Source: Thermoproteota archaeon
Lineage (GTDB): Archaea > Korarchaeota > Korarchaeia > Korarchaeales > Korarchaeaceae
Direction of reading: 5' to 3'
DNA: 64,000 nucleotides
NCBI GenBank assembly: GCA_027491415.1
Contig: JAOZFH010000026.1
Location: 62,001 to 126,000, forward strand
Shown: in pieces, positions 1 through 64,000 of the stretch
Numbering within the stretch: position 1 is the stretch's first letter
Layout: each line of letters opens with the position of its first letter
Program-made: the position numbers and the translations under genes
Notes under the pieces: model-generated
The model's input: the letters and a program-made list of their open reading frames with translations, nothing else
Told to the model about the DNA's origin: nothing
Database searches by the model: none

Positions 1-308
1 AGATCCTCGAAGACCTGGGCAGGGGAGTCGTCGTGAGGAACGCCACCTACCTCAGGTTCCAGAACTACAGGACCGGGGACTTCTCGGCGGTGATAAGGGA
101 TGGGGTCTTCCTCGTCGAGGGCGGCGAGATAAAGGGGGAGGTCAGGGGACTCAGGCTCAGCGAGAACGTCCTCCACCTGCTGTCCAACGTGTACGCTGTC
201 GGCAGGGAGACCAGACAGATGACCCACTGGTGGGCGGAGTTCGGGCCGCCCGTCGTGACGCCGGTGATCGCGGTCAGGGACGTGGCGTTCACGGCCGCTA
301 CCGCCTGA
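1..308 (+). CDS. TldD/PmbA-family protease, C-terminal end (5' partial)
   Basis: The reading frame is open from the left edge (first whole codon at position 3) and ends with TGA at 306-308, so only the last 101 residues are present. The sequence runs from a GDFS-type strand through a VEGGEIKGEV turn and an LSNVYAVG segment to a TPVIAVRDVAFTA end. This is the pattern of the C-terminal beta-rich domain of TldD/PmbA proteins, which are predicted metallopeptidases of the modified-peptide (microcin, gyrase inhibitor) type. The HExxxH metal site lies in the N-terminal half of one family partner and cannot be seen, so TldD and PmbA cannot be told apart. Its last 11 bases overlap the end of the convergent acyl-CoA synthetase gene. 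Confidence 0.8.
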   Translation, partial: ILEDLGRGVVVRNATYLRFQNYRTGDFSAVIRDGVFLVEGGEIKGEVRGLRLSENVLHLLSNVYAVGRETRQMTHWWAEFGPPVVTPVIAVRDVAFTAATA

Positions 309-1689
309 GCCTCAGGGGCTGCGTTAGCCTAGCGTACCTCCATAGGGCGGCCAGCGCGGAGGCCGCTCTCTCGGGGGATGGAAACACAGGCACGCCCTCC
401 GCCTCCAGCCTGGAGTTCTCCCTGGCCACCTCCGGCGTGACATCCAGCGACACGACGACTATGGGCTTGCCGTAGTCCCTCAGCACTTGGAGGATGTAGT
501 CGGTCGTCCTCCTCGGCTCCATGAGCGGCACCGAGTAGAGCGCCATCACTATCAGCGCGTCGATCACGTCAGATCTGGCCATCTCCACCATACCGGCGAG
601 GTACTGCTCGGGCGTCGAGCTTCCGGTCAGGTCTAGGGGGTTTCCCACGGGGTAGAATGGCGGGAGCCTCTCCCTGAGCCTCTCTGCGGTGGCCTTGTCC
701 AGTTCAGGGACCTCCATTCCGCGCTCCTCCAGCGCGTCGACGGCTATGACCCCGTATCCTCCCCCGTTCGTGATTATTCCGACCCTTGGCCCCCTGGGCG
801 TGGGCAGCCTGGCCAGGGCCCGCGAGGCGTCCAAGAACTCCTCCGTCGAGTAAGTCCTGACGACGCCGCACTGCTTGAAAGCCGCCTCGTACGCCGCGTC
901 GGATCCGGCCAGGGATCCCGTGTGACTCCTGACCGCACTCGCCCCCCTCTGGCTCCTGCCCGCCTTGAACACCACCACGGGCTTCGAGGGGGTCACCTCC
1001 CGCGCCGCCTCCATGAACCCCCTCCCGTCCCTGAGGCCCTCAACGTAGATCGCTATCACCCTAGTCTCCGGATCCTCGGCGAAGTAGCGGAGCAGGTCGG
1101 CCTCGTCCACGTCGGCCCTGTTGCCGTAGCTCACGAAGGCGCTTATCCCCCTCCCCTCCATGGCCAGCCACGTCAGGATTGCGCCGCCGAAGCTCCCGCT
1201 CTGGGTGAGTATCGCAACGTCCCCTGGGCCTGGCCTCGGAAGCCTGTCGGAAGGGGTGAAGAGGGTGTCGAGCCCGACGCTGGGCCTGTATATCCCCATG
1301 CAGTTCGGGCCGATCAGCCTGACCCCGCTCCTCCTGGCCGCCTCCCTCAGCTCGCGCTCTAGCTCCTCGTTCCCGACCTCCGAGAATCCCCCCGAGATCA
1401 CTATGGCGGCTTTGACCCCCCTCCTCCCGCAGTCTTCCACGACCCTCGGGGTAACCGGGGCCGGCACCACGACCACTGCCAGGTCGACGGGCTCGGGCAG
1501 GTCGGCGACGCTGGGATAGCACCTGACGCCGAGTATCTCCTCCGCCTTGGGGTTGACCGGGTAGACCCGGCCCCTGAAGCCCTCGAGCAGCTGCCTCAGG
1601 ACCACGTGACCGAGCTTCTCAGGACTCCGAGACGCCCCGACCACCGCTATCGACTCCGGCTCGAAGAAGGCGGCGAGCTCCCTGGCCAT
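298..1689 (-). CDS. Acetyl/acyl-CoA synthetase (ADP-forming), alpha subunit
   Basis: A 463-residue protein with a CoA-binding Rossmann domain (residues about 1-130, starting FFEPESIAVVGAS) and succinyl-CoA-ligase-like domains. His256 lies in SHTGSLAG, the place of the phosphohistidine in ADP-forming acetyl-CoA synthetases. These enzymes convert acyl-CoA, ADP and Pi to acid, CoA and ATP, typically at the end of archaeal peptide or sugar fermentation. The length matches free-standing alpha subunits; the ATP-grasp beta subunit is not in this window, so it must be encoded elsewhere or partner differently. The frame stays open further upstream, but I chose ATG at 1689 because it begins exactly at the conserved N-terminus and sits 35 bases from a TATA element shared with nurA. 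It ends in TAG. Confidence 0.85.
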   Translation of the reverse strand: MARELAAFFEPESIAVVGASRSPEKLGHVVLRQLLEGFRGRVYPVNPKAEEILGVRCYPSVADLPEPVDLAVVVVPAPVTPRVVEDCGRRGVKAAIVISGGFSEVGNEELERELREAARRSGVRLIGPNCMGIYRPSVGLDTLFTPSDRLPRPGPGDVAILTQSGSFGGAILTWLAMEGRGISAFVSYGNRADVDEADLLRYFAEDPETRVIAIYVEGLRDGRGFMEAAREVTPSKPVVVFKAGRSQRGASAVRSHTGSLAGSDAAYEAAFKQCGVVRTYSTEEFLDASRALARLPTPRGPRVGIITNGGGYGVIAVDALEERGMEVPELDKATAERLRERLPPFYPVGNPLDLTGSSTPEQYLAGMVEMARSDVIDALIVMALYSVPLMEPRRTTDYILQVLRDYGKPIVVVSLDVTPEVARENSRLEAEGVPVFPSPERAASALAALWRYARLTQPLRLRR

Positions 1690-1723
1690 CCACCGCACCG
1701 AGCTGACGGACCACTCCCTCACC

Positions 1724-1729
1724 TTAAAA
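1724..1729. promoter_or_regulatory. Shared TATA element between acyl-CoA synthetase and nurA
   Basis: TTAAAA flanked by CC and GG lies 35 bases from the leftward start at 1689 and 25 bases from the rightward start at 1754. Both distances suit transcripts with very short leaders, so one near-symmetric AT element may serve both genes. Confidence 0.5.
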
Positions 1730-1753
1730 GGCAGGTCAGGGGAGTCATGCCGA

Positions 1754-2938
1754 ATGGCCGAAGAGGCCCGCTTCATGGACATAGTTGAGGCCTTCTTGAG
1801 CGCGAGGGGCGACATCGAGAGGGCCCTGGGGGTCGGCCCCAGGTTCGAAGAGCTATCCGCCGCGTGGCTTCCCGTAAGGACGGATCTGAGCCCGAGGGAC
1901 GCTCTGGAGAGGATGGGCTCCATAGCGGGGATAGACGGCGGAAGCCACCTCGTGGAGGTGAACCTGGGCCAGAGCCTCTTCGCCGTGAGTTCCACCTCCG
2001 TCGCCTTCAGGGCCGGGGAGAGGCCCGAGCCGCGTCGAGTGTTCCAAGTCGGTGTGATTGACTTCTTCAAGGCGGAGGATAGGGTTCGGATATACAGGGA
2101 GGCCCTGGAGGCGAAGATGGCTGCGGTGCTCGCGATCGGGCGTGAAGTGGACTACGTCCTGCTTGATGGGTCCTTGGAGGCCAACCTCGCCGCGGAGCCG
2201 GTGTTCAGAGGGGCCCGCCCCGGGAGATATGCGGGCCTCAGCGAGGAGGAGAGGGAACTCATCGTCTCGGCTTTCCTTAGGGTCGTGAGGAACCTCCCGC
2301 TGGCGTCCGCCCTCACCGTGATCACGGCCACGGCGGCGACGCAGGCAACTCTCGAGGAGGCGGCGAGAGACATAGTGGGGGGTGACGGGGAGGGCGAGGG
2401 GAGAAAGCCCCTGCTGGCGGTCTCCGCCATGGAGCGGCTGGAGCAAGGGGTCTCGCTGCTCGCCCTAGTGGCGGCGGCCGAGAGGGCGGGCGTGAGGGTC
2501 GTGGCGGTGGCGAAGAGGTCCTCGGCGAGGTCGCACTTCAGGTCCACGAAGCCCGACCTGGCCATAGTCCAGAGGTACACGAGGGGGCCGGGAAGAACCC
2601 CCTGTCGAGTGAGGGAAGTGGAGGTCGGCAGGCACATCCTCAGGGCGGCCAGGGCCATCGTCGGCCCTGGGGTGGGCGCCACCATCCGGCTGACCACCCT
2701 CTACGCCAGGCTGGCCCGGTCGGCGGCGCCGGTGAAGTTGGAGATACTTGGGGACCTTGAGGAAGACGAGGTAGACGAGCTTGTCGGGAATCTGGCCGGC
2801 ATAGCCGTTCTAGGATACCCCTACCCCCTCAGGCGGGCCCACGAGCTGGCGAAGATAACGAGGTCAGACATGGAGGCGGGCCTCAGGTCGATCGGCTTCG
2901 TGCCGGAGTTCACCGGAAGGGAGGCGCTGGGAGATTGA
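1754..2938 (+). CDS. nurA: NurA 5'-3' nuclease
   Basis: A 394-residue NurA-domain nuclease. The family acid motif appears as GIDGGS (Asp61) and a second conserved Asp lies in YVLLDGS (Asp138). NurA works with the HerA hexameric translocase and Mre11-Rad50 to resect DNA double-strand breaks and make 3' tails for RadA. It is the first gene of nurA-herA-mre11-rad50, the classic archaeal resection operon. Start ATG 1754 lies about 25 bases after the TATA element, so the message is close to leaderless. Its stop overlaps the TTG start of herA as TTGA. Confidence 0.92.
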   Translation: MAEEARFMDIVEAFLSARGDIERALGVGPRFEELSAAWLPVRTDLSPRDALERMGSIAGIDGGSHLVEVNLGQSLFAVSSTSVAFRAGERPEPRRVFQVGVIDFFKAEDRVRIYREALEAKMAAVLAIGREVDYVLLDGSLEANLAAEPVFRGARPGRYAGLSEEERELIVSAFLRVVRNLPLASALTVITATAATQATLEEAARDIVGGDGEGEGRKPLLAVSAMERLEQGVSLLALVAAAERAGVRVVAVAKRSSARSHFRSTKPDLAIVQRYTRGPGRTPCRVREVEVGRHILRAARAIVGPGVGATIRLTTLYARLARSAAPVKLEILGDLEEDEVDELVGNLAGIAVLGYPYPLRRAHELAKITRSDMEAGLRSIGFVPEFTGREALGD

Positions 2939-4602
2939 GTCTGAGGGAGGTCGACAGGCTGGGTACGGTCGTGGAGGTGACCACCCCCTCCCAGGTGGAG
3001 TTCGTCGCAGAGGAGGGTGTCGTGCCGGAGATCGGAGATTACGTGGCCGTGGTGCACGGGGACGGCTCGTGGATCCTGGGGATGATAACCCACGTGGAGC
3101 GTGGGAGCAGGGAGCTCTCCGGGAAGAGCCTGCTGTCCGCCTCCGAGGCCGACAGGATCATAGAGCTCGTTGGAGAGCCCTCCCACTGGTCCAGGGCGAG
3201 GGTCAAGCTCTTAGGGCGAGTTGTGGAGCGCGGAGACGGGAACGTCGGCCTGGTCCTCCCCAGGACGCCTCCACCCAGCGGCGCCGGGGTTTACAGGGCC
3301 CCGGCCCAGGCCCTCAGGAGGGTCTTCGCGCCTCGGGGGCCCGGGGTGGACGTCGGGCACCTCCTCACCCGCGAGGACGTGAGGGTCCTGCTCGACCCGA
3401 ACGAGATGATCTCTCGACACCTCGCCGTGCTGGCGGTGACCGGTGCGGGGAAGTCGAACGCCGTGGCCGTGATCGTGGAGAAGGTTCTGGAGCTCAACGG
3501 GGTCGTCCTCCTCTTCGACCCGCACTCCGAATACAGCGGCATGACGCTTAGCCCCGGCGCCTCGGGGAGCGTGATCACCGTCGATCCGAAGATCAACGTC
3601 AACTCGTTGAGCCTCTCGGAGTTCTCCTACCTCCTCGGCATAAACTTCGAGAAGGCGGCGAGACAGTACATCTACCTGAGGAGGCTCTGGAGGGCCTCAT
3701 GGTCTCTCCGAGGAAAGGACCTGCTCGATTCCGTGGTCAGAGAGGCGGGTGTGGACGATCCAGAGCCGGGGAACATACTGGATGGGATGATAGCGATCGC
3801 CGAGGTCGTGAAGGACGCCGTAGAGGCTGGCGAGGCCTCGGGCGCCATTCCGCTGGGGCCCGGGGTGAGCTTCGCTGTGGACAGGGACGCCAAGAACAGC
3901 CTCTACGGCCTGCTGTCGAGGCTCACCCACCTGAAGGAGACCAAGAGGGCGCTCCTCTCTGCCGCCGCCCCCGAGATCGTGTCGCTGCTGGACAACGGTC
4001 GAGCCGTGGTGGTTGACATGGGACCCCTCGGGGAGGACGCCGCCGACGTGCTGGTTGGGCACACGCTCACAACGCTGCTCTCCAGGGCCAAGCAGGTGAT
4101 CGCCGCCCGACGGGTCGGGGGGAGACCGCCCGAAGACGCGCCCCCCCTCCCGGTCATGGTGGTCCTGGAGGAGGCGCACATACTCATCCCTGGAGACAGG
4201 GACACCTACACGAGGCACGCCGCCTCGCGCGTGGCGAGGGAGGGCAGGAAGTTCGGCGTAGGGCTCACGCTGGTGAGCCAAAGGCCAAAGAGGCTCGACC
4301 CCGACGTGCTCTCCCAGATGATCAACAAGATAATCCTAAAGGTCGTCGAGCCTGAGGACCAGGCCTACGTCCGCAGGGCCACGGAATTCCTGAGCGAGGA
4401 CCTGGTCGGATACCTCCCGTCCCTGAACGTGGGTGAGGCGGTCATAGTCGGCCCCATGGTGAGGCTCCCCGCGATCGTCAAGGTCGACCTGTTCGGCGGG
4501 GTCAGAGGGGGGGAGAGCCTCAGGGCCATCGAGGAGTGGGCCAGGGCCGGAGGTCGAGGTCCCGGCAGCGTCCCCGGCGGATACGCCGACCTGGTGAGGT
4601 GA
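2935..4602 (+). CDS. herA: HerA DNA translocase/helicase
   Basis: A 555-residue protein with an N-terminal HAS-barrel (residues about 1-110), Walker A TGAGKSN at 169-175 and Walker B VMVVLEEAH at about 407-415, followed by an arginine/SQRPKRLDPD region typical of HerA/FtsK-type hexameric pumps. It forms a hexamer that docks NurA and drives DNA through it. Translation starts at TTG inside the overlap TTGA with nurA, implying coupled synthesis of the two partners. Confidence 0.94.
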   Translation: MSLREVDRLGTVVEVTTPSQVEFVAEEGVVPEIGDYVAVVHGDGSWILGMITHVERGSRELSGKSLLSASEADRIIELVGEPSHWSRARVKLLGRVVERGDGNVGLVLPRTPPPSGAGVYRAPAQALRRVFAPRGPGVDVGHLLTREDVRVLLDPNEMISRHLAVLAVTGAGKSNAVAVIVEKVLELNGVVLLFDPHSEYSGMTLSPGASGSVITVDPKINVNSLSLSEFSYLLGINFEKAARQYIYLRRLWRASWSLRGKDLLDSVVREAGVDDPEPGNILDGMIAIAEVVKDAVEAGEASGAIPLGPGVSFAVDRDAKNSLYGLLSRLTHLKETKRALLSAAAPEIVSLLDNGRAVVVDMGPLGEDAADVLVGHTLTTLLSRAKQVIAARRVGGRPPEDAPPLPVMVVLEEAHILIPGDRDTYTRHAASRVAREGRKFGVGLTLVSQRPKRLDPDVLSQMINKIILKVVEPEDQAYVRRATEFLSEDLVGYLPSLNVGEAVIVGPMVRLPAIVKVDLFGGVRGGESLRAIEEWARAGGRGPGSVPGGYADLVR

Positions 4603-4608
4603 GCCCCC

Positions 4609-5799
4609 TTGGTGAGGTTCGTTCACCTGGCCGACGCCCACCTGGGAAGGAGGCAGTACGGTCTGGAGGAGAGGGAGAGGGACTTCCTTGAGGCGTTCAA
4701 CGAGGCCGTGGATCGGATTATCGAGGCCAAGCCTGAGTTCGTCGTGTTCTCGGGCGACCTGTTCGACTCCTATAGGCCCTCCCCGACCACGCTGGTGAGC
4801 GCATTCGTGGGGCTGAAGAGGATCGTGGACTCCGGCGCGAGGGTCTTCGCGGTCGCAGGGAACCACGACCTGGGTCCGGTGCCAGGGGGCGGCAGGTCCT
4901 CCCCCCTCCCCCTGTTTGAGAAGGCGCTGGAGGGTGGGCTGGTGAACCTGAGCTACTCGCGCCCCGTTGAGCGGCTCGACGGCGTTTTCGTCGCCGGCCT
5001 CCCGTACACCCCACGGCAGGAGGTGGAGGCGCTCAAGTCGGCCCTGGACGCCATCTCCAAGCGGGTCCAGATGGGCCCGGCCCAGGTGGTGCTGATCCTC
5101 CACCAGGCCGTCAAGCCGATCGTTCCGCCTCAGAAGGCGGAGATCGACAGGACGGTACTAGACAGGCTGGCCTTCGGCTACTACGCCATGGGCCACGTCC
5201 ACGACAGGAACTTTCCAAGAAGGACGTCGCAGAGGAGGCCGATAGCCTACTCCGGATCACTGGAGGTGGTGGAGGAGCGGGAGGCCGACAAGCTCGAGGT
5301 CTACGGTAAGGGATTCTACGTCGTCGATCTCGACGGCGAGGAGGCGAACATTTCTCCGGTGAACCTCAGCTCGATAAGGCCGTTTCTCGTGTTCAGGGAG
5401 AGGGTCGACAGCGCGAGGGGGCTCGAGGAGCTGGCCTCCAAGATCGAGGCGAGGGTCGCGGGTGGGACTTGGGCCAAGCCCCCGGTGGTCAGGGTGTCCC
5501 TGTCCTCCGCCAGGTTGGACCCCAGAGACGTGAAGGACCTCCAAGACGCCCTCAGAGACTCCCTCGGCCAGAGAGTCCTTAAGGTGTTCGTGAGGCTCAG
5601 GCGCCTAGACGAGAAGCTCGGGGAGGCTGAAGTCTCGATAGAGCCCAAGATCGACGTCGAGAAGGTCTTTGAGGAGATAATACCTGCCGAGAACGTGAGG
5701 AGGCTCGCCATAGAGATCTACAGGCTGTATCTGGAGGGTAAGGGGAGCAAGGAGCTCATCAGAGAACTCGAGAGGATCTACGAGGGGTGGGCGCCTTGA
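4609..5799 (+). CDS. mre11: Mre11 double-strand-break repair nuclease
   Basis: A 396-residue calcineurin-like phosphoesterase with the Mre11 metal motifs in order: DAHLG near the N-terminus, SGDLFD, GNHD, HQ and GHVH. It is a Mn-dependent 3'-5' exonuclease and endonuclease that forms the MR complex with Rad50. Start is either TTG 4609 or the next codon, GTG 4612; both follow the AGGTGA sequence that ends herA. The C-terminal region after residue about 260 carries the capping domain and a Rad50-binding helical segment. It overlaps the rad50 start. Confidence 0.94.
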   Translation: MVRFVHLADAHLGRRQYGLEERERDFLEAFNEAVDRIIEAKPEFVVFSGDLFDSYRPSPTTLVSAFVGLKRIVDSGARVFAVAGNHDLGPVPGGGRSSPLPLFEKALEGGLVNLSYSRPVERLDGVFVAGLPYTPRQEVEALKSALDAISKRVQMGPAQVVLILHQAVKPIVPPQKAEIDRTVLDRLAFGYYAMGHVHDRNFPRRTSQRRPIAYSGSLEVVEEREADKLEVYGKGFYVVDLDGEEANISPVNLSSIRPFLVFRERVDSARGLEELASKIEARVAGGTWAKPPVVRVSLSSARLDPRDVKDLQDALRDSLGQRVLKVFVRLRRLDEKLGEAEVSIEPKIDVEKVFEEIIPAENVRRLAIEIYRLYLEGKGSKELIRELERIYEGWAP

Positions 5800-8480
5800 G
5801 GATTAGGCGAGTCAGGCTCAGGAACTTCAGGTCTCACGCTGAGACCGAGGTGGGGTTCGACTTCGGGGTCAATGCAATAATCGGTCAGAACGGCGCCGGG
5901 AAGACTTCCCTACTGGAGGGGATCGCCTACGCGCTGTTTCCGGAGCTTTTCAGGGGCGTCACCTCTGATCTCACTCGAAGGGGCTCCGGCTCCATGGAGG
6001 TCGAGCTCGAGTTCGAGCAGGGCGGCAGGAGGTACCTGGTCTGGCGAAAGAGGGACCGCTCGGGCCCACAGGCGCGTCTGATGGTTAGGCGGGACTCTGG
6101 GTGGAGTCTGCTGCAGACCTCGCAGAGGGACGTCAGTGCTGAGCTGGCCAGGATACTTGGGACCAATCCAGAGGCCTTCGTCACGGCGATGTACGTTAGG
6201 CAGGGGGAGATCTTCGGCTTCCTGGAAAAGAGGGCCTCCGAGCGGACAAAAACGATAAACCGCCTGCTGGGAGGGGAACTCTTCGACAGGATGGAGAGGG
6301 ACCTCGGGGAGGCGCTGGGCAGGTTCAGGTCGAGACTCGAGCGGCTGGAGGGCGAGATCTCCACGCTGGAGAGGCAGCTGAAGGCGACGGACCAGTTTAG
6401 GGACGACCTCTCAAGCGTGGATGCGGAGCTTGAGAGGATCGAAAGCCAGCTGGGCAGCCTAGAGACGAGGCTCAAGTCGGTCGAGCGTGAGGAGGAGAAG
6501 CTGCGGGAGCTGAGGGATGCCTACCTGAAGCTCGCGCAGGCCAGGGAGCAAGCTGAACGCGACCTGAGGGATTGTAGGAGGAGGATCTCCCAGATCGGCT
6601 CGCAGCTTGAAAGTCTAAATCAGGAGCTAGTTCGGCTTGACGAATTAAAGTCGCTCGCCGAGTTCGAGCCGCTTCTGACGGAACTCGACTCGCTGATCAG
6701 ATCGGAAAACGCCTTGAGGGCCGAGCTCTCCAGCCTAGAGCGCGAGCAGAGGTCTCTGGATGAGGCGAGGAGGAACGTGGAGCGCCTGGGGTCCCTGCGT
6801 GAGGAGTATGAGAGGATCTCGCTTGAGCTTGAGGGCGTCTCAAAGAGCCTGGCGATGGTGGAGGAAAAGGCTCAAAGAGCCGAGCGGCTCTGGGCCCAGT
6901 TGAGAGAGGCTAGGGAGCGCCTGCAGAGGGTTGAGGGTAGGCTGCGAGGGCTGCTGAACAGGCTGCCTCCCTACCTGGGGTTGGGAGACCTCGACTCGCT
7001 TTGTCGCGAGAGTGGGAGGCTCCTATCCGAGGCAAGACGCGTGGGAAGGGCTCTCACCGAACTGGAGAAGAGGATCGAGTACGCCAAGGGGTGGATGAAG
7101 TTCCCGCAGGAACTCCTAAGCGCGCTTGACAGCACCCCAGATGAGTGTCCCCTCTGCGGATCTCGGCTGGACGCGGGGGGCGTCAGCAGGGTAAGGGGTA
7201 GGCTTAGGGCCGAACTCGACAGGGGTAAAGCTGAGTTAGGCAGCGCGGAGGCCGAGCTGTCTCGCATCTCGGAACTGAGAGAGGCCCTGGAGGAGTTTGA
7301 GAGACTCGCGGAGGAGGCAGACCTTCAAAGTGCGATAGCTGAGAGAGCGGCCCTGGTTGAGAAGGTAGAGGAGTTCGAGGGGGAGCTGCGTGCGCTCGAG
7401 GCCGACCTTCGTAAGAGGGATGAAATGGCCGCGCGTCGAGCAGAACTCCAAGCGAGGTTGTCAGAGCTTCAGAACAGGCTCGTTGAGCTGGGAGCGGCCG
7501 AGTCTCTGGTTAAGAGACTCAGTCCCAGGGAGGAAGACCTACTTGCGAGGATCGAGACCCTCAAGCACGAGATTAACGAGATCAGGGGGAGAAGGGACGA
7601 ACTCCTCGCGAAGCTGGGGGCGGCGGTCCGAGACATTGACTCGGCGTTGAGGCAGGCGAAGGAGGCGAGAAGGAAGCTCAAGGAACTTGAGGAGCTCATT
7701 GAGAGGAGGGGGAAGCTAAGCGCCCTGCTGAGCGAAGAGAAGAGGAGGGAGGATGAGATCGAGAGGAGGCTGAGCGAGATAAGCGTCAGCATAGAAGCCC
7801 TTGGCTTCGACGAGGACCGCTACTCTGAGATCTTGGAAGAGCTCACGCGCCTGAGGGAGGAGGTCCAAGAGCTCGTGGCCAAGAGGGAGAACCTGAAGGG
7901 GAGGAGGGAAGAGCTCATGAGACAGCTCGAGGAGGTTAAACGCCTGAAGAGCGCGCTCGGTGAGGCGAAGAAGGAAAGGGACAAGCTGGCGAGTTTTGCG
8001 AGAGCGCTAGAAGAGGTCAGGCGGTCCTTCGGGAGGGAGGGCATACAGAGGGCCCTCAGGGAGGCGGCGAGGCCCGTGCTGGAGCACTACGCCAACGAGA
8101 TACTCTCCAAGTTCGGCGTCGACTTTGACCGCTTGGAGCTGTCGGAGGACTACGAGGTCTCCCTAATCAGAGGGGGTGATAGGTTTTCCTTCCGCCAGCT
8201 CAGCGGTGGAGAACAGGTCGCTCTCGCCCTCTCCCTCAGGCTGGGGCTGGCTAAGGCCATGGCCGGGACCTCGCTGGAGTCCATCTTGCTCGACGAGCCG
8301 ACGGTTCACCTCGACTCAGAGAGGAGGAGGGAGCTCGTGTCAGCCATTGGAGAGCTGGACCTGCCCCAGGTGATCGTTGTCACCCACTCTGGAGAATTTG
8401 AGGAGGTCGCCAGCTCACTCTACACGATCGAGAAAAGGGGCGGAACTTCGGTGGTGATGCCCTCGGTGAGCATGGGCTAG
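5787..8480 (+). CDS. rad50: Rad50 ATPase
   Basis: About 895 residues with ABC-ATPase halves at both ends and a long coiled coil between. Walker A GQNGAGKTS is near the N-terminus, the zinc-hook CPLCG (Cys454 and Cys457) is at the middle of the coiled coil, and the signature LSGGEQ and Walker B LLDEPTVHLD are near the C-terminus. It regulates Mre11 and tethers DNA ends. GTG 5787 overlaps the mre11 end by 13 bases; TTG 5796, overlapping the mre11 stop as TTGA, is an equally good start and matches other junctions in this window. It ends in TAG with an in-frame TAA four codons on. Confidence 0.95.
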   Translation: MGALRIRRVRLRNFRSHAETEVGFDFGVNAIIGQNGAGKTSLLEGIAYALFPELFRGVTSDLTRRGSGSMEVELEFEQGGRRYLVWRKRDRSGPQARLMVRRDSGWSLLQTSQRDVSAELARILGTNPEAFVTAMYVRQGEIFGFLEKRASERTKTINRLLGGELFDRMERDLGEALGRFRSRLERLEGEISTLERQLKATDQFRDDLSSVDAELERIESQLGSLETRLKSVEREEEKLRELRDAYLKLAQAREQAERDLRDCRRRISQIGSQLESLNQELVRLDELKSLAEFEPLLTELDSLIRSENALRAELSSLEREQRSLDEARRNVERLGSLREEYERISLELEGVSKSLAMVEEKAQRAERLWAQLREARERLQRVEGRLRGLLNRLPPYLGLGDLDSLCRESGRLLSEARRVGRALTELEKRIEYAKGWMKFPQELLSALDSTPDECPLCGSRLDAGGVSRVRGRLRAELDRGKAELGSAEAELSRISELREALEEFERLAEEADLQSAIAERAALVEKVEEFEGELRALEADLRKRDEMAARRAELQARLSELQNRLVELGAAESLVKRLSPREEDLLARIETLKHEINEIRGRRDELLAKLGAAVRDIDSALRQAKEARRKLKELEELIERRGKLSALLSEEKRREDEIERRLSEISVSIEALGFDEDRYSEILEELTRLREEVQELVAKRENLKGRREELMRQLEEVKRLKSALGEAKKERDKLASFARALEEVRRSFGREGIQRALREAARPVLEHYANEILSKFGVDFDRLELSEDYEVSLIRGGDRFSFRQLSGGEQVALALSLRLGLAKAMAGTSLESILLDEPTVHLDSERRRELVSAIGELDLPQVIVVTHSGEFEEVASSLYTIEKRGGTSVVMPSVSMG

Positions 8481-8485
8481 GAAAA

Positions 8486-8506
8486 CAGTTAAGGTGGGGT
8501 ACCCCC
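8486..8506 (+). promoter_or_regulatory. hsp20 promoter region with GGGGTACCCC palindrome
   Basis: A weak TATA-like GTTAAGG (8489-8495) is followed at once by the perfect 10-base palindrome GGGGTACCCC (8497-8506), about 20 bases before the hsp20 start. A palindrome between TATA box and start is where an archaeal heat-shock repressor would bind, but no known operator is recognised. Confidence 0.35.
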
Positions 8507-8526
8507 CATAACCGAGAGGCGGTGCG

Positions 8527-9120
8527 ATGGGCGAGAGCAGCAGGGACCCCTTTGAGGAGTGGATTAGGGAGATCATGAGGTTCATTCGAGAGGTCCAGAA
8601 GGACATGGAGAGGCAGCTGGAGGAGCTAATGTCCCTCGATGACCTGGAAGAGCTGGAGGACAGGCTTCCGGTGTTCAGGACTCCCAGCGGTATGGAGTTC
8701 CGCGCTCCCTTCGTATACGGCTACTACATGACCATCGGACCCGACGGAAAGCCGATAATAAGGAGATTCGGAAACGTCCCCACCCGAGAAGAGGTTAGGG
8801 AGAGCGAGATCGAGGAGATCGAGACCAGGAGAGAGGAGGAAGCTACGAGGGAGCCCGTGCTCGATGTCATGGACTTTGGGGACGAGATCGTGGTCGTGGC
8901 AGAGATCCCGGGGGTCAGCAAGGAGGACATAGACGTGTCTGCGACCGAGAGGAGGCTCACGATAAGGGCTAAGCCCTACAGCGCTAAGGTGGATCTGCCC
9001 GCCGAGGTGAAGCCCGAGGGGGCGAAGGCCACTTACAGCAACGGCATATTGGAGGTGCGGCTGCCGAAGAGGGAGGGCAAGAGGACCAAGGTGAGGGAGA
9101 AGAAGGTCAAGGTGGAGTAG
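8527..9120 (+). CDS. hsp20: Small heat shock protein, Hsp20/alpha-crystallin family
   Basis: A 197-residue protein. Residues about 1-105 are an acidic, helical, Arg/Glu-rich N-terminal arm that is long for archaeal Hsp20. Residues about 108-185 are the alpha-crystallin domain, with EIPGVSKEDIDV and the NGILEVRLPK strand diagnostic of the family. A basic KVREKKVKVE tail follows and no clear IxI/V motif is visible. It acts as an ATP-independent holdase in the cytoplasm. It sits alone after the rad50 operon with its own promoter and converges on the PAC2 gene with 5 bases between them. It ends in TAG with TGA four codons later. Confidence 0.88.
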   Translation: MGESSRDPFEEWIREIMRFIREVQKDMERQLEELMSLDDLEELEDRLPVFRTPSGMEFRAPFVYGYYMTIGPDGKPIIRRFGNVPTREEVRESEIEEIETRREEEATREPVLDVMDFGDEIVVVAEIPGVSKEDIDVSATERRLTIRAKPYSAKVDLPAEVKPEGAKATYSNGILEVRLPKREGKRTKVREKKVKVE

Positions 9121-9125
9121 GGCCC

Positions 9126-9914
9126 TCACAGGTGATATGGGAGACCCTCCTCGCCTTCCTTTCTCTCCTCCCACTCCCGCCTTCTCTCCAAGGCCTGCCT
9201 AGCCTTCTCCTCAAGCAGGGATCTCACGGACTCCTCCTCCTTTATCAGCTCGTCCAGCCCAGAAAGATCGACGTTCAACCCATACAGCTTCTCTAACAGG
9301 AGGATGAGTCTCTTAGAGGCCCTGGGATCCGGTCTCTGCCCCTCAGTGGTGCTCAAGACGCAGGCGCTGGGGATGCCCCGCAGGTGACCCAGCCCAACCA
9401 GCAAACCTGCTGCGCCCGTGACGAACCCCCCCTGGAGCCTCATCACACCAGCCGCCTCCAGCTTCTCCCAGAGCGAGTCGTCGTTGGAGGCGGCGAACAC
9501 GCCCTCCACGTCGGGGCTCCCCGGCACATAGCCGCCGAAGGTCAGGAGCTCCTCGACCCCCAGCTCCTGAGCATAGTCGAGAACGAGTTCGCCAACCGAG
9601 TACTGGCCCCACGGAATGGGTTGAACGTCTGAGGTGAGGAGGAGGAAGTCCACTTCAGCGCTGGGTTGGCTGAGGTAGTAGAGGTAATAAGCGGGGGGCA
9701 CCACATCCCCGTCCGAGACGCTGACCCCCGCGCTCCCGTCGGGGAGCGGGAGATAGTCGCTGAAGATCCTAGCTACGAGCCTCGGGCTGGCGTTGTCTAT
9801 TAGGTACTGAACCGCAATCTTTCCAACTAGCCCCAGCCCCGGCACCCCCTGGACGAGCACCAGTTTGCGCTCGGGCTTCACCTCAGCAACCCTGACCAGC
9901 TCTAGGTGGGGCAT
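9126..9914 (-). CDS. PAC2-family protein (proteasome assembly chaperone-like)
   Basis: A 262-residue PAC2 (COG1938/2047-type) protein. It shows the GVPGLGLVGKIA opening, an SDVQPIPWGQY strand-loop, and a Glu/Arg-rich helical tail (residues about 215-255). Archaeal members resemble eukaryotic Pac2/PSMG2 assembly chaperones, but their function is not firmly established. It starts at ATG 9914, 23 bases from an AT element shared with the divergent flavoprotein gene. A second PAC2 gene lies 3 kb away in the radA operon. Confidence 0.8.
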   Translation of the reverse strand: MPHLELVRVAEVKPERKLVLVQGVPGLGLVGKIAVQYLIDNASPRLVARIFSDYLPLPDGSAGVSVSDGDVVPPAYYLYYLSQPSAEVDFLLLTSDVQPIPWGQYSVGELVLDYAQELGVEELLTFGGYVPGSPDVEGVFAASNDDSLWEKLEAAGVMRLQGGFVTGAAGLLVGLGHLRGIPSACVLSTTEGQRPDPRASKRLILLLEKLYGLNVDLSGLDELIKEEESVRSLLEEKARQALERRREWEERKEGEEGLPYHL

Positions 9915-9936
9915 CGCCCTGCCGACGCATGTGGGC

Positions 9937-9942
9937 TTTTAA
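9937..9942. promoter_or_regulatory. Shared TATA element, PAC2 and flavoprotein
   Basis: TTTTAA lies 23 bases from the leftward PAC2 start at 9914 and about 25 bases from the rightward ATG at 9967. It is the main reason to prefer ATG 9967 over the upstream in-frame ATG 9946 for the flavoprotein. Confidence 0.5.
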
Positions 9943-9966
9943 CCTATGGTGTTGACGGGCGGGACG

Positions 9967-11286
9967 ATGAGAGTAGTCGTCGTCGGGAACGGGACGGCCG
10001 GGCAGACGGCAGCCGGGTTCGCCAAGAAGGACAGCCCCGAGAGCGAAGTGATCGTCCTAGAGAGACACCCTTACCCATCTTACCACCCGTGCGCCCTGCC
10101 TTACGTGGTGGCAGGGGAAATTCCTCTCGAGAGCGTCGTTGACAGGGTTCCGAGGCCCGGTATAGAGGTCATCACATCAGCCGAGGTAGAGGGGATCGAC
10201 CTGGAGGGAAAGAAGGTTCACTTCTCCAAGGACGGCTCTCAGGAGTCGCTGGAGTACGACGCTCTCGTTATAGCGACTGGGCTCAGGCCCACGAGGCCGC
10301 CGATCTCGGGGCTAGATCTCGAGGGGGTGCGGCTCCTCTGGGACGTTGAGGATGCGGAGTACATCCTGAAGCACATGGGGGAGCGGATAGTCGTCGTCGG
10401 GGGCAGCGCCACGGGCTTGGAGGTTGCCGGCGCGCTCGCTAAGGGTGGAAAGGATGTGTGGCTCGTCGAGATGATGGAGCAGCTCATGCCGGGCAAGGTG
10501 GACCCGCCGGTGGCTTCGACAGTGGCCAAGTACCTGCGCTCGCTGGGCGTGAGGGTGCTGCTGAAGTCTCCCGTCAAGGAGATCAGGGGGCCCACCGGGA
10601 GGGCCTCCGAGGTTCTGGCGGGAGACCATGTGATAGAGGCGGATACCGTCATAGTCGCGGCGGGCGTGAGGCCGAACTCCAAGCTGGCGGCGGAGGCGGG
10701 TATACCCATAGGGGAGACCGGTGGAATCAGGGTAGACGACAGGATGAGGGCCGCCCCCGGAGTGTACGCCGCCGGAGACGTGGCGGAGGTCTGGGAGTAC
10801 GTCACAGGTCGGCCCGTGGTCACCGGGCTAGTTTCCACGGCCCTCGTTCAGGGAAGGATAGCTGGCCGAAACGCCGTTGGGGGGGGCCTGAGGTATCGCG
10901 GCGCCCTCTCTCCGTACGTGATTCACGTCGGAGATCGCCTGTTGGGCGGCGTCGGCCTGTCCGCCACTCAGGCCACGAGATGGGGGCTAGAGCACGTTAC
11001 CGGCAGACTCTCTACGCTTGACTTGGAGAGGTTCGCCCCCGGCGTGGATAGGGTGCTCTCCTGGCTGGTTGCCACTAGGGAGGGGCGCCTGATCGGGGCT
11101 CAGTTCTGGGGTGCCAGGGAGGTGTGGGGGAGGGTATCATCGGCCGCGCTGGCGATACTGAGTGGGATGAGTCTTCAGGATCTCTTGACCACGGAGTTCG
11201 CCTATCACCCACTCCTCACGCCGGTCAGTGAGCCCTTGACCGTGCTCGCGGACAGCGTCTTGAGGAGGTTCAAGATGGCCCCATAG
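9967..11286 (+). CDS. FAD/NAD(P)-dependent disulfide oxidoreductase, CoA-disulfide reductase/NADH oxidase type
   Basis: A 439-residue flavoprotein. The FAD-binding GNGTAG loop is at residues about 7-12. The single redox Cys42 lies in HPCALPY, equivalent to the single cysteine of CoA-disulfide reductases. The second nucleotide-binding loop VVGGSATG and the AAGDVAE FAD motif follow, with a C-terminal dimerization domain. Such enzymes use NAD(P)H to reduce CoA-disulfide, polysulfide, sulfur or oxygen; the substrate cannot be told from sequence. ATG 9967 begins right at the Rossmann strand. It ends in TAG and converges on DUF354. Confidence 0.82.
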   Translation: MRVVVVGNGTAGQTAAGFAKKDSPESEVIVLERHPYPSYHPCALPYVVAGEIPLESVVDRVPRPGIEVITSAEVEGIDLEGKKVHFSKDGSQESLEYDALVIATGLRPTRPPISGLDLEGVRLLWDVEDAEYILKHMGERIVVVGGSATGLEVAGALAKGGKDVWLVEMMEQLMPGKVDPPVASTVAKYLRSLGVRVLLKSPVKEIRGPTGRASEVLAGDHVIEADTVIVAAGVRPNSKLAAEAGIPIGETGGIRVDDRMRAAPGVYAAGDVAEVWEYVTGRPVVTGLVSTALVQGRIAGRNAVGGGLRYRGALSPYVIHVGDRLLGGVGLSATQATRWGLEHVTGRLSTLDLERFAPGVDRVLSWLVATREGRLIGAQFWGAREVWGRVSSAALAILSGMSLQDLLTTEFAYHPLLTPVSEPLTVLADSVLRRFKMAP

Positions 11287-11295
11287 GGAGGGCAC

Positions 11296-12339
11296 TCATC
11301 CCGCCAGGTGCTCTGCCTCCCGGAGCAGGACCTCCACCGGGCTCTCGAGTAGGGAGAGCACGGGTCGAGGATCGACTCTGAACTCGTCGGGGTCGTGGAC
11401 GATTCTCCCCAGGAGAGTCAGCGCGTCCCTCGGATCCCTGGATCTGAATAGGGGCAGCCCCAGGGAAGCAAGGAACTCGTCGACGTACAGTGGGTCTTCC
11501 AGCGGAAATAGAGAGATGGCGGGCGTCCCGAACATCGCCGCCTCTCTTGACATGGTGCCGCCCCCCGAGATGACGACGTCCGCAGTCGTGTATAGGGGGG
11601 CGGGATCAACCGCCCTGTCGGGGATCACGACGCGATCTCCGTACCTCCTCCGAAAGTACTCACTCTGGTCATCGTACCTAGGGAGGAGCACGACCCTGTA
11701 CCCTCTGTCAAGAAGGAACCCGAGGCACGGCTCAACGACGCTGGCTTGGCCGGCTGCGCCGGTCAGATATGCCGCGTGAGACTCCTCAGGTCTAACTACG
11801 GCCAAGCCCCCTTCTCTGCGTCTACGTCGGAGTCGCTCCAGGGCCGGGAGAACCCAAGACACCTCGTCTACCCCGTAGTAGGGTCTCAGCGTCTCAGCCC
11901 TCGCGCCTAGACTGAGCCACCTGTAGGCGGGAACTGCCGCCGGGTAGACGAGGCGGTCGGTGAGGGGGAGAGTTAGCCTCCCCACATGTACGGAGTGGGG
12001 GGTGTCGTTCAGCGAGATCACCCTCACGCCGAGGCCAAATGCCACCCTGACTGCCTCTGGAGAGGACAGGCTCATCAGGACGTGTGGCTCAAACTCGGTG
12101 ACGAGATCGACTAGATCCAAGGCCCTGTGGGCGTACGCCTTGAGCTTTGAGAGCAGTTCCCTCCCTCCGTGTCTACCAACGGAGATGTGAGGGACCCCCT
12201 CCATAGAGAGAATCTGCGTGGTCTCTCCGTGGAGGCGGGTCGTCAGGAGGACCTCGTGGCCCCTAGATTTGGCGACTCGATAGACCTGAGAGAACACCCT
12301 GGCCTGCTTGGGGGTCATCACGTCTATCCAAATCCTCAA
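11296..12339 (-). CDS. DUF354 family protein (GT-B/UDP-GlcNAc-epimerase-like)
   Basis: A 347-residue DUF354 protein starting RIWIDVMTPKQA, with the GT-B-like C-terminal signature VISGGGTMSREAAMFGTPA around residue 285. The fold is that of UDP-GlcNAc 2-epimerases and GT-B glycosyltransferases; most archaeal members are uncharacterized and are suspected of acting in surface glycan synthesis. The TTG start at 12339 overlaps the PadR stop as TTGA. An upstream extension in this frame lies inside the PadR gene and is not coding. It is last in the leftward radA operon. Confidence 0.78.
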   Translation of the reverse strand: MRIWIDVMTPKQARVFSQVYRVAKSRGHEVLLTTRLHGETTQILSMEGVPHISVGRHGGRELLSKLKAYAHRALDLVDLVTEFEPHVLMSLSSPEAVRVAFGLGVRVISLNDTPHSVHVGRLTLPLTDRLVYPAAVPAYRWLSLGARAETLRPYYGVDEVSWVLPALERLRRRRREGGLAVVRPEESHAAYLTGAAGQASVVEPCLGFLLDRGYRVVLLPRYDDQSEYFRRRYGDRVVIPDRAVDPAPLYTTADVVISGGGTMSREAAMFGTPAISLFPLEDPLYVDEFLASLGLPLFRSRDPRDALTLLGRIVHDPDEFRVDPRPVLSLLESPVEVLLREAEHLAG

Positions 12340-12686
12340 CTCCCCACACTCTCCTCTCCCGGTCCGAAGAGGGAGTTCACGAGGCTCCTCAGGAAGTTCT
12401 CTGCCTCCCTCAGCACCTCCCTGCCCTTGTCGGTTAGCTCGTAGTAGTTCCTGACTCTCCCTTGGCTGCTCTTCCTCCTCACTATGCGGATGTACCCGTC
12501 CATCTCGAGTCTCTTCATGACGATGTAGCCCGTTACGCGCGCAGGCTTCCAGCCAAATCTCTTCTCCATGAGATCCGGTATTTCGTAGGGGTACTTCGGC
12601 CCGTCCTTGAGTAGAGTGAGTATGTATAGCCAGAGGTTCTCTATCGTGAGCTTCCTCTTGAGCCTCTCGATGGGCGTAGCCATCAC
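12336..12686 (-). CDS. PadR-like winged-helix transcriptional regulator
   Basis: A 116-residue PadR-type protein: helices with LYILTLLKDGPKYPYEI, a recognition segment VTGYIVMKRLEMDGYI, and a wing with SSQGRVRNYYELTDKGREVL, then a C-terminal helix for dimerization. These are usually local repressors. GTG 12686 overlaps the PAC2 stop as GTGA; ATG 12683 is the alternative. It is wedged between a PAC2 gene and DUF354 with overlaps on both sides, so it is cotranscribed with both and may control this operon. Confidence 0.78.
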   Translation of the reverse strand: MMATPIERLKRKLTIENLWLYILTLLKDGPKYPYEIPDLMEKRFGWKPARVTGYIVMKRLEMDGYIRIVRRKSSQGRVRNYYELTDKGREVLREAENFLRSLVNSLFGPGEESVGS

Positions 12687-13480
12687 CCCACGTATCCCGT
12701 CTCATCCGAACCGGTCGATGTCATGGAGGATATCTGCTCCTCGAGCTGACGTAGGATGCTCCTCTTCATCTCCTCGAACTCTCTTATCCTCCTTTCTATG
12801 CTCCCCAAGTTTAGTTGAAGGTTCAGGGCTGAGTTCAGAATCTTCAGAACCTCCCCTGCAGCCCTGAAGTCGGGGGCCGAGGTCTCGGAGACCCCCGTCA
12901 AGGAAACGTACGGCAGGTTAAAGAGCTTGGCAGACGCGAGAGTGGCTCCCGCCAGGCCGACTATGGACTTCATGGGAGTCTTCTCCTCTGCGCCGGCGGA
13001 GATGATCCTCTGGAGCAGGTCCGAATTGGTTCCAAAGGCCAGCACCCGCCCCGCTATGTCCGGATCCGCGAAGCCGGTCACGACGAGAAGCGAGCTGGCC
13101 CCGAGGGACATCAATTTCCCCAAGAGCTTGGACGCGACCTCGAGCTGGCCCCAAGGGACCGGCTGGACCTGACTCGTGATCAGGAGGAGTCTCCCGACAC
13201 TCGAGACTTTTTCTCTGGTGTGATAAATGTCGATCGAGGGCAGTTCGAAGCTGCCGTCTTCGGATATCGATATGCCGGCAACGTTACCCGGGAGGAACAG
13301 GTACTCCGAGTAAAGCCTCGCCAGCGGCTCGGCTCCCAGCTCCTCCGAGAGGTAGGTGACCACGCCCGCCCCGACGTTGGCCACCCCGGGATACCCGGCT
13401 ATGGCCAGCCCGTAGCCCCCTGCCGGTTCACCGAGTATAGAGAACTTCAGCCAGCCCATTTCGCCAACTACCTCGACCAA
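12683..13480 (-). CDS. PAC2-family protein, second copy
   Basis: A 265-residue paralogue of the PAC2 protein at 9126-9914. Both share the GYPGVANVG or GVPGLGLVG opening, a QVQPVPWGQ motif and a helical C-terminus. TTG 13480 is preceded by GAGG six bases upstream; ATG 13459 begins at the conserved part. It lies in frame with the upstream TtuA-like gene, separated by one TAG and five codons, which I take as chance. Function is probably a chaperone or adaptor role related to the proteasome, by homology only. Confidence 0.76.
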   Translation of the reverse strand: MVEVVGEMGWLKFSILGEPAGGYGLAIAGYPGVANVGAGVVTYLSEELGAEPLARLYSEYLFLPGNVAGISISEDGSFELPSIDIYHTREKVSSVGRLLLITSQVQPVPWGQLEVASKLLGKLMSLGASSLLVVTGFADPDIAGRVLAFGTNSDLLQRIISAGAEEKTPMKSIVGLAGATLASAKLFNLPYVSLTGVSETSAPDFRAAGEVLKILNSALNLQLNLGSIERRIREFEEMKRSILRQLEEQISSMTSTGSDETGYVG

Positions 13481-13495
13481 TCGTTGCCTCAGTTG

Positions 13496-14476
13496 CTAAT
13501 AATTTGAGTTAGCTTGGGGTTGACGCGGAAAGAGGAGGGGCCTGTGGGCCAGCCCCTGCAGCTCCAGCTTCATTTGGCAAGTCTTGCAGATCTCACCAGT
13601 CGTTGGCTCACCGCACAGCTTACACGACCTTAACTCGACACCAATCGCCCCGGAGGCCCTGACCTCTCCTATCACGGCCCACAGGCCCGAGAGTAGGTCC
13701 TCCTTGATTCCGGGAATGGCGAGTTCGAGCTCGTCGATCGACCTCCTGAACCCAACCCTCATGCCGGTGGTCAGGGGGCACTTGCCGAAGTGCGCCGGGA
13801 GGCCCAGATGGAGGGCGGCGGCCGCCACCTCCCTCTCCCTCACCCCGGCAAGCGGTCTGATCCTCGGAACCATGAGGGGGGACGGAGACCTTACCCCCTG
13901 ACCGGACCTCACCATGGCGGGGACGTCACCCCGAGCCAGGTTCATCAGGTGAGTCTGGAGTACGTCGTCTAGGTTGTGGCCGGTCGCCACCTTGGTGGCG
14001 CCCTCCTCCCTGGCCACCTTGTTAATGGCCCACCGCCTCAGGACTCCGCAGTAGGTACAGGCCGACCTCCTCCAGCGCCTGGGGAGGATCGACCTGATCT
14101 CCGCCACGTCTATCCCGTGGATGTCCCTCATCCCCACAACTACGTGCCTCACGCCCAGCCTTCGGGTCAGCTCGCGGGCGGCTTCTATGCCGGACCTTCT
14201 GTAAGCGGTCCCCTCGTCCACCGTGATGGCCATCAAGTCGAACTTCCTCCGCTCGACGCTCTGGTACTCCGACAAGAGGTACAGCGCGAGGGAGCTATCT
14301 TTCCCGCCCGAGAGCGCCACGGCGACCCGATCCCCGTCCTCGACGAGCCTGTCGAGCATCGAGAATACCCTTCTCCGGATGTCTTGAACGAGGCACTCGC
14401 CGCAGAGGTTCTCGTTGGTGCGATGAACCGTGTGAATGGCCTCTCTCAATCCACACCGGTCGCAGGCGGGACGCAA
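13496..14476 (-). CDS. ttuA: tRNA 2-thiolation enzyme, TtuA/Ncs6 (TIGR00269) family
   Basis: A 326-residue protein with an N-terminal zinc ribbon (CDRCG then CGEC), the PP-loop SGGKDS near residue 57, the catalytic ACTYCG cysteines near residue 140, and a C-terminal zinc ribbon (CKLCG, CKTC). The family adenylates a tRNA uridine and replaces oxygen by sulfur, either U54 (TtuA) or wobble U34 (Ncs6/NcsA). The two cannot be separated without an alignment. It starts at TTG 14476, six bases after the ubiquitin-like sulfur-carrier gene, the kind of protein that supplies its sulfur. It ends in TAG. Confidence 0.87.
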   Translation of the reverse strand: MRPACDRCGLREAIHTVHRTNENLCGECLVQDIRRRVFSMLDRLVEDGDRVAVALSGGKDSSLALYLLSEYQSVERRKFDLMAITVDEGTAYRRSGIEAARELTRRLGVRHVVVGMRDIHGIDVAEIRSILPRRWRRSACTYCGVLRRWAINKVAREEGATKVATGHNLDDVLQTHLMNLARGDVPAMVRSGQGVRSPSPLMVPRIRPLAGVREREVAAAALHLGLPAHFGKCPLTTGMRVGFRRSIDELELAIPGIKEDLLSGLWAVIGEVRASGAIGVELRSCKLCGEPTTGEICKTCQMKLELQGLAHRPLLFPRQPQANSNY

Positions 14477-14482
14477 GGCTCA

Positions 14483-14692
14483 TCACACGCCCGGGTGGTG
14501 CACGGTGATCCTGACGAACCTCACGTCGTCCCCATCGGAGAGGTACATTCTCTCGGGCGCGGGAGATCCGTTCACGACGGGAACGTGGGCCTCAGGGTGA
14601 TAGCCGAGTTCGCGCATGAGCTCAGATATCCTCATGTGGGCGTCGACCGATACCTCCTCCCCCTCCAGCCGAACTCGAACCTGCCGCCCCAT
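14483..14692 (-). CDS. Ubiquitin-like sulfur carrier (MoaD/ThiS/TtuB/SAMP fold), lacking terminal GG
   Basis: A 69-residue beta-grasp protein: two strands (RVRLEGEEVSV), a helix (RISELMRELG), and the family turn PVVNGS followed by LSDGDDVRFV. It sits between radA and the TtuA-like thiolase, so it is probably the sulfur donor for tRNA thiolation. Working carriers end in Gly-Gly, which is adenylated and thiocarboxylated; this one ends HHPGV. Either the last Val is trimmed, one Gly suffices, or the protein is used differently. ATG 14692 is preceded by GTGAGGG at a good distance. Confidence 0.7.
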   Translation of the reverse strand: MGRQVRVRLEGEEVSVDAHMRISELMRELGYHPEAHVPVVNGSPAPERMYLSDGDDVRFVRITVHHPGV

Positions 14693-14703
14693 TTGATGGG
14701 CCC

Positions 14704-15753
14704 TCACACGTCCTCGACGCCGCCCCCTGTGATCGCGACCTCCGCCGAGTCCTCTGGCAGGTAGGGGCTCTTGACCAGCTTGACCAGCCTGCGGTTCCCC
14801 TTGGCCCGCTTTATGTAGAGTCTGGCGGTCACCCCGTGCCCCAAGACGTGGCCTCCCGCCGGCCTGTTGGGGTCCCCGAAGAAGGCGTCCGGCTGGGCGA
14901 GGACCTGGTTGGTAACCAGCACCGCCAGGTTGTACCCCAGGGCGTACCTCAGGAGCCTGTGGAGGTACTTGTTCAGCTTCTGCTGACGCGCGGCCAAGTT
15001 CTCCCTGCCGACGAACTCCCCCCTGAAGTGGCTTATCAGCGAGTCCACGATGATCAGGCCGATGTCGTACTTCTTCAGGTACGGCTCCGCCTTCTCCGTC
15101 ACGACCATCTGGTGGTCGGCGGTGAAGGCCCTGGCCACCAGAATGTTCTTCAGGGTAGTCTCCGGGTCGAGTTCGAACCTCTCTGCTATCTGAACGATCC
15201 TCTCGGGCCTGAATGTCCCCTCGGTGTCTATGTAGAGGCACCTGCGACCGAGACCGCCCCTCTCAGGCTGGAGCTGAACGGTGACGGCAAGCTGGTGACA
15301 CAGCTGGGTCTTACCACTGCCGTAGGGCCCGTAGATCTCCGTTATGGCCTGGGTCTCGACTCCCCCTCCCAGCAGGTCGTCTAGGGCCTTGGTGCCGGTT
15401 GTTATCCTCTGAACGCTCTTTCTCCTCTGGTAGTAGTCAAAGGCGGTCATCACATCGACCTTCAGTATCTTCCTAGCCGACGCGATGATCTTGCTGGCCG
15501 TGGACATCGGTATCCCGGCCGCGGCGGAGAGCTCCGCAGGGGACGTGAGGGCTATCGACTCGAGGGTCGTGAAGCCAGCCTCCGTGAGCCTCTTCGCTAT
15601 GGTCGGCCCGACCCCGCTCAGGGTGGTGAGGTCGACCTCCTCGAAGGCCTCGGCCTCGTCCAGCTCGTCAAGCGGGGGAGACTCGGGCTCCTCTTGGGCC
15701 TCCTCTCCCCCTTCCCCCTCCTCGGGCTCCACCTTCTTCTTGGCCCTTGGCAT
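14704..15753 (-). CDS. radA: RadA recombinase
   Basis: A 349-residue RecA/Rad51-family recombinase. An acidic N-terminal tail of about 35 residues precedes a helix-hairpin-helix domain (LSGVGPTIAKRL). The ATPase core has Walker A GPYGSGKTQ, Walker B LIIVDSLISHF, and an NQVLAQPDAFFGDP L2-side segment. It forms filaments on ssDNA made by the NurA-HerA-Mre11-Rad50 set encoded 6 kb away. ATG 15753 lies 27 bases from a shared TATA element, so the message is nearly leaderless; the longer open frame upstream is the opposite gene's territory. It heads a leftward six-gene operon. Confidence 0.95.
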   Translation of the reverse strand: MPRAKKKVEPEEGEGGEEAQEEPESPPLDELDEAEAFEEVDLTTLSGVGPTIAKRLTEAGFTTLESIALTSPAELSAAAGIPMSTASKIIASARKILKVDVMTAFDYYQRRKSVQRITTGTKALDDLLGGGVETQAITEIYGPYGSGKTQLCHQLAVTVQLQPERGGLGRRCLYIDTEGTFRPERIVQIAERFELDPETTLKNILVARAFTADHQMVVTEKAEPYLKKYDIGLIIVDSLISHFRGEFVGRENLAARQQKLNKYLHRLLRYALGYNLAVLVTNQVLAQPDAFFGDPNRPAGGHVLGHGVTARLYIKRAKGNRRLVKLVKSPYLPEDSAEVAITGGGVEDV

Positions 15754-15775
15754 CCCTGCTGCGCGGCGGCGCGGG

Positions 15776-15785
15776 GATAATAATG
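15776..15785. promoter_or_regulatory. Shared TATA element, radA operon and ogg
   Basis: GATAATAATG lies about 27 bases from the radA start at 15753. In the other direction it would place a transcript start near 15806, just before the ATG at 15810 of the ogg frame, which supports that shorter start. Confidence 0.45.
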
Positions 15786-16445
15786 TCGCGCGTGACAAAG
15801 TTTGACCAAATGAGAAGGCTTGCCGATGCCGTTCAGGAACTCGCAAGAGATCCCGAGGTCGGGAGAACGGTGAGGGAGAGGGTCAGGGAGTTCGAGGAGA
15901 TAGGGCGAGGAGGCTGGAGGCTGTGGGCCAGAGAGCTGGCGTTCTGCGTCTTGGCCGCCAACTTCAAGGCCGTCGAGGCTTTCCGGATGGCTAGCCGCCT
16001 GTGGGAGACCGGCGCGCTCTTTGAGGCCCCAGTGGGCGAGGTCGAGGAGATCCTGCGATCCATGGGACACAGGTTCCCGAGGACCCGGGCCGAGTACTTA
16101 GTGTCGAACAGACCCCTCCTCCGGAGCATTAGGGAGGTGGTGCCTAAGCTGAGCTCTGAGAGGGCGAGAGAGTGGCTGAGGGAGAACGTGCGGGGACTGG
16201 GGATGAAGGAGTCCAGCCACTTCCTGAGGAACATCGGGAGGAAAGACGTGGCCATAATCGACCGGCACATACTGAGGGTCATGCGCGAATATGGGCTCAT
16301 AGGGGACATCCCCAGGAGCCTGACGAGGGGTAGGTACCTCCAGCTGGAGGGGATCCTTCGGGGGGTCGCCGCGGAGGCTGGCCTCAGCCTAGCCGAGCTG
16401 GACCTCTGCATGTGGTACATGAAGACCGGCTTCATCTTCAGGTGA
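15783..16445 (+). CDS. ogg: 8-oxoguanine DNA glycosylase/AP lyase, Ogg2 family
   Basis: A 220-residue HhH-GPD glycosylase matching archaeal Ogg2. The helix-hairpin-helix [15 protein letters not shown] carries the catalytic Lys and is followed by the catalytic Asp in IIDRHIL. It removes 8-oxoguanine opposite C. Family members usually end with Lys, which I recall contacting the lesion; this one ends FIFR, so Arg replaces it. The start is uncertain: ATG 15783 gives 220 residues, while ATG 15810 gives 211 and fits both the shared TATA element and the usual N-terminus (MRRLADAV). Confidence 0.87.
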
Positions 16446-16450
16446 GCCTG

Positions 16451-16475
16451 TTTATAGGTTAAACTCGCCGGCGAG
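16451..16475 (+). promoter_or_regulatory. gyaR promoter: TATA box and CTCGCCGGCGAG palindrome
   Basis: TTTATA at 16451-16456 lies 33 bases before the ATG at 16489. Between them is a perfect 12-base palindrome at 16464-16475, overlapping the expected transcription start. This is a typical repressor position; the regulator is unknown. Confidence 0.45.
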
Positions 16476-16488
16476 CCTGGGTGAGCCC

Positions 16489-17487
16489 ATGAAGCCCAAG
16501 CTGTTCATGACCAGGGAGATCCCCGAGAGGGGCCTCAAGAAGATCAGGGAGCACTTCGAGGTCGATCTCTGGCCGGAGGAGGCCCCGCCCCCGAAGGACG
16601 TGATAATCGAGAGGGTCAAGGACAAGGACGCGCTCGTCTCGCTGCTGACGGACCCGATCGACGCCGAGGTGATGGACGCCGCGCCGAACCTGAGGATAAT
16701 CTCCCAGTACGCCGTTGGATTCGACAACATCGACGTGAAGGCCGCCACCGAGAGGGGAATCTACGTAACCAACACGCCTGGCGTCCTGACTGAGACCGTC
16801 GCGGACTTCGCGTTCGCCCTCCTGCTGGCGGTCGCCAGGAGGGTAGTCGAGGCCGACCACTACGTAAGATCCGGCCAGTGGAAGGTGGCATGGCACCCGC
16901 TCATGATGCTGGGCACAGACGTGTACGGCGCGACCCTGGGCATCGTCGGCATGGGTAGGATAGGTCAGGCCGTCGCGAGGAGGGCCAAGGGGTTCGGCAT
17001 GAAGATCCTCTACTACGACGTGGTGCCGAGACCTGAGATAGAGGAGGAGGTGGGCGCCAAGAGGGTGGACCTGGAGACCCTCCTCAAGGAGTCGGACTTC
17101 GTGAGCCTCCACGTGCCGCTCCTCCCCGAGACCTACCACATGATAGGGGAGAAGGAGCTGAGGATGATGAAGCCCACTGCCTTCCTCGTCAACACGGCCA
17201 GGGGCAAGGTGGTCGACCAGAAGGCCCTCTACAGGGCCTTGAAGGAGGGCTGGATCGCCGGGGCCGCGCTGGATGTGTTCGAGCAGGAGCCCATACCGCC
17301 CGACGATCCGCTGCTACAGCTCAAGAATGTCGTCCTCGCCCCGCACGCCGCCAGCGCCAGCATAGAGACCAGGTCTAAGATGGCCGACATAGTGGCCGAG
17401 AACCTGATCGCGTTTAAGGAGGGCAAGGTCCCGCCCACCCTCGTCAACAAGGACGTAGTGAACGTGAGGCCGCCAGGCTTCGGTTGA
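16489..17487 (+). CDS. gyaR: D-2-hydroxyacid dehydrogenase, glyoxylate reductase type
   Basis: A 332-residue dehydrogenase closely following the archaeal GyaR pattern: the N-terminal catalytic lobe with [13 protein letters not shown] loop [11 protein letters not shown], catalytic Arg in NTARGKVVD, Glu in DVFEQEP and His in APHAASAS. The last is usually written APHIGSAT in relatives, so the region next to the catalytic His is altered here. It likely reduces glyoxylate or hydroxypyruvate with NAD(P)H. It is a single gene with its own TATA box and palindrome, followed by a pyrimidine-rich terminator. Confidence 0.9.
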
Positions 17488-17493
17488 CGCGAG

Positions 17494-17513
17494 ATTTTCC
17501 CTCTCTCCCTTTT
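17494..17513 (+). terminator. T/C-rich terminator after gyaR
   Basis: A 20-base pyrimidine tract beginning TTTT and ending TTTTT starts 7 bases after the gyaR stop. Archaeal RNA polymerase releases at such oligo-T tracts without needing a hairpin. Confidence 0.5.
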
Positions 17514-17553
17514 TCTAGGCCCGAGACTGGCGGCCAGAGGAGACGAGGTTACC

Positions 17554-18654
17554 TTGGACTCCGGCGTCTACGCCCTGCTGATCTCTTGCAGAAAGGGGGG
17601 GGAGTACCGGGTCGGGGCACTCGGCAGTTTGAGCTTCGAGGCCGGCTACTACGCCTACGTCGGTCGGGCGATGAGGGGGCTGTCCGCGCGGATAAGGAGA
17701 CACCTCCTCAGGCCGAGTCGCGTGAGGTGGCACGTCGACTGGCTCACCAGCAGGATCGAGTTCGCCCCGATGACGGCCATAGTCGGCCGAACCGACGACC
17801 CCAGACTGGAGGACCTCCTAGCGGAGGAGGTGACGGGGGAGCCGGTCAGGCGGTTCGGGTGCAGCGACTCCCGAGCGGAGACGCACCTCAAGTACCTCGG
17901 ACGGGACCTCACATCCGCCAGGAGGGAGTGCGAGCGCGCCGTGAGGAAGTTGGGGCTCACGCCGGAGTACTACGAGCGGGGTGATCTGGTCTTCGTGGAC
18001 CTAGACGGCACGCTCTGCGACTACGACGTGAAGAGGCACGACGCCCTCAGGAGGCTCGCGCCGAGGTGGGGGGTAGACCCCGAGACCCTCGTGTCGGAGT
18101 ACGAGGCCGTCAGGAGGGGGATCTACGCAGAGTTTGGGGACTCACCGGAGAGGTACTCGAAGCGCCTGCTCTTTGAGAGGCTTAGGGCCAGGCTCGGCGC
18201 GATTCCCCCGCCGGAGGAGGCGGAGGAAGAGTACTGGCAGGAGGTCCTAGAGATCGTGAGGCCTTACCCAGACGTCGCGTCCTTGAGAGAACTCAGGGGG
18301 ATGGGGATCAGGCTGGTGCTCCTTACTGACGGCATATCCCGCTGGCAGAGGGAGAAGCTAAGGGCAATCGGGTTAGAGCAATACTTCTAGGCGGTCCTTA
18401 CGTCAGAGGACCTAGGGGTCAACAAGACGAGTCCGGAGGCGTTTCGTCGGGCCCTGAGGGTGGTGGGCGCGCGGCCGGATGAGGCGATCGCGGTCGGGGA
18501 CGTCCTGAAGTCGGACGTCCTGTCGGCGCAGTCAGCTGGCGTGAGGGGGGTGTGGGTGAACAGGAGGGGGAGGGAGGCCGAGATACCCCTCGGCGCCCCC
18601 CAGCTCACGGATCTGTGGGCCCTCCCGAGGATCCTAGTGACCGGCAGTCGTTGA
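17554..18654 (+). CDS. DUF123 (GIY-YIG-like)-HAD phosphatase fusion interrupted by in-frame TAG
   Basis: One frame of 367 codons runs from TTG 17554 to TGA 18652-18654, with a TAG at 18388-18390 (codon 279). Residues 1-140 are a DUF123 domain, a Uri/GIY-YIG-like fold (GYYAYVGRAM; RWHVDWL). Residues about 145-366 are a HAD hydrolase. Asp149 and Asp151 (DLDGT) and Thr258 (LLTDG) lie before the TAG, whereas the catalytic Lys291 and the VGDVLKSD acidic motif (Asp316, Asp321) lie after it. The truncated product should therefore be an inactive phosphatase. The flanking sequence (EQYF, TAG, AVLTSED) continues the HAD pattern without a gap. This may be readthrough or recoding, a recent nonsense mutation, or a sequence error. 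Its end overlaps convergent mtnA by 21 bases. Confidence 0.75.
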
Positions 18655-19701
18655 GATGTTGAACGCCCTGGCTATAGTCAACCAGAGCGGCTGGTAGAGT
18701 ATCCCCTTCTCGGTGACGATCCCCGTGAGCAGGTGGGGGGGCGTCATATCGAACGCTGGGTTGTAGACATCGATTCCCTCTGGGGCGATCCTCACACCCC
18801 TCACCGTGGTAACCTCCTCCGGCCTTCTCTCTTCTATCCTCACGTCCGAGCGACTTGACTTCAGGTCGAACGTGCTGGTGGGGGCCACCGAGAAAATGGG
18901 GACGCCGTGCGCCCTGGCGGCAAGGGCGAGCGAGTAGGTACCGATCTTGTTATAGACCGTCCCGTCCCTCAGGATCCTGTCGGCGCCGACGAGGATGAGG
19001 TCCACTCCCTTCTCGCGGATTGTGTGCGCGGCGGCCCCGTCGACTATCAGAGTCACCGGTATCCCGGCGGCGTGGAGCTCGTAGGCGGTGAGCCTCGCCC
19101 CCTGCAGGACGGGCCTTGTCTCGAGCGCGATCACGGAGAACCTCTTGCCCTCGTCCCAAGCCATGTATATGGGCGCGGTCACTGTCCCGTACCACACGGT
19201 AGCCAGGGTGCCCGCGTTGCAGATCGTCATTACCGTCATCCCGTCCTCGATCAGCTCGGCTCCATGTCTCCCTATGGCCTTGTTGGCCTCCACATCCTCC
19301 TGAGCTATCCTCTCAGCTTCCGAGACGACTGCCCTCCTTATCTCCTCCGGGTCCCCGGACCCCGACGCGGACCTGGCAGCCCCCATGACCCTTTCGACGG
19401 CCCAGAAGAGGTTGACCGCCGTGGGCCTGGTCCTCCTCAGCCTCGCGGCCGCGGCCTCGAGATCCTCCATGAGACCTCTGGCGTCCATCGAGGAGGACGC
19501 TATCGCGACCAGGGCCAACCCATACGCAGCAGTGGCCCCTATGGCTGGGGCCCCCCTGACCACCATGGTCTCGATGGCGCGGGCCACGCACTCGACGTCT
19601 CGACACTCCACGAACCTGAGCTGTCCCGGGAGGGCCGTCTGATCTATCAGAACGACCTTGTCGTCCTCCAGTCTGACAGTCCAGGGCAGAGCAGGTGGCA
19701 T
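18634..19701 (-). CDS. mtnA: S-methyl-5-thioribose-1-phosphate isomerase (MtnA)
   Basis: A 355-residue eIF2B-like isomerase. It shows VVRGAPAIGATAAYG, the catalytic Cys in TICNAGTLAT, DGAAAH and the catalytic Asp in VGADRI. It converts methylthioribose-1-phosphate to methylthioribulose-1-phosphate in methionine salvage, or acts on deoxyribose-type analogues. Related archaeal ribose-1,5-bisphosphate isomerases are shorter and have different motifs, so MtnA is favoured. It follows the DUF434 gene by 36 bases in the same frame behind a TAG. It ends in TAG. Confidence 0.88.
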   Translation of the reverse strand: MPPALPWTVRLEDDKVVLIDQTALPGQLRFVECRDVECVARAIETMVVRGAPAIGATAAYGLALVAIASSSMDARGLMEDLEAAAARLRRTRPTAVNLFWAVERVMGAARSASGSGDPEEIRRAVVSEAERIAQEDVEANKAIGRHGAELIEDGMTVMTICNAGTLATVWYGTVTAPIYMAWDEGKRFSVIALETRPVLQGARLTAYELHAAGIPVTLIVDGAAAHTIREKGVDLILVGADRILRDGTVYNKIGTYSLALAARAHGVPIFSVAPTSTFDLKSSRSDVRIEERRPEEVTTVRGVRIAPEGIDVYNPAFDMTPPHLLTGIVTEKGILYQPLWLTIARAFNISTTAGH

Positions 19702-19737
19702 CTCGCCTCCAACCTCCCGCGAGACGATCTGCGGGAA

Positions 19738-20391
19738 CTACCAGATAACGTTAGGCCTGCACCCGATCGAATCCGCCACCAGCGCCGGCAGGTCTATCAC
19801 GGCGCGAGCCCTCTCGATCACCGCCACGTCCGAACTCGCGGCGATCTCAAAGCCCGATATCAGAGTGTCCACCCGGCGGTGCGTCATAGATGTCCCAGTC
19901 AGCCCGGCCTCGGCCATCTTCTCCCTGGCCATGGCGGCAAGTTCTCCGCTGCGACTCATTGGCTCGTCGAAGGCGAGGAGCACCTCGGCCGGTCTCAGCC
20001 CGCTCAGCGCATCCACGATGAGATCCATCGCGCTCTCAGTGACATCCGACGGCTTGTATGAAGAGAAAACTCCCCGAAGGTCTCGGAGGAACCCATCGGT
20101 GCAGAGGAAGACAGGCTCCTCCAGAAGCATGGCCTCCACGGTGATCAGCACGTTGTAGCCGTCGACTCCGATCGACCTGCCGGTCGCTAGGCTCGGGGGG
20201 GTCAACTTCGAGGCGGCGAGGACGACCTCCTCCGGCCACCTGACGAGTCTCTCGACGGCAGCCCTCTCCGCCCTCGTCAGAGACAGCTTGTCGCCGACCA
20301 AGTCGACGGCCCTCCTCTTGGGGAGCGACAGGGCGGCCAGGACGAGGACCTCCCTGGCCGCCCTTCTCACGAGGTCTATCCGGACGGGCAT
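19738..20391 (-). CDS. DUF434 family protein
   Basis: A 217-residue DUF434 protein. The N-terminal helical part is followed by GVDGYNVLITVEAML, LCTDGFLRDLRGVFSSY, and a C-terminal region with ATSD-like ASSDVAVIERA. The repeated conserved Asp residues (DGYN, TDGF, SSD) resemble a PIN/NYN-like nuclease arrangement, but that is my inference and the family is uncharacterized. ATG 20391 overlaps the last base of the AlaRS stop (TGATG), so translation is coupled to alaS. Confidence 0.72.
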   Translation of the reverse strand: MPVRIDLVRRAAREVLVLAALSLPKRRAVDLVGDKLSLTRAERAAVERLVRWPEEVVLAASKLTPPSLATGRSIGVDGYNVLITVEAMLLEEPVFLCTDGFLRDLRGVFSSYKPSDVTESAMDLIVDALSGLRPAEVLLAFDEPMSRSGELAAMAREKMAEAGLTGTSMTHRRVDTLISGFEIAASSDVAVIERARAVIDLPALVADSIGCRPNVIW

Positions 20392-23135
20392 CAGAGACTC
20401 CTCAGCTCCTCGGCTATTTCTTCCGCCAAGTTCTCAGGTGTAACCTCGGGAGGTATGGACCCCCAGGCCATCCTCTCCTGACCTCCTCCCCTACCTCCCA
20501 CCCTCTTCAGGACGCTTGAGAGAAGCTTGCCTGCGTGTACGCCCCTCTTCGCGGCCTCCTCCCCGACGGCGAGGACGACCTGCCTCTGGCCCGACCCTCC
20601 CAGCAGGCACAGGACTGCCCTCGGGTTGGAGCGGGCAAACGAGTCGGCGGCGTCGGTCAGGGCCTTCCTATCCGTGAGGTCCACGGGGACGACCCGCAGC
20701 TCCAGGCCGTTCACTTCAGCGGGTGAGCTCTCCCTTATGCTGACCTCGAGGAGCCTCTCCAGGGCGGCCGTAAGTCTCTTGCTGAGCTCGCGGTTCTCGC
20801 TGACCAGGTTCTCAACCGCAGACTCCACCTTCTCCAGCGGAGATCCCACCACCATAGAGATCCTCTTGACCCTGTCGTAGGCCTCCAAGAGCCTCTCCAC
20901 GGCGGCCATGCCGGAGCTGAACTCCAGTCTGACGACCCCGTCCTGAATCCTCCTTGCCCTCCAGACCTTGATGGGGCCTATCTCCCCCGTCCTCCTGACG
21001 TGAGTCCCCGCGCACGCCTGGACGTTGAAGTCCTCTATCTCCACAATCCTCAGGGTGAGGTCCGGGACGACACCACCCTGGTAGATCTCGAACCCGTAGA
21101 TCCTCTCAGCCTCCTGCCTAGGCATCCACTTGGTCCTGACCGGCCTGTTCTCCATCACGATCTGGTTAGCCAGGAGCTCTATCCTCCTCAGCTCCTCGTC
21201 GCTCACTGACTTGTAGTGTGTTATGTCCAGCCTACTCTCCTTCTCTCCCTTCTGAGCTCCCCACTGCCAGACGTGGTCGCCGAGAACCCTCTTTGCAGAC
21301 TCGAGCAGGACGTGGGTGCCGGTGTGGTGCCTCATGAGGGAGAGCCTCCTTGGCCAGTCTATCTCTCCCTCGACCCTGTCCCCCACCCTCACCCTCGAGA
21401 GGTCTCCCTTGACGTAGTGGATGACCCGGTCCTTGACTTTCTCCGCCCTGACTACCTCCAGCGCGCCTCCACCCTCGAGCCTGAGGAACCCTATGTCGGA
21501 CGGCTGGCCTCCCCCCTCCGGGTAGAAGGCCGTCCTGTCCAGCACCACGGCCTCTCCGCCTAGGACCCCGACTACCCTCGCCTCGAACCTGAGGGCGTAC
21601 GGGTCCTCGTAGTAGAGGAGTTCGGTCCCCGGGAGCGCCTCCACCTCCTCAACGTACTTGGGGAGTTCTGGCGGCTTGACCTCTGGGGCCTCGTGCCTAG
21701 CGGCTATCAGCTCGTAGAAGTTGTCCGGTACCTCCAGCTCTATCCCGTGCCTCTTGGCGACGTCGGCGGCCAGCTCCGGAGGGACGCCGTGAGAGTCGTA
21801 GAGCTCCATCAGGAAGTCGAGCGTGAGGCCCTTACCCTTCCTTCGCTTGAGTTCCCTCTCTATCAACTGGAGCCCCTTCTGGAGGGTCTCTCTAAACCTC
21901 TGCTCCTCTAATTGGACCATGTCCAAGATCCTGCCCCTCTTCTCGAGGAGCTCGGGGAACTGCCTTCCCCAGTAGTTGAGCTGGAGATCGACCAGCTCGG
22001 CCAGCTGGACCTCAGCCTCAAGGGCCCTTATGGCTCTCAAGGCCCTCCTGATCACGAGTCTGCCGAGGTAGCCCTCCTTGGTGTTCGACGGGACGAGCCC
22101 ATCCGCCAGCATGAAGGCAATCGTCTTCGTGTGGTCCAGGACCGAGTAGGCGAGCTCTAGAGGGGTCAGAGCGGCGTCGAGCTCGTCGGGATCCACCTCC
22201 AGCTGATCCGCTATTGCCCTCCTGAGCTCGCGGAGCTTACTCCCCCTCTCGACCTTTGCGGTCAGCGAGGAGAGCGTTGAGTAGCGGTTCAGGAGGTCGA
22301 CGTCCGGCCGCCGCACCCCCAGCCTGTCGAGGAAGGCGTCCGTCAGACTCCCGTAGATCGCGTCGAATGCGGTTGGAGTACCCTGGGAGAGCCAGACTAT
22401 CCTCTCCAGCCCGTACCCCGTGTCCACCACCCTGGTGTCCATCTTCTCGTATCTGCCGTCCGTGACCTTGTACTCCATGAACACCAGGGTAGCTATCTCG
22501 AGTCCCCTCACTATTGGCTCCACGTCAGGGCCCGCGTTGCCTCCTCCCTCCCACCATCCCTCCTTGTAGATTATCTCCTCCTCCGGTATCCCCAGAACCC
22601 TGGTCGCATACTCGTGGAACAGCTCGAGGGTTCTCTCCTTCCAGTAGATCTCCTGCCCGGGCCTGTTGAAGGCGTGGTGTGCCATCATTTCGAATATGGT
22701 GAGATGGCGGCCCATGGTCAGGCCGACCTTGTCGATGTCCTTGAGCCGTATGCAGGGCTGCGAGATCGTGAGCGGGTTGGCTGGGGGAGGGACGAGGCCG
22801 GCCGTCACGTATGGCTGGAAGTCCACTATAGACGCACTGGTGAGGAAGAGGTCGTCCCTCCACCTGGCCACCACCGGGTATCTCCTTATCCTAGTGTGCC
22901 CGCGGGACTCCATGAACGAGAGAAATCCCTCGCGGGCCTCCTCAATTGTCAGCTTCCTCGAGAGTCCGCCGCCTATGAAACCGTACGGCTCGCAGGGCGC
23001 CTCGCCGCAGACCTCCCTGTCAGGGTCCAGCGTCCAGAAGTACTCCCCGCACTTGGGGCATCTCTTGCGCACGTAGCCCCTCTCCTCGAAGAATTCGAGC
23101 CTGAGGGACTCTCCAGGGTCCGGCCTCCTCGCCAT
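20391..23135 (-). CDS. alaS: Alanyl-tRNA synthetase, archaeal type
   Basis: A 914-residue AlaRS of normal archaeal length. An archaeal-type N-terminal zinc segment (CPKCGEYF) precedes the class II catalytic domain. The editing domain carries HHTGTH and the later CAGTHV metal-binding residues, and a C-terminal oligomerization domain ends in a Gly-rich segment. It charges tRNA-Ala and removes mischarged Ser or Gly. It follows the ribosomal P1 gene with its own AT-rich promoter between (AATAAAATAA at 23164-23173). DUF434 overlaps its stop. Confidence 0.95.
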   Translation of the reverse strand: MARRPDPGESLRLEFFEERGYVRKRCPKCGEYFWTLDPDREVCGEAPCEPYGFIGGGLSRKLTIEEAREGFLSFMESRGHTRIRRYPVVARWRDDLFLTSASIVDFQPYVTAGLVPPPANPLTISQPCIRLKDIDKVGLTMGRHLTIFEMMAHHAFNRPGQEIYWKERTLELFHEYATRVLGIPEEEIIYKEGWWEGGGNAGPDVEPIVRGLEIATLVFMEYKVTDGRYEKMDTRVVDTGYGLERIVWLSQGTPTAFDAIYGSLTDAFLDRLGVRRPDVDLLNRYSTLSSLTAKVERGSKLRELRRAIADQLEVDPDELDAALTPLELAYSVLDHTKTIAFMLADGLVPSNTKEGYLGRLVIRRALRAIRALEAEVQLAELVDLQLNYWGRQFPELLEKRGRILDMVQLEEQRFRETLQKGLQLIERELKRRKGKGLTLDFLMELYDSHGVPPELAADVAKRHGIELEVPDNFYELIAARHEAPEVKPPELPKYVEEVEALPGTELLYYEDPYALRFEARVVGVLGGEAVVLDRTAFYPEGGGQPSDIGFLRLEGGGALEVVRAEKVKDRVIHYVKGDLSRVRVGDRVEGEIDWPRRLSLMRHHTGTHVLLESAKRVLGDHVWQWGAQKGEKESRLDITHYKSVSDEELRRIELLANQIVMENRPVRTKWMPRQEAERIYGFEIYQGGVVPDLTLRIVEIEDFNVQACAGTHVRRTGEIGPIKVWRARRIQDGVVRLEFSSGMAAVERLLEAYDRVKRISMVVGSPLEKVESAVENLVSENRELSKRLTAALERLLEVSIRESSPAEVNGLELRVVPVDLTDRKALTDAADSFARSNPRAVLCLLGGSGQRQVVLAVGEEAAKRGVHAGKLLSSVLKRVGGRGGGQERMAWGSIPPEVTPENLAEEIAEELRSL

Positions 23136-23163
23136 GTTAATCGGGAAGGGCGCTGATCGGTCG

Positions 23164-23173
23164 AATAAAATAA
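23164..23173 (-). promoter_or_regulatory. alaS TATA element and P1 terminator tract
   Basis: On the minus strand this reads TTATTTTATT, about 30 bases before the alaS ATG. The same T-rich stretch begins 14 bases after the P1 stop and could end the P1 transcript. Confidence 0.4.
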
Positions 23174-23187
23174 GGTAGTTAGGGGGC

Positions 23188-23508
23188 TCAGCCGAACAGC
23201 GCGCCGAGCCCGGCTATGGCCGCCTCCTCTTCCTCCTCCTTCTTCTCTTCCTCCTTCTTCTCCTCTGTTGGCTTCTCCTCCGCTGCCGCCTCCGCGGCGG
23301 GCATCGGCGCGGCGGCCACTGGCGCCACCGCCGCGGACTTGATCACCTCCTCGATGTCCACTCCCTCCAAGGCCTCAACGAGCTGCTTAACCCTGGCGGG
23401 ATCGGGCTCAACCCCGGCGGCCTTGAGGATGGAGCTGACCGAGTTCTCGTCTATCTCCTTGCCCAGTTCGTGGAGCAACAGGGCGGCGTACACGTACTCG
23501 AGCCCCAT
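23188..23508 (-). CDS. rpl12: Ribosomal stalk protein P1 (L12-type)
   Basis: A 106-residue acidic stalk protein. Helical dimerization domain [19 protein letters not shown], an Ala/Pro hinge, a Glu/Lys tail and the conserved C-terminal GLGALFG that recruits translation GTPases. L11, L1 and P0, its usual neighbours, are absent: the upstream gene is a surface protein. The promoter is its own (ATAAAAAA at 23548-23555) with GGTGG before the ATG. Confidence 0.95.
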
Positions 23509-23547
23509 AGATCAACCACCTGTTCGGCGTCGTCACCCACTGCCGCG

Positions 23548-23555
23548 ATAAAAAA
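23548..23555 (-). promoter_or_regulatory. P1 promoter TATA box
   Basis: On the minus strand this reads TTTTTTAT, about 40 bases before the P1 start. With the preceding surface-protein gene ending in TAG only a few bases upstream, P1 appears to be transcribed independently. Confidence 0.45.
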
Positions 23556-23566
23556 GGTTTGTCCCC

Positions 23567-25705
23567 CTACCTCGGCAGTCCGAGGCGGGGTCTCCTAGAG
23601 GCGTAGCGGCTGGGCATTCCCCTGGCCGCGAAGAATGAGGCCGCAGCCACGGCGCCCACCATGCCTATTAGAGCGGCAGTAACTATGATCTTCTGGGACC
23701 TGGGGACCTCCACGAGGAATGAGACTTCCAGCGCGTCAGCTCCCCCAATCTTGTACTCCTGCTCTCCGGCCTCGCCCTTGAACGTCGCGTTGATCATGGA
23801 GATGTTGTAGGCCCCCATCCTCTGGACCCTCATCCTCATGCTAAACTCAACCGAGGCGCCCGGGTCTATGCTGTCCGCCCTAAACGTGACCCTCCAACCT
23901 CCCTCCTCGGTCCTCTCCTGTGCGGTCACCGGCCCCTCGGATTCGAGGAGGTCTATCCCTGGTGGGATCTCCAGGGTCAGCTCTATGTCCCTGGCCTGAC
24001 CGCTCCCGTCGTTCGACACGCTGAAGACCATCTCGGCCAGGTCGCCCACTATCAGCCTGCTAGGGGGGGACGTGATCAGCTCCAAGCCCACCGCGGGCTT
24101 CACGATCCTGATAATGAGAGTGTTGGAGTACTTGAGCTGGGGGACGTCCCTCTCCTTGTACTGCACCTCCGCCGCGGGGAGCGTGGCAGACCCCTCCTTC
24201 TTGGCCTTGAGCTTGTAAGAGAGGGTCATGCTCTTCCCGGGGGCGAGGCTCTTGACCGAGGCCGACGTCTTGCCCTGAACGAGCTCGAAGTACTCCTCGG
24301 GGAAGGAGTCCGTCACCGTAACGTCGGTCGCGGGCGCCCCGCCCTCGTTCACCACCTTGACGATCACATTGATCGTCCCGTTGACGCTCACCTCCGACGG
24401 AGATGCTTGCTTGTTGATCGATATCGACGGGAGCTCCGGCTCGCTGACGACGATGACCTTGCTCACTTTGGCCTGGAAGTTCTTGCCCACCTTGTCTTGC
24501 CACTCGACGAGGATCGTCGTGTTGAAGTAGGAGCCCATTATCGTTATGTCCTCTGGGAATATCACCTTGAACTTGATCCTCTGAGTCACGGCGTTCTTCG
24601 GGAGCCTCGGAACAAGCATTGGGGTTGTCATCGTGCCCGTGAAGGGCTTGCCGGTCAGGCCAGGGACCTCAGGGCTCACCACCAAGATCTGAGGCAGGGG
24701 GGGCTGGACGCTGAGCCATATGGACACGTTGAACGCGTCCCCAGTCCCGGCGTTCTTGAGCGTGAACTCGAACGACACCTGGTCCCCAGGCTGGGCCGTC
24801 AGAGAAGAGTGGTTGAGGTTGATCCTCACCTCGGGGACGCCCACATCCCTGTATATGTCTCCCACCACTATGTAGAAGCGAACTGTGTGGCTCTGAACCC
24901 TGCCGGGATCGTAAACCCACACCTCGTGCGTCGATGTGCTGTGCTGTTCGTCCTTCTTGAAGTCAACGGGGTAGCTCACGCCGATGGTCGCCACCAGCTT
25001 TGCGTAGGCCTTGCCGTTCGCCGAGGCGGAGAACTCGAACGTGTAGTTCGCGCCCTCTCTGGGCTTCGGCGGGGGGATGGAGAAGTTAGTCGGATTGTCT
25101 ACGGGTGGGAGGGTCGCTACCAGCTCGATCGTCGCGTTCTCCGTGCCCTCCACCCGTCCGTAGGCGGTCGTCAGCCTGGCCCACTTGGGCGTGCCGCTCC
25201 CCTCGTTCATCACGGTGACCGTGAGGTCCACGACTGCAGAGGTCTGGTTGAAGACCAGCTGGGTTGGGGTCACGGGATGAAGTCTCAGCTTCGTTTCTGG
25301 AGAGTAAACGCTGTTCTTTATGTCGAACTTCGCCTTACCTCCATCTGCGGTCGTGGACTCGGTCCCGTACAGGTGAACCTCGAATACGGCTGGCCCTCCT
25401 TCTCTGCAGTAGGCCTTTATGACGCCTTGAACCTCCTCCTGCTGGTTGGAGGCTTGGAAGACTCCACAGAGTTCTTGCTCCTTCCATACCTCCAGCATGT
25501 ATATGTTGACGACTCCGGCGGAGACATGGGCCACTATCCTGAAGGGTCCGACCATCATCTCGCTGTTGTTGGCGAGTTCTATGTCGAGCCAGTCGTAGGT
25601 CTTGGTGGCTGCGCTGGCAGGTATAACGACAGTAGACGCCGGGATGGAGACCAAGAGCGCCAATACAATTAGCGCTGCTGGGACCTTAGCGCGAAGATTT
25701 CCCAT
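23567..25705 (-). CDS. Large secreted, membrane-anchored protein with CARDB/DUF11-like repeats
   Basis: About 712 residues. An N-terminal signal (KVPAALIVLALLVSIPAST, cleaved near AASA) leads into several beta-sandwich modules. These match the NEW-type pattern of CARDB/DUF11 domains (VTVMNEGSG, FTLKNAGTGDA, VKVVNEGGAPATDV, FSVSNDGSGQARDI). One C-terminal membrane helix (IIVTAALIGMVGAVAAASFF) and a short Arg-rich cytoplasmic tail follow. It is probably a cell-surface stalk or adhesion protein. ATG 25705 is preferred over TTG 25741 because GGAGGGTGG precedes it and the signal begins there. It shares an AT element with the divergent tRNA-Arg. Confidence 0.72.
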   Translation of the reverse strand: MGNLRAKVPAALIVLALLVSIPASTVVIPASAATKTYDWLDIELANNSEMMVGPFRIVAHVSAGVVNIYMLEVWKEQELCGVFQASNQQEEVQGVIKAYCREGGPAVFEVHLYGTESTTADGGKAKFDIKNSVYSPETKLRLHPVTPTQLVFNQTSAVVDLTVTVMNEGSGTPKWARLTTAYGRVEGTENATIELVATLPPVDNPTNFSIPPPKPREGANYTFEFSASANGKAYAKLVATIGVSYPVDFKKDEQHSTSTHEVWVYDPGRVQSHTVRFYIVVGDIYRDVGVPEVRINLNHSSLTAQPGDQVSFEFTLKNAGTGDAFNVSIWLSVQPPLPQILVVSPEVPGLTGKPFTGTMTTPMLVPRLPKNAVTQRIKFKVIFPEDITIMGSYFNTTILVEWQDKVGKNFQAKVSKVIVVSEPELPSISINKQASPSEVSVNGTINVIVKVVNEGGAPATDVTVTDSFPEEYFELVQGKTSASVKSLAPGKSMTLSYKLKAKKEGSATLPAAEVQYKERDVPQLKYSNTLIIRIVKPAVGLELITSPPSRLIVGDLAEMVFSVSNDGSGQARDIELTLEIPPGIDLLESEGPVTAQERTEEGGWRVTFRADSIDPGASVEFSMRMRVQRMGAYNISMINATFKGEAGEQEYKIGGADALEVSFLVEVPRSQKIIVTAALIGMVGAVAAASFFAARGMPSRYASRRPRLGLPR

Positions 25706-25743
25706 ACCGGAGGCCACCCTCCAGCCGCGCTGCTCGATCAACT

Positions 25744-25749
25744 ATTAAT
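25744..25749. promoter_or_regulatory. Shared TATA element, tRNA-Arg and surface protein
   Basis: ATTAAT lies 25-30 bases before the tRNA-Arg 5' end at 25774 on the plus strand. In the other direction it is about 40 bases before the surface-protein ATG, fitting a short leader that carries its ribosome-binding site. Confidence 0.5.
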
Positions 25750-25773
25750 TTCCAAACTTCGGCCAGAGACGTA

Positions 25774-25851
25774 GGGCCCGTAGCTCAGCAAGGATAGAGC
25801 GGCGGCCTTCTAAGCCGCAGGTCGGGGGTTCGAGTCCCCCCGGGCCCGCCA
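25774..25851 (+). tRNA. tRNA-Arg (anticodon UCU)
   Basis: A complete cloverleaf: acceptor GGGCCCG pairs with CGGGCCC, D arm GCTC/GAGC, anticodon stem GCGGC/GCCGC with loop CTTCTAA, and T arm GGGGG/CCCCC with loop TTCGAGT. Discriminator G and encoded CCA follow. The anticodon TCT reads AGA (and AGG by wobble), major Arg codons here. There is no intron. The final A of CCA is immediately followed by the stop codon of the convergent gene. Confidence 0.97.
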
Positions 25852-26490
25852 TCACCCCTTAACCATCAGCCCGTCCAGGAGGATCTCCGCCACATCTTGG
25901 TCGGTCCCACCGAAGAGCGGAACCTTGAGCACCTCATCTAGCCGGCGCCCGCTGAGCCAAGGTATGCCTACCTTGTGACCCTTTACCGGGACCTCCACCA
26001 CGAGGTACTGACCATTCGGATCCACATCTATTGCGTACTTCCCTATCATGCATACAAGGAGTCTATCAAACGCCTTGGCCAGGGCCTCCTCGCTTCGCCC
26101 AGCCACGACGACGGTTGAGTTTTCCTTGATGACGTAGATGCCAGATTCCAGGGGCCAACCCTCGGGCCCCCTGATCACGAGAAAGGATGAGTTGGTGCGC
26201 GGAGCCTCCGCCATCCTGTCCAGCTCGAGTATGATGAGGTGCGAGGTGTTCCCGAAGGCTCCGGCGGTCATGACGTTAGCCGTCACAGAGAGGGAGTAGG
26301 AGATCTTGGAGTAGAGTTCGACGTGGTTGGCGGCTATCTGAGGATCGAATACGAGGACCATCGAAAATGGAACGCTTGCTCTTGAAGACGTGAAGGCCAC
26401 GTAGGCGTAGGTAGCCCCGACCGCCCCCAAGATTACTGCCGCTAGAAGGGCCCCGAGGCGGGCATCCACCTTAGAGCGCCTCTTTGGCAT
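25852..26490 (-). CDS. Small membrane-anchored envelope protein, unknown function
   Basis: A 212-residue protein with a basic N-terminus and one membrane helix (residues about 11-32), then a mostly beta extracellular domain. A segment IKENSTVVVAGRSEEAL resembles the VAG-type strand-helix units in C-terminal parts of archaeal S-layer proteins. I do not recognise the family. It follows the toroid-domain surface gene by 52 bases, likely in one transcript. Its TGA stop abuts the tRNA-Arg CCA end. Confidence 0.62.
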   Translation of the reverse strand: MPKRRSKVDARLGALLAAVILGAVGATYAYVAFTSSRASVPFSMVLVFDPQIAANHVELYSKISYSLSVTANVMTAGAFGNTSHLIILELDRMAEAPRTNSSFLVIRGPEGWPLESGIYVIKENSTVVVAGRSEEALAKAFDRLLVCMIGKYAIDVDPNGQYLVVEVPVKGHKVGIPWLSGRRLDEVLKVPLFGGTDQDVAEILLDGLMVKG

Positions 26491-26542
26491 CTCAACAACC
26501 CCCCCAAAACCTCTGCCATGGACGACGCATCGCCCAGAAGCC

Positions 26543-28993
26543 TCATATTCTGCGGACCCTCCTTGAAGGCCTCGACGGCCTTCTGGTGGGCCTCCTCCTT
26601 ACAGGATATCGCGCCCTCCTCCTCTGGCGCGCCCTAGACCGTCTCCAGCTGACCAGTCTAACTACCAATAGTGCGATCACGAGTGCGGTCGCGGCCGCGA
26701 AGAGGACCTTGAATTTGGTGGACATCAGCACCGTTACCTCCACTATGGCGCTGTCCGAGAACCCCTTGAAGACCTGTCCGCCGGGATCGGAATATCTCAT
26801 GTTCAACGAAATTATGTCGTTCTGCTTGGGCGAGAAGTAGAACGACCCCGCTCTGGCGATCACCGTGAAAGTAACTGAGTCTCCCGGTTCCAGGGGTCCC
26901 AATTTGATCCTACGCTCCCTCTCTGATGGCGCGGTTATCGTGGCGTTGGAGGGACCGTCCACCACGGATATGGAGACCTTGGGATTGCCCGTGACCACCA
27001 CCACGACCTCTTTGCTCTCCGCGTTGCCGTCGTTTATCAGGGTGACAGCGAACGCCCTTGTTTTGCCCCACTCGACGGCAAGCTCCGAAGCGTTCAGCCT
27101 CATGGAGACCATCGGCCTCCTCACGGTTACGTAGGACTCCCTAGTCACGTTCCTCGGATTGCCTAGCGCGTCGGAGTACTCAATTGAGGTCCTAGAGAGG
27201 AGGATTGTGCCGGGCGGCGCGTCGGCCGCCCTCACGACGTACGTGTAGGAGATCGTCTGGTCCGGCTCTATGTACCCAAGATAGGGATAGCCCGCCGTGG
27301 CCGCCTGGGCGACCTCGCTGTAGTTGGCGCCCTGAGACAGGAGCTCAAATCCGTCCCCGAGTATCTCCCTTATGACACACCCCTGGATCGGTAAGTCGCC
27401 CCTGTTCCTCATGGTCACCGTAACCGTGACTATGCCGCCGAGGGAGACGTTTCCAGGGTTGACAGTCTTAGATAAGATCTCTATCCTCCCGTCCCTGGCT
27501 AGCGCGAACGTGAAGTGCCTCGTGTACAGCACGTAGCCAGCCTGATCCTTCAGCAGGAACGTAACCCTGGTATTCGTCACGCCCTCAACCGCCCCGGCCG
27601 CCCTCACTTTGACGGAGAACGAGCCGTTGCCGTAGGCGCCGACGACGAAGGGGTTCGTCGTGTTGGAAACGAGCTCGAGGTCGGGCGGGAGCCGGACCTC
27701 GACGACGAAGATCCTAGGCCTGGGGGCGCCGTTCTCCACACCCAGCGATATCTTGACCTCGCCACCCTCCACAAGCCTTGGTGGATCGTACTCAGGGAAG
27801 TAGCCCAGCCCGGACGCGGCGACTCGGAGGTCTATCGTGCTCACCTTAGACCAGTCCAACAGGAACCTGGCAATCTCACTCGAGAACACCAGTGAAGTGA
27901 GTATGTCTCCCAGCGAACCTGGGGGGGACCAGAGCCCTGTCTCATCGTCCTGCTTCTCGAGGATTATGTCGACGTACAGCCTCGCGTGCACCTTGACCTC
28001 CTTGGTGTCTATCACCCCTAGGCTGCTCATCCTCAGCAGCGTGTGGAGGATCGGAACGGCAACGTCCCAGTCTGGCTGGTACATCGACATGTAGGACATC
28101 AAGTACTTGGCCGAACCCGCCAAGATCGACTGATCCACCTCAAACCCCTGGAGTGCCGCCTTGGCGAGGGCGTCGGACGCCTCGGCCGTAACCTGCAGGC
28201 GATCCCTGGTGAACCCCCTGTAGGTCACCTCGTTCCAGTAGACCTCGGCGCCTGACCTGATGGCGCCCCCCTCCAAGTAGTCGATCGCCCTCTCGATGGC
28301 CGCGTTGAGTCCGCTCACGCGCTTACCCATGCCGAGGCTGTGGGCCTGAATGAGCACATCGAGGACGTGGGCCGTCACAAGCGGGTTAGACTGGGTGTAA
28401 GACGGCGCAGATGGGTTGACCGGGTTTATTGGCCATCCGCCGTCCTGCTTCTGCGCCGAGATCATCGCCGATATGCTGGAGGCAAGCTTCGGATCGTCCG
28501 GAGATACCAACCCGGCCGTGACGGCCCACAGCAGGGCCCTCAAAATCCCATAGGACGCGTCGACGTCGACGATGTTGCCCTCGCTCCCGAACCAGAGGCC
28601 TCCCTGATTCAGATAGTCAGCGATCGCCGCCCCGAAGTCTCTGGCCATGGCAAGCTTGTCGGCCTCTCCCGACAGCCCCAGGGCGTCCGCGTTAATCAGG
28701 AATATGCTGAAGGTCTCTAGGACCAGCGCGTTGACCATCTGGTTGGGGTCCTGCCTGTACAGTCCTACGTTGACGTACACAATCCCCGAGGGCGTGAACA
28801 CTATGGGGGCCGAGGTTACGTCCTGAGAAATGGGTATCTTCTCCGTGAGGAAGACGACGTACTTTGCCAAGGCCTCCTCAATAGCCCCCGTGGGCTGCGC
28901 GGAGATCGGAACGGTGAGCTGGGGAAGGAGCACAAGGGTCAAGAGAGGCGGCAGCAATGTCCTACGGCATAATTTCGGGCCAACGAGCCCCAT
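26543..28993 (-). CDS. Secreted membrane-anchored protein: terpene-cyclase-like toroid plus DUF11/CARDB repeats
   Basis: An 816-residue protein. Signal peptide at residues about 10-33; residues about 40-390 are all-alpha with prenyltransferase/terpene-cyclase repeat motifs (QKQDGGWPINP; QDDETGLWSPPG). Beta-sandwich modules follow (VTMRNRGDLPIQG, VTLINDGNAESKEV), then one membrane helix (VLFAAATALVIALLVVRLV). A tail of about 38 residues is more than half Arg. The toroid resembles thioester-domain or squalene-cyclase-repeat folds, but I see no thioester Cys-Gly-Glu-Gln. Outside the membrane it is probably a binding module rather than an enzyme. It has its own TATA box. Confidence 0.68.
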   Translation of the reverse strand: MGLVGPKLCRRTLLPPLLTLVLLPQLTVPISAQPTGAIEEALAKYVVFLTEKIPISQDVTSAPIVFTPSGIVYVNVGLYRQDPNQMVNALVLETFSIFLINADALGLSGEADKLAMARDFGAAIADYLNQGGLWFGSEGNIVDVDASYGILRALLWAVTAGLVSPDDPKLASSISAMISAQKQDGGWPINPVNPSAPSYTQSNPLVTAHVLDVLIQAHSLGMGKRVSGLNAAIERAIDYLEGGAIRSGAEVYWNEVTYRGFTRDRLQVTAEASDALAKAALQGFEVDQSILAGSAKYLMSYMSMYQPDWDVAVPILHTLLRMSSLGVIDTKEVKVHARLYVDIILEKQDDETGLWSPPGSLGDILTSLVFSSEIARFLLDWSKVSTIDLRVAASGLGYFPEYDPPRLVEGGEVKISLGVENGAPRPRIFVVEVRLPPDLELVSNTTNPFVVGAYGNGSFSVKVRAAGAVEGVTNTRVTFLLKDQAGYVLYTRHFTFALARDGRIEILSKTVNPGNVSLGGIVTVTVTMRNRGDLPIQGCVIREILGDGFELLSQGANYSEVAQAATAGYPYLGYIEPDQTISYTYVVRAADAPPGTILLSRTSIEYSDALGNPRNVTRESYVTVRRPMVSMRLNASELAVEWGKTRAFAVTLINDGNAESKEVVVVVTGNPKVSISVVDGPSNATITAPSERERRIKLGPLEPGDSVTFTVIARAGSFYFSPKQNDIISLNMRYSDPGGQVFKGFSDSAIVEVTVLMSTKFKVLFAAATALVIALLVVRLVSWRRSRARQRRRARYPVRRRPTRRPSRPSRRVRRI

Positions 28994-29023
28994 ATCTACT
29001 CGCAGGTAAGTCCATGTGCTGGA

Positions 29024-29031
29024 CTAAAAAA
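29024..29031 (-). promoter_or_regulatory. TATA box of the toroid-domain surface gene
   Basis: CTAAAAAA (TTTTTTAG on the minus strand) lies about 34 bases before ATG 28993, with a transcript start expected close to 29000. Confidence 0.45.
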
Positions 29032-29284
29032 GGTCTCATAGGCTTCAGCCTTCGGCTACAGAGCGGCCCGCTATATGCGCGCCGCACTCGCAAGTGATCG
29101 TCTGTTCCTAGCCACAGCCGCAACAGGCTGCCGGGGGACAAGTAAACTTTCCAGGGAAAGACGTCAGCTCCTCCGGTGACCTCTACCCTCTCGGCGTGTG
29201 TTCTCTGTGCAGGTGGAGTCTGTGAATTAACGACCTCGGCGAGGCCGACCTCGAGGAAGAACCAGGGCGCGTCGCTCAGAGACC
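29032..29284. other. Intergenic stretch, no gene recognised
   Basis: About 250 bases between the S-layer terminator and the next promoter. Short hairpins occur: AGCC/GGCT with a TTC loop at about 29046-29057, and CAGCC/GGCTG with loop GCAACA further on. I find no tRNA, SRP RNA or RNase P signature, no C/D boxes, and no credible reading frame on either strand. A small RNA is possible but unsupported. Confidence 0.4.
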
Positions 29285-29319
29285 GGGAAAAGAAAGGGGG
29301 TGGGGAGGCTCAGCCTCCC
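29285..29319 (-). terminator. S-layer terminator hairpin with the stop codon in its loop
   Basis: GGGAGGC and GCCTCCC (29303-29309 and 29313-29319) form a perfect 7-bp stem. Its 3-base loop is the TGA stop codon itself (29310-29312). Downstream on the minus strand comes a pyrimidine-rich tract with TTT and TTTT. The layout resembles a bacterial intrinsic terminator, or a 3' stability hairpin for an abundant message. Confidence 0.6.
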
Positions 29320-31910
29320 GGAGAGATTACCGGCTCGACGGTGATCGGCGTCGGCCAGGTGATCTCGACGATGTTGTTGTGCTCCGGCGGCACCCACGGA
29401 GCCGGCGGGGCGACTCCAGGCAGGAGCGCCACGACTATCAGCGCCGGCGGGTGCTCCTCGTCGGTGCCAGCGAGGTAGTAGTAGGTCGGGATGTCTTCAG
29501 GCACCCTGACGACCTTGGTCGGGTCGGCAAGGGCGACGGCTGCCGCGTAGGTGCCGTACCTGTTGTTGCCCGCAACGACGAGGATGTAGTTCTCCTCCTC
29601 ACCCCACGGATCCTCCTTAGCGTACTGGATCACGCCCAGGCCGCCCACGAAGGACACGGTGTGAGCGCCGATCCAGGTCCTGACCCTCTCGAGATCCACG
29701 TAGCCCTCGTCCTCGTAGACGCCGTCGTGGTAGAACCTCATGTCGTAGAGCCTGTCGCCGACGTAGACTATCCAGAGCAGGCCGGTGTCGTTCAGGTAGT
29801 CGACGGCCCTGTTCACGACTGGACCGCCGATGAGTATCAGGTTCTTGTCGGCGAGATCGGGGTTGATGACCTCGTAGTTCTCGTCGAGGAACTGGTAATC
29901 GGTCCATACAAGCGGAGCCTTAACGAAGCTGAAGACGTCCTCCAGCTCGAAGACCTGGTCCTTCTCGCTGGCGGGCGTGATGTCCCTGTTGTACTCGTCT
30001 AGCAGGGTGGTGCCGGTCCAGTTGCCGGTGACGTTCTCGAACCTGTCGTAGACGCCAGCGAAGACGCCGGTCACGTTGACCGGGTAGATCTCGTGGGTCT
30101 CGTAGAGCCAGACGGCCGGGTCGACCGCATAGGAGAAGTCGTTCAGGGTCTGGTTGGGATCGAAGGTCGGGTCGATCTCAAGGAAGGTCAGGGCTTCGGT
30201 CCAGAGGCAGAACTCCGTCCTGATGTCCTCGTTGCCCTCCTCGTAGAGGAACACGCCGAAGTCGGTCCACTCCCAGCAGTTGGCCACGCCGCAGTCGGCC
30301 GTACCGTCGTTGTAGGCCTTAGAAACCTCCAGGTTGTCGAACACGAAGGTGTTGTCGCCGTAGGTCTTCTTCTCGCCGAGGTGCCAGGTGCCGTTCTCGG
30401 GTATCACGTACCAGTATACGTTGTCGTCACCGGGGTAGGTGTAGCTCACGATGCCGTAGATGTGGTCGTAGGGCAGCTTGTCCCACGGGTCCATCTTGAC
30501 GGAGAACGGCCCCATAGCGTTCCCGGCGGCGGTTCCGTTGATGTAGATGTAGCCCACGAAGTAGCCGTCCTCGATCCACCACTCGAAGGTATTGCCCTGG
30601 GCCTGTGGGAGGGCGCCGTTGTCGGCCGGCACGAAGACATCAGCGGGCCAGCTGTCCTCCAGCTCGGTGACCTCAAGGATGCCGTCGTCGTCGGTGTCGA
30701 TCCTCTCGAAGACGTGCTTGTCGATCCACGGGCTGCTGAGCATGACCTCCATGTAGTCGTCGTCGGTGTCGATCCTGTAGATGTACAGGAAGAACACCAT
30801 GTTGTAGCCGCCGCCCTCAAGCCTGTTGGCGCCCAAGTCGAAGAGGTAGATGAACAGCTTGTTCACGTTGCCCTCGGCGTCGGTGGTGTACTCGAGGTTC
30901 AGCATGGTCTTGACCGGGCCGCCCTCGGACTCCCTGACTATGAAGGAGGCGTCCGTGTCGGTGATGTCGTCGACCTCGACCCAGTAGCCGAGGAACGGCA
31001 CGTAGTAGTCCTTGCCCTCCTCGAGGATGGCGGTGCCAACGGGGGTCGTGGAGAACAGCATGGCAAAGCCGGGCTTGTTGAGGGAGTAGTTCTCCTGGAA
31101 GCCCGTGTAGATGTCCTCAGAGGTTATGTAGGTTGCGGTGCCGGCGGTGCTCCCGAAGACCGGGTTGTTGTAGCCGACGGTCACGGTGCCGGCGAGCGGG
31201 CCGGCGCCCATCTGATTGTAGCCGCTGATGATCCAGACGGTGCCGCCCGTGTCAGTCAGCTTTGCGAACAGAACGTTGTCACCGAGGATGTCGTAGTCGT
31301 CGTCAGTCAGCTTGTAGCCCACACTGTAGACGAGCACGGGGGCCTTGCACTCCATGACGCCGAGGTCGGGGCACGCCGGGCAGACTGGGATGCTCTCGAT
31401 GGTCTCGTTGTAGTACCCGGTGGCCACCAACAGGTAGTCGGGGGCGAAGGTCTCGGTGTCGAGCGGGAAGGCCACCTGGTCCGGGAAGCTGTCGCTGAAC
31501 GGTGGGGTGGTTATTCCGTCACCGAACCTGAACCACAGGCCCTCCCCGCCGTAGGTCCCGCCCCAGCTCCAGGCCTTGTAGGCGTAGTGCCACAGGTCGG
31601 CGGTCAGCTCCTCGATCCAGTAGTCTGTGCCCTTGAGGTTGGGGGCCTTGGTGTAGTAGAGGTGTGATCCTATCTTGACTCCGATCAGCGCGGCGCCCCT
31701 CACGTCCTCCGCGGCGGCGGCAATGCCGGGCTTCTGCCCGCCAATTATTATGGCGATGTCTGGAACTCCGTCGCCGTCGTAGTCGATGGTGCCGTTCTGC
31801 ACGAAGGGCTTCGGGAACTCCCTTATCAGAGGCGCAGCTGCCAGCGGGAGCGCGGAGACCCCCACCAGCACGGCCAGCAGGGCAGCGAAGGCTGCCTTTC
31901 TCCAGTCCAT
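29310..31910 (-). CDS. S-layer protein
   Basis: An 866-residue, very acidic secreted protein. The signal peptide is AALLAVLVGVSALPLAA, and the mature part begins with a DYDGDGVPD calcium-type loop. A canonical EF-hand-like loop DTDDDGILEVTE lies around residue 405. The C-terminal region has LILIGGPVVNRAVDYL and VVAGNNRYGTYAAAVAL, as in methanogen and Thermococcus S-layer C-terminal domains. There is no C-terminal membrane helix, and N-glycosylation sequons such as NGT and NVTGNWT are present. Strong C-ending codon bias and a GGAGGTGA site before ATG suggest very high expression. It probably forms the cell-wall lattice held by Ca2+. Confidence 0.82.
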   Translation of the reverse strand: MDWRKAAFAALLAVLVGVSALPLAAAPLIREFPKPFVQNGTIDYDGDGVPDIAIIIGGQKPGIAAAAEDVRGAALIGVKIGSHLYYTKAPNLKGTDYWIEELTADLWHYAYKAWSWGGTYGGEGLWFRFGDGITTPPFSDSFPDQVAFPLDTETFAPDYLLVATGYYNETIESIPVCPACPDLGVMECKAPVLVYSVGYKLTDDDYDILGDNVLFAKLTDTGGTVWIISGYNQMGAGPLAGTVTVGYNNPVFGSTAGTATYITSEDIYTGFQENYSLNKPGFAMLFSTTPVGTAILEEGKDYYVPFLGYWVEVDDITDTDASFIVRESEGGPVKTMLNLEYTTDAEGNVNKLFIYLFDLGANRLEGGGYNMVFFLYIYRIDTDDDYMEVMLSSPWIDKHVFERIDTDDDGILEVTELEDSWPADVFVPADNGALPQAQGNTFEWWIEDGYFVGYIYINGTAAGNAMGPFSVKMDPWDKLPYDHIYGIVSYTYPGDDNVYWYVIPENGTWHLGEKKTYGDNTFVFDNLEVSKAYNDGTADCGVANCWEWTDFGVFLYEEGNEDIRTEFCLWTEALTFLEIDPTFDPNQTLNDFSYAVDPAVWLYETHEIYPVNVTGVFAGVYDRFENVTGNWTGTTLLDEYNRDITPASEKDQVFELEDVFSFVKAPLVWTDYQFLDENYEVINPDLADKNLILIGGPVVNRAVDYLNDTGLLWIVYVGDRLYDMRFYHDGVYEDEGYVDLERVRTWIGAHTVSFVGGLGVIQYAKEDPWGEEENYILVVAGNNRYGTYAAAVALADPTKVVRVPEDIPTYYYLAGTDEEHPPALIVVALLPGVAPPAPWVPPEHNNIVEITWPTPITVEPVISPGG

Positions 31911-31917
31911 ACTTCTT

Positions 31918-31955
31918 CACCTCCCCCGCGTGACCTTTTGGCGGTCGAGCGGGGG
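31918..31955 (-). promoter_or_regulatory. S-layer 5' leader: terminal hairpin next to the ribosome-binding site
   Basis: Arms 31949-31955 and 31923-31929 (7 G-C pairs) enclose a second stem GACC/GGTC with a 7-base loop. The Shine-Dalgarno GGAGGTG (31918-31924) begins inside the 3' arm. The TATA box predicts a transcript start at about 31955, so the RNA would begin with this hairpin, which could protect its 5' end or control ribosome access. Confidence 0.5.
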
Positions 31956-31979
31956 CTGGCATCACCCACGTCGGGAGAC

Positions 31980-32028
31980 TATTAATGGGTTTCCCAGTTA
32001 AACGTTGCAAACCGTTGCACAACGGTTT
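31980..32028 (-). promoter_or_regulatory. S-layer promoter: TATA box and 20-base inverted repeat
   Basis: TATTAAT at 31980-31986 is the likely TATA box. Upstream, at 32009-32028, is AAACCGTTGCACAACGGTTT, two perfect 9-base arms around CA, with a related half-site AACGTTGC just beside it. Its place about 54-73 bases before the predicted start suits an activator. A second TATA-like TATAT lies near 32047-32053. Confidence 0.55.
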
Positions 32029-32152
32029 CAGAGGAATGAACGGAGAGATATACGCATTAACGGCCGCGCCGGTCGCCGAGACGGCGAGGTGAACGATCCC
32101 GCCGCCGAATCTGTGAGCGAAACGTCGACCAGTTATTCGACGATCGACTAAG

Positions 32153-32158
32153 TTTAAG
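32153..32158 (+). promoter_or_regulatory. tRNA-Thr promoter TATA box
   Basis: TTTAAG about 35 bases before the mature 5' end of tRNA-Thr gives a short 5' leader of the precursor, as usual for archaeal tRNA genes. Confidence 0.5.
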
Positions 32159-32189
32159 CCTATATTCGGAATTGAACGCGCAGACCCGA

Positions 32190-32265
32190 GCCCCGGTAGC
32201 TCAGCTGGCAGAGCGGCGGACTTGTAATCCGCAGGCCGCGGGTTCGAATCCCGCCCGGGGCTCCA
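32190..32265 (+). tRNA. tRNA-Thr (anticodon UGU)
   Basis: A complete cloverleaf: acceptor GCCCCGG with CCGGGGC, D arm GCTC/GAGC, anticodon stem GCGGA/TCCGC with loop CTTGTAA, and T arm GCGGG/CCCGC with loop TTCGAAT. Discriminator T and encoded CCA follow. The anticodon TGT reads ACA and, with modification, other ACN codons. No intron. It converges on the Nop10-like gene with 73 bases between. Confidence 0.97.
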
Positions 32266-32338
32266 ATCTGCTACAACAAACATCAGAGGGGCCGCGCCAC
32301 TCCATACAAACCATCCCAGCGAGAAGATTTGGGCCACT

Positions 32339-32473
32339 TCACCTTCTCCTTGGCCCCCTATATGGCGGAGGGCCGGGAGGAGATGTGGGCGAGCCGCAGA
32401 GGGGACACGTCTCCCTGAACGTGTATGTGAGGCAGACGCTGCATCTCCTCATGAGGACCTTGGGCAAGGCCAT
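32339..32473 (-). CDS. nop10: Nop10-like H/ACA RNP protein, unusually short C-terminus
   Basis: A 44-residue protein (or 37 from ATG 32452) whose core RRCSVCLTYTFRETCPLCG has the Nop10 zinc-ribbon spacing, then T, P and PPPY. Nop10 binds the pseudouridine synthase Cbf5 in H/ACA guide RNPs. In most archaea a linker PPRFSPEDKYGKYRR follows the ribbon; here only PPPYRGPRRR remains before TGA. No other frame restores the missing part. Position supports the call: nop10 commonly follows aIF2-alpha, which here ends 9 bases upstream after eL42 and eS27. Confidence 0.62.
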   Translation of the reverse strand: MALPKVLMRRCSVCLTYTFRETCPLCGSPTSPPGPPPYRGPRRR

Positions 32474-32482
32474 CGCCCCCTG

Positions 32483-33298
32483 TCACGCCTCCGCCGTGCG
32501 CTTCCTGATCTCGCGCTCGGCAACCACCTCGGCCCTGCCCCCTGAGGACCTGACCTCCTCCAGTATCCTTTTGGTGGCCGTGGTGGCCATTCGCCTGACG
32601 AGGGATGGGTCCCTGCTGCTGACCCTGACGACGTATCTCGGGGCCCCCGCCGTGAAGGCCTCGATCGCCACCTTTTCGGACTGTATGGACGTGCCCTTCA
32701 GGAGGGCGTCCCTGATTACCTCCACGCCGTCGGGGGATGTGGAGACCAGCTTGAGCGTAACTTCCTTTATGTACAGCGGGGGCTTCAGCTGCTCTCTTAT
32801 CAGGGGGACCAGCTGCCCCGCAATGCCCTTGGGAATTCCCAGCCTGTCTAAGACCTCCGGATGCCCAAGCGCATCCTCTAGGGCCTCGAGGGCCGATTCG
32901 TAGACATCCTCGATCTGAGCCAGAATTCTCTTGGCGGTCTCCTCCGGATCCCGGACGCCCGCCCTCGTTGCGGCCACTCGGATCAAAGAGAGGGCCCTAG
33001 ACCTCTCCTTCCACTCCCTCAGCTTTCGTTCCGCCTGATCCCTGCTGACGTATCGGAGGGAGAGGTCAACCTGCTGCCTCGCCCTGTCCGCCCGTATTAC
33101 CCTGCCGACTACGCGGTCTCCCTCCTTAACGAAGTCGCGTATGTCCTTGATCCTCCCGGAGGCCACGTGACCTCTGGGTATGTACGCCTCTAGGCCGTCG
33201 TACTCCTCTAGTTCGGCGATGACCCCGTGCTCCTCGACCCTCTTGATCGTTGCGACGACCAGCTCGTTTCGGCGGGGGAAGTCCCGGGGCATCCTCAT
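32483..33298 (-). CDS. Translation initiation factor aIF2, alpha subunit
   Basis: A 271-residue aIF2-alpha. An S1 domain (residues about 12-90, GLEAYIPRGHV; VGRVIRADRARQQVDLSLRYV) is followed by a helical domain and a C-terminal alpha/beta domain that binds the gamma subunit. It helps deliver initiator tRNA to the small subunit. ATG 33298 directly abuts the eS27 stop with no gap, in the conserved eL42-eS27-aIF2-alpha-Nop10 order. Confidence 0.94.
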   Translation of the reverse strand: MRMPRDFPRRNELVVATIKRVEEHGVIAELEEYDGLEAYIPRGHVASGRIKDIRDFVKEGDRVVGRVIRADRARQQVDLSLRYVSRDQAERKLREWKERSRALSLIRVAATRAGVRDPEETAKRILAQIEDVYESALEALEDALGHPEVLDRLGIPKGIAGQLVPLIREQLKPPLYIKEVTLKLVSTSPDGVEVIRDALLKGTSIQSEKVAIEAFTAGAPRYVVRVSSRDPSLVRRMATTATKRILEEVRSSGGRAEVVAEREIRKRTAEA

Positions 33299-33523
33299 TC
33301 ACTCCGCGAGCTTTCCGTAAACGGCCATGATGGGGGCGTGTATCCTTGCCTTGCCCCCGGTGGGTTCAGCCAGTACCTCGTCGCAAACCAGACAGCGGAC
33401 CACGCGAGATGCGTGGGAGAAAATCGTCTGCTCGTTTCCACACTTGGGACACTTAACCCTGACGAAGTACGAGCGCGGCAGGGGGATTGGGGCCTTCTTC
33501 CGGCTCCTGCCCACTAACACCAC
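33299..33523 (-). CDS. rps27e: Small ribosomal subunit protein eS27
   Basis: A 74-residue protein with the eS27 C4 zinc finger: [25 protein letters not shown], two CxxC pairs, then EPTGGKA, the family hallmark. GTG 33523 lies one base after the eL42 stop; GTG 33514 is an alternative start. It binds the small subunit and is cotranscribed with eL42 and aIF2-alpha. Confidence 0.94.
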
Positions 33524-33524
33524 C

Positions 33525-33803
33525 TCACCTGACTATCTCGACCCTGCTGAGCCTGCCCAGACTCCTCAGCTGTTTCCTGCCGCACCGAGAGCATGTCAGG
33601 ACTAGCACCGCCTTCTTGTTGATCTTGGCCTTCCTCTTCAGCATTCCCCTCGGCTCTCCGCCGTAACCGCGCCTCTTCCTCTTGAGCTGCCTGGCTCCCC
33701 ACGAGAGGGTCCTCTGCCTGCCCGCCTTGTAGAGGGAGACCTTGTGCTCTGTGTGGGTCCCGCACTTGGGGCAGTAGGTCCTAATCTTGCTCGGCACCCT
33801 CAT
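33525..33803 (-). CDS. rpl44e: Large ribosomal subunit protein eL42
   Basis: A 92-residue zinc-ribbon protein: [17 protein letters not shown] near the N-terminus, a basic middle with GYGGEP, and [10 protein letters not shown] near the end, as in L44e. It lies near the ribosomal E site. ATG 33803 lies 23 bases inside the end of the GINS gene, so translation is coupled to a replication protein. Confidence 0.95.
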
Positions 33804-34311
33804 TCCCTATCAACACCTCCACGACTCCCCTAGCCTCCAGGGCTGCGGCATCCTCGACCGGGAGGAGGCAGACATCGCCCTCCCGGAAGGGCCCGTAAAC
33901 CCTCAGGTCCGACGCCACGAACTCCCCCAAGGGTGTTTTAAACGTTACTAAAACCTTCCCGCGCGGGAGTTTCGGCGGCTTGAGGGGTTCAACCACCAGG
34001 GCTGACTCGCCCCTGACCGTTGACCCGCCCTCGGTGCTTGTCGGCGAGTCGCCGCGTTGGGACCCTAGCTTGCCAGCCGTCCCAGATTTGGCCCTGCGTA
34101 TCCTCTCGAGCGTAGTCGTCAGCTCCTGACAAACTCCGGCGAGGGTCTCTACGACCCTCCTGGCCTCTTCTCCAGTGGCCGAATTCCTGAGTGATCGGAT
34201 CCACTCATCTACCCGCTGGAACAAGCCCTCAGGGAGTTCCTCTAGCTGATCTGAGGTCAGCTCCCTGATCAGAGCGTCGACCAGCTCTCGGTAGGGGTTT
34301 GAAGAGCTCAA
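33781..34311 (-). CDS. GINS complex subunit Gins51 (Sld5/Psf1-like)
   Basis: A 176-residue protein with an N-terminal helical A domain, a low-complexity linker (residues about 90-115) and a small beta B domain (LGEFVASDLRVYGPFREGDVCLLP) at the C-terminus. The helix-then-strand order is that of archaeal Gins51/Gins15. GINS joins MCM and GAN/Cdc45 in the replicative helicase. TTG 34311 overlaps the priS stop as TTGA. The assignment rests on the B-domain pattern and the primase/PCNA context. Confidence 0.78.
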   Translation of the reverse strand: MSSSNPYRELVDALIRELTSDQLEELPEGLFQRVDEWIRSLRNSATGEEARRVVETLAGVCQELTTTLERIRRAKSGTAGKLGSQRGDSPTSTEGGSTVRGESALVVEPLKPPKLPRGKVLVTFKTPLGEFVASDLRVYGPFREGDVCLLPVEDAAALEARGVVEVLIGNEGAEQD

Positions 34312-35498
34312 GGTATGACACCCCTGCCCTTCAGGAGGATCAGGGCGGCCGCGAACATCGGCAGGTCTACCCCCACGCCCGGCTCATAGGGTCCGAAAGA
34401 CTCGCCCTTAACCCTGAACCTCGGCACGGGCGCCGTGGTGAACACCCTTATTTGATCGTCGGATAGCCCCACCGCATCCCCCAGGGGTTGGAAGTCCCTC
34501 AGCTCGTCAGGAGAGAGGGCCATGGCCCTCAGACCCGTCTTGCCGTGCAGGCTGTTGGGTATCCTCGTGAGCCTGCTCGTGTCGGGCGTAACCATCTCGT
34601 CTATCCTCACTCGGCGTGCCTGAACTATCTCCTCCGCCATCCTCCTCAGGTCTCTGACGAGCGCTCGGGTAGGGTTAATCAGCGGCACCCCCTCGCCGAG
34701 CGCCCTTACCAACTCCCCCCTCCTCTCAGCCACGCTGCTTGGCAGCGCCGTTTTTCCGCCGCTCGACCCCTCGAGCAGTTGAAGCATCTCCCTGGCTATC
34801 CTACCCCTCCAACCCCCCTCGTCGACCCTGGGCGTGGTGAGAACCGATCCCTTAACGTAGAAAACCTCCTCCGGGTCGAACGACAGGCCGGACACGTGGG
34901 ATGCGAGCTCTCTCCTCTCCTCCTTGCCGAGCCCGAGAAAGCGCTCCGAGAGGATCCTCACGTGGTACCCCCTGTGCCCCGTGTAGTAGACCATCAGCTC
35001 ATCCCCAGAGACCCCGAGGTCCGACTCGAGGATCTCCAGGAGCCGGATCGCCTCCCTCTTGGCGGCCTCCAGGCAACCCTCCGAGAGCCAGTCCAGCCTC
35101 TCCAGGTCCCGTGATCCGCACTTCGGACAGGCGTCGGGGGGTGCCCCATCTCCGGACTCCCCGCACGACTTGCACCGCCAGGCGAGTCCGTAGTCGCACT
35201 CGTCCACGCCCAAGTGATCCGCGTCTATGTCGAACAGCACCTCGGCCCCCTTGAGGCCTTTCTCCGCCATGGACTTGGCCGCCGGTCTCTCGTACAGTCC
35301 CACGGAGTAGTAAGCGTGCCTTGGAGCCTCCCTCGCGAGCATAGCCCTCAGCGACTCCAGGTTCTTGACGGAGACATGCCTGATCACCGTTCCGTCGAAG
35401 GTGACCATCATGATCTCGCGAAGGTCGATCCGCGGGACGAAGATCGAGCGAGATCGGAGGGCGTAGTACTCTCTGAATGCGGCGCGAAGCGGGTTCAA
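34308..35498 (-). CDS. priS: DNA primase catalytic small subunit PriS
   Basis: A 396-residue archaeo-eukaryotic primase small subunit. Catalytic acids are in LFDIDADH (residues about 88-95), a zinc module in CKSCG and CPKCG (residues about 110-130), and the later YTGHRGYHV motif carries the conserved SGxxG-like His. It makes RNA/DNA primers with PriL. TTG 35498 overlaps the priL stop as TTGA, coupling the two subunits. Confidence 0.93.
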   Translation of the reverse strand: MNPLRAAFREYYALRSRSIFVPRIDLREIMMVTFDGTVIRHVSVKNLESLRAMLAREAPRHAYYSVGLYERPAAKSMAEKGLKGAEVLFDIDADHLGVDECDYGLAWRCKSCGESGDGAPPDACPKCGSRDLERLDWLSEGCLEAAKREAIRLLEILESDLGVSGDELMVYYTGHRGYHVRILSERFLGLGKEERRELASHVSGLSFDPEEVFYVKGSVLTTPRVDEGGWRGRIAREMLQLLEGSSGGKTALPSSVAERRGELVRALGEGVPLINPTRALVRDLRRMAEEIVQARRVRIDEMVTPDTSRLTRIPNSLHGKTGLRAMALSPDELRDFQPLGDAVGLSDDQIRVFTTAPVPRFRVKGESFGPYEPGVGVDLPMFAAALILLKGRGVIP

Positions 35499-36460
35499 CG
35501 CCTCCTCCTCCCTCGCCTCCCATACGACAGTGGAGACTTGACCCCGCAGTCCTCGACGCAGATTCCCCAGCTCCTGAGGGTCTCGCAGTTGGGCGGGTTG
35601 TATCCCCCCTTGGCGATGTGGCTGACCTGGTATCTCGCCACCCTCTCCTTGAAGTCGGGGGCGCTCCTGAAGAGGTCAACCACTCGGTCGACGGACCAGC
35701 CCACCCTGAGGAGGTATGCCGCCAGGGTGAATCTCTCCTGGTGGCTCATGTTCTCCCCCCTCTCCGCCTTCTCGACGAGCCTCTCTATGCAGGGGGGCAG
35801 GGCCTGCCGAGAAGGCCTCGAGGACTGGATGGATGACTTCCTCTCCTCGAGGCGTCTAGTCACCTCGGTTCCTATGGCCCTCAGGGGAGGGGACAGGGAG
35901 GGGCGAGGAGTCGGCTCCAAGAGGTGAGTCCTGAGAAGCTCCTGCAGGAGCCTGGCGAGCTCCCTCCTCCCCACCAGTACCTGACCGCTTCGGACATCCC
36001 GGTTGGCGAGTCTCCACCTGGGTCCGCCCAAACCGGCCGCGGCGCGAAGGTAGCTGGAGATGTCAATCCACGCCCTCTCTCCATCGAGTCTGATCGCTGC
36101 CCCCAGCTCCCCGCCTAGCCAGGCAAGTACGTGAATGGGTTCGTCCCTCGCAAGCCTGTGAAACCTCTTGGATTCGTGCTCCGCGACAAGCCGGTTGAGG
36201 AAGGGGTCTCCGATCCAGGAACTCACAAGTCTGACGATGAGGTAGGTTGCTACGGCGTCCAGAGGTGGGAGGTAGAGGTCGTCCAGGTACAGCCCGCCAC
36301 CCACCGCCGAGAGCAGGCGACCCCTCGCGTGCCGCCTGCTCTGCTCCAGCAGGGGATCATAGGCGAGATCCTTTTCGGTGAGGCCCTCCGACTCTATCAG
36401 GCGCTCCCCCAGCGATGTGAAGGGGTATCGAGAGGCCAGCGCCGGGTCGTGCTCCTCCAT
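35495..36460 (-). CDS. priL: DNA primase regulatory large subunit PriL
   Basis: A 321-residue PriL. The N-terminal domain is all-helical and the C-terminal domain has four Cys placed for a 4Fe-4S cluster: one in LPPCIERL near residue 224 and three in PPNCETLRSWGICVEDCG near residues 292-308. It sets primer start and length. It precedes priS in one operon with PCNA 10 bases upstream. Confidence 0.88.
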   Translation of the reverse strand: MEEHDPALASRYPFTSLGERLIESEGLTEKDLAYDPLLEQSRRHARGRLLSAVGGGLYLDDLYLPPLDAVATYLIVRLVSSWIGDPFLNRLVAEHESKRFHRLARDEPIHVLAWLGGELGAAIRLDGERAWIDISSYLRAAAGLGGPRWRLANRDVRSGQVLVGRRELARLLQELLRTHLLEPTPRPSLSPPLRAIGTEVTRRLEERKSSIQSSRPSRQALPPCIERLVEKAERGENMSHQERFTLAAYLLRVGWSVDRVVDLFRSAPDFKERVARYQVSHIAKGGYNPPNCETLRSWGICVEDCGVKSPLSYGRRGRRRR

Positions 36461-36470
36461 GAGGGGCCCG

Positions 36471-37262
36471 TCACATCCCCGCCACGTTGGCCAGGTAGTA
36501 GACGACCCTCGCGTCGGCGAACCCGCCGATGGAGTACTTCATCATCATGGGCTTATCTGTGGCGATCTCCAGCGAGACCTCCGCCGAGATGTCCGCTGGC
36601 TTCACCATCTTCTCCAGGTACCCGAGCCCGTAGACGGCCCTGGCCGGCTCCTGGGCCCAGATGTCCAGCACGATGGGGTCGGTCTTCTCGATGGTTATCC
36701 TGGACTCCTGCCTCTCGCTCCGGGCCGCGAACTCGGTCCTCTCCCCGTCGATGGTTATCTCCACCTCGGACGATATCCCCTTGAGCTCCTTTATGATCTC
36801 GGGCATCTTCCTGCTGTCCATCCTGATGCCAGCCGTGAAGTTGACCTTCAGGCTGCGGACCTGAAACTCTTCCGGGGGCAGGAGCGCCAGCCGATGGGTC
36901 CTCTTGAAGCCGTCCCTGAGGACTACTGTGAGGGAGTCCCTGGTGAGGTGGAACTCCACCCGATCGTCGGACTTGACTCTCTTCATCACCTTGGCGAGCT
37001 CGGTGAAGTTAACACCGAAGAAGGACTCTCCCTCAACCTGAATCTCGGAGAAGAAGGGCTTCGGGAGGAAGACTTGGACCATGGCTATCTTTGCCGGATC
37101 TAGAGCCTGGAGGACAAATCCCTCCTCCGGACTGACCTTGAAGGTCGCCTCCTCGATGAGCGCCTCCACCGCCTCCACTATCTTGCGGATGACCTTCCCC
37201 TCCTCAAACACGAGAACGACCTCTCCCCCTTCAACGCCCATATCCATCCAACTCCCGCTCAT
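36471..37262 (-). CDS. pcn: PCNA sliding clamp
   Basis: A 263-residue clamp with two similar domains, the connecting-loop region with MVQVFLPKPFF, and the C-terminal MMMKYSIGGFADARVVYYLAN typical of PCNA. It tethers PolD, ligase and FEN1 to DNA. ATG 37262 overlaps the upstream OB-fold gene stop as ATGA; ATG 37247 and 37241 are alternatives. Only one PCNA gene is in the window. Confidence 0.95.
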   Translation of the reverse strand: MSGSWMDMGVEGGEVVLVFEEGKVIRKIVEAVEALIEEATFKVSPEEGFVLQALDPAKIAMVQVFLPKPFFSEIQVEGESFFGVNFTELAKVMKRVKSDDRVEFHLTRDSLTVVLRDGFKRTHRLALLPPEEFQVRSLKVNFTAGIRMDSRKMPEIIKELKGISSEVEITIDGERTEFAARSERQESRITIEKTDPIVLDIWAQEPARAVYGLGYLEKMVKPADISAEVSLEIATDKPMMMKYSIGGFADARVVYYLANVAGM

Positions 37263-37585
37263 CCACTACGACCCGAAATCGCGTCTCGTCCCTCAACCTC
37301 CGCCACCAATTTTAGGGTTTCCTTCAGGAGGTCCAGATCCAGTCCGGTCACCTTCGTGACGGCCTCAGACTGGATCTCCGCAAAGCGGCCCACCGCGGCG
37401 ACTACGCCAACCGCCAGCACCACGTCCCCGGGCGAAAACGCCTCAGCCAGATCCGCGTAGACCCTCGCCCTGCCCGTCCCGTCGTCGAGCACCAGATAGT
37501 TTTCGACCCTCTGCAAAATCACCCCCACGACCGCGGCGGGCTCACCCTCCCTCAACAGGCTTATAGGCCTGATCCGCACCTCCAA
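37259..37585 (-). CDS. Single OB-fold protein between PCNA and PolD
   Basis: A 108-residue protein dominated by one OB fold (residues about 10-75: AAVVGVILQRVENYLVLDDGTGRARVYA, then GDVVLAVGVVAAVGRF). A C-terminal helix follows (LDLLKETLKLVAEVEG). This resembles a RPA32/Stn1-type small OB protein. Its place, 18 bases after PolD DP2 and overlapping PCNA, suggests a replication role such as ssDNA binding or a PolD accessory. I do not recognise a named family. Confidence 0.62.
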   Translation of the reverse strand: MEVRIRPISLLREGEPAAVVGVILQRVENYLVLDDGTGRARVYADLAEAFSPGDVVLAVGVVAAVGRFAEIQSEAVTKVTGLDLDLLKETLKLVAEVEGRDAISGRSG

Positions 37586-37603
37586 CTCCCTCCCGTTCCC
37601 ATC

Positions 37604-40600
37604 TTACAGAAAAGCCGACAGATCCGCTGACCCCTCGCCCTCACGCCTGGCCCGGCTCGCCTCCCTCCCACCACTCCACCCTCCGGGAGACGACTCGGAA
37701 CTCGATGCGGTCTCCCCTCCATCCGAGGCGGCGAAGCTGAACTCGGTCAGGCTTCTAGCCCTGGACCCCTCGCCCTGAGTCAGGCTGGAGGTCAGGTCAA
37801 AGAGGCTATTGGCTTCATCCTCCAGCAGCTCCACCCTCTGCAGTAGGTATCCCCTCAGGTTGTAGGCCTCCAAGATCTTCTTCGTGGGCTCAAGGTACTT
37901 CACCGTGGACCTCGGGTGGATCGTGAGAGTTATGTTGCCTCCGCAGTAGGGGCACCTGCCGGAGAGCGGGGGCCTCCTGAACTTCCTGTTGCACTTGAGG
38001 CACCTGAACTTCTGGCTCGCATACTTCCTTAGGTTCCCCGCGATATCCCTGAGGAAGTGCGCCGACATCGCCCGGGTTATCGCGTCTTCAGGGTCGACGG
38101 CGGAGATCTTCTCCTCGAGGGCGATGTGCCTCTCCAGCTTCTCCAACATTGAGTTGAGGGTTCTGTACGCCGTAATCAGCGGCCCACGCCAGCAGTGCGA
38201 CGTGGGGTGTGTGAATCCTATGCTCGGGTACCTGTCCCCCGAGGCGTACACGGTCCCCACGGTCTGTATAATCGAACCCTCCAGCTCCTGTGGGTACCTG
38301 TACTCGAGAGTCGCCTCGAAGAACTCTCTCGGATATCTCCAGACCACCTCGATGTTGTAGCACTCGTCGTCGATGTACTCGAGGTCGATCCTCGTGACCA
38401 GTATGAGGGGGGCGTCCTCCCTCCCTCCGGGCTTGGACGGGAGGTAGGACTTGGAGAAGTTGAGCAGGCAGTCTAATCCGAGGATGAGCGAGTCCTCGTC
38501 GCCGTCGACATTCCTCCTCTTGGCGGCGTGGAGGTAGGGGTGGGCGAGGATTACGTCCGCATCGGTGAATCCGACTACCCTCACGGCGTTCGCCACGAAG
38601 GTGTGGGGTGAGATCGTGAACAGGATGTGCCCCACGAGGTCCTCCGGGCTCTGCAGGTTGTAGAACGGCTCGACGCCGTAGAACTTCGTCAGGAGCTCGT
38701 CTATGAACTTAGAGACCTGGTACAGGTACTCGGCGGCCTTCCTCGGGATGATGACGTCCTGTACCCGCAGCTCCAAGAGCTGGTCGTCCGAGACCAGCGG
38801 CCTCCCGTGGATGTCCTCCTCGTAGCCCAACTCCCTGAGCCTCTCTGGAGAGACCCCGGCCTCTGCGGGAGTGAAGTGCGTGAGAGAGGCGTTTGTAACG
38901 TCAAATCTTATCGTCCCGTCCTTGAAGACATACAGGTCGCGATACGCCCTCAAAATTCCCTTCTCGAGGGGTTCAGGGCTCTTCGAATTGCTGGTGAGCC
39001 CTTGAACGCACTTGACCCCGTCGAGCGGGTACCCCCCTCCCAGGTGATCGACGGCCTCGGAGGTGATCGCCCTCACGTTGAGCTCGGTTGGGCGGTAGTT
39101 CACCGGGTCCTCTCTGGGGTGGTCGGGGCACCTCTGCCCCTCTCGGAGCCTCCTGCCGCAGCGGGGGCAGAAGAGTTGGGGCTCCGTCCTGACCCCGCAG
39201 GATGGGCAGGCGTAGTGCACCGTCTCCGCGCCGCATCTGGGGCACCTCCTCAGGGCAACCTCCACGGCCGCGAGGCCGCTCTGGAGGGCTTTCTTGAGTG
39301 ACCTGGACATCCCTTTCTGCCTTCCTATGGGAAAGAGCACGTTGACCGGGGGTTTCATCTTCCTGGGCTTGGCCTTCTCCGGCCTACCCAGCCTCATGCC
39401 AACGAAGTAGGGGGCCTTTGGCATCACCTCGTAGGGGGCGAGGTCGTTCACCGCGCGCATGACCTCGTGGGGACCGTAGGCGGAGAGGTCCACATCGTTG
39501 GACAGGAGGGTCGTCTGAAGGGCCTTGGCGTCATCTCCCTCGACCACTATCGCCCCGCCCTCAACCCTGTGCGGGACGCAGAGGGTCTCGAGGGCCTCCC
39601 TGAGTGAATCGGTGAGGGGGATCCTAAGCGCGCGCCCGTCGAAGGTCGAGGTTTTGAGGGCCTCGACGAGCTCGGACAGGCTGTTGACGGTCAGGTCGTG
39701 CCAGAAGTAGGTCCACCTCGGGTGGAGCGGGATTCCCAGCGAGAGGCTTAGCTCTACGGCGGTGTCAAAGTCGACTTGGGAGAAGGGGTCTTCCCTGAGC
39801 GGGTCGGGCAGCTGGTAATTCCTCCTCTCTGCCTCCGCTATCAGCAGTTCGTGCCACCACTCTTCCACCCACGCCGAGGGCAACAGGACGTGGTTGTTCT
39901 CTAGAAACTCCCCGAAGCCGATGAGAACGTCTCCCAAGAACAGGATCCTGTCGACATCTGGGAGCAGGGCCCTGGCCGTCTCTGGATCTTCCAACCTCAC
40001 CACAGACCCGTCCTTGAGCCTCACGACCGGGCCCTCGATTGAGTCCACAGGCATCACTATCGCGCTCTTTCCGGGTCTCTCGATCCGGACTTGCGTCCCA
40101 ACCGCGAGGAAGTTCTCCAGGATCACCATGGTGGCCGGGTGCACCCCCACCGACGCCAGCCCTGTGTTCCTAGCGTGCCCGTACCGGAGCCTGAAGCCGC
40201 CCACCGCCGACGGGTGTGCCAGGACGGGCCTGCCGACGACCGAGTCCCTCAGGTACTTGTAAGACGGCGGGACGTAGGGGCAGCCTCCGGCCGACTCCCC
40301 CCTCCTCTCGGAGTCCTCCGCGCCGCTCGATCCCTTAACCCACTCCCATCCGCTCGGGTCGAAGTCCACTACCTCCCTGAGCTTAGGTATCGTCTTGGCG
40401 AGCTTCTTCCTCTTCTGCAGCAGGCAGTCGTTAAGGACTAGCGCAGCCCCTCCCCGCACTCTGTTCGTCTCCACCGTAGGCAGGTCCCTGTTTGTGGAGA
40501 CCTCCACATCCTCCGTTGGCGGGCCCGTGACCTCAACCACCAGGTGCCTCGCGACGTACCTGACCTCGTCGGGGGTAGAGTTGTACTGGAGGTGAACGGC

Positions 40601-41158
40601 CCTGCGGTAGAGCTCGATCTCTTCTACGTACCTCTCGACCTCCGCATCCGTCGGCCTGTACCTGCCAAGGCCGAGTTTCTGCCTGACGAAGTCCGCCAAA
40701 ACGACACTCAGCGCTCCTTCAGTGCCGCCCGCCGTCCTTATCGGGCCGTTGTAGTACACCGCAAGGTACCGCGTACCGTCGCGCGGGTTCACCTTGATCC
40801 TCACCGAACTTATGCCCTCAATGGGGGCCGAGACGGTGGCGTCGGTCATGATGGCCATCCCGACCCTCACGGCCAGCTCCGCCAGCTCCTCCTCGTCCGC
40901 GCCGCCGGCCTCGAGCATGTCGCCGGCGACCCTGAAGGCCGTCTCGACCTTCCCGAACCCTTGCCTCAGGTACCTCTCGACGGCGTCGGCGAGGTCAGGC
41001 CTGTCAAACAGGGCGACAAGCCTCTGACCGAGGGTGTCGCCCCTGGCCACCTCTACCTCAGTGGAGGGGTCCAGTCCCTTCGCCCTGGCCCTCTTGGCCA
41101 CCCTGTAGAGCTCCTCCACCTTCGCCTCGAGTTCCGCGAAGTACCCCTCCAGGTCCAT
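37604..41158 (-). CDS. polC: DNA polymerase D large subunit DP2
   Basis: An 1184-residue DP2. It shows GPIRTAGGTEGALSVVLADF early, zinc modules (CPRCG, CPSCG, CPRCGRR around residues 640-690), the catalytic acids RRNVDGDEDS near residue 880, LNFSKSYLPSKPGG, and a C-terminal zinc ribbon (CLKCN, CPYCG). It ends ADLSAFL, which looks like a PCNA-binding motif. There is no intein. DP1 is not in the window. ATG 41158 is chosen over the longer open frame because the family N-terminus starts there and a TATA box lies 30 bases upstream. It is the first gene of the replication-translation unit and ends in TAA. Confidence 0.95.
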   Translation of the reverse strand: MDLEGYFAELEAKVEELYRVAKRARAKGLDPSTEVEVARGDTLGQRLVALFDRPDLADAVERYLRQGFGKVETAFRVAGDMLEAGGADEEELAELAVRVGMAIMTDATVSAPIEGISSVRIKVNPRDGTRYLAVYYNGPIRTAGGTEGALSVVLADFVRQKLGLGRYRPTDAEVERYVEEIELYRRAVHLQYNSTPDEVRYVARHLVVEVTGPPTEDVEVSTNRDLPTVETNRVRGGAALVLNDCLLQKRKKLAKTIPKLREVVDFDPSGWEWVKGSSGAEDSERRGESAGGCPYVPPSYKYLRDSVVGRPVLAHPSAVGGFRLRYGHARNTGLASVGVHPATMVILENFLAVGTQVRIERPGKSAIVMPVDSIEGPVVRLKDGSVVRLEDPETARALLPDVDRILFLGDVLIGFGEFLENNHVLLPSAWVEEWWHELLIAEAERRNYQLPDPLREDPFSQVDFDTAVELSLSLGIPLHPRWTYFWHDLTVNSLSELVEALKTSTFDGRALRIPLTDSLREALETLCVPHRVEGGAIVVEGDDAKALQTTLLSNDVDLSAYGPHEVMRAVNDLAPYEVMPKAPYFVGMRLGRPEKAKPRKMKPPVNVLFPIGRQKGMSRSLKKALQSGLAAVEVALRRCPRCGAETVHYACPSCGVRTEPQLFCPRCGRRLREGQRCPDHPREDPVNYRPTELNVRAITSEAVDHLGGGYPLDGVKCVQGLTSNSKSPEPLEKGILRAYRDLYVFKDGTIRFDVTNASLTHFTPAEAGVSPERLRELGYEEDIHGRPLVSDDQLLELRVQDVIIPRKAAEYLYQVSKFIDELLTKFYGVEPFYNLQSPEDLVGHILFTISPHTFVANAVRVVGFTDADVILAHPYLHAAKRRNVDGDEDSLILGLDCLLNFSKSYLPSKPGGREDAPLILVTRIDLEYIDDECYNIEVVWRYPREFFEATLEYRYPQELEGSIIQTVGTVYASGDRYPSIGFTHPTSHCWRGPLITAYRTLNSMLEKLERHIALEEKISAVDPEDAITRAMSAHFLRDIAGNLRKYASQKFRCLKCNRKFRRPPLSGRCPYCGGNITLTIHPRSTVKYLEPTKKILEAYNLRGYLLQRVELLEDEANSLFDLTSSLTQGEGSRARSLTEFSFAASDGGETASSSESSPGGWSGGREASRARREGEGSADLSAFL

Positions 41159-41186
41159 CCCTTCCCGTGTCCCACCGGCGGAGACG

Positions 41187-41193
41187 TTAATAA
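41187..41193. promoter_or_regulatory. Shared TATA element, PolD unit and Elf1
   Basis: TTAATAA lies about 30 bases before the DP2 start at 41158, giving a nearly leaderless message for the whole replication unit. It may also drive Elf1 rightward with a leader of about 55 bases. Confidence 0.45.
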
Positions 41194-41267
41194 CGAGGGG
41201 CGGCTCACTTTCCGGTCGGGTCGGGGACCCCCATGGGTCTCGAAGGACCGAGGCAGGTGAACCCCGA

Positions 41268-41507
41268 TTGGGTAGGAGAAAGAGGAGGACCATGACGCGG
41301 GTGAGGAGACCAGTCAGGAGGTCCGTATTCTTCAGGTGCCCACGTTGCCAGCACAACTCCGTCGTGGTGGAGCTGGACAGGAAGGGGGGCTTCGCTCTCA
41401 TAAAGTGCTTCAACTGCCAGCTTACCGACACGGTCGAGATCTCAAGCACCGACGAGCGAGTGGACGCCTACGCCAAGTTCTTCGACAAGTATATCGGCGA
41501 GGTGTGA
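41268..41507 (+). CDS. elf1: Transcription elongation factor 1 homologue (Elf1)
   Basis: A 79-residue protein. The basic N-terminus GRRKRRT is typical of Elf1, followed by a zinc ribbon FRCPRCQ and IKCFNCQ. Elf1 binds RNA polymerase near the downstream DNA and occurs in eukaryotes and some TACK and Asgard archaea. TTG 41268 is preferred over ATG 41292: AGGTGA lies 8 bases upstream and the GRRKRR start is conserved. It converges on the gamma-subunit gene. Confidence 0.85.
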   Translation: MGRRKRRTMTRVRRPVRRSVFFRCPRCQHNSVVVELDRKGGFALIKCFNCQLTDTVEISSTDERVDAYAKFFDKYIGEV

Positions 41508-41515
41508 CGCCGCTC

Positions 41516-42094
41516 CTACGTACCTGGCTCCCACACCTTGACCGTGTCGAAGCCCTCTCTGGCTGCAGAGAGGTTCACTTCCACCCCCCTTCCGGAGAGG
41601 GTGTCCCTGATGGCCGACTCGACGGACCCGATTTCCGCCAGCCCCGTGGCCTTAGCGACGGCCCCGACCATGGCTGTGTTTGGCACAGGAAGTCCGGCCA
41701 CCTTCAGGCCCAGTCGGAGGGCGAGGCCGGTAGCATCCACCGTAGCCACCCTCCCGACCTCCTCCGGCACGCTGAGTTCTTCGGGGTCCCTCGGGGTGTT
41801 CGCGACGACGGTTGCTCCTGCCTTAAGGCCTTCAAACACGTCTGAACTGCCCAAGAACATGGGGTCGACGAGGACGAGCACATCGGGGTGGTAGATCTGA
41901 CTGCGCAGCCTGATTGGCCTTGACGAGATCCTCGTGAACGCCATCACCGGGGCCCCCCTGCGCTCGGCGCCGAAGAATGGGAAGGCCTGGCTCCACTTAC
42001 CCTCGTAGAAGGCAGCCTTTGCCAGCAGTCTAGAGGCCAAAACCACCCCCTGGCCACCTCGACCGTGCCACCGGATCTCGACCACGTCGGGCAT
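41516..42094 (-). CDS. 2-oxoacid:ferredoxin oxidoreductase gamma subunit (orphan)
   Basis: A 192-residue gamma subunit: IRWHGRGGQGVVLASRLLA at the N-terminus, then SFGAE-like FFGAERRGAPV, and PNTAMVGAVAKATG. It is one part of pyruvate or ketoisovalerate ferredoxin oxidoreductase, normally beside delta, alpha and beta subunits, none of which is present here. ATG 42094 follows GGGGAGG; upstream codons in the same frame precede the TATA box. It ends in TAG. Confidence 0.83.
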   Translation of the reverse strand: MPDVVEIRWHGRGGQGVVLASRLLAKAAFYEGKWSQAFPFFGAERRGAPVMAFTRISSRPIRLRSQIYHPDVLVLVDPMFLGSSDVFEGLKAGATVVANTPRDPEELSVPEEVGRVATVDATGLALRLGLKVAGLPVPNTAMVGAVAKATGLAEIGSVESAIRDTLSGRGVEVNLSAAREGFDTVKVWEPGT

Positions 42095-42126
42095 CTCCGA
42101 CCTCCCCGGGGGGGACCGGTCAAACC

Positions 42127-42134
42127 TTTTAAAT
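42127..42134. promoter_or_regulatory. Shared TATA element, gamma subunit and RNA polymerase cluster
   Basis: TTTTAAAT lies 33 bases from the leftward start at 42094 and 44 bases from the rightward rpoH TTG. It is probably the main promoter for the rpoH-rpoB-rpoA-rpl30e-nusA-rps12-rps7 cluster. Confidence 0.5.
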
Positions 42135-42177
42135 CGAGGCCAGGGGCACCTGCCCGTTAGGAGAGGGGGCATTCAGA

Positions 42178-42534
42178 TTGCCAGCGCGCTCAAAGAGATC
42201 TTCTTCAGTCCGGGCCTCTTCAAGGAGGAGGGCTGCCGCGAAAAAGAGGGTAGGGTCGAAAAAGATAAAACCGCGGAGGGCCCCCGAAGCCGCAGCAGTC
42301 GAACCCGGCGGGTTTGACCTGATGAGTCATGTCCTCGTTCCCAGGCACGAGATCGTCCCCCCGGATGAGAGGGAGGAGCTCATTCGGAGGTATGGCCCTC
42401 TGAAGCTGTTTCCGAAGATTCTGACTACGGATCCCGTGGTCAGACAGCTGGGGGCCAAGCCTGGGGACGTGATCAAGATCACGCGACCTGGTGAGAGGGT
42501 CCCCGCCTACCGTGTGGTGGTGAGGGGAGGTTAG
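42178..42534 (+). CDS. rpoH: RNA polymerase subunit Rpo5 (H) with basic N-terminal extension
   Basis: Residues about 46-118 are a normal archaeal Rpo5 (FDLMSHVLVPRHEIVPPDE ... PKILTTDPVVRQLGAKPGDVIKI). Before it is a 45-residue extension with about 15 Arg/Lys and many Ser/Ala. Usual archaeal H subunits begin almost at the folded domain. The extension looks translated: TTG 42178 follows a GAGAGGGGG site by 8 bases and no alternative start lies just before the core. It could contact nucleic acid near the downstream DNA. It ends in TAG. Confidence 0.88.
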   Translation: MPARSKRSSSVRASSRRRAAAKKRVGSKKIKPRRAPEAAAVEPGGFDLMSHVLVPRHEIVPPDEREELIRRYGPLKLFPKILTTDPVVRQLGAKPGDVIKITRPGERVPAYRVVVRGG

Positions 42535-42577
42535 CGCTTGATCCGTCCTCCCATGTGTGTGTCGGGGGGTTTGGCGT

Positions 42578-45500
42578 TTGGGGAATAAGAGTCGAAATAG
42601 GAAGGGTACTGACCGTGTGGCCGGTCCCTCTCAGGTCCTAGAGACCAAGAAGGTCGACTTCTACCCAATCGTGAAGGCCTTCTTCAGGGAGCACAGCCTG
42701 GTCGAGGCCCAGATCGAGTCGTTCAACAGCTTCCTCGAGCGTGGACTCCAGGAGGTCGTAGACTCATTCAGGGAGATAGAGCTGATCGAGAACTACAAGC
42801 TGAGGCTCGGCAAGATAGAGGTTGGCCCGCCTGAGTTTGAGGAGTTCGACGGCGCCAGGTCCTCGATGACTCCCATTGAGTGCAGGCTGAGGAAGATCAC
42901 CTACTGGGGCCCCGTGTACCTAGAGATCAAGGTTATAGGGCACGGGATGGAGCTAAAGACCGAGCGGGTCAAGATCGGCTACATTCCCATCATGGTCAGG
43001 TCCAAGAAGTGCGTCCTCCACGGCCTGACCGACGAGGAGCTGATAGCCAAGGGGGAGGACCCCGCAGACCCCGGCGGCTACTTCATCATCAACGGGAGCG
43101 AGAGGGTGGTCGTCATCAGGGACGACCTGGCCAGGAACAAGGTTATCGTCGAGGAGACCACCGCCGGGAGCAAGCCGTACTCACACGCCGCCTACATAAT
43201 CTCCGCCAGGGCCGGAATGAGGAGCCGCCTGTTCCTCGAGTACTACCCGAGGGACGGCACCATAAAGGCGTCGTTCGGGGCCGTGAGAGGCGCGCCCGTC
43301 GCGATAATCCTCAAGGCGCTTGGCCTGGAGGACGACTCGCAGATACTCCAGGCGATCTCCACGGACCCGGAGATAGCGAACGAGTTCCTGTACAGCCTCG
43401 ACGAGGTGAGGAAAAGGGACCAAGAGGGTGGGTTCATAACCCAAGACGAGGCCCTAGATTACATCGGGAGGAGGCTCATACAGAGCGCGCCGAAGCAGGA
43501 GAGGATCAACGCGGCCAGAGATTACCTCCGGAGGGCCCTCCTTCCACACCTGGGTCAGAGCGAATCCGACAACATCAAGAAAGCCTACTTCATCGCGAAG
43601 ATGATAGAGAGGCTGCTGAGGGTCGTCAAGGGCCAGGTGGAACCCGACGACAAGGACCACTTCTCCAACAAGAGGCTGAGGCTCGTTGGGGAGCTGATGC
43701 AGGAGGCCTTCAGGTACGCCTTCTACCGCCTGGTGAGGGAGCTGGAGGAGAAGGCCAACGAGCAGCTCACCCACGGGGTCTACGACCTAGACGTTAGGAG
43801 GATCGTGACCACGCAGAGCAAGATAACCCCCAGGATACTGAGGGCCCTGGCTACCGGTACGTGGCCGACTGGCGAGCTGGGGATAAGCCAGAACCTGGAT
43901 AGGACCAACTACATCGCCGCCCTGCAGCACCTCAGGAGGGTCAACTCGCCGCTGCCGCCGGGACTTCCGCTCCACGAGGCGAGGCAGATCCACGGGACTT
44001 CCGTGGGCAGGCTATGCCCTCTCGAGACCCCCGAGGGCACCAACGTGGGGCTGGTCAGGAGCCTGGCGACCTTCGCGGACGTCACATTCGGGATAGACCC
44101 GACCCCGATCATCGAGATGCTCCCCGAGCTGGGCGTGAAGCCGATAGAGGAGGCCACTCCGGAGGAGGTCGGCTCCCTAGCCCAGGTCTACGTGAATGGA
44201 GCCCTGGTGGGGCTCACGGACGATCCTGAGGGTGTAGCCGAGGAGATCAAGCGTCGTAGGCTAGAGATCAGCCCTGAGATCAACGTGGCCTACAGGGAAG
44301 AAGAGCGGGTCGTCATAATCAACGCGGACCCAGGCAGGATGAGGCGCCCGCTGATCCCCGTGGACAAGATCGAGGAGGCCATCAAGCTCCTGCCGGAGGT
44401 TGAGGAGGGTAAGGTCACCTTCAGCGACCTCGTGAGGAGGGGCATCGTTGAACTCTTGGATCCAGACGAGGAGGAGGACGCCCTCGTGGCCTTCGACCTC
44501 GACAAGATCACGGACGAGCACACCCACCTGGACTTCGCCCCCTACATGATGATGGGGGTGGCCGCCGGTCAGATCCCCTACGCGGAGCACAACGCGATCC
44601 CGAGGGACATCATAGGCGGGAACATGGTCAAGCAGGGCCTCGGCTACTACGCGACGAACTGGAGGCTCAGGATGGACAGCTCCTCCTACCTGTTCTACTA
44701 CCCGCAGAGGCCTATAGTCAGGACCAGGACTGGTGAGATCACGGGGTACGACCTCAGGCCCTCGGGGCAGAACCTCGTGGTGGCCCTCCTGCCGATGGAC
44801 GGTTACAACATGGACGACGCGCTCGTCATGAACAAGGGGGCAATAGACAGGGGCGCGGGCAGAGCCATATTCCTGCGGACCTACGAGGCCGTGGCCAGGA
44901 GGCAGGCCATAGTCGAGGGAGACAAGTTCGAGAACCCCTACGAGGTCAAGGGGGTCACGGGCAGGAGGGCTGAGGAGGCCTACCGGAAGCTCGCGGCCGA
45001 CGGGATAGTCGAGCCCGAGACCGACGTCGAGGGTGGGGACGTGCTCATCGGCAGAACCAGCCCGCCCAGGTTCTCTCCCGAACTCGCTGGCGGGGCTGCC
45101 GGGCTCGCCATGACCTTCGAGAGGAGGGACACCTCCATAGACATGAGGGCATGGGAGAGGGGCGTGGTGACCGACGTGATACTAGCCACCGCCGAGAGCG
45201 GCGAGAAGATGGTGAGGGTGAGGGTGAGGGAGACCAGGATACCAGAGCTGGGAGACAAGTTCGCCACCAGGCACGGGCAGAAGGGAGTCATCGGAATGGT
45301 CTACAGGCAGGAGGACATGCCGTTCACCGCGGACGGGATAAGCCCGGACATAGTCCTGGACCCGCACGCCATACCGTCCAGGATGACGATCGGCCAGCTG
45401 ATCGAGATCCTGGCGGGCAAGATCGGGGCGCTTGAGGGGAGGTTCATAGACGGAACGCCGTTCGCGAAGGAGCCGGTAGGAGACCTAATGGAGGCGCTGA

Positions 45501-45988
45501 AGAGGCTTGGGTTCGAGTACACCGGCGAGGAGATCATGTACGACGGGAGAACCGGCAAGATGCTGAGGGCCCCCGTGTTCATAGGGGTGAGCTTCTACCA
45601 GAGGCTCAAGCACATGGTGAGGGACAAGATACACGCCCGGTCGAGGGGCCAGGTCCAGATACTCACGAGGCAGCCGGTCGAGGGGCGCGCCAGGGGAGGA
45701 GGGCTCAGACTGGGCGAGATGGAGGGGGAGGTCCTCATCTCCCACGGCGCCGCGGCTATGCTGAGGGACAGGTACGTCGAGCACTCTGACAAGACGATAG
45801 TCTACGTCTGCAAGAGGTGCGGGTCTCTGGCGTTCTACAACGCCATAACCAGCCAGTTCTTCTGCCCCAGGTGCCAGGACGCCGTGGAGGTCAGGCCTCT
45901 GATAACAGCTCACGCCACGAGGCTGCTGATCCAGGAGCTCACATCCGGCCTCGTAGACGTGCGCCTGGATGTGGAGGAGGAGGTATAG
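42578..45988 (+). CDS. rpoB: RNA polymerase subunit Rpo2 (B), unsplit
   Basis: About 1136 residues in one chain, with B'' and B' joined. It has the HGTSVGRLCPLETPEGTNVGLV switch region, GYNMDDALVMNKG, GDKFATRHGQKGVIG, and a C-terminal zinc finger (CKRCG, CPRCQ). It forms half of the active site. The start is uncertain: TTG 42578 follows GGGGGG by 8 bases, GTG 42557 has no such site, and GTG 42620 is also possible. It ends in TAG, 13 bases before rpoA. Confidence 0.96.
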   Translation: MGNKSRNRKGTDRVAGPSQVLETKKVDFYPIVKAFFREHSLVEAQIESFNSFLERGLQEVVDSFREIELIENYKLRLGKIEVGPPEFEEFDGARSSMTPIECRLRKITYWGPVYLEIKVIGHGMELKTERVKIGYIPIMVRSKKCVLHGLTDEELIAKGEDPADPGGYFIINGSERVVVIRDDLARNKVIVEETTAGSKPYSHAAYIISARAGMRSRLFLEYYPRDGTIKASFGAVRGAPVAIILKALGLEDDSQILQAISTDPEIANEFLYSLDEVRKRDQEGGFITQDEALDYIGRRLIQSAPKQERINAARDYLRRALLPHLGQSESDNIKKAYFIAKMIERLLRVVKGQVEPDDKDHFSNKRLRLVGELMQEAFRYAFYRLVRELEEKANEQLTHGVYDLDVRRIVTTQSKITPRILRALATGTWPTGELGISQNLDRTNYIAALQHLRRVNSPLPPGLPLHEARQIHGTSVGRLCPLETPEGTNVGLVRSLATFADVTFGIDPTPIIEMLPELGVKPIEEATPEEVGSLAQVYVNGALVGLTDDPEGVAEEIKRRRLEISPEINVAYREEERVVIINADPGRMRRPLIPVDKIEEAIKLLPEVEEGKVTFSDLVRRGIVELLDPDEEEDALVAFDLDKITDEHTHLDFAPYMMMGVAAGQIPYAEHNAIPRDIIGGNMVKQGLGYYATNWRLRMDSSSYLFYYPQRPIVRTRTGEITGYDLRPSGQNLVVALLPMDGYNMDDALVMNKGAIDRGAGRAIFLRTYEAVARRQAIVEGDKFENPYEVKGVTGRRAEEAYRKLAADGIVEPETDVEGGDVLIGRTSPPRFSPELAGGAAGLAMTFERRDTSIDMRAWERGVVTDVILATAESGEKMVRVRVRETRIPELGDKFATRHGQKGVIGMVYRQEDMPFTADGISPDIVLDPHAIPSRMTIGQLIEILAGKIGALEGRFIDGTPFAKEPVGDLMEALKRLGFEYTGEEIMYDGRTGKMLRAPVFIGVSFYQRLKHMVRDKIHARSRGQVQILTRQPVEGRARGGGLRLGEMEGEVLISHGAAAMLRDRYVEHSDKTIVYVCKRCGSLAFYNAITSQFFCPRCQDAVEVRPLITAHATRLLIQELTSGLVDVRLDVEEEV

Positions 45989-46001
45989 GGGGGTGGCCTG
46001 A

Positions 46002-49000
46002 GTGAGCTTCACGAGTCCGGTCTCGGATCAGGAGGCCCTGCCCCACAGGCTGGATAGGGTGTTATTCGGACTCCTCTCGCCCAGCGAGATAAGGAAGATC
46101 GGGTTCATCGAGATAAGGGAGCCTACCGCCTACGACGAGGGAGGTCTCCCCGTCCCTGGAGGCGTGCTTGACCCAAGGCTGGGCACCATGAACCCGAGGC
46201 AGAGGTGCCCGACCTGCGGGAACTTCCAGAATCAGTGCCCCGGGCACTTCGGCAGGATAGAGCTGGCCAGGCCGGTAATCCACGTGGGGTACGTCAAGAA
46301 GATCAAGGACCTTCTAAACGCCACCTGCTCCAAGTGCGGGAAGCTGCTGCTCCCTGAGGAGGAGAGGCAGAAGTTCATCGAAGAGGCCAAGAGGTACTGG
46401 GAGGAGCACCCCGAGGAGAAGATCAACGACAGCCTCACGAGGACCGTCAGGGCGGCGGTGAAGAAATACCTGAGAAATCACAATGTCTGCCCGCACTGCG
46501 GGGCGAGGGTCGAGAGCGTCGACCTAGAGGAGGTGCTGAAGTTCATCGTCAAGGACCCGGCCCCGAGGAGACTCAGGCCCAACGAGATAAGGGACTGGTT
46601 GGAGAAGATACCTGATGAGGACGCGATGGTCCTGGGGTTCAATCCTGAGAGGGCTAGGCCAGAGTGGGCCGTTCTGACTGTTATCCTAGTTCCGCCCCCC
46701 AGCGTACGACCGTCCATATTCCTTCAAACCGGTGAGAGGTCCGAAGACGACCTGACCCACATGCTGGTGGAGATCCTCAAGGCCAACAAGAAGCTGAGGG
46801 ACTCAATAAACTCGGGAGCCCCCAACAGCGTCGTTGAGAGCGAGTGGGATCTCCTGCAGTACTGGGTAGCCGTGTTCTACAGGAACGCCATGGCCGGCCT
46901 GCCCGTAGCGATGCAGAGGGGCACCAGGAGACCCCTCAAGTCGCTGTTCCAGAGGCTGGAGGGCAAGGAGGGGAGGTTCAGGAAGAACCTCGTGGGTAAG
47001 AGGGTCGATTTCTCCAGCCGGACCGTCATCTCGCCAGACCCCATGATCGGGATCGACGAGGTGGGCGTTCCCGTCGAGATAGCGATGACGCTCACCATAC
47101 CAGAGTACGTGAACGAGGGCAACATAGAGTGGCTCAAGGAGCTGGTGATGAGGGGCCCAGACCAGTATCCGGGGGCGAACTACGTCAGGAAGGGCGGAGG
47201 CATGCCCATAAGCCTGAAGGTCGTCAAGGCCAGGGGGCTCCTGGAGGAGATAGCAGAGAGCCTCCAGCCGGGAGACGTGGTGGAGAGGCATCTGATGGAC
47301 GGCGACTACGTGATATTCAACCGGCAGCCATCCCTGCACAAGCTCTCCATCATGGGCCACAGGGTGAGGGTGCTCCCCGGCTCCACGTTCAGGCTAAACC
47401 CTGGGACATGCCTGCCCTACAACGCGGACTTCGACGGAGACGAGATGAACCTTCACGCCCCACAGCTGATGGAGGCCAGAATCGAGGCCAGAGAGCTGAT
47501 GAGCGTCGTGAAGAACATGCTGTCCCCTAGGACTGGTGGCAGCATAGTCGGCGCCAGGCAGGACATGATCACCGCCCTCTACCTCCTGACGAAGAAGGGG
47601 ACCGTGTTCAACAGGGAGGAGGCATCCAGGCTACTGGCGACCGTCGGGATAACGGAGCTCCCAGAGCCCGCGATACAGTCTCCGGTCGAGCTTTGGACCG
47701 GGAAGCAGCTGATCTCCACGCTCCTACCTCCAGACCTTGAGTATGAGACGACTGCAAAGCTCTGCAAGGAGAAGGAGCTGTGCCAGTCTCCCGAGAGCCC
47801 GATCGAGGGCTACGTGCTCGTGATCAACGGAAAGCTCCTCGCGGGCGTGTTGGACGAGGGATCCGTGGGCACACTAGTGAAGGGCAGGCAGACGATCATA
47901 GACATCCTCATCAGGGACTACGGGGAGGAGAGGGCGGCCGAATTCCTTAACAAGCTCTTGAGGCTCGCAGCCAAGAGCATACTGCTCTACGGAGTGACGG
48001 TCACGCTCAATGAACTCATCCTTCCTCCCGAGGCCAGGGAAGAGCTTGAGAAGCTATTCAAGAAGGCTGCGGAGGAGGTTGACAGGAAGGTAGCCGAGTT
48101 CGAGAAGACCAGGGGCGCCAAGAGGTACATGACCAAGGAGGAACTCCTCAGAGCCACGCTGGAGGAGCAGATGCTTGAGTTCGACATAGTCAGATCCCTC
48201 GACGCCCTCAGGACCCAGGCCACCGAGGCCATAGCAAAGTACGTCAAGCCGGAGAGCCACGCCATGATAATGGCCAAGACCGGTGCCAGAGGATCCATAG
48301 CGAACCTGGCCCAAGTCATGGGGCTCGTCGGCCAGCAGACCGTCAAGAGCAGGGTCGGCTTCGTGCTCACCAGCGGGAGGCCAAAGAAGGGGTTCAGGGA
48401 GAGGGCCCTCTCCTACTTCAAGAGGGGCGACCTTAGGCTCGAGGCCAGGGGCTTCGTCAAGAACGGCTACATGGTCGGCCTCAACCCGGCGGAGTTCGTG
48501 TTCCACGCCATGACCAGCAGGGAGTCCCTGGTGGACAAGGGTCGGAGGACGGAGGACAGCGGGTACTTCTACAGGAGGGTCGCCAACTCGCTGAAGGACA
48601 TCTACGTGGAGTACGACGAGACGGTGAGGGACAGCCTGGGCAGGATAATCCAGTTCGCCTTCGGCGGAGACGGGATGGATCCCGTCAAGCTGTTCAAGGG
48701 CGAGCCCGTGAACCTGAGGAGGGTCGTCGGTGAGATCGTAAAGCCGGGGAAGAAGAGGGGGGCCTCAAAGAAGAAGCTGGAGGAGATCGTCAAGAAGGCG
48801 GAGCTACCCTCACACCTAGCCGACCTGCTGTACGAGGCCAACGCCAGCGAGAAGGAGGCAAGGGAGGTCGTGAGAGAGGTGAAGAGGAGGCTGGAGGAGG
48901 CTAAGGTTGAGGTCTTGACCCCCATTGGAGTAATCAGCGCCCAGAGCATAGCGGAGCCAGCGACCCAGATGGTTCTTAGGACCTTCCACGCCCCGGGAGT

Positions 49001-49958
49001 GCTCGCCATGGACGTCACGCACGGCGTGGAGAGGTTCAAGGAGCTGGTGTTCTACGTGAGCACCAGCACGCCCACCATGACCGTATACCTAAAGCCCGAA
49101 TACGCCAAGAGCAAGGAGAAGGCCGAGGAGGTGGCCAAGAGGCTGAGGGAGATCAGGGTCAAGGACCTCCTCAGGGAGTACAGGATAGACAACCTGGCGT
49201 TCAGCCTCGAACTCGTGCTCGACCGCGAGAAGATGCGCGACAGCGGGGTCGACGACGAAGAGCTCGTCAACTTCCTCAAGAAGGCCGTCAAGGGGATCAA
49301 GGGGTCCGTCGAACTTGAGGGCGATGTCATCAGCATATCCATGATAGAGGCAGCCGGGAGGGAGAAGCCCTACTTGACACTCAGGCAGTGGACGCAGAGG
49401 ATTATGGAGAAGAGGATAAGGGGCATTGGGGGCATTGATAGAGTCTGGGTGGAGGCCACGGAGGAGGGGGAGTTCGTCATCAAGACCAGGGGGTCTAACC
49501 TGAAGGAGGTCGTGAAGCTGGACTTCGTCGACCCGACCAGGACGATAACCAACGACTGCAAGGAGATATACGAGGTTCTGGGCGTGGAGGCGGCCAGGGC
49601 GTGCATACTCAACGAACTCTCCAGAATACTGAGCGAGCAGGGTCTGGAGGTGGACAGGAGGTACGTGTCGCTGGTCGCCGACGCGATGACCCACACCGGC
49701 AAGCCCACTCCCCTGAGCCTGCAGGCCTCCGGAGTTCCCTCTGGGTTCTTCTCCGAGATGAAGACACCCCTGAGCAAGATGGCGTACGAGTGGGTCTACC
49801 ATGTCGTCCTCAACACGGCCAGGAGGGGCGAGGACAACCCCATCAAGGGACCGCTCGACGCCTTAATTATGGGCCAGACCCCACCCGTCGGGACGGGTAG
49901 GGTCGAGGTCAGGTGGGACTGGCGGAAGACTGAAGAGCTGCTCAAGGAGGTGACCTGA
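46002..49958 (+). CDS. rpoA: RNA polymerase largest subunit, A' and A'' in one chain
   Basis: 1318 residues. Zinc-binding CPTCG/CPGH and CSKCG/CPHCG sites, the lid/rudder region, catalytic NADFDGDEMN at about 474-483, and bridge-helix region KTGARGSIANL. After a Lys-rich linker (residues about 915-960), the A'' part begins LTPIGVISAQSIAEPATQM and runs to the end. In most archaea A' and A'' are separate genes, while an unsplit subunit is known from Thaumarchaeota and relatives. No frameshift or intervening stop was seen. GTG 46002 follows GGGGTGG. Confidence 0.96.
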   Translation: MSFTSPVSDQEALPHRLDRVLFGLLSPSEIRKIGFIEIREPTAYDEGGLPVPGGVLDPRLGTMNPRQRCPTCGNFQNQCPGHFGRIELARPVIHVGYVKKIKDLLNATCSKCGKLLLPEEERQKFIEEAKRYWEEHPEEKINDSLTRTVRAAVKKYLRNHNVCPHCGARVESVDLEEVLKFIVKDPAPRRLRPNEIRDWLEKIPDEDAMVLGFNPERARPEWAVLTVILVPPPSVRPSIFLQTGERSEDDLTHMLVEILKANKKLRDSINSGAPNSVVESEWDLLQYWVAVFYRNAMAGLPVAMQRGTRRPLKSLFQRLEGKEGRFRKNLVGKRVDFSSRTVISPDPMIGIDEVGVPVEIAMTLTIPEYVNEGNIEWLKELVMRGPDQYPGANYVRKGGGMPISLKVVKARGLLEEIAESLQPGDVVERHLMDGDYVIFNRQPSLHKLSIMGHRVRVLPGSTFRLNPGTCLPYNADFDGDEMNLHAPQLMEARIEARELMSVVKNMLSPRTGGSIVGARQDMITALYLLTKKGTVFNREEASRLLATVGITELPEPAIQSPVELWTGKQLISTLLPPDLEYETTAKLCKEKELCQSPESPIEGYVLVINGKLLAGVLDEGSVGTLVKGRQTIIDILIRDYGEERAAEFLNKLLRLAAKSILLYGVTVTLNELILPPEAREELEKLFKKAAEEVDRKVAEFEKTRGAKRYMTKEELLRATLEEQMLEFDIVRSLDALRTQATEAIAKYVKPESHAMIMAKTGARGSIANLAQVMGLVGQQTVKSRVGFVLTSGRPKKGFRERALSYFKRGDLRLEARGFVKNGYMVGLNPAEFVFHAMTSRESLVDKGRRTEDSGYFYRRVANSLKDIYVEYDETVRDSLGRIIQFAFGGDGMDPVKLFKGEPVNLRRVVGEIVKPGKKRGASKKKLEEIVKKAELPSHLADLLYEANASEKEAREVVREVKRRLEEAKVEVLTPIGVISAQSIAEPATQMVLRTFHAPGVLAMDVTHGVERFKELVFYVSTSTPTMTVYLKPEYAKSKEKAEEVAKRLREIRVKDLLREYRIDNLAFSLELVLDREKMRDSGVDDEELVNFLKKAVKGIKGSVELEGDVISISMIEAAGREKPYLTLRQWTQRIMEKRIRGIGGIDRVWVEATEEGEFVIKTRGSNLKEVVKLDFVDPTRTITNDCKEIYEVLGVEAARACILNELSRILSEQGLEVDRRYVSLVADAMTHTGKPTPLSLQASGVPSGFFSEMKTPLSKMAYEWVYHVVLNTARRGEDNPIKGPLDALIMGQTPPVGTGRVEVRWDWRKTEELLKEVT

Positions 49959-49960
49959 TC

Positions 49961-50269
49961 GTGCCGGACCTTGATAAGGAGATCTGGCTGGCGTACTCCA
50001 CTGGTAGGGTTTTGATAGGGGCCAGAAAAGTCATCAGGCTGCTGAAGGCGGGGACGGAAAAGCCGAAGCTCGTAGTGCTGGCGAAAAACGCGCCTGAGAG
50101 CATAAGGAAGGAGATAGAGTACCTCGCCCAGATGGCGGGCGTTCCTGTGATCTTCCACGAAGGTGGGAGCCTCAGCCTGGGAAGGGCGATGAGGAAGCCG
50201 TTCTTCGTCTCGGCCGCTGCCATAATGGAAGAGGGCGAGTCCTCCATCCTTGAGGTGGTCTCCACTTGA
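49961..50269 (+). CDS. rpl30e: Large ribosomal subunit protein eL30
   Basis: A 102-residue eL30 of the L7Ae/L30e fold: STGRVLIGARKVIRLLKAG, KLVVLAKNAP, VPVIFHEGGSLSLGRAMRKPF. GTG 49961 lies two bases after the rpoA stop. Its stop overlaps the nusA TTG start as TTGA. It keeps the conserved rpoA-rpl30e-nusA-rps12-rps7 order. Confidence 0.94.
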   Translation: MPDLDKEIWLAYSTGRVLIGARKVIRLLKAGTEKPKLVVLAKNAPESIRKEIEYLAQMAGVPVIFHEGGSLSLGRAMRKPFFVSAAAIMEEGESSILEVVST

Positions 50270-50730
50270 GCGGGAGGGGTCCGGCCCCGGGCAAGGTAGT
50301 GCTCACCGAGCAGCAGGTGAGGTACCTCCAGCTCTTTCAGACAATGCTCGGGGTGCCGGCCATCGACGTGGTGGAGGATCCAGAGGCAAACAGACTCATC
50401 TTCGTGGTGTCCGCGGGAAACCTGGGGGTAGCCGTGGGCAGAGACGGATCGAAGCTGAAGGCAATGAGAAGAATGCTCTGGAGAGATCTGAAGAAGGACA
50501 TTGAGGTCGTGGAGTACAGCGACGATCCGGTGAGGTTCATCAAGAACCTCCTGAGCCCGGCGCGCGTCAGCTCGGTCAGGATAGTGAAGAGGGGGAGGGC
50601 GAAGGTGGCTATAGTCAAGGTGCCGGAAGAGGACAAGAGCGTGGCCATTGGATCTGGGGGAAGGAGAATAAAGCGCGCGAGGATACTGGCGAGGCGTTGG
50701 ATGGGGATAGATAACGTTAAAATAGCCTGA
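50266..50730 (+). CDS. nusA: NusA-like KH-domain protein
   Basis: A 154-residue archaeal NusA with two KH domains: GNLGVAVGRDGSKLKAM in the first and VAIGSGGRRIKRARILARR in the second. It lacks the S1 and NTD parts of bacterial NusA. It probably binds RNA during elongation or termination. TTG 50266 overlaps the eL30 stop (TTGA). Confidence 0.93.
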   Translation: MSGRGPAPGKVVLTEQQVRYLQLFQTMLGVPAIDVVEDPEANRLIFVVSAGNLGVAVGRDGSKLKAMRRMLWRDLKKDIEVVEYSDDPVRFIKNLLSPARVSSVRIVKRGRAKVAIVKVPEEDKSVAIGSGGRRIKRARILARRWMGIDNVKIA

Positions 50731-50782
50731 GCGAGACTCCCTGGCCAAGGAGTGAGAATAAGCGGGCTCAAGAGGGGAGCTG

Positions 50783-51226
50783 ATGATGGGAAAGAAATCT
50801 CCGGTCGGGCTGTACGCTGCTAGGACCTTAAGAGAGAAGTACAAGGAGAAGAGGTGGCACGACTGGAAGTACAGGAGGAGGATCCTCAGGCTCAAGGAGC
50901 GGTTCGACCCTCTCGAGGGCGCCCCAATGGCCAGGGGAATCGTGATAGAGAAAGTCGGCCTGGAGGCCAGGCAGCCTCACTCCGGGCTCAGGAAGGCCGT
51001 CAGGGTCCAGCTGGCGAAGAACGGCATAGTCGTGACCGCCTTCGCGCCCGGCGACGGCGCCCTGAACGTGATTGACGAGCACGATGAGGTGATCATTGAG
51101 GGGATCGGGGGCTCCAGGGGGAGGAGCTACGGCGACATACCGGGAGTCAGGTACAAGGTCATCAAGGTCAACAACGTCTCCCTCCAAGCGATTCTGACGG
51201 GTAAGAAGGAGAAGCCAACGAGGTGA
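50783..51226 (+). CDS. rps12: Small ribosomal subunit protein uS12
   Basis: A 147-residue uS12: [15 protein letters not shown] at the start, [21 protein letters not shown] with the decoding-centre PHSGLRK loop, and [14 protein letters not shown]. Two ATG codons are adjacent; the second, 50786, is better spaced from GGGGAG. A 52-base gap after nusA shows no clear promoter, so it is likely in the RNA polymerase transcript. Confidence 0.95.
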
Positions 51227-51231
51227 ATTGC

Positions 51232-51882
51232 ATGAGCGAGGAGGACAGGGTCGAGGAAGTCGTAGAGGTCGAGGAAGGTCCCCAGATAAAGCTGTTCGGC
51301 AGGTGGCCCCTCGACGACGTCGAGGTCGAGAACCCGGCTCTCAAGGGCGTCATCTCCGTCAAACCAGTCTACCTGCCGCACTCTGGCGGGAGACACGAGC
51401 ATAAGCCGTTCGGCAAGCTCGAAGTGATGATAGTAGAGAGGCTGGTCAACAGGTTGATGATGCAGGCGAAGAACGCTGGTGTCAAGAAGGATCACGTGAA
51501 CAGCAAGAACCAGGGTAAGAAGCTCAAGGCGCTCAGGACCGTCAAGTACGCGTTTGAGATAATCGAGCTGAGGACTGGGGAGAACCCCGTGAAGGTCCTC
51601 TTGAGGGCCATAGAAAACGCCGCCATAAGGGAGGAGGTAACCAGGATCATGTACGGTGGAGTGACCTACTTCCACGCGGTCGACACGGCACCGACGAGGA
51701 TGGTGGACCTCGCTCTGAGGAACATAGCCCAGGGGGCGGCGATAAGGGCGTTCAGAAGCCCCACATCGCTGGCCGAGGCGCTCGCGGAGGAGATAATAGC
51801 GGCCGCCGAGTACGACAGGACCAGGAGCCACGCCATCAGGAGGAAGGAAGAGGTCGAGAGGATCGCCCTTAGCTCCAGGTGA
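51232..51882 (+). CDS. rps7: Small ribosomal subunit protein uS7
   Basis: About 216 residues. An acidic N-terminus is followed by [28 protein letters not shown], the mRNA-exit beta hairpin region and a C-terminal [17 protein letters not shown], as in archaeal uS7. ATG 51232 is preferred over GTG 51223 because AGGTGA lies 7 bases upstream. In many archaea EF-1 alpha and uS10 follow; here the cluster ends and lsm comes next. Confidence 0.95.
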
Positions 51883-51898
51883 GCTGGGGGTAGGAACC

Positions 51899-51906
51899 TA
51901 TTTATT
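51899..51906 (+). promoter_or_regulatory. lsm promoter TATA box
   Basis: TATTTATT 16 bases after the uS7 stop would start a transcript near 51930, giving lsm a leader of about 30 bases that holds a GGTGAT site. It may also help end the ribosomal transcript. Confidence 0.4.
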
Positions 51907-51961
51907 CGCGGGGCGCTACCTTCTTTCTTACCGGAGAAGTTAGAGGAAGCGGTGATATGGA

Positions 51962-52201
51962 ATGCAGAAAGGGCAGCAGTCTCCCCTATCCTACCTTAAG
52001 GCTGCTTATGGCGGCGAGATCGTCGTTCGCCTGAAGAACGGAATAGAGATCGCGGGTAGACTCCGTAGCTTTGACGACATGATGAACCTGGTGCTCGACT
52101 CCGCCAAGGAGAGGGATCCCCACAGCAAGGAGGTCAAGAGGAACGTCGGAACGCTGTTCATAAGGGGAAATAACGTCCTCTTCATCACTGTGGAGGAATA
52201 G
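51962..52201 (+). CDS. lsm: Lsm/Sm-like RNA-binding protein
   Basis: A 79-residue archaeal Sm protein. Sm1 is VVRLKNGIEIAGRLRSFDDMMNLVLDSA and Sm2 is LFIRGNNVLFITV. It forms a heptameric ring that binds U-rich RNA. The usual downstream eL37 gene is absent; a convergent membrane-protein gene follows within 13 bases. It ends in TAG. Confidence 0.93.
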   Translation: MQKGQQSPLSYLKAAYGGEIVVRLKNGIEIAGRLRSFDDMMNLVLDSAKERDPHSKEVKRNVGTLFIRGNNVLFITVEE

Positions 52202-52214
52202 CGCTCCAACCTGG

Positions 52215-53510
52215 TCAGCCTAGGCGCAGCAGGCGCCTCCAAGCCTTGAGCGCCACGTAGCTGTAGAGGATCGGCATCAGGGCGGTGAGGGTAATCGTCA
52301 TGGCGATTAGCTGAGACACACGATCTTCTCGGGACTTTTCCGCCTCCTCGAGCGCTGAAGAAGCCTCTAGTAGGACGGCGTCGAGCCTCTCATAGAGATC
52401 TGGTAAGTTGGTTGGTTCTGTCCGCCTCATCTCCTGGGTAAGGTTGATCGCCTCTCTCAGCCTCTCCTCAGCAAGGTCTAGGGGTTGCTCTGGCGCCCCT
52501 AAGTCCCTCAGCCGCCTGAGGGTCAGGTTGAGGTCGACCACCCTAGATTCCGCGGAGGATAGGTACGCCTCCGATATTCTCCCTAAGGCCTCTTGAGTGA
52601 GGTTGAACGCCAGGATCGCGATCCTGGCCGCGCTGCCGTTTCCCTGATACGCCGCGCGGCGGGCCTCGAACAGGAGGTAGTCCGCGGAGGCCAGGAGGTC
52701 TGCCGCGCCCGCCTCGAAAACCGGGACCCCCTGCGAGGCGGCCCTCCCTAAGAGGAGCTGGGCCTGCATTAGGGATTGATTGGCTGCCTCGATGAGTACT
52801 ATCGCCTCCTCGATATTGACGGCGGGTTTCTCTCGCTCGACAGATATGAGGGTCGAGTTTTCGAAGACGTAGAGTCCCACACGAAGCTTGGCAGCTATCA
52901 GGAGATATCTCGCGTTCTCGGGAGCGACTACCGACGTAACCACGCTGCCAGAAGATTCGGCCAGAGGGGAGGAGTAGGCCTCCGTCTCGTTGACTAGTAT
53001 GTCGAGCCTTGGAGAGACCTCCTGCGGCAAGTTGAGAACCAGGTACGTCACGTTAACCCTTGTCGACCCCCCTGGCGGTAACGTGGCCTCATCCACGTGG
53101 AGCGTCAGCCTGCCAACCAGGTCGGGCTCGCTGAGCCTGAGCATCGTGGGCGACCCGCTGAATATCACGAGTCTCCCGCTGCCCTCCTCCCTCCCCACCA
53201 GCTGGGGCAGGGCGTAGTAGATTCCAGGCTCAGCCTCCAACGGGGGGGTGAAGGTCGTCTCCAAGACGTTTGGCGAGATCTCAACAGGTAGGAGGTTCAC
53301 CAGACCCCACGGAAGTGACAACCTCAGGCCGGTGATGGTCACCCCGGGAGGGGTCGCCGTGAGATTTACCCTGACCCTGCAGGGTAGCCCTATGTAGCAG
53401 GGGCTTGAGATCGTTGTCTGGAAGGAGACCCCAACCTGCTGCGCGGCGCCGGCTGACGCCAGCGTTGTCAGTAGCACGAGGAACATCAGCGCCGCGCGAA
53501 CGCGCTTCAT
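52215..53510 (-). CDS. Secreted single-pass membrane protein with coiled coil, unknown
   Basis: A 431-residue protein. Signal peptide AALMFLVLLTTLASAGA; residues about 25-225 are beta-rich sandwich-like with several N-glycosylation sequons (NLT, NVT, NES-type). Residues about 230-390 are helical and Ala/Glu/Leu-rich, probably coiled coil. One C-terminal membrane helix (LIAMTITLTALMPILYSYVAL) and a short basic tail complete it. The layout resembles the surface proteins at 23-29 kb, but I recognise no family. ATG 53510 lies 30 bases from a TATA element shared with the DUF460 gene. Confidence 0.65.
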   Translation of the reverse strand: MKRVRAALMFLVLLTTLASAGAAQQVGVSFQTTISSPCYIGLPCRVRVNLTATPPGVTITGLRLSLPWGLVNLLPVEISPNVLETTFTPPLEAEPGIYYALPQLVGREEGSGRLVIFSGSPTMLRLSEPDLVGRLTLHVDEATLPPGGSTRVNVTYLVLNLPQEVSPRLDILVNETEAYSSPLAESSGSVVTSVVAPENARYLLIAAKLRVGLYVFENSTLISVEREKPAVNIEEAIVLIEAANQSLMQAQLLLGRAASQGVPVFEAGAADLLASADYLLFEARRAAYQGNGSAARIAILAFNLTQEALGRISEAYLSSAESRVVDLNLTLRRLRDLGAPEQPLDLAEERLREAINLTQEMRRTEPTNLPDLYERLDAVLLEASSALEEAEKSREDRVSQLIAMTITLTALMPILYSYVALKAWRRLLRLG

Positions 53511-53536
53511 GTCGCCGCTCCTCCCACCGCCGAACC

Positions 53537-53543
53537 TTTAAAA
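53537..53543. promoter_or_regulatory. Shared TATA element, membrane protein and COG2433 gene
   Basis: TTTAAAA lies about 30 bases from the leftward start 53510 and about 40 bases from the rightward TTG 53581. Confidence 0.5.
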
Positions 53544-53580
53544 CGCCGGGCGCGGGCCGCGTAGGCAGGGTCGCCCCCTG

Positions 53581-54564
53581 TTGAGATACCTGCGGACTCC
53601 CGTCCTGGGGGTTGACATCAAGGCTGGTTCCCCCAGGGGAAAGGCAGCACCCAAGTACTCCGCTTGCCTACTGAGAGACAGTGGGGAGCCCGAGTTCTTC
53701 GACGGGATCACGCTGGCCGAGATCCTTCGAATAGTCAGACAGATGTCAAGGGGATACCTCGCGGTCGACAACATATTCGAACTGGCAAAGGACTCCAGAT
53801 CTCTCAAGAGGCTTGTGGCTTCGATCCCTGAGGATGTCAAGATCATCCAAGTAACCGGTCCTCCCGGGGAGGGAGTTCCCCTGCGAAAGCTCGCGCGCGA
53901 CGCCGGGCTGGAGTACGATGGGAAGCCCGGCTCTCTTGAGAGCGCCAAACTCATCGCAAAGCTGGCCGCGTTGGGATACGGCTCCGAGGTGGTGGCCTTC
54001 AACCCTGAGTACAGGGTCGTGATATCGAAGAACAGGAGCGTGAGGCAGGGCGGATCAGGGAGCGCCAGGTGGAAGAGGTTCATCGAGGCGGCCATCCTCA
54101 GCGAGGCAAATCGCGTGTCCGCCGAGTTCGACAGGGTGGGAATAGACTACGACCTCTACGTGGAGAGGGGACCAGGTGGGCTGAAGAGGGCCGAGTTCAT
54201 CGTCTACGCGCCCAAGGAGAGCATCCTCTCCATCGTGAGGGAGCACGAGTGGGGGCCCGTCAAGGTTCAAATAGAGCCCTCCTGGAGGAAGAAGATAGAG
54301 TTCACGAGGACCGAACTCAGCAGAAGGCCTAGACCCATAATGGTCGGGATAGATCCGGGAATGTCCATCGGGATCGCCGTGATGGATCTCTACGGTCGCA
54401 TACTGGGCCTTGAAACTCTGAGGAGGGCCTCCAGATCAGAGGTTATCGAGACTCTGGCGCAGTACGGTAGGCCGGTCCTCATAACGACCGACGTGTCTCC
54501 GCCACCGAAAAACGTCGTTAAGATCGCCCAAGCCTTTGGGGCAAGGTTGGTTGCGTTGAACTAG
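53581..54564 (+). CDS. COG2433/DUF460 protein, N-terminal part (ends at in-frame TAG)
   Basis: A 327-residue piece of a COG2433 (DUF460) protein, a family predicted to hold a RuvC/RNase-H-like nuclease. An N-terminal domain starts LGVDIKAGSP. The RuvC-like part begins VGIDPGMSIGIAV (Asp258) and has a second acid in LITTDVSPPPK (Asp304). It stops at TAG 54562-54564, before the last helix of the fold, which carries the third acid and lies in the next frame (54568-55632). Both frames are in phase with only a His codon between them. Starts at TTG 53581. Confidence 0.78.
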   Translation: MRYLRTPVLGVDIKAGSPRGKAAPKYSACLLRDSGEPEFFDGITLAEILRIVRQMSRGYLAVDNIFELAKDSRSLKRLVASIPEDVKIIQVTGPPGEGVPLRKLARDAGLEYDGKPGSLESAKLIAKLAALGYGSEVVAFNPEYRVVISKNRSVRQGGSGSARWKRFIEAAILSEANRVSAEFDRVGIDYDLYVERGPGGLKRAEFIVYAPKESILSIVREHEWGPVKVQIEPSWRKKIEFTRTELSRRPRPIMVGIDPGMSIGIAVMDLYGRILGLETLRRASRSEVIETLAQYGRPVLITTDVSPPPKNVVKIAQAFGARLVALN

Positions 54565-54567
54565 CAC

Positions 54568-55632
54568 ATGAAGATAGAGGACAAGATCAAGATCGTAAGA
54601 GAGTTCGAGGAGAGGCAAGGAATCTCGGTGGGATCTTCCCACGAAAGGGATGCCCTCGCCCCACTGATCAAGGTCTATCAAAGGATGAGAACCCTCTTTG
54701 AGAAGGCGGAGGGACACCTTAGAGAGATGGGCGGCAGCCTTGGACTCGTTGACAGGACCAGGTTGTATGAACTCCTGACGAGGGGGGCCTCTATAGTGGA
54801 GGCGATAGAGGGCTCCAGGATAAGGAGTGAAGGGAAAGACGGTCGAGAAGAGCAGATTGAGACGCTTAAGGCCAAACAGAGGGAGATCATAGAGCTAAGG
54901 AGGATACTTAGGTCCAAGACCGAGAAAATCAGGTCTCTCGAGGAGGAGCTGGAGTACTACAGGAGGAAGGTCAGAGAGTTGGAGAAAGAGATCACAAAAC
55001 TCATGGAGGAACTAGATAAGATAAGACATCAGAGGAAGAGAGAGCTAGAGAGGGACAGACTGGTGTCTCAGCTCAGGGAGAGAATTCGCGAGCTAGAGGC
55101 AGACGTTGGGAGGAGGGACGCGATGATAGATTCGCTGAGGGCCGAGCTCAGATCTCTCAGGAGGGACGTGGCGAGAAGCGACCTGGGGCCAGGCTGGGTG
55201 CCTATAAAGGCCGTGGAGAATCTCTCGAGGTCTACACTGGAGGAGGCGATCGTGAGGGGAGTTCTCTCGGAAGGAGACGTCGTTCTAGTCGGAGACGCCT
55301 CCACCGCCGGACCGAGGTCAGTGAGACTTCTCAAAGACGCAGGGGTATGGGCCATCGTCCACTCCGGCTCACCTCCCCCGCCCGAGGTGCTCTCCATGTT
55401 GGAGGAGGGGGGAATCTTTGTGACCAGCACCAACTCGGTGGAGATTCGCTGGAAGGGGGCTATCCCGCACGTTCGCGAGGAGTTCCTGCTGCGGGTCGCC
55501 GCGAGAAGGAGGCCTCCCAAGCCAGTTAAGGAGGAAAGCGAGGCTGGAGAGGGAGAGGACGGAGGAGATATCCTTAGCATAGTCTGGGAGTACAGGAGGA
55601 GCCTGTTGGATGAGGAGGGCGCGACACATTAA
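54568..55632 (+). CDS. COG2433/DUF460 protein, C-terminal part
   Basis: A 354-residue piece in phase with the preceding frame. It begins MKIEDKIKIV and soon shows SSHERDALAPL (His25, Asp28), the HxxDA-type last acid motif of the RuvC-like fold. A coiled coil of about 120 residues (about 90-215) and a C-terminal alpha/beta domain follow. In relatives, as I recall them, the two parts form one chain of about 650 residues. ATG 54568 has only a weak GGTTGG upstream, so it is either coupled translation of a split gene or part of a readthrough product. It ends in TAA. Confidence 0.78.
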   Translation: MKIEDKIKIVREFEERQGISVGSSHERDALAPLIKVYQRMRTLFEKAEGHLREMGGSLGLVDRTRLYELLTRGASIVEAIEGSRIRSEGKDGREEQIETLKAKQREIIELRRILRSKTEKIRSLEEELEYYRRKVRELEKEITKLMEELDKIRHQRKRELERDRLVSQLRERIRELEADVGRRDAMIDSLRAELRSLRRDVARSDLGPGWVPIKAVENLSRSTLEEAIVRGVLSEGDVVLVGDASTAGPRSVRLLKDAGVWAIVHSGSPPPPEVLSMLEEGGIFVTSTNSVEIRWKGAIPHVREEFLLRVAARRRPPKPVKEESEAGEGEDGGDILSIVWEYRRSLLDEEGATH

Positions 55633-55636
55633 AATA
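55629..55636 (+). promoter_or_regulatory. eS30 promoter TATA box
   Basis: TTAAAATA overlaps the end of the COG2433 gene and lies 35-42 bases before the eS30 ATG, giving eS30, Nop5 and fibrillarin their own promoter. Confidence 0.5.
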
Positions 55637-55670
55637 TGATGATCCAGAGAGCTCATCGGGAGGGATGTGA

Positions 55671-55838
55671 ATGCCCAGAGGAACTCACGGTGCGCTCAAC
55701 AAGGCTGGTAAGGTTCGATCGCTGACTCCGAAGGTGGAGGCCAGGCCGAGGAGATCCCCTGTGCCCAGGGTCAGAATAAAGTCCCTCTATAGGAAGAGGT
55801 ACATCCTAGGTAGAAAGCCCGGTCAGAATCCCTTCTGA
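55671..55838 (+). CDS. rps30e: Small ribosomal subunit protein eS30
   Basis: A 55-residue basic protein starting MPRGTHGALNKAGKVRSLTP, with the eS30 hallmark HGxLxxAGKVRxxTPKV, and ending LGRKPGQNPF. It contacts the decoding region of the small subunit. eS30 is found in Crenarchaeota, Korarchaeota, Thaumarchaeota and eukaryotes but not Euryarchaeota, so it is a lineage marker. GGGAGGG precedes ATG 55671. It lies 24 bases before nop5. Confidence 0.88.
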   Translation: MPRGTHGALNKAGKVRSLTPKVEARPRRSPVPRVRIKSLYRKRYILGRKPGQNPF

Positions 55839-55862
55839 ATTCGCCAGGGCCGGGAGGTTCTC

Positions 55863-57011
55863 TTGAGGGTTCACGTCGTCGCCCACCCGTTTGGAATTCT
55901 CCTCCTAGACGGAGATGGAAACGCGCTCTTCTACTCGGTGTTCTCCTCCCCCGAAGATGCGGGTGAGTCGCTTTACCTCCTTAGCTTAGGAAGGTCATTT
56001 CCCCAGGTTGAGGAGGTCCAAGCGGCTATAGAAAACATGGGGGACGAGGTAGAAGAGGTCGTGGTTCCATCCCGCGAACTCGCATCCTCGTTGGGCTACT
56101 CGGGGCGCGTGATCGTTGACCTCACCTCCCCGGTCGCTAGGGCCGTTCGAGAGAGGGCTCTCCAGATCGCTAAGGAGATGGGTTTCCAGGGCGATAGGAG
56201 GGAGTACAACGACTACGTCACTAAGGTTGGAATCGAGATCAGCAGAAGGCGAATCAAGGACGATCTGTCCCAGAGGGACAACCTGATTATCAGGGCCATA
56301 GACTACGTGGATCATCTAAACAAGTCCCTAAACGTGCTCATACCCGCCATCAGGGAATGGTACTCGATATACTTCCCAGAACTCGACTCGCTGGTTGAGG
56401 ATCACTACACCTACGCGCTGATCGCGGCCGAGCTGACGGCCCGGGAGAGGATCACCAAGGAGGCGCTCAGGAGGATGGGCGTGGACAAGGCCCTCGCCGA
56501 GAGGGTAGAGGAAGCGGCGAAGAACTCAATCGGCGCCGATCTACCTGCAGAGGACCTTAACGCAATAGCGACGGTGGCTAAAAGGTGGGTGAAGCTCTAC
56601 GAGGCGAGGGAGCAGGTCGAGGGGTACATAGAGGACCTCATGCGCCAGGTGGCGCCAAACCTCTCCGCCGTGGTGTCCCCTCTAGTGGCCGCCAGGCTGA
56701 TAGCGATCGCCGGTGGATTGAAGAGGCTGGCGTCTCTCCCAGCAAGCTCGATCCAAATCTTGGGGGCCCAAAAGGCCATCTTCCTCCACCTAACCAGGGG
56801 CACGAAGCCACCGAAGCACGGCGTCCTGTTCCAGGCCAAAGAAGTGAGGACCGCTCCTAAGAAGTTCAGAGGGAAGATTGCCAGGCTGTTGGCCTCCAAG
56901 ATAGCCATAGCCGCAAGGGTAGACGCGTTTGGAAGGGGTAGGTTTGTGGGAGACCAGCTGCGGGCCGAGATCGATCGCCGGCTGGCGGAGCTGAGGGGTG
57001 GTAAGAGATGA
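55863..57011 (+). CDS. nop5: Nop5 (Nop56/58) C/D box RNP core protein
   Basis: A 382-residue Nop5: an N-terminal domain that binds fibrillarin, a coiled coil (residues about 110-230), and the Nop domain with GGLKRLASLPASSIQILGAQKAIF, which binds the L7Ae-RNA complex. It is the scaffold of 2'-O-methylation guide RNPs. TTG 55863 follows GGGAGG by 8 bases. Its stop overlaps the fibrillarin ATG (ATGA). Confidence 0.94.
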   Translation: MRVHVVAHPFGILLLDGDGNALFYSVFSSPEDAGESLYLLSLGRSFPQVEEVQAAIENMGDEVEEVVVPSRELASSLGYSGRVIVDLTSPVARAVRERALQIAKEMGFQGDRREYNDYVTKVGIEISRRRIKDDLSQRDNLIIRAIDYVDHLNKSLNVLIPAIREWYSIYFPELDSLVEDHYTYALIAAELTARERITKEALRRMGVDKALAERVEEAAKNSIGADLPAEDLNAIATVAKRWVKLYEAREQVEGYIEDLMRQVAPNLSAVVSPLVAARLIAIAGGLKRLASLPASSIQILGAQKAIFLHLTRGTKPPKHGVLFQAKEVRTAPKKFRGKIARLLASKIAIAARVDAFGRGRFVGDQLRAEIDRRLAELRGGKR

Positions 57012-57700
57012 GCAGGGGTCCAAGGGCCTCCCCGCACAAGAGCTTTAAGGGCGTCTTTTGGATCCAAGACGGCCGGCGGAGGAATCTGGCCACGCTGAAC
57101 CTAGTCCCGGGGTTCAGGAGCTATGACGAGGTCAGCGTAGTCGTGAACGGGAAGGAATACCGGATCTGGCCTCCCAGGAGGTCGAAGCCCGCCGCGGCCA
57201 TACTCAACGGCCTGAAGAACTTCCCCATTAGGCCAGGGAGCCGAATACTCTACTTGGGAATAGCGTCTGGGACGACTGCCTCTCACTTCAGCGACATAAT
57301 CGGGAGGAAGGGCGTTATATACGGCGTCGAGATCTCCCAGAGGGTGCTCAGAGAACTCCTCCCTGTGGCCGACGCGAGACGGAACATCGTCCCGATCCTG
57401 GCCTCGGCCAGGAGGCCGGAGGAGTACGCTCACGTCGTCGAGATGGTGGACGTCCTGTACGTCGATGTCGCCCAACCGGATCAGGCTGAGATCCTGCTCA
57501 AGAACGCGGGGGTCTACTTGAGAAGGGGTGGCTACGCGGTGATCGCCGTGAAAGCTAGTAGCATAGACGTGACGCTGCCGCCCAAGAAAGTCTACAGGCT
57601 GGTGGAGGACAGGCTAACGCGCGGGGGGTTGAAGGTACTGGAGAGGGTGGACCTCGCGCCCTTTGATCCGAAGCACGCCATGATAGTGGCCAAGAAGTGA
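57008..57700 (+). CDS. flpA: Fibrillarin-like rRNA/tRNA 2'-O-methyltransferase
   Basis: A 230-residue fibrillarin with the SAM loop YLGIASGTTASHFSDIIG, GVEIS and VDVLYVDVAQPDQAE. It is guided by C/D box RNAs together with Nop5, encoded just upstream with ATGA overlap, and L7Ae, encoded elsewhere. No archaeal Gly/Arg tail, as expected. Confidence 0.95.
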   Translation: MSRGPRASPHKSFKGVFWIQDGRRRNLATLNLVPGFRSYDEVSVVVNGKEYRIWPPRRSKPAAAILNGLKNFPIRPGSRILYLGIASGTTASHFSDIIGRKGVIYGVEISQRVLRELLPVADARRNIVPILASARRPEEYAHVVEMVDVLYVDVAQPDQAEILLKNAGVYLRRGGYAVIAVKASSIDVTLPPKKVYRLVEDRLTRGGLKVLERVDLAPFDPKHAMIVAKK

Positions 57701-57726
57701 ACCGGGCCCCGCGGTCGGGACGCAGG

Positions 57727-58263
57727 CTACCTCACAAGCCTCATAACCTCGCCAGTAAGCGTCTCCGCCACCCGCTCAGCCTCTCCGCGCCTAACCCAAA
57801 TCACCCTCACGTCTCCCCTCCTCAACACATTCCGAAGGAATGGGAGGTCGTAGAACGGAGCCGTCCCTATTACCGGGACGTCTGAGTCCAGTAACCTCAC
57901 CACCAGCGACTTGAAGAGATCGCTGAACAGCTCCATCTTTCCTATCTCGTCGACGAGCGCCACGTCAGCCTTGAGGGCGGCCTCCAGGGCAGGGACGGCG
58001 ACTTGCTCGAAGAGCTCGATGGAGACTCCGTACTTGGAGACCCTCGTCTCCGAGGGGATGTCAACGTGGGCAAACGTTGCCCTCCTCCCTGTCGCAAGGT
58101 CCACAACCTCAAAGCCCACCCTAGAGCGGCCCACCCTAACCTCGGGGGTCACGATGCCAGCTACCCTGAGTCCGACCTCTGACAGCCTTTGCCTCGCGAT
58201 CTGGGCGGCAGTGGATTTTCCAGAGCCGGGTCTGCCCCTCAAAATGAAGTTTTTTACTGCCAA
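57727..58263 (-). CDS. THEP1-type nucleoside-triphosphatase
   Basis: A 178-residue P-loop NTPase: Walker A RGRPGSGKST, GIVTPEVR, Walker B VALVDEIGKMEL, as in the NTPase THEP1 (DUF265) family, which hydrolyses ATP/GTP and is suspected of RNA binding or nucleotide salvage. The start is unclear: TTG 58263 gives a plausible N-terminus, and codons further upstream lie within the opposite trm1 gene. It ends in TAG. Confidence 0.8.
   Translation of the reverse strand: MAVKNFILRGRPGSGKSTAAQIARQRLSEVGLRVAGIVTPEVRVGRSRVGFEVVDLATGRRATFAHVDIPSETRVSKYGVSIELFEQVAVPALEAALKADVALVDEIGKMELFSDLFKSLVVRLLDSDVPVIGTAPFYDLPFLRNVLRRGDVRVIWVRRGEAERVAETLTGEVMRLVR
58249..58257 (+). promoter_or_regulatory. trm1 promoter TATA box
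   Basis: GTTTTTTAC lies 24-32 bases before GTG 58281, predicting a nearly leaderless trm1 message. Confidence 0.45.
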
Positions 58264-58280
58264 CGAGCCCCCGCGGGCTG

Positions 58281-59468
58281 GTGGATCGGGGCAGAATAAC
58301 GGTTTCGCTTGCGGAGTACGAGGAGGGCGCTGTGAGGTTCTACGCCTCAGACCTTGAGGAGCTGGAGAGGCTGGGGCTAGCTTACACCAAGGCCCGCGTC
58401 TTTTACAACCCCGACATGAGGTCCAACAGGGATATCGCGGTCGCCGTCGCCTCTCTGCTGGGTGAAGAGGTCGTCGCCGCCGACATAATGGCCGCATCAG
58501 GCGTGAGGGCGCTGAGGCTCGCCGCAGAGGCCGGCGCGGCGGTGATCGCGAACGACAGGAACCCCCTGGCGTACCACGCCATAAGGCTCGGGATAAGGAG
58601 AAATGGGCTTGAGGGCTCAGTAGATGCGTGGCTGATGGACGCGAACCTCGCTTCCCTCTCACTCAAGGAGAGCGGGGGAGTAGACTACTTAGACGTGGAC
58701 CCCTTCGGAACCCCTTCACCCTTCCTCTGGGCGGCCGTGGGGGCGGTCAGGATCGGCGGTATCCTGGCCGTGACCGCGACCGACACGCCTGTGCTGTACG
58801 GGGTGTATCCCGACAAGCTTTTCCGGGTCTACTTCGCCCACGGGAGGAAGGTGGAATTTCACAAGGAGGCGGGCCTCAGGATCTTGGCGGCGTACGCGGC
58901 TAGGGTTGCCGCCGTCTATGACCTCGCGGTGAGGCCCGTTCTGGCGCATGCGACGCGGCACTACGCCAGGGTTTACTTCAGGGTGGAGAGGGGGGCCACG
59001 AAGGCCTCGGAGTCCCTGAGGGAGATGCTCGGGTGGGTGTCTTATTGCCTCCGCTGCGGCTGGCGGATGATCCAGCAGGGCAGGTACCCGCCTAAGGAGG
59101 AGTCCTGTCCCCGCTGCGGATCGAGGCTCGAAAAGCTGGGACCCCTTTGGGTCGGGGACATTCTCGACGAGGGGGTAGTGAAACCGACCCTCAAAAAGCT
59201 GAATGAGTGCGTCTGGTTCTCAGAGGAGGCTAGAGAGATAGTTGAATCCCTCTCGCAGGAACTCGGGATGCCTCCACTCTACTACGACCTAGATCTCTTG
59301 GCGAGTAGGAGGAAGCTGCCCTCGCCAAGCCCCCGGGCCGCGGTGAAAGCACTGAGATCCCGCGGATTCAGGGCGAGCCTGGTTCACTGCGAGAAAAAGT
59401 CGATCAAGACGGATGCCTCCATCGGCGAGATCGAGGAGGTCGTCAGGGATCTCGTAGGAGGTAAGTAG
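58281..59468 (+). CDS. trm1: tRNA (guanine26-N2)-dimethyltransferase Trm1
   Basis: A 395-residue Trm1. It shows MAASGVRALRLAAEAGA for SAM binding, the catalytic LDVDPFGTPSPF, and a zinc module (CLRCG and CPRCG) near residues 255-280. It methylates G26 between the D and anticodon stems of tRNA. It overlaps the small convergent gene by 26 bases and ends in TAG. Confidence 0.94.
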   Translation: MDRGRITVSLAEYEEGAVRFYASDLEELERLGLAYTKARVFYNPDMRSNRDIAVAVASLLGEEVVAADIMAASGVRALRLAAEAGAAVIANDRNPLAYHAIRLGIRRNGLEGSVDAWLMDANLASLSLKESGGVDYLDVDPFGTPSPFLWAAVGAVRIGGILAVTATDTPVLYGVYPDKLFRVYFAHGRKVEFHKEAGLRILAAYAARVAAVYDLAVRPVLAHATRHYARVYFRVERGATKASESLREMLGWVSYCLRCGWRMIQQGRYPPKEESCPRCGSRLEKLGPLWVGDILDEGVVKPTLKKLNECVWFSEEAREIVESLSQELGMPPLYYDLDLLASRRKLPSPSPRAAVKALRSRGFRASLVHCEKKSIKTDASIGEIEEVVRDLVGGK

Positions 59469-59619
59469 TTAGCTCCCCGCACTCTAACGCCGCTGAGTCG
59501 TAACACCTTCCTAGATTTGGACACTTGGTGCACGGAAGGCTCAAGAGCCTCTCTATCAGTTTCAGCGCACTCTGCTCATACCTCGCCGCGCTCGCCGCCC
59601 GCTCTGACTTAGCTGGCAT
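59443..59619 (-). CDS. Small four-cysteine protein, unknown
   Basis: A 58-residue protein. The N-terminal half is an Ala-rich helix; the second half has CTKCPNLGRCYDSAALEC, four Cys spaced to bind zinc or an Fe-S cluster. I recognise no family. It follows Gar1 by 16 bases, and AGGTGAGG directly before ATG 59619 supports translation. It overlaps the trm1 end, so it is not certain. Confidence 0.45.
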   Translation of the reverse strand: MPAKSERAASAARYEQSALKLIERLLSLPCTKCPNLGRCYDSAALECGELTTYLLRDP

Positions 59620-59635
59620 CCTCACCTAGAGTGAC

Positions 59636-59914
59636 CTATCCGCTGTTCCTTAATTTCCTTGCCAAAATGCTCGGCGGCTCCAAGAGGTAGAGCCTCCTGC
59701 CCACGTAGCCCTTGGCCTCATCGATGGGAATCGTCACTTTGACCAGGAAGAACGGCGCGGAAACCGGGCCGATCACGTCTCGAACCACGCCGACCACCCG
59801 AAGCTCCTCGTCTACGACTTTAAGATCCTTGGGATCATACTCCACGGGTCCTCCATACCTAACAAGGAAGTTTCGCGAGTTCGTGACCCTCTCGACGACC
59901 CCGATGGGCCTCAG
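59636..59914 (-). CDS. gar1: Gar1-like H/ACA RNP protein, apparently non-ATG/GTG/TTG start
   Basis: The Gar1 core RVVGVVRDVIGPVSAPFFLVKV and YVGRRLYLLEPP is clear. GTG 59845 would give 69 residues, but family-like sequence continues in frame upstream (RPIGVVERVTNSRNFLVRYGG), matching the first Gar1 strands. No ATG, GTG or TTG occurs in that stretch back past the eS8 stop. CTG 59914 would give a normal 92-residue Gar1. Gar1 helps substrate turnover in H/ACA pseudouridylation RNPs. It lies 37 bases after eS8 and ends in TAG. Confidence 0.72.
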   Translation of the reverse strand: MRPIGVVERVTNSRNFLVRYGGPVEYDPKDLKVVDEELRVVGVVRDVIGPVSAPFFLVKVTIPIDEAKGYVGRRLYLLEPPSILARKLRNSG

Positions 59915-59951
59915 GCGGGCCCTGTCGAGAGGTGGCGGGGGTGATCTCCGC

Positions 59952-60359
59952 TCACGAGGCAGACTGCTCCTCCTCCATCAGGACGGCGTTAATCACGCCG
60001 TGCTGCCCCGGGCTGGAGGTCACCCTGGCCAGACCCAGCTCGGTCCTGATGATCGCCCCGCGAGTTATGATCTTGAACCTCTTGAAGGCCTTGCTCGCCG
60101 GGTTGTCCACCACGTCCAAGATCCTGACCCTCTTCGCACCCTCTCCCGGCACAACGACGTTAGCGTAGCTGTCGCTCAGCAGCCTCAGCTTGTAGTCCCC
60201 TCCCATCGCCCTGATGAGCTTCAGTCTCCTCTCTCCTATCCTCGTGAGAGCCGGGAACCTGCCCATCTCCCTCTTCCTCTTCTTGCGAGTCTTCCGGATC
60301 TTCCCTCCCGTCGGGGTTCTTCCGCGGATGGCCACGGGTCCGTGGTAGTAGTGCGGCAC
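59952..60359 (-). CDS. rps8e: Small ribosomal subunit protein eS8
   Basis: A 135-residue eS8: HGPVAIRGRTPTGGKIRKTRKKRKREMGRFP at the start in two blocks, NPASKAFKRFKIITRGAIIRT in the middle, and SSPGQHGVINAVL near the end. GTG 60359 follows GAGGAGG at a good distance. It heads the eS8-Gar1-small Cys protein unit. Confidence 0.94.
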   Translation of the reverse strand: MPHYYHGPVAIRGRTPTGGKIRKTRKKRKREMGRFPALTRIGERRLKLIRAMGGDYKLRLLSDSYANVVVPGEGAKRVRILDVVDNPASKAFKRFKIITRGAIIRTELGLARVTSSPGQHGVINAVLMEEEQSAS

Positions 60360-60395
60360 TGATCCACGACCTCCTCGGTCCCAGCCTACCCTCGG

Positions 60396-60403
60396 TTAAA
60401 TAA
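60396..60403. promoter_or_regulatory. Shared TATA element, eS8 and envelope gene
   Basis: TTAAATAA lies about 38 bases from the leftward eS8 start 60359 and about 25 bases from the rightward TTG 60423, which would make the rightward message leaderless. Confidence 0.5.
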
Positions 60404-60422
60404 GCATACCGCTGGCGAAGGC

Positions 60423-61274
60423 TTGACTGAATGGAGGGTTGAGGCGTTGGGTGAGGGTGGGGCAAAGAGGCGAGCGCTCGGGCTGGTCCTAGACATAGTG
60501 GTTCTGTCCGTCGCCGTCGGGGTGGCCTACGCAGCCGTCACCCCCAGGGACAGGTACTTCGACATCCGGGGCGCCAACATGGTGGGCATAGCCGCCACCT
60601 ATCACAGCTCGGCATCTCGCGGGTACGCCGTGGAGCTCGAGGTCGAGGGGGCCTGGTACGCGGGAGGATCATTCAAAGCGATTGGGAGAGTCGTGTACGC
60701 GGACAGCAAGAGGCTGGTCCTCTTCGACCCCCAGAGGGGGGTCTTAGTGCTGTCGGACGAGTTCGACAGGCCCTACGTCAACGGGGTTCCCAGCAGAATA
60801 CTCATGAGAATAGAGCAGCCCAGCGGTGTGGTCAGGATCGACGCCCTAGTCCCGAGTGAAACCATAGGACCGGACTCCCTGGAGTCACTCTGCACGATCC
60901 TCGAGCGCTTCGAGGGCGTTGAAGCCTGCCTCGTGTCGGCTACGGTCGGGGTATGGATGGAGGAGTCCAACGTGACGATCCCGGCCAGCCTGATTCAGGA
61001 CGTGGCTGCCGGGCAGGGGGGGATCATAGAAGTCGAGACGGCTGGGAATGAGATCCTCGTCAAGATGAGATTCGTGCCAGCCGAAGACTCCTCCACCCTG
61101 CTCAGAAGGATCGTTGAGATACTCGAGAGAGAGGGGGTCGCCGTGAAGGGATTAATCTCGGGACCAATCCAGCTTACCGTACTCACAGATCCCGTGAGGG
61201 TGGACGCAGACGCCGTCGGAGGTTCTCTGCGGGAGATTGGGGGTGAGAGGATCAGGGTTAGGCGCGAGGGGTGA
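60423..61274 (+). CDS. Membrane-anchored protein, first of a paralogous pair
   Basis: A 283-residue protein with a basic N-terminus, one membrane helix (residues about 16-39, ALGLVLDIVVLSVAVGVAYA) and a mixed alpha/beta outer domain. The next gene begins the same way: helix with LDI(V/L)VV and GVAY, then R-G-x-x-x-x-x-x-A-A-x-Y-x-S-x-x-S-R-G-Y. No known family is recognised. TTG 60423 fits the TATA distance; TTG 60447 is an alternative. The polymerase-like membrane gene downstream suggests a surface-polymer role, by context only. Confidence 0.6.
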   Translation: MTEWRVEALGEGGAKRRALGLVLDIVVLSVAVGVAYAAVTPRDRYFDIRGANMVGIAATYHSSASRGYAVELEVEGAWYAGGSFKAIGRVVYADSKRLVLFDPQRGVLVLSDEFDRPYVNGVPSRILMRIEQPSGVVRIDALVPSETIGPDSLESLCTILERFEGVEACLVSATVGVWMEESNVTIPASLIQDVAAGQGGIIEVETAGNEILVKMRFVPAEDSSTLLRRIVEILEREGVAVKGLISGPIQLTVLTDPVRVDADAVGGSLREIGGERIRVRREG

Positions 61275-61275
61275 G

Positions 61276-62142
61276 GTGGCCGTGGAGCCGGATAGGGCGT
61301 CGAGACTCCTGGGGGTCGCGCTGGACATTCTCGTCGTGACCGCCACGGTGGGAGTCGCCTACATGAAGGTGAACGCTCACTCATACTACCGAGGAGACGT
61401 GAGGAGCGGCCAGTCGGCCGCGTACATAGCCAACTTCTACCGGTCCAGGGGATACTCGCTGAGAGGTGGAATACTCGGCGTCCACGTCAATGGAACGCTA
61501 ATAAACTCCACGGGATTCGTCCTGGACTCAGCCAGGGCGACCATATACTTCAGCGCGGGGGGAGACGTGTTCCTGGTCTACTCCTCCGACCAGAAGGTAA
61601 GGGACCCGCTTCCGCAGGAGGTCGACCCCCTCAAACTCGCTCTCAAGGTAGACAGGAACGTAGACAGGCTCCTGGTGAGCCTGGACCCACTGTGGACCGA
61701 CGGATTAGATGACCTGATCTCTAGGGTGGGGGAGGTCGCCGGCGCCGTGTCGAGTGGCGGCGTGGGCTACGAGCTGTTCGTGTCCTTCAAGCTGCACGGT
61801 GGGGGCCTCTCTGAGGCCATAAGGGGGAACGAGGTTCCGATATACTGGCTACAGAGTGAGGTCAATGAGGAGTGCTCCGGCCTCTTCCTCTTCGTAGGCT
61901 CGACGGTGGCCCCCTTCTACTTGGTCGTGGAGAACATGAACTGGAAGGACCTCACCAAGCTCGACTCCATCCTGAGGGCATGGCTGCCTGCAGACGCGCG
62001 CGAGATGCTGGCGTATGACATCCGGGTCAAGGTGGTCTTCGACAGACCACCAAGCCCGGGAGAGAAGTCCGCCATATACGGGGCCGTCTCCTCTGTGGAA
62101 GGGGTCCGCTACGCCAAGTTCATGGTCGAGTTCAAGGGATAA
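61276..62142 (+). CDS. Membrane-anchored protein, second of a paralogous pair
   Basis: About 288 residues, paralogous to the preceding gene over the N-terminal helix (LLGVALDILVVTATVGVAY) and the following RSGQSAAYIANFYRSRGYSLRGG segment, with a divergent outer domain. GTG 61276 starts one base after the previous stop; an open frame further upstream overlaps the neighbour and is less likely. It ends in TAA. Tandem duplication followed by divergence is the simplest reading. Confidence 0.6.
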   Translation: MAVEPDRASRLLGVALDILVVTATVGVAYMKVNAHSYYRGDVRSGQSAAYIANFYRSRGYSLRGGILGVHVNGTLINSTGFVLDSARATIYFSAGGDVFLVYSSDQKVRDPLPQEVDPLKLALKVDRNVDRLLVSLDPLWTDGLDDLISRVGEVAGAVSSGGVGYELFVSFKLHGGGLSEAIRGNEVPIYWLQSEVNEECSGLFLFVGSTVAPFYLVVENMNWKDLTKLDSILRAWLPADAREMLAYDIRVKVVFDRPPSPGEKSAIYGAVSSVEGVRYAKFMVEFKG

Positions 62143-62154
62143 GGGGTGGGTTCG

Positions 62155-63540
62155 ATGAGCCTAACCTGGAGAGCCATTAGGATCCTCATAAAGCTTGAGA
62201 TGGCGGTCGGCAGATTCCTCGCGGAGATTCTGGCATCCGTAGCGCCTACAGCCCACGCCCGTGAGGTCCACGAAGGTCTCGGAATCTCACGGATTCCGGG
62301 CACGCTTCGCAGGGTCTTTTCCTTCGTCAACAAACTCGCCGATCGCCTCGTCGAGGCGTCGGCCTCGAGCCTCGTTCTCAGACCACTTGCGGTGGCTTCT
62401 GGTAGATACGGGGCGGCCTCTCCCGTGCTGGCCGTCCCACTGGCCTACGCGCTGTACCTAGCGCTGGCGCTTGTGAGCCCCCTGCCGATAGTGGACCCCG
62501 CGCTGTGGGTTGCAGGCATCGCGCTGTGGACCTTAGCCGTGGCGGCGTACTCGCTGGGCGCTAGGGCCGCGATCTCCAGGGTTCCCGGCCGCGCGGTCAT
62601 ACGGCTGAGGGGCGAGGGTCTCCTTCACTTCTCCCTGCCTCTGCTTATCGCCGGTGGCGTGGGGCTCTTGGTCAACTACCTGCGGCTGGGCGCCATTCCC
62701 CTCCTATACCCAGAGCTGAGAAGGCACGACGCATTCTGGATGATCAGCTACGACGCGTACCTCCTTGGCCTGTCTGCCCTCGTTGCTTGGTTGTCCTCCG
62801 CGGCTGGCCAGAAGGGATCAATTCGAAGGGAGGACGCCCTTATTGCCTGCGCCGGCCTAATGGGAATTTCTCTCGCCCTCACGTTCCCGTCGGGGTTCAG
62901 GCTGGACATGGTGGTTGCCCTCGGAACGCTGATCGTTGCCATGTGGCTGGGTGGACTAATCAAGGTCAGACAGGTCCTCGCGTACCTGGCGGCCCCCGGC
63001 CTCCTGATGTTCACCTTTCAGAAGGTAATACTCATGGCAAGGGCCGGCCTCACTGGTGACGCCTACTACGTCCTCGTTAGCAGAGCCGGCTTCACACTGT
63101 ATTCCCTGACGCTGATCCTGAAGACCTACTCGCCCTGGGGGATGACCTATGGAATTCTCCTGTTCATTAACCCTCTGCTGACCATGCTTGGAATTCCAAG
63201 GCCTCTCGTGGGCGCGCTGACGGGCGAGGCCGTCGTGGGCCTGCCGGTCGCCTACACGACCTCCATGGTGGGGCCCATCTGGATAGACTTCGGTGTCGTC
63301 GGAGTCGCGGTGGTTCCCCTAGTACTCGGCGCAATAGCGGGCGGCGTGCTCAAGCTGGCTCGCTCGGGAGACTCCGCTGCGAAGGTGCTCTACCCAATAC
63401 TCCTCAGCGCCAGCCTCGTCTGGATTGAGTCAGGCCCCGTGCACCCCTACCTCTACTCTTTCTTCGCGCCGGCGCTTGCCCTGCTGGTGTCCGGCGCGCT
63501 CCGCCGGGGTGGAGACGGGAACCTCTCCGACAAGGGGTGA
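62155..63540 (+). CDS. Polytopic membrane protein, oligosaccharide repeat-unit polymerase-like
   Basis: A 461-residue protein with about ten predicted membrane segments. The middle has VNYLRLGAIPLLYPELRRHDAFW, a pattern I associate with archaeal O-antigen/repeat-unit polymerases (Wzy-like), though the family is poorly conserved. It may join sugar repeats at the outer membrane face, or be an unrelated transporter. ATG 62155 follows GGGGTGGG. It lies 12 bases after the paralogous pair, likely one operon. Confidence 0.5.
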   Translation: MSLTWRAIRILIKLEMAVGRFLAEILASVAPTAHAREVHEGLGISRIPGTLRRVFSFVNKLADRLVEASASSLVLRPLAVASGRYGAASPVLAVPLAYALYLALALVSPLPIVDPALWVAGIALWTLAVAAYSLGARAAISRVPGRAVIRLRGEGLLHFSLPLLIAGGVGLLVNYLRLGAIPLLYPELRRHDAFWMISYDAYLLGLSALVAWLSSAAGQKGSIRREDALIACAGLMGISLALTFPSGFRLDMVVALGTLIVAMWLGGLIKVRQVLAYLAAPGLLMFTFQKVILMARAGLTGDAYYVLVSRAGFTLYSLTLILKTYSPWGMTYGILLFINPLLTMLGIPRPLVGALTGEAVVGLPVAYTTSMVGPIWIDFGVVGVAVVPLVLGAIAGGVLKLARSGDSAAKVLYPILLSASLVWIESGPVHPYLYSFFAPALALLVSGALRRGGDGNLSDKG

Positions 63541-63543
63541 TGG

Positions 63544-63560
63544 GTAGAAAAAGAGTTTGA
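63544..63560 (-). terminator. T-tract after the thermosome gene
   Basis: On the minus strand, CTCTTTTTCTA follows the thermosome stop by about 15 bases, a simple archaeal oligo-T terminator. Confidence 0.4.
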
Positions 63561-63571
63561 GAGAGGAGAGC

Positions 63572-64000
63572 TCAGAACTCGAACTTGCTCTCCTCCTTCT
63601 CTTCCTCCTTCTCCTCCTTCTTCTCTTCCTTCTCGTACGGCTTGGCGGCTATTATGTCGTCAGTCTTGATTATCAGGATCGCTGTCTCCGTGGCGGAGGA
63701 GATGGAGTTCTTCACCCCCCTGTAGGTGTCGTAGACGCCCAGCTCGGCCATGTCGGCGATCTCTCCCCTGACGGGGTCGACGCCGTAAGACACCTTGCCC
63801 TCGGCGTGGGCTTGCCTGAGCCTGACGAGGACGTCTATGGAGTCCATGCCAGCGTTCTCTGCCAGTATCCTCGGGATGGACTCCAGCGCGGCGGCGTAGG
63901 CCTCCATGGCCAGCTGCTCCTTGCCCCCGACGGTCTCGGCGTAGTCTCTTAGCTTCCTGGCAAGATCGATCTGCACCGCGCCGCCGCCGTAGCAGACCTT
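63572..64000 (-). CDS. Thermosome (group II chaperonin) subunit, C-terminal end (5' partial)
   Basis: The last 142 residues of a thermosome subunit, open to the right edge. It shows YGGGAVQIDLARKLRDYA, AMEAYAAALESIPRILAENAGMD and SATETAILIIKTDDIIAA, then a charged Lys/Glu tail ending FEF rather than the GGM tail common in relatives. It folds proteins in the cytoplasm as a double-ring ATPase. The ATP site lies outside the window. Confidence 0.93.
   Translation of the reverse strand, partial: KVCYGGGAVQIDLARKLRDYAETVGGKEQLAMEAYAAALESIPRILAENAGMDSIDVLVRLRQAHAEGKVSYGVDPVRGEIADMAELGVYDTYRGVKNSISSATETAILIIKTDDIIAAKPYEKEEKKEEKEEEKEESKFEF

Follow-up and report, generated by a model that had tools for sequence, protein, structure and literature searches.

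The window, by which we mean the whole 64,000-nucleotide stretch of archaeal DNA analysed here, encodes on its minus strand a 69 aa ubiquitin-like protein that lacks a C-terminal Gly-Gly (GG), and the gene for this protein lies between radA and a gene for a tRNA thiolase. The features of the locus are listed below, with the evidence for each in brackets.

14483..14692, minus strand: GG-less SAMP2/ThiS-type ubiquitin-like protein, 69 aa, ATG start, stop codon included (14486-14692 without the stop codon) (ORF, Pfam, model)
14483..14512, minus strand: C-terminal tail RITVHHPGV and stop codon, with R-I-T-x-H where a GG end would be usual (alignments)
13496..14476, minus strand: NcsA-type tRNA 2-thiolase, 326 aa, TTG start, with the PP-loop SGGKDS, cluster cysteines Cys140/143/233, Arg147 and terminal Cys pairs (profiles, alignment)
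14704..15846, minus strand, ORF limits: radA, upstream of the GG-less gene (NCBIfam NF003301, 449 bits)
12683..13480, minus strand: PAC2-family protein, following the thiolase gene in the conserved gene order (Pfam, locus comparison)

The ubiquitin-like protein begins MGRQVRVRL and, by ORF translation, ends VRFVRITVHHPGV followed by the stop codon. The initial annotation had described a β-grasp carrier-like protein without GG between radA and a thiolase gene, and the ORF, the profile match and the structural model all confirm this description. It had also stated that no frameshift restores the GG, and indeed a GG is absent from all three forward frames of the minus strand around the stop codon.

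Fold and profile matches of the GG-less protein

Relatives were sampled among 61 genomes, 24 of which belong to the archaeon's own family (probably Korarchaeaceae). Pfam names the window protein SAMP2 (27.6 bits vs a cut-off of 27), with the ThiS and ThiS-like models below cut-off, and all 15 tested family members match SAMP2 when E values up to 1 are allowed. The TGS model is matched by three of the 15, at least one of them over the cut-off. As for membership in the MoaD/SAMP1 group, MoaD models were absent from the protein's NCBIfam matches up to E 1.

The AlphaFold2 model (mean pLDDT 89.9) has a β-grasp fold, with predicted strands at residues 4-9, 12-17, 36-40 and 56-61, a helix at residues 22-29 and a pLDDT of 76 in the last residue block. 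A Foldseek search with this model returned SUMO chains at ranks 1 and 2 and, at rank 3, TtuB of the TtuA-TtuB complex (5gha_F, E 2.2e-4, 26% identity). VIA-align placed ThiS first (1zud, Z 9.3), a TGS domain at rank 4 (Z 8.3) and TtuB lower (5gha_H, Z 7.5). The predicted structure is thus a β-grasp like that of ThiS and TtuB, as had been expected from the letters. Held against the SAMP2/ThiS/TtuB group, the protein has the β-grasp fold, by profile and predicted model, and lacks the C-terminal Gly-Gly (0/24 family members). A shared fold alone proves nothing about function.

The adjoining thiolase and its pairing with the carrier-like gene

The thiolase gene lies 6 bp downstream of the gene for the GG-less protein. 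Its best NCBIfam match is NcsA (156 bits, cut-off 500), followed by TtuA of Pyrococcus (118 bits); neither score reaches the equivalog cut-off. A profile built from 14 thiolases found NcsA of Methanococcus maripaludis (6scy, 277 bits) to be the closest solved structure, with TtuA of P. horikoshii at 227 bits and TtuA of T. thermophilus at 199 bits. The PP-loop, the three cluster cysteines and the Cys pairs at both ends, all features of NcsA/Ctu1, are present, and the active-site residues of NcsA are intact; Cys140, Cys143, Cys233 and Arg147 are invariant among the 14 rows. According to the portions of the published work available to us, the cluster ligands of Methanococcus NcsA are Cys142, Cys145 and Cys233 (PMC10067955), and Lys137 of TtuA, which is Arg in other organisms, is needed for taking sulfur off TtuB (PMC7138817). 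Judging by spacing, we read Arg147 as the likely counterpart of this Lys137. The neighbour had been called TtuA-like; the tRNA thiolase part of that name stands, and by best profile and closest structure NcsA (wobble U34), rather than TtuA, is the nearer relative of the protein. The genome encodes a second thiolase, G000:C56, which is TtuA-type (159 vs 104 bits, both under cut-off). This gene (L096:3634-4575) is very divergent, with a branch of 3.16 changes per column.

In all 24 family genomes the carrier-like gene immediately precedes the thiolase gene, on the same strand. By the chosen start they overlap in 18 of the 24, and the other gaps are 4, 6, 6, 48, 115 and 329 bp. Sixteen thiolase positions are specific to the family, and three of them fall just before the third cluster cysteine, Cys233. 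G231 and K232 occur in 24/24 family thiolases and A228 in 23/24; Lys is found at position 232 in one of 22 other carrier-adjoining thiolases (21 with a GG carrier, one with a carrier ending SRG). The family-specific changes near Cys233 would fit the new tail of the partner, but as a single event (n = 1).

A conserved tail replaces Gly-Gly across the family

The ubiquitin-like protein is encoded in every one of the 24 family genomes. The T and H of a T-x-H motif near the C-terminus are invariant in all 24 members, none of which ends in GG, so the comparison of C-termini in relatives that the initial annotation had proposed bears out its observation on the window protein. Downstream of the conserved His, GG occurs in only three tails, always internally: two genomes of one genus share the tail TVHKE[ML]GG plus an extension, and one more genome has HFSPVGGRG. 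Shuffling the letters of the tails gave a mean of 1.4 tails holding GG, with P 0.15 for three or more. Across 19 representatives with less than 85% identity, conservation of the protein peaks in the five-residue window R-I-T-x-H (mean 0.52 bits) and the columns past it are among the least conserved, the residue directly after the His being H, F, E, K or V. In one alignment His65 falls, with no gap, on the first of the two terminal Gly of the carriers; in a more diverse alignment a gap opened and the last two letters of the window protein, GV, paired with GG. The equivalence of His65 with the first Gly of the carriers is therefore likely but not certain, as it depends on the alignment.

Three explanations had been offered for the missing GG, i.e., trimming of the terminal Val by a protease to expose Gly, use of a single Gly, or a change of role. 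Seven of the 24 members have no Gly at all after the conserved His, and because of this neither trimming nor a single Gly can be the solution adopted by the family. A change of role fits a GG-less tail beside a tRNA thiolase.

In the comparison of the window genome with its sister species, the gene has a dN of 0.019 and a dS of 0.108, and dN is below dS in eight further related pairs (dN/dS 0.04 to 0.22; the pairs were chosen by hand and are not all independent). In none of these eight further pairs is there an amino-acid change within the eight residues that start with R-I-T; silent changes occur there in seven of the pairs. By these substitution rates the gene of the GG-less protein is under purifying selection. 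Together with the conserved R-I-T-x-H window, the excess of dS over dN rules out a pseudogene.

Carriers outside the family and the origin of the loss

A search of 297 genomes with the family profile at E up to 1e-7 matched 60 genomes, the 24 of the family and 36 others. The matched carriers of all 36 hold GG, with the proviso that His-tailed relatives too divergent for this threshold would escape the search. When 33 of these carriers were retrieved together, 32 had GG at the very end and one had GG plus three residues; the other three end in GG. A second sample was based on the thiolase and covered the best 80 of 553 confirmed stretches. It contained 21 carriers, 19 ending in GG, one in SRG and one in a His tail, after a 22nd row (158 aa, E 0.26) had been dropped as a non-carrier. 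The His-tailed carrier, L109, is a member of the 24-genome family. The SRG carrier, which also adjoins a thiolase gene, is from an Aenigmatarchaeota genome (L134:3772-3975) and is possibly a second departure from GG in another lineage.

In a genome of another family of the same class, G025, the carrier ends RVVSGG and adjoins a thiolase gene, with a neighbouring gene that looks alike by eye. The thiolase of G025 is sister to the 24 thiolases of the family (support 97/94) on a long branch. Because this sister pair and the outside carriers keep GG, the simplest reading of the sequences is that GG was lost a single time, in the family stem, and a new conserved tail gained. The genus with the HKE[ML]GG tails and extensions branches first within the family, at a fork that is not strong (91/84), and this position would fit a GG that was first displaced and only later lost.

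Other sulfur machinery

The initial annotation had suggested looking in the genome for a canonical GG carrier, an E1-like UbaA and a JAMM protease. The latter two were found. The E1-like protein (G000:C8) is MoeB/UbaA-like, its best NCBIfam match being MoeB, under cut-off; full or near-full E1-like matches occur in 16 of 18 searched family genomes, and the two without are 71-72% complete. JAMM matches occur in 15 of 17 searched family genomes, one of them weak and interrupted. In addition, a strong aminotransferase-V match at G000:C5 is likely a cysteine desulfurase.

With regard to GG carriers, four were found in the genome, but all four match TIGR01687 (MoaD/SAMP1-type), three over cut-off, and none is SAMP2/ThiS-type. 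One is fused to MoaE beside moaA/moaC-like genes, and the others lie, by eye, beside oxidoreductase-like genes. These four are all the PF02597 matches, and a GG-ended ThiS-type carrier elsewhere in the genome was rejected on this account. Likewise, no second SAMP2/ThiS-type carrier was found in this genome, which is 96% complete, by PF02597, the protein itself or the family profile. PF02597 matches are present in all 18 searched family genomes. In six of the other family genomes we examined the tails of 19 of 21 matches, the other two being weak matches in G017 (E 0.013 and 0.042); all 19 have GG, 14 at the very end, and we read these carriers, without a profile, as MoaD-type. The E1-like protein, the JAMM protein and the desulfurase may serve such carriers rather than the GG-less protein.

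Several MoaD-type carriers have residues or domains after the GG (L093:3872-4141, L196, L197, L199, L202 and L205, e.g., PPVGGGSPEVL). Such extensions would need cleavage, which fits the JAMM gene in these genomes.

RadA, PAC2 and the gene neighborhood

The NCBIfam match of radA begins near residue 69 of the ORF, which probably places the true start inside the ORF limits listed above. An unusual genetic link to RadA had been proposed. The neighborhood is kept, with radA nearby in all seven other family loci examined, yet in five of the seven another gene intervenes before the carrier-like gene, which makes a working link unlikely. As the neighborhood is the sole evidence for it, we rejected RadA as a working partner; it is probably only a neighbor, and we read the conserved block around radA as a housekeeping neighborhood. 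The order conserved in these loci is radA, carrier, thiolase, PAC2, regulator, glycosyltransferase, NADH oxidase and second PAC2, the regulator, glycosyltransferase and NADH oxidase being assigned by eye. The two PAC2-family genes (12683-13480 and 9126-9914 in the window) keep their positions in the block across the family. Several relatives have a divergent gene upstream of the carrier that is absent in the window (L090:563-1279, L098:5595-6302 and L103:7530-8231), which by eye we take to encode a hexapeptide-repeat (γ-carbonic-anhydrase-like) protein. A ThiS-PAC2 link is mentioned for Thermoplasma in the part of PMC2948915 consulted.

Comparison with known systems

Two elements of this arrangement are already known from the accessible parts of earlier papers. 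Archaeal ThiS-type genes adjoin arCOG00042 PP-loop genes, as found in a study with Ca. Korarchaeum among its species (PMC2948915), and there are β-grasp families without a C-terminal glycine (PMC1779556). As far as the latter source describes them, however, those glycine-less families have no conserved end residue, whereas here the orthologues of GG carriers keep both the adjoining thiolase gene and a conserved end. In the literature searched, a body with subscription journals mostly outside it, we found no description of a korarchaeal NcsA whose paired carrier lacks GG.

The closest parallels are three. TtuB-TtuA of Thermus thermophilus (5gha, 5ztb) likewise joins a β-grasp partner to a PP-loop [4Fe-4S] tRNA 2-thiolase, a likeness seen in both model and profile match, but in our family the terminal Gly-Gly is absent, an invariant His and extra residues are in its place, and the thiolase is nearer NcsA. 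The Haloferax pair SAMP2-NcsA (PMC11323500, seen in part) recalls ours in that SAMP2 is the best Pfam family of the GG-less protein; that carrier and the archaeal ThiS carriers have GG, in contrast to 0/24 here. Methanococcus maripaludis NcsA shares the three cluster cysteines with our thiolases but was, in the sections of PMC10067955 available, assayed with sulfide and without a ubiquitin-like partner.

Proposed role and alternatives

The reading that we favor, with confidence about evenly divided for and against, is that a former GG carrier lost its GG in the family stem and is now a permanent, non-covalent subunit of an NcsA fed by sulfide or by another carrier. The ancestor would have been a normal GG-ended SAMP2/TtuB-type sulfur carrier serving NcsA, whose GG end would have been lost in the stem with the conserved R-I-T-x-H tail in its place. 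Adenylation by E1 in the known way would then no longer be possible, and its role as a thiocarboxylate carrier would therefore have ended. The protein would dock on NcsA as TtuB does on TtuA, but permanently and non-covalently, with its tail reaching toward, entering or capping the iron-sulfur active site, and the sulfur source would be either a MoaD-type carrier or, as in the assays of Methanococcus NcsA, free sulfide. What leads us to a non-covalent subunit is that the protein has lost its carrier end, has stayed beside its partner gene and has its best conserved window in the new end.

Published accounts, in the parts consulted, provide some chemical background. The C-terminus of TtuB binds the unique iron of the TtuA [4Fe-4S] cluster, which has no protein ligand, and TtuA can use sulfide (PMC7138817); NcsA is active on sulfide in vitro (PMC10067955); and such thiolases are able to accept free sulfide as well, some organisms having no such carrier (PMC7138817, PMC10067955, PMC11323500). 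A more specific proposal, to which we attach rather little weight, is that the invariant His, at the place of the first carrier Gly by the gapless alignment, enters the active site of NcsA and acts there as a ligand or a gate for the open [4Fe-4S] iron, the one to which the C-terminus of TtuB binds in TtuA. This would make the former carrier a permanent part, in trans, of the catalytic site of a sulfide-fed thiolase. The contact of the His could be with the cluster iron or with the sulfide.

Several observations run against the subunit reading. Since Methanococcus NcsA works in vitro without such a partner (PMC10067955, in the portion seen), the chemistry does not demand a subunit. An internal GG is present in three of the 24 tails, and the register of His65 on the carrier Gly depends on the alignment. 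The E1-like protein, the JAMM protein and the likely cysteine desulfurase leave room for unusual carrier chemistry, and the protein might accordingly still be a sulfur carrier, with a tail that a protease (JAMM) processes or with activation at an unusual C-terminal residue. That this machinery is encoded, that the internal GG tails exist, that Gly is the last residue in two tails and that some MoaD-type carriers of these genomes have residues after GG would all suit a continuing carrier; the seven tails without Gly after the His, the poorly conserved columns past the motif and the variability of the residue right after the His make it improbable.

A role outside NcsA chemistry altogether, such as TGS-like binding of tRNA or protein, or regulation of NcsA or of a proteasome-related neighbor, with sulfur supplied only by sulfide or MoaD carriers, strikes us as unlikely, though it is the most serious of the alternatives. 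It draws on the TGS matches in three of 15 members, on the TGS domain among the close folds and on the PAC2 gene as a conserved neighbor. A shared fold is, however, no evidence of function, SAMP2 is matched by all 15 members, and the strict, mostly overlapping pairing with the thiolase gene in 24/24 genomes points to NcsA. That the protein is a decaying relic on its way to loss we consider very improbable: its defining GG end is gone, but the gene is kept in 24/24 genomes with dN below dS, and its best conserved window lies within the new tail. Finally, a frameshift or an error at the 3' end from sequencing or assembly, to which we give practically no credence, is ruled out by like GG-less tails in 24 genomes and by the lack of any frame that would restore GG.

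If the protein is indeed a subunit of NcsA, one lineage would show how a ubiquitin-like sulfur carrier can turn into a fixed part of an enzyme while its partner enzyme is kept. The family would then offer a natural experiment on whether NcsA/TtuA thiolases depend on the β-grasp partner for anything besides sulfur carriage, and on how thiolases of the NcsA/TtuA type run on sulfide alone.
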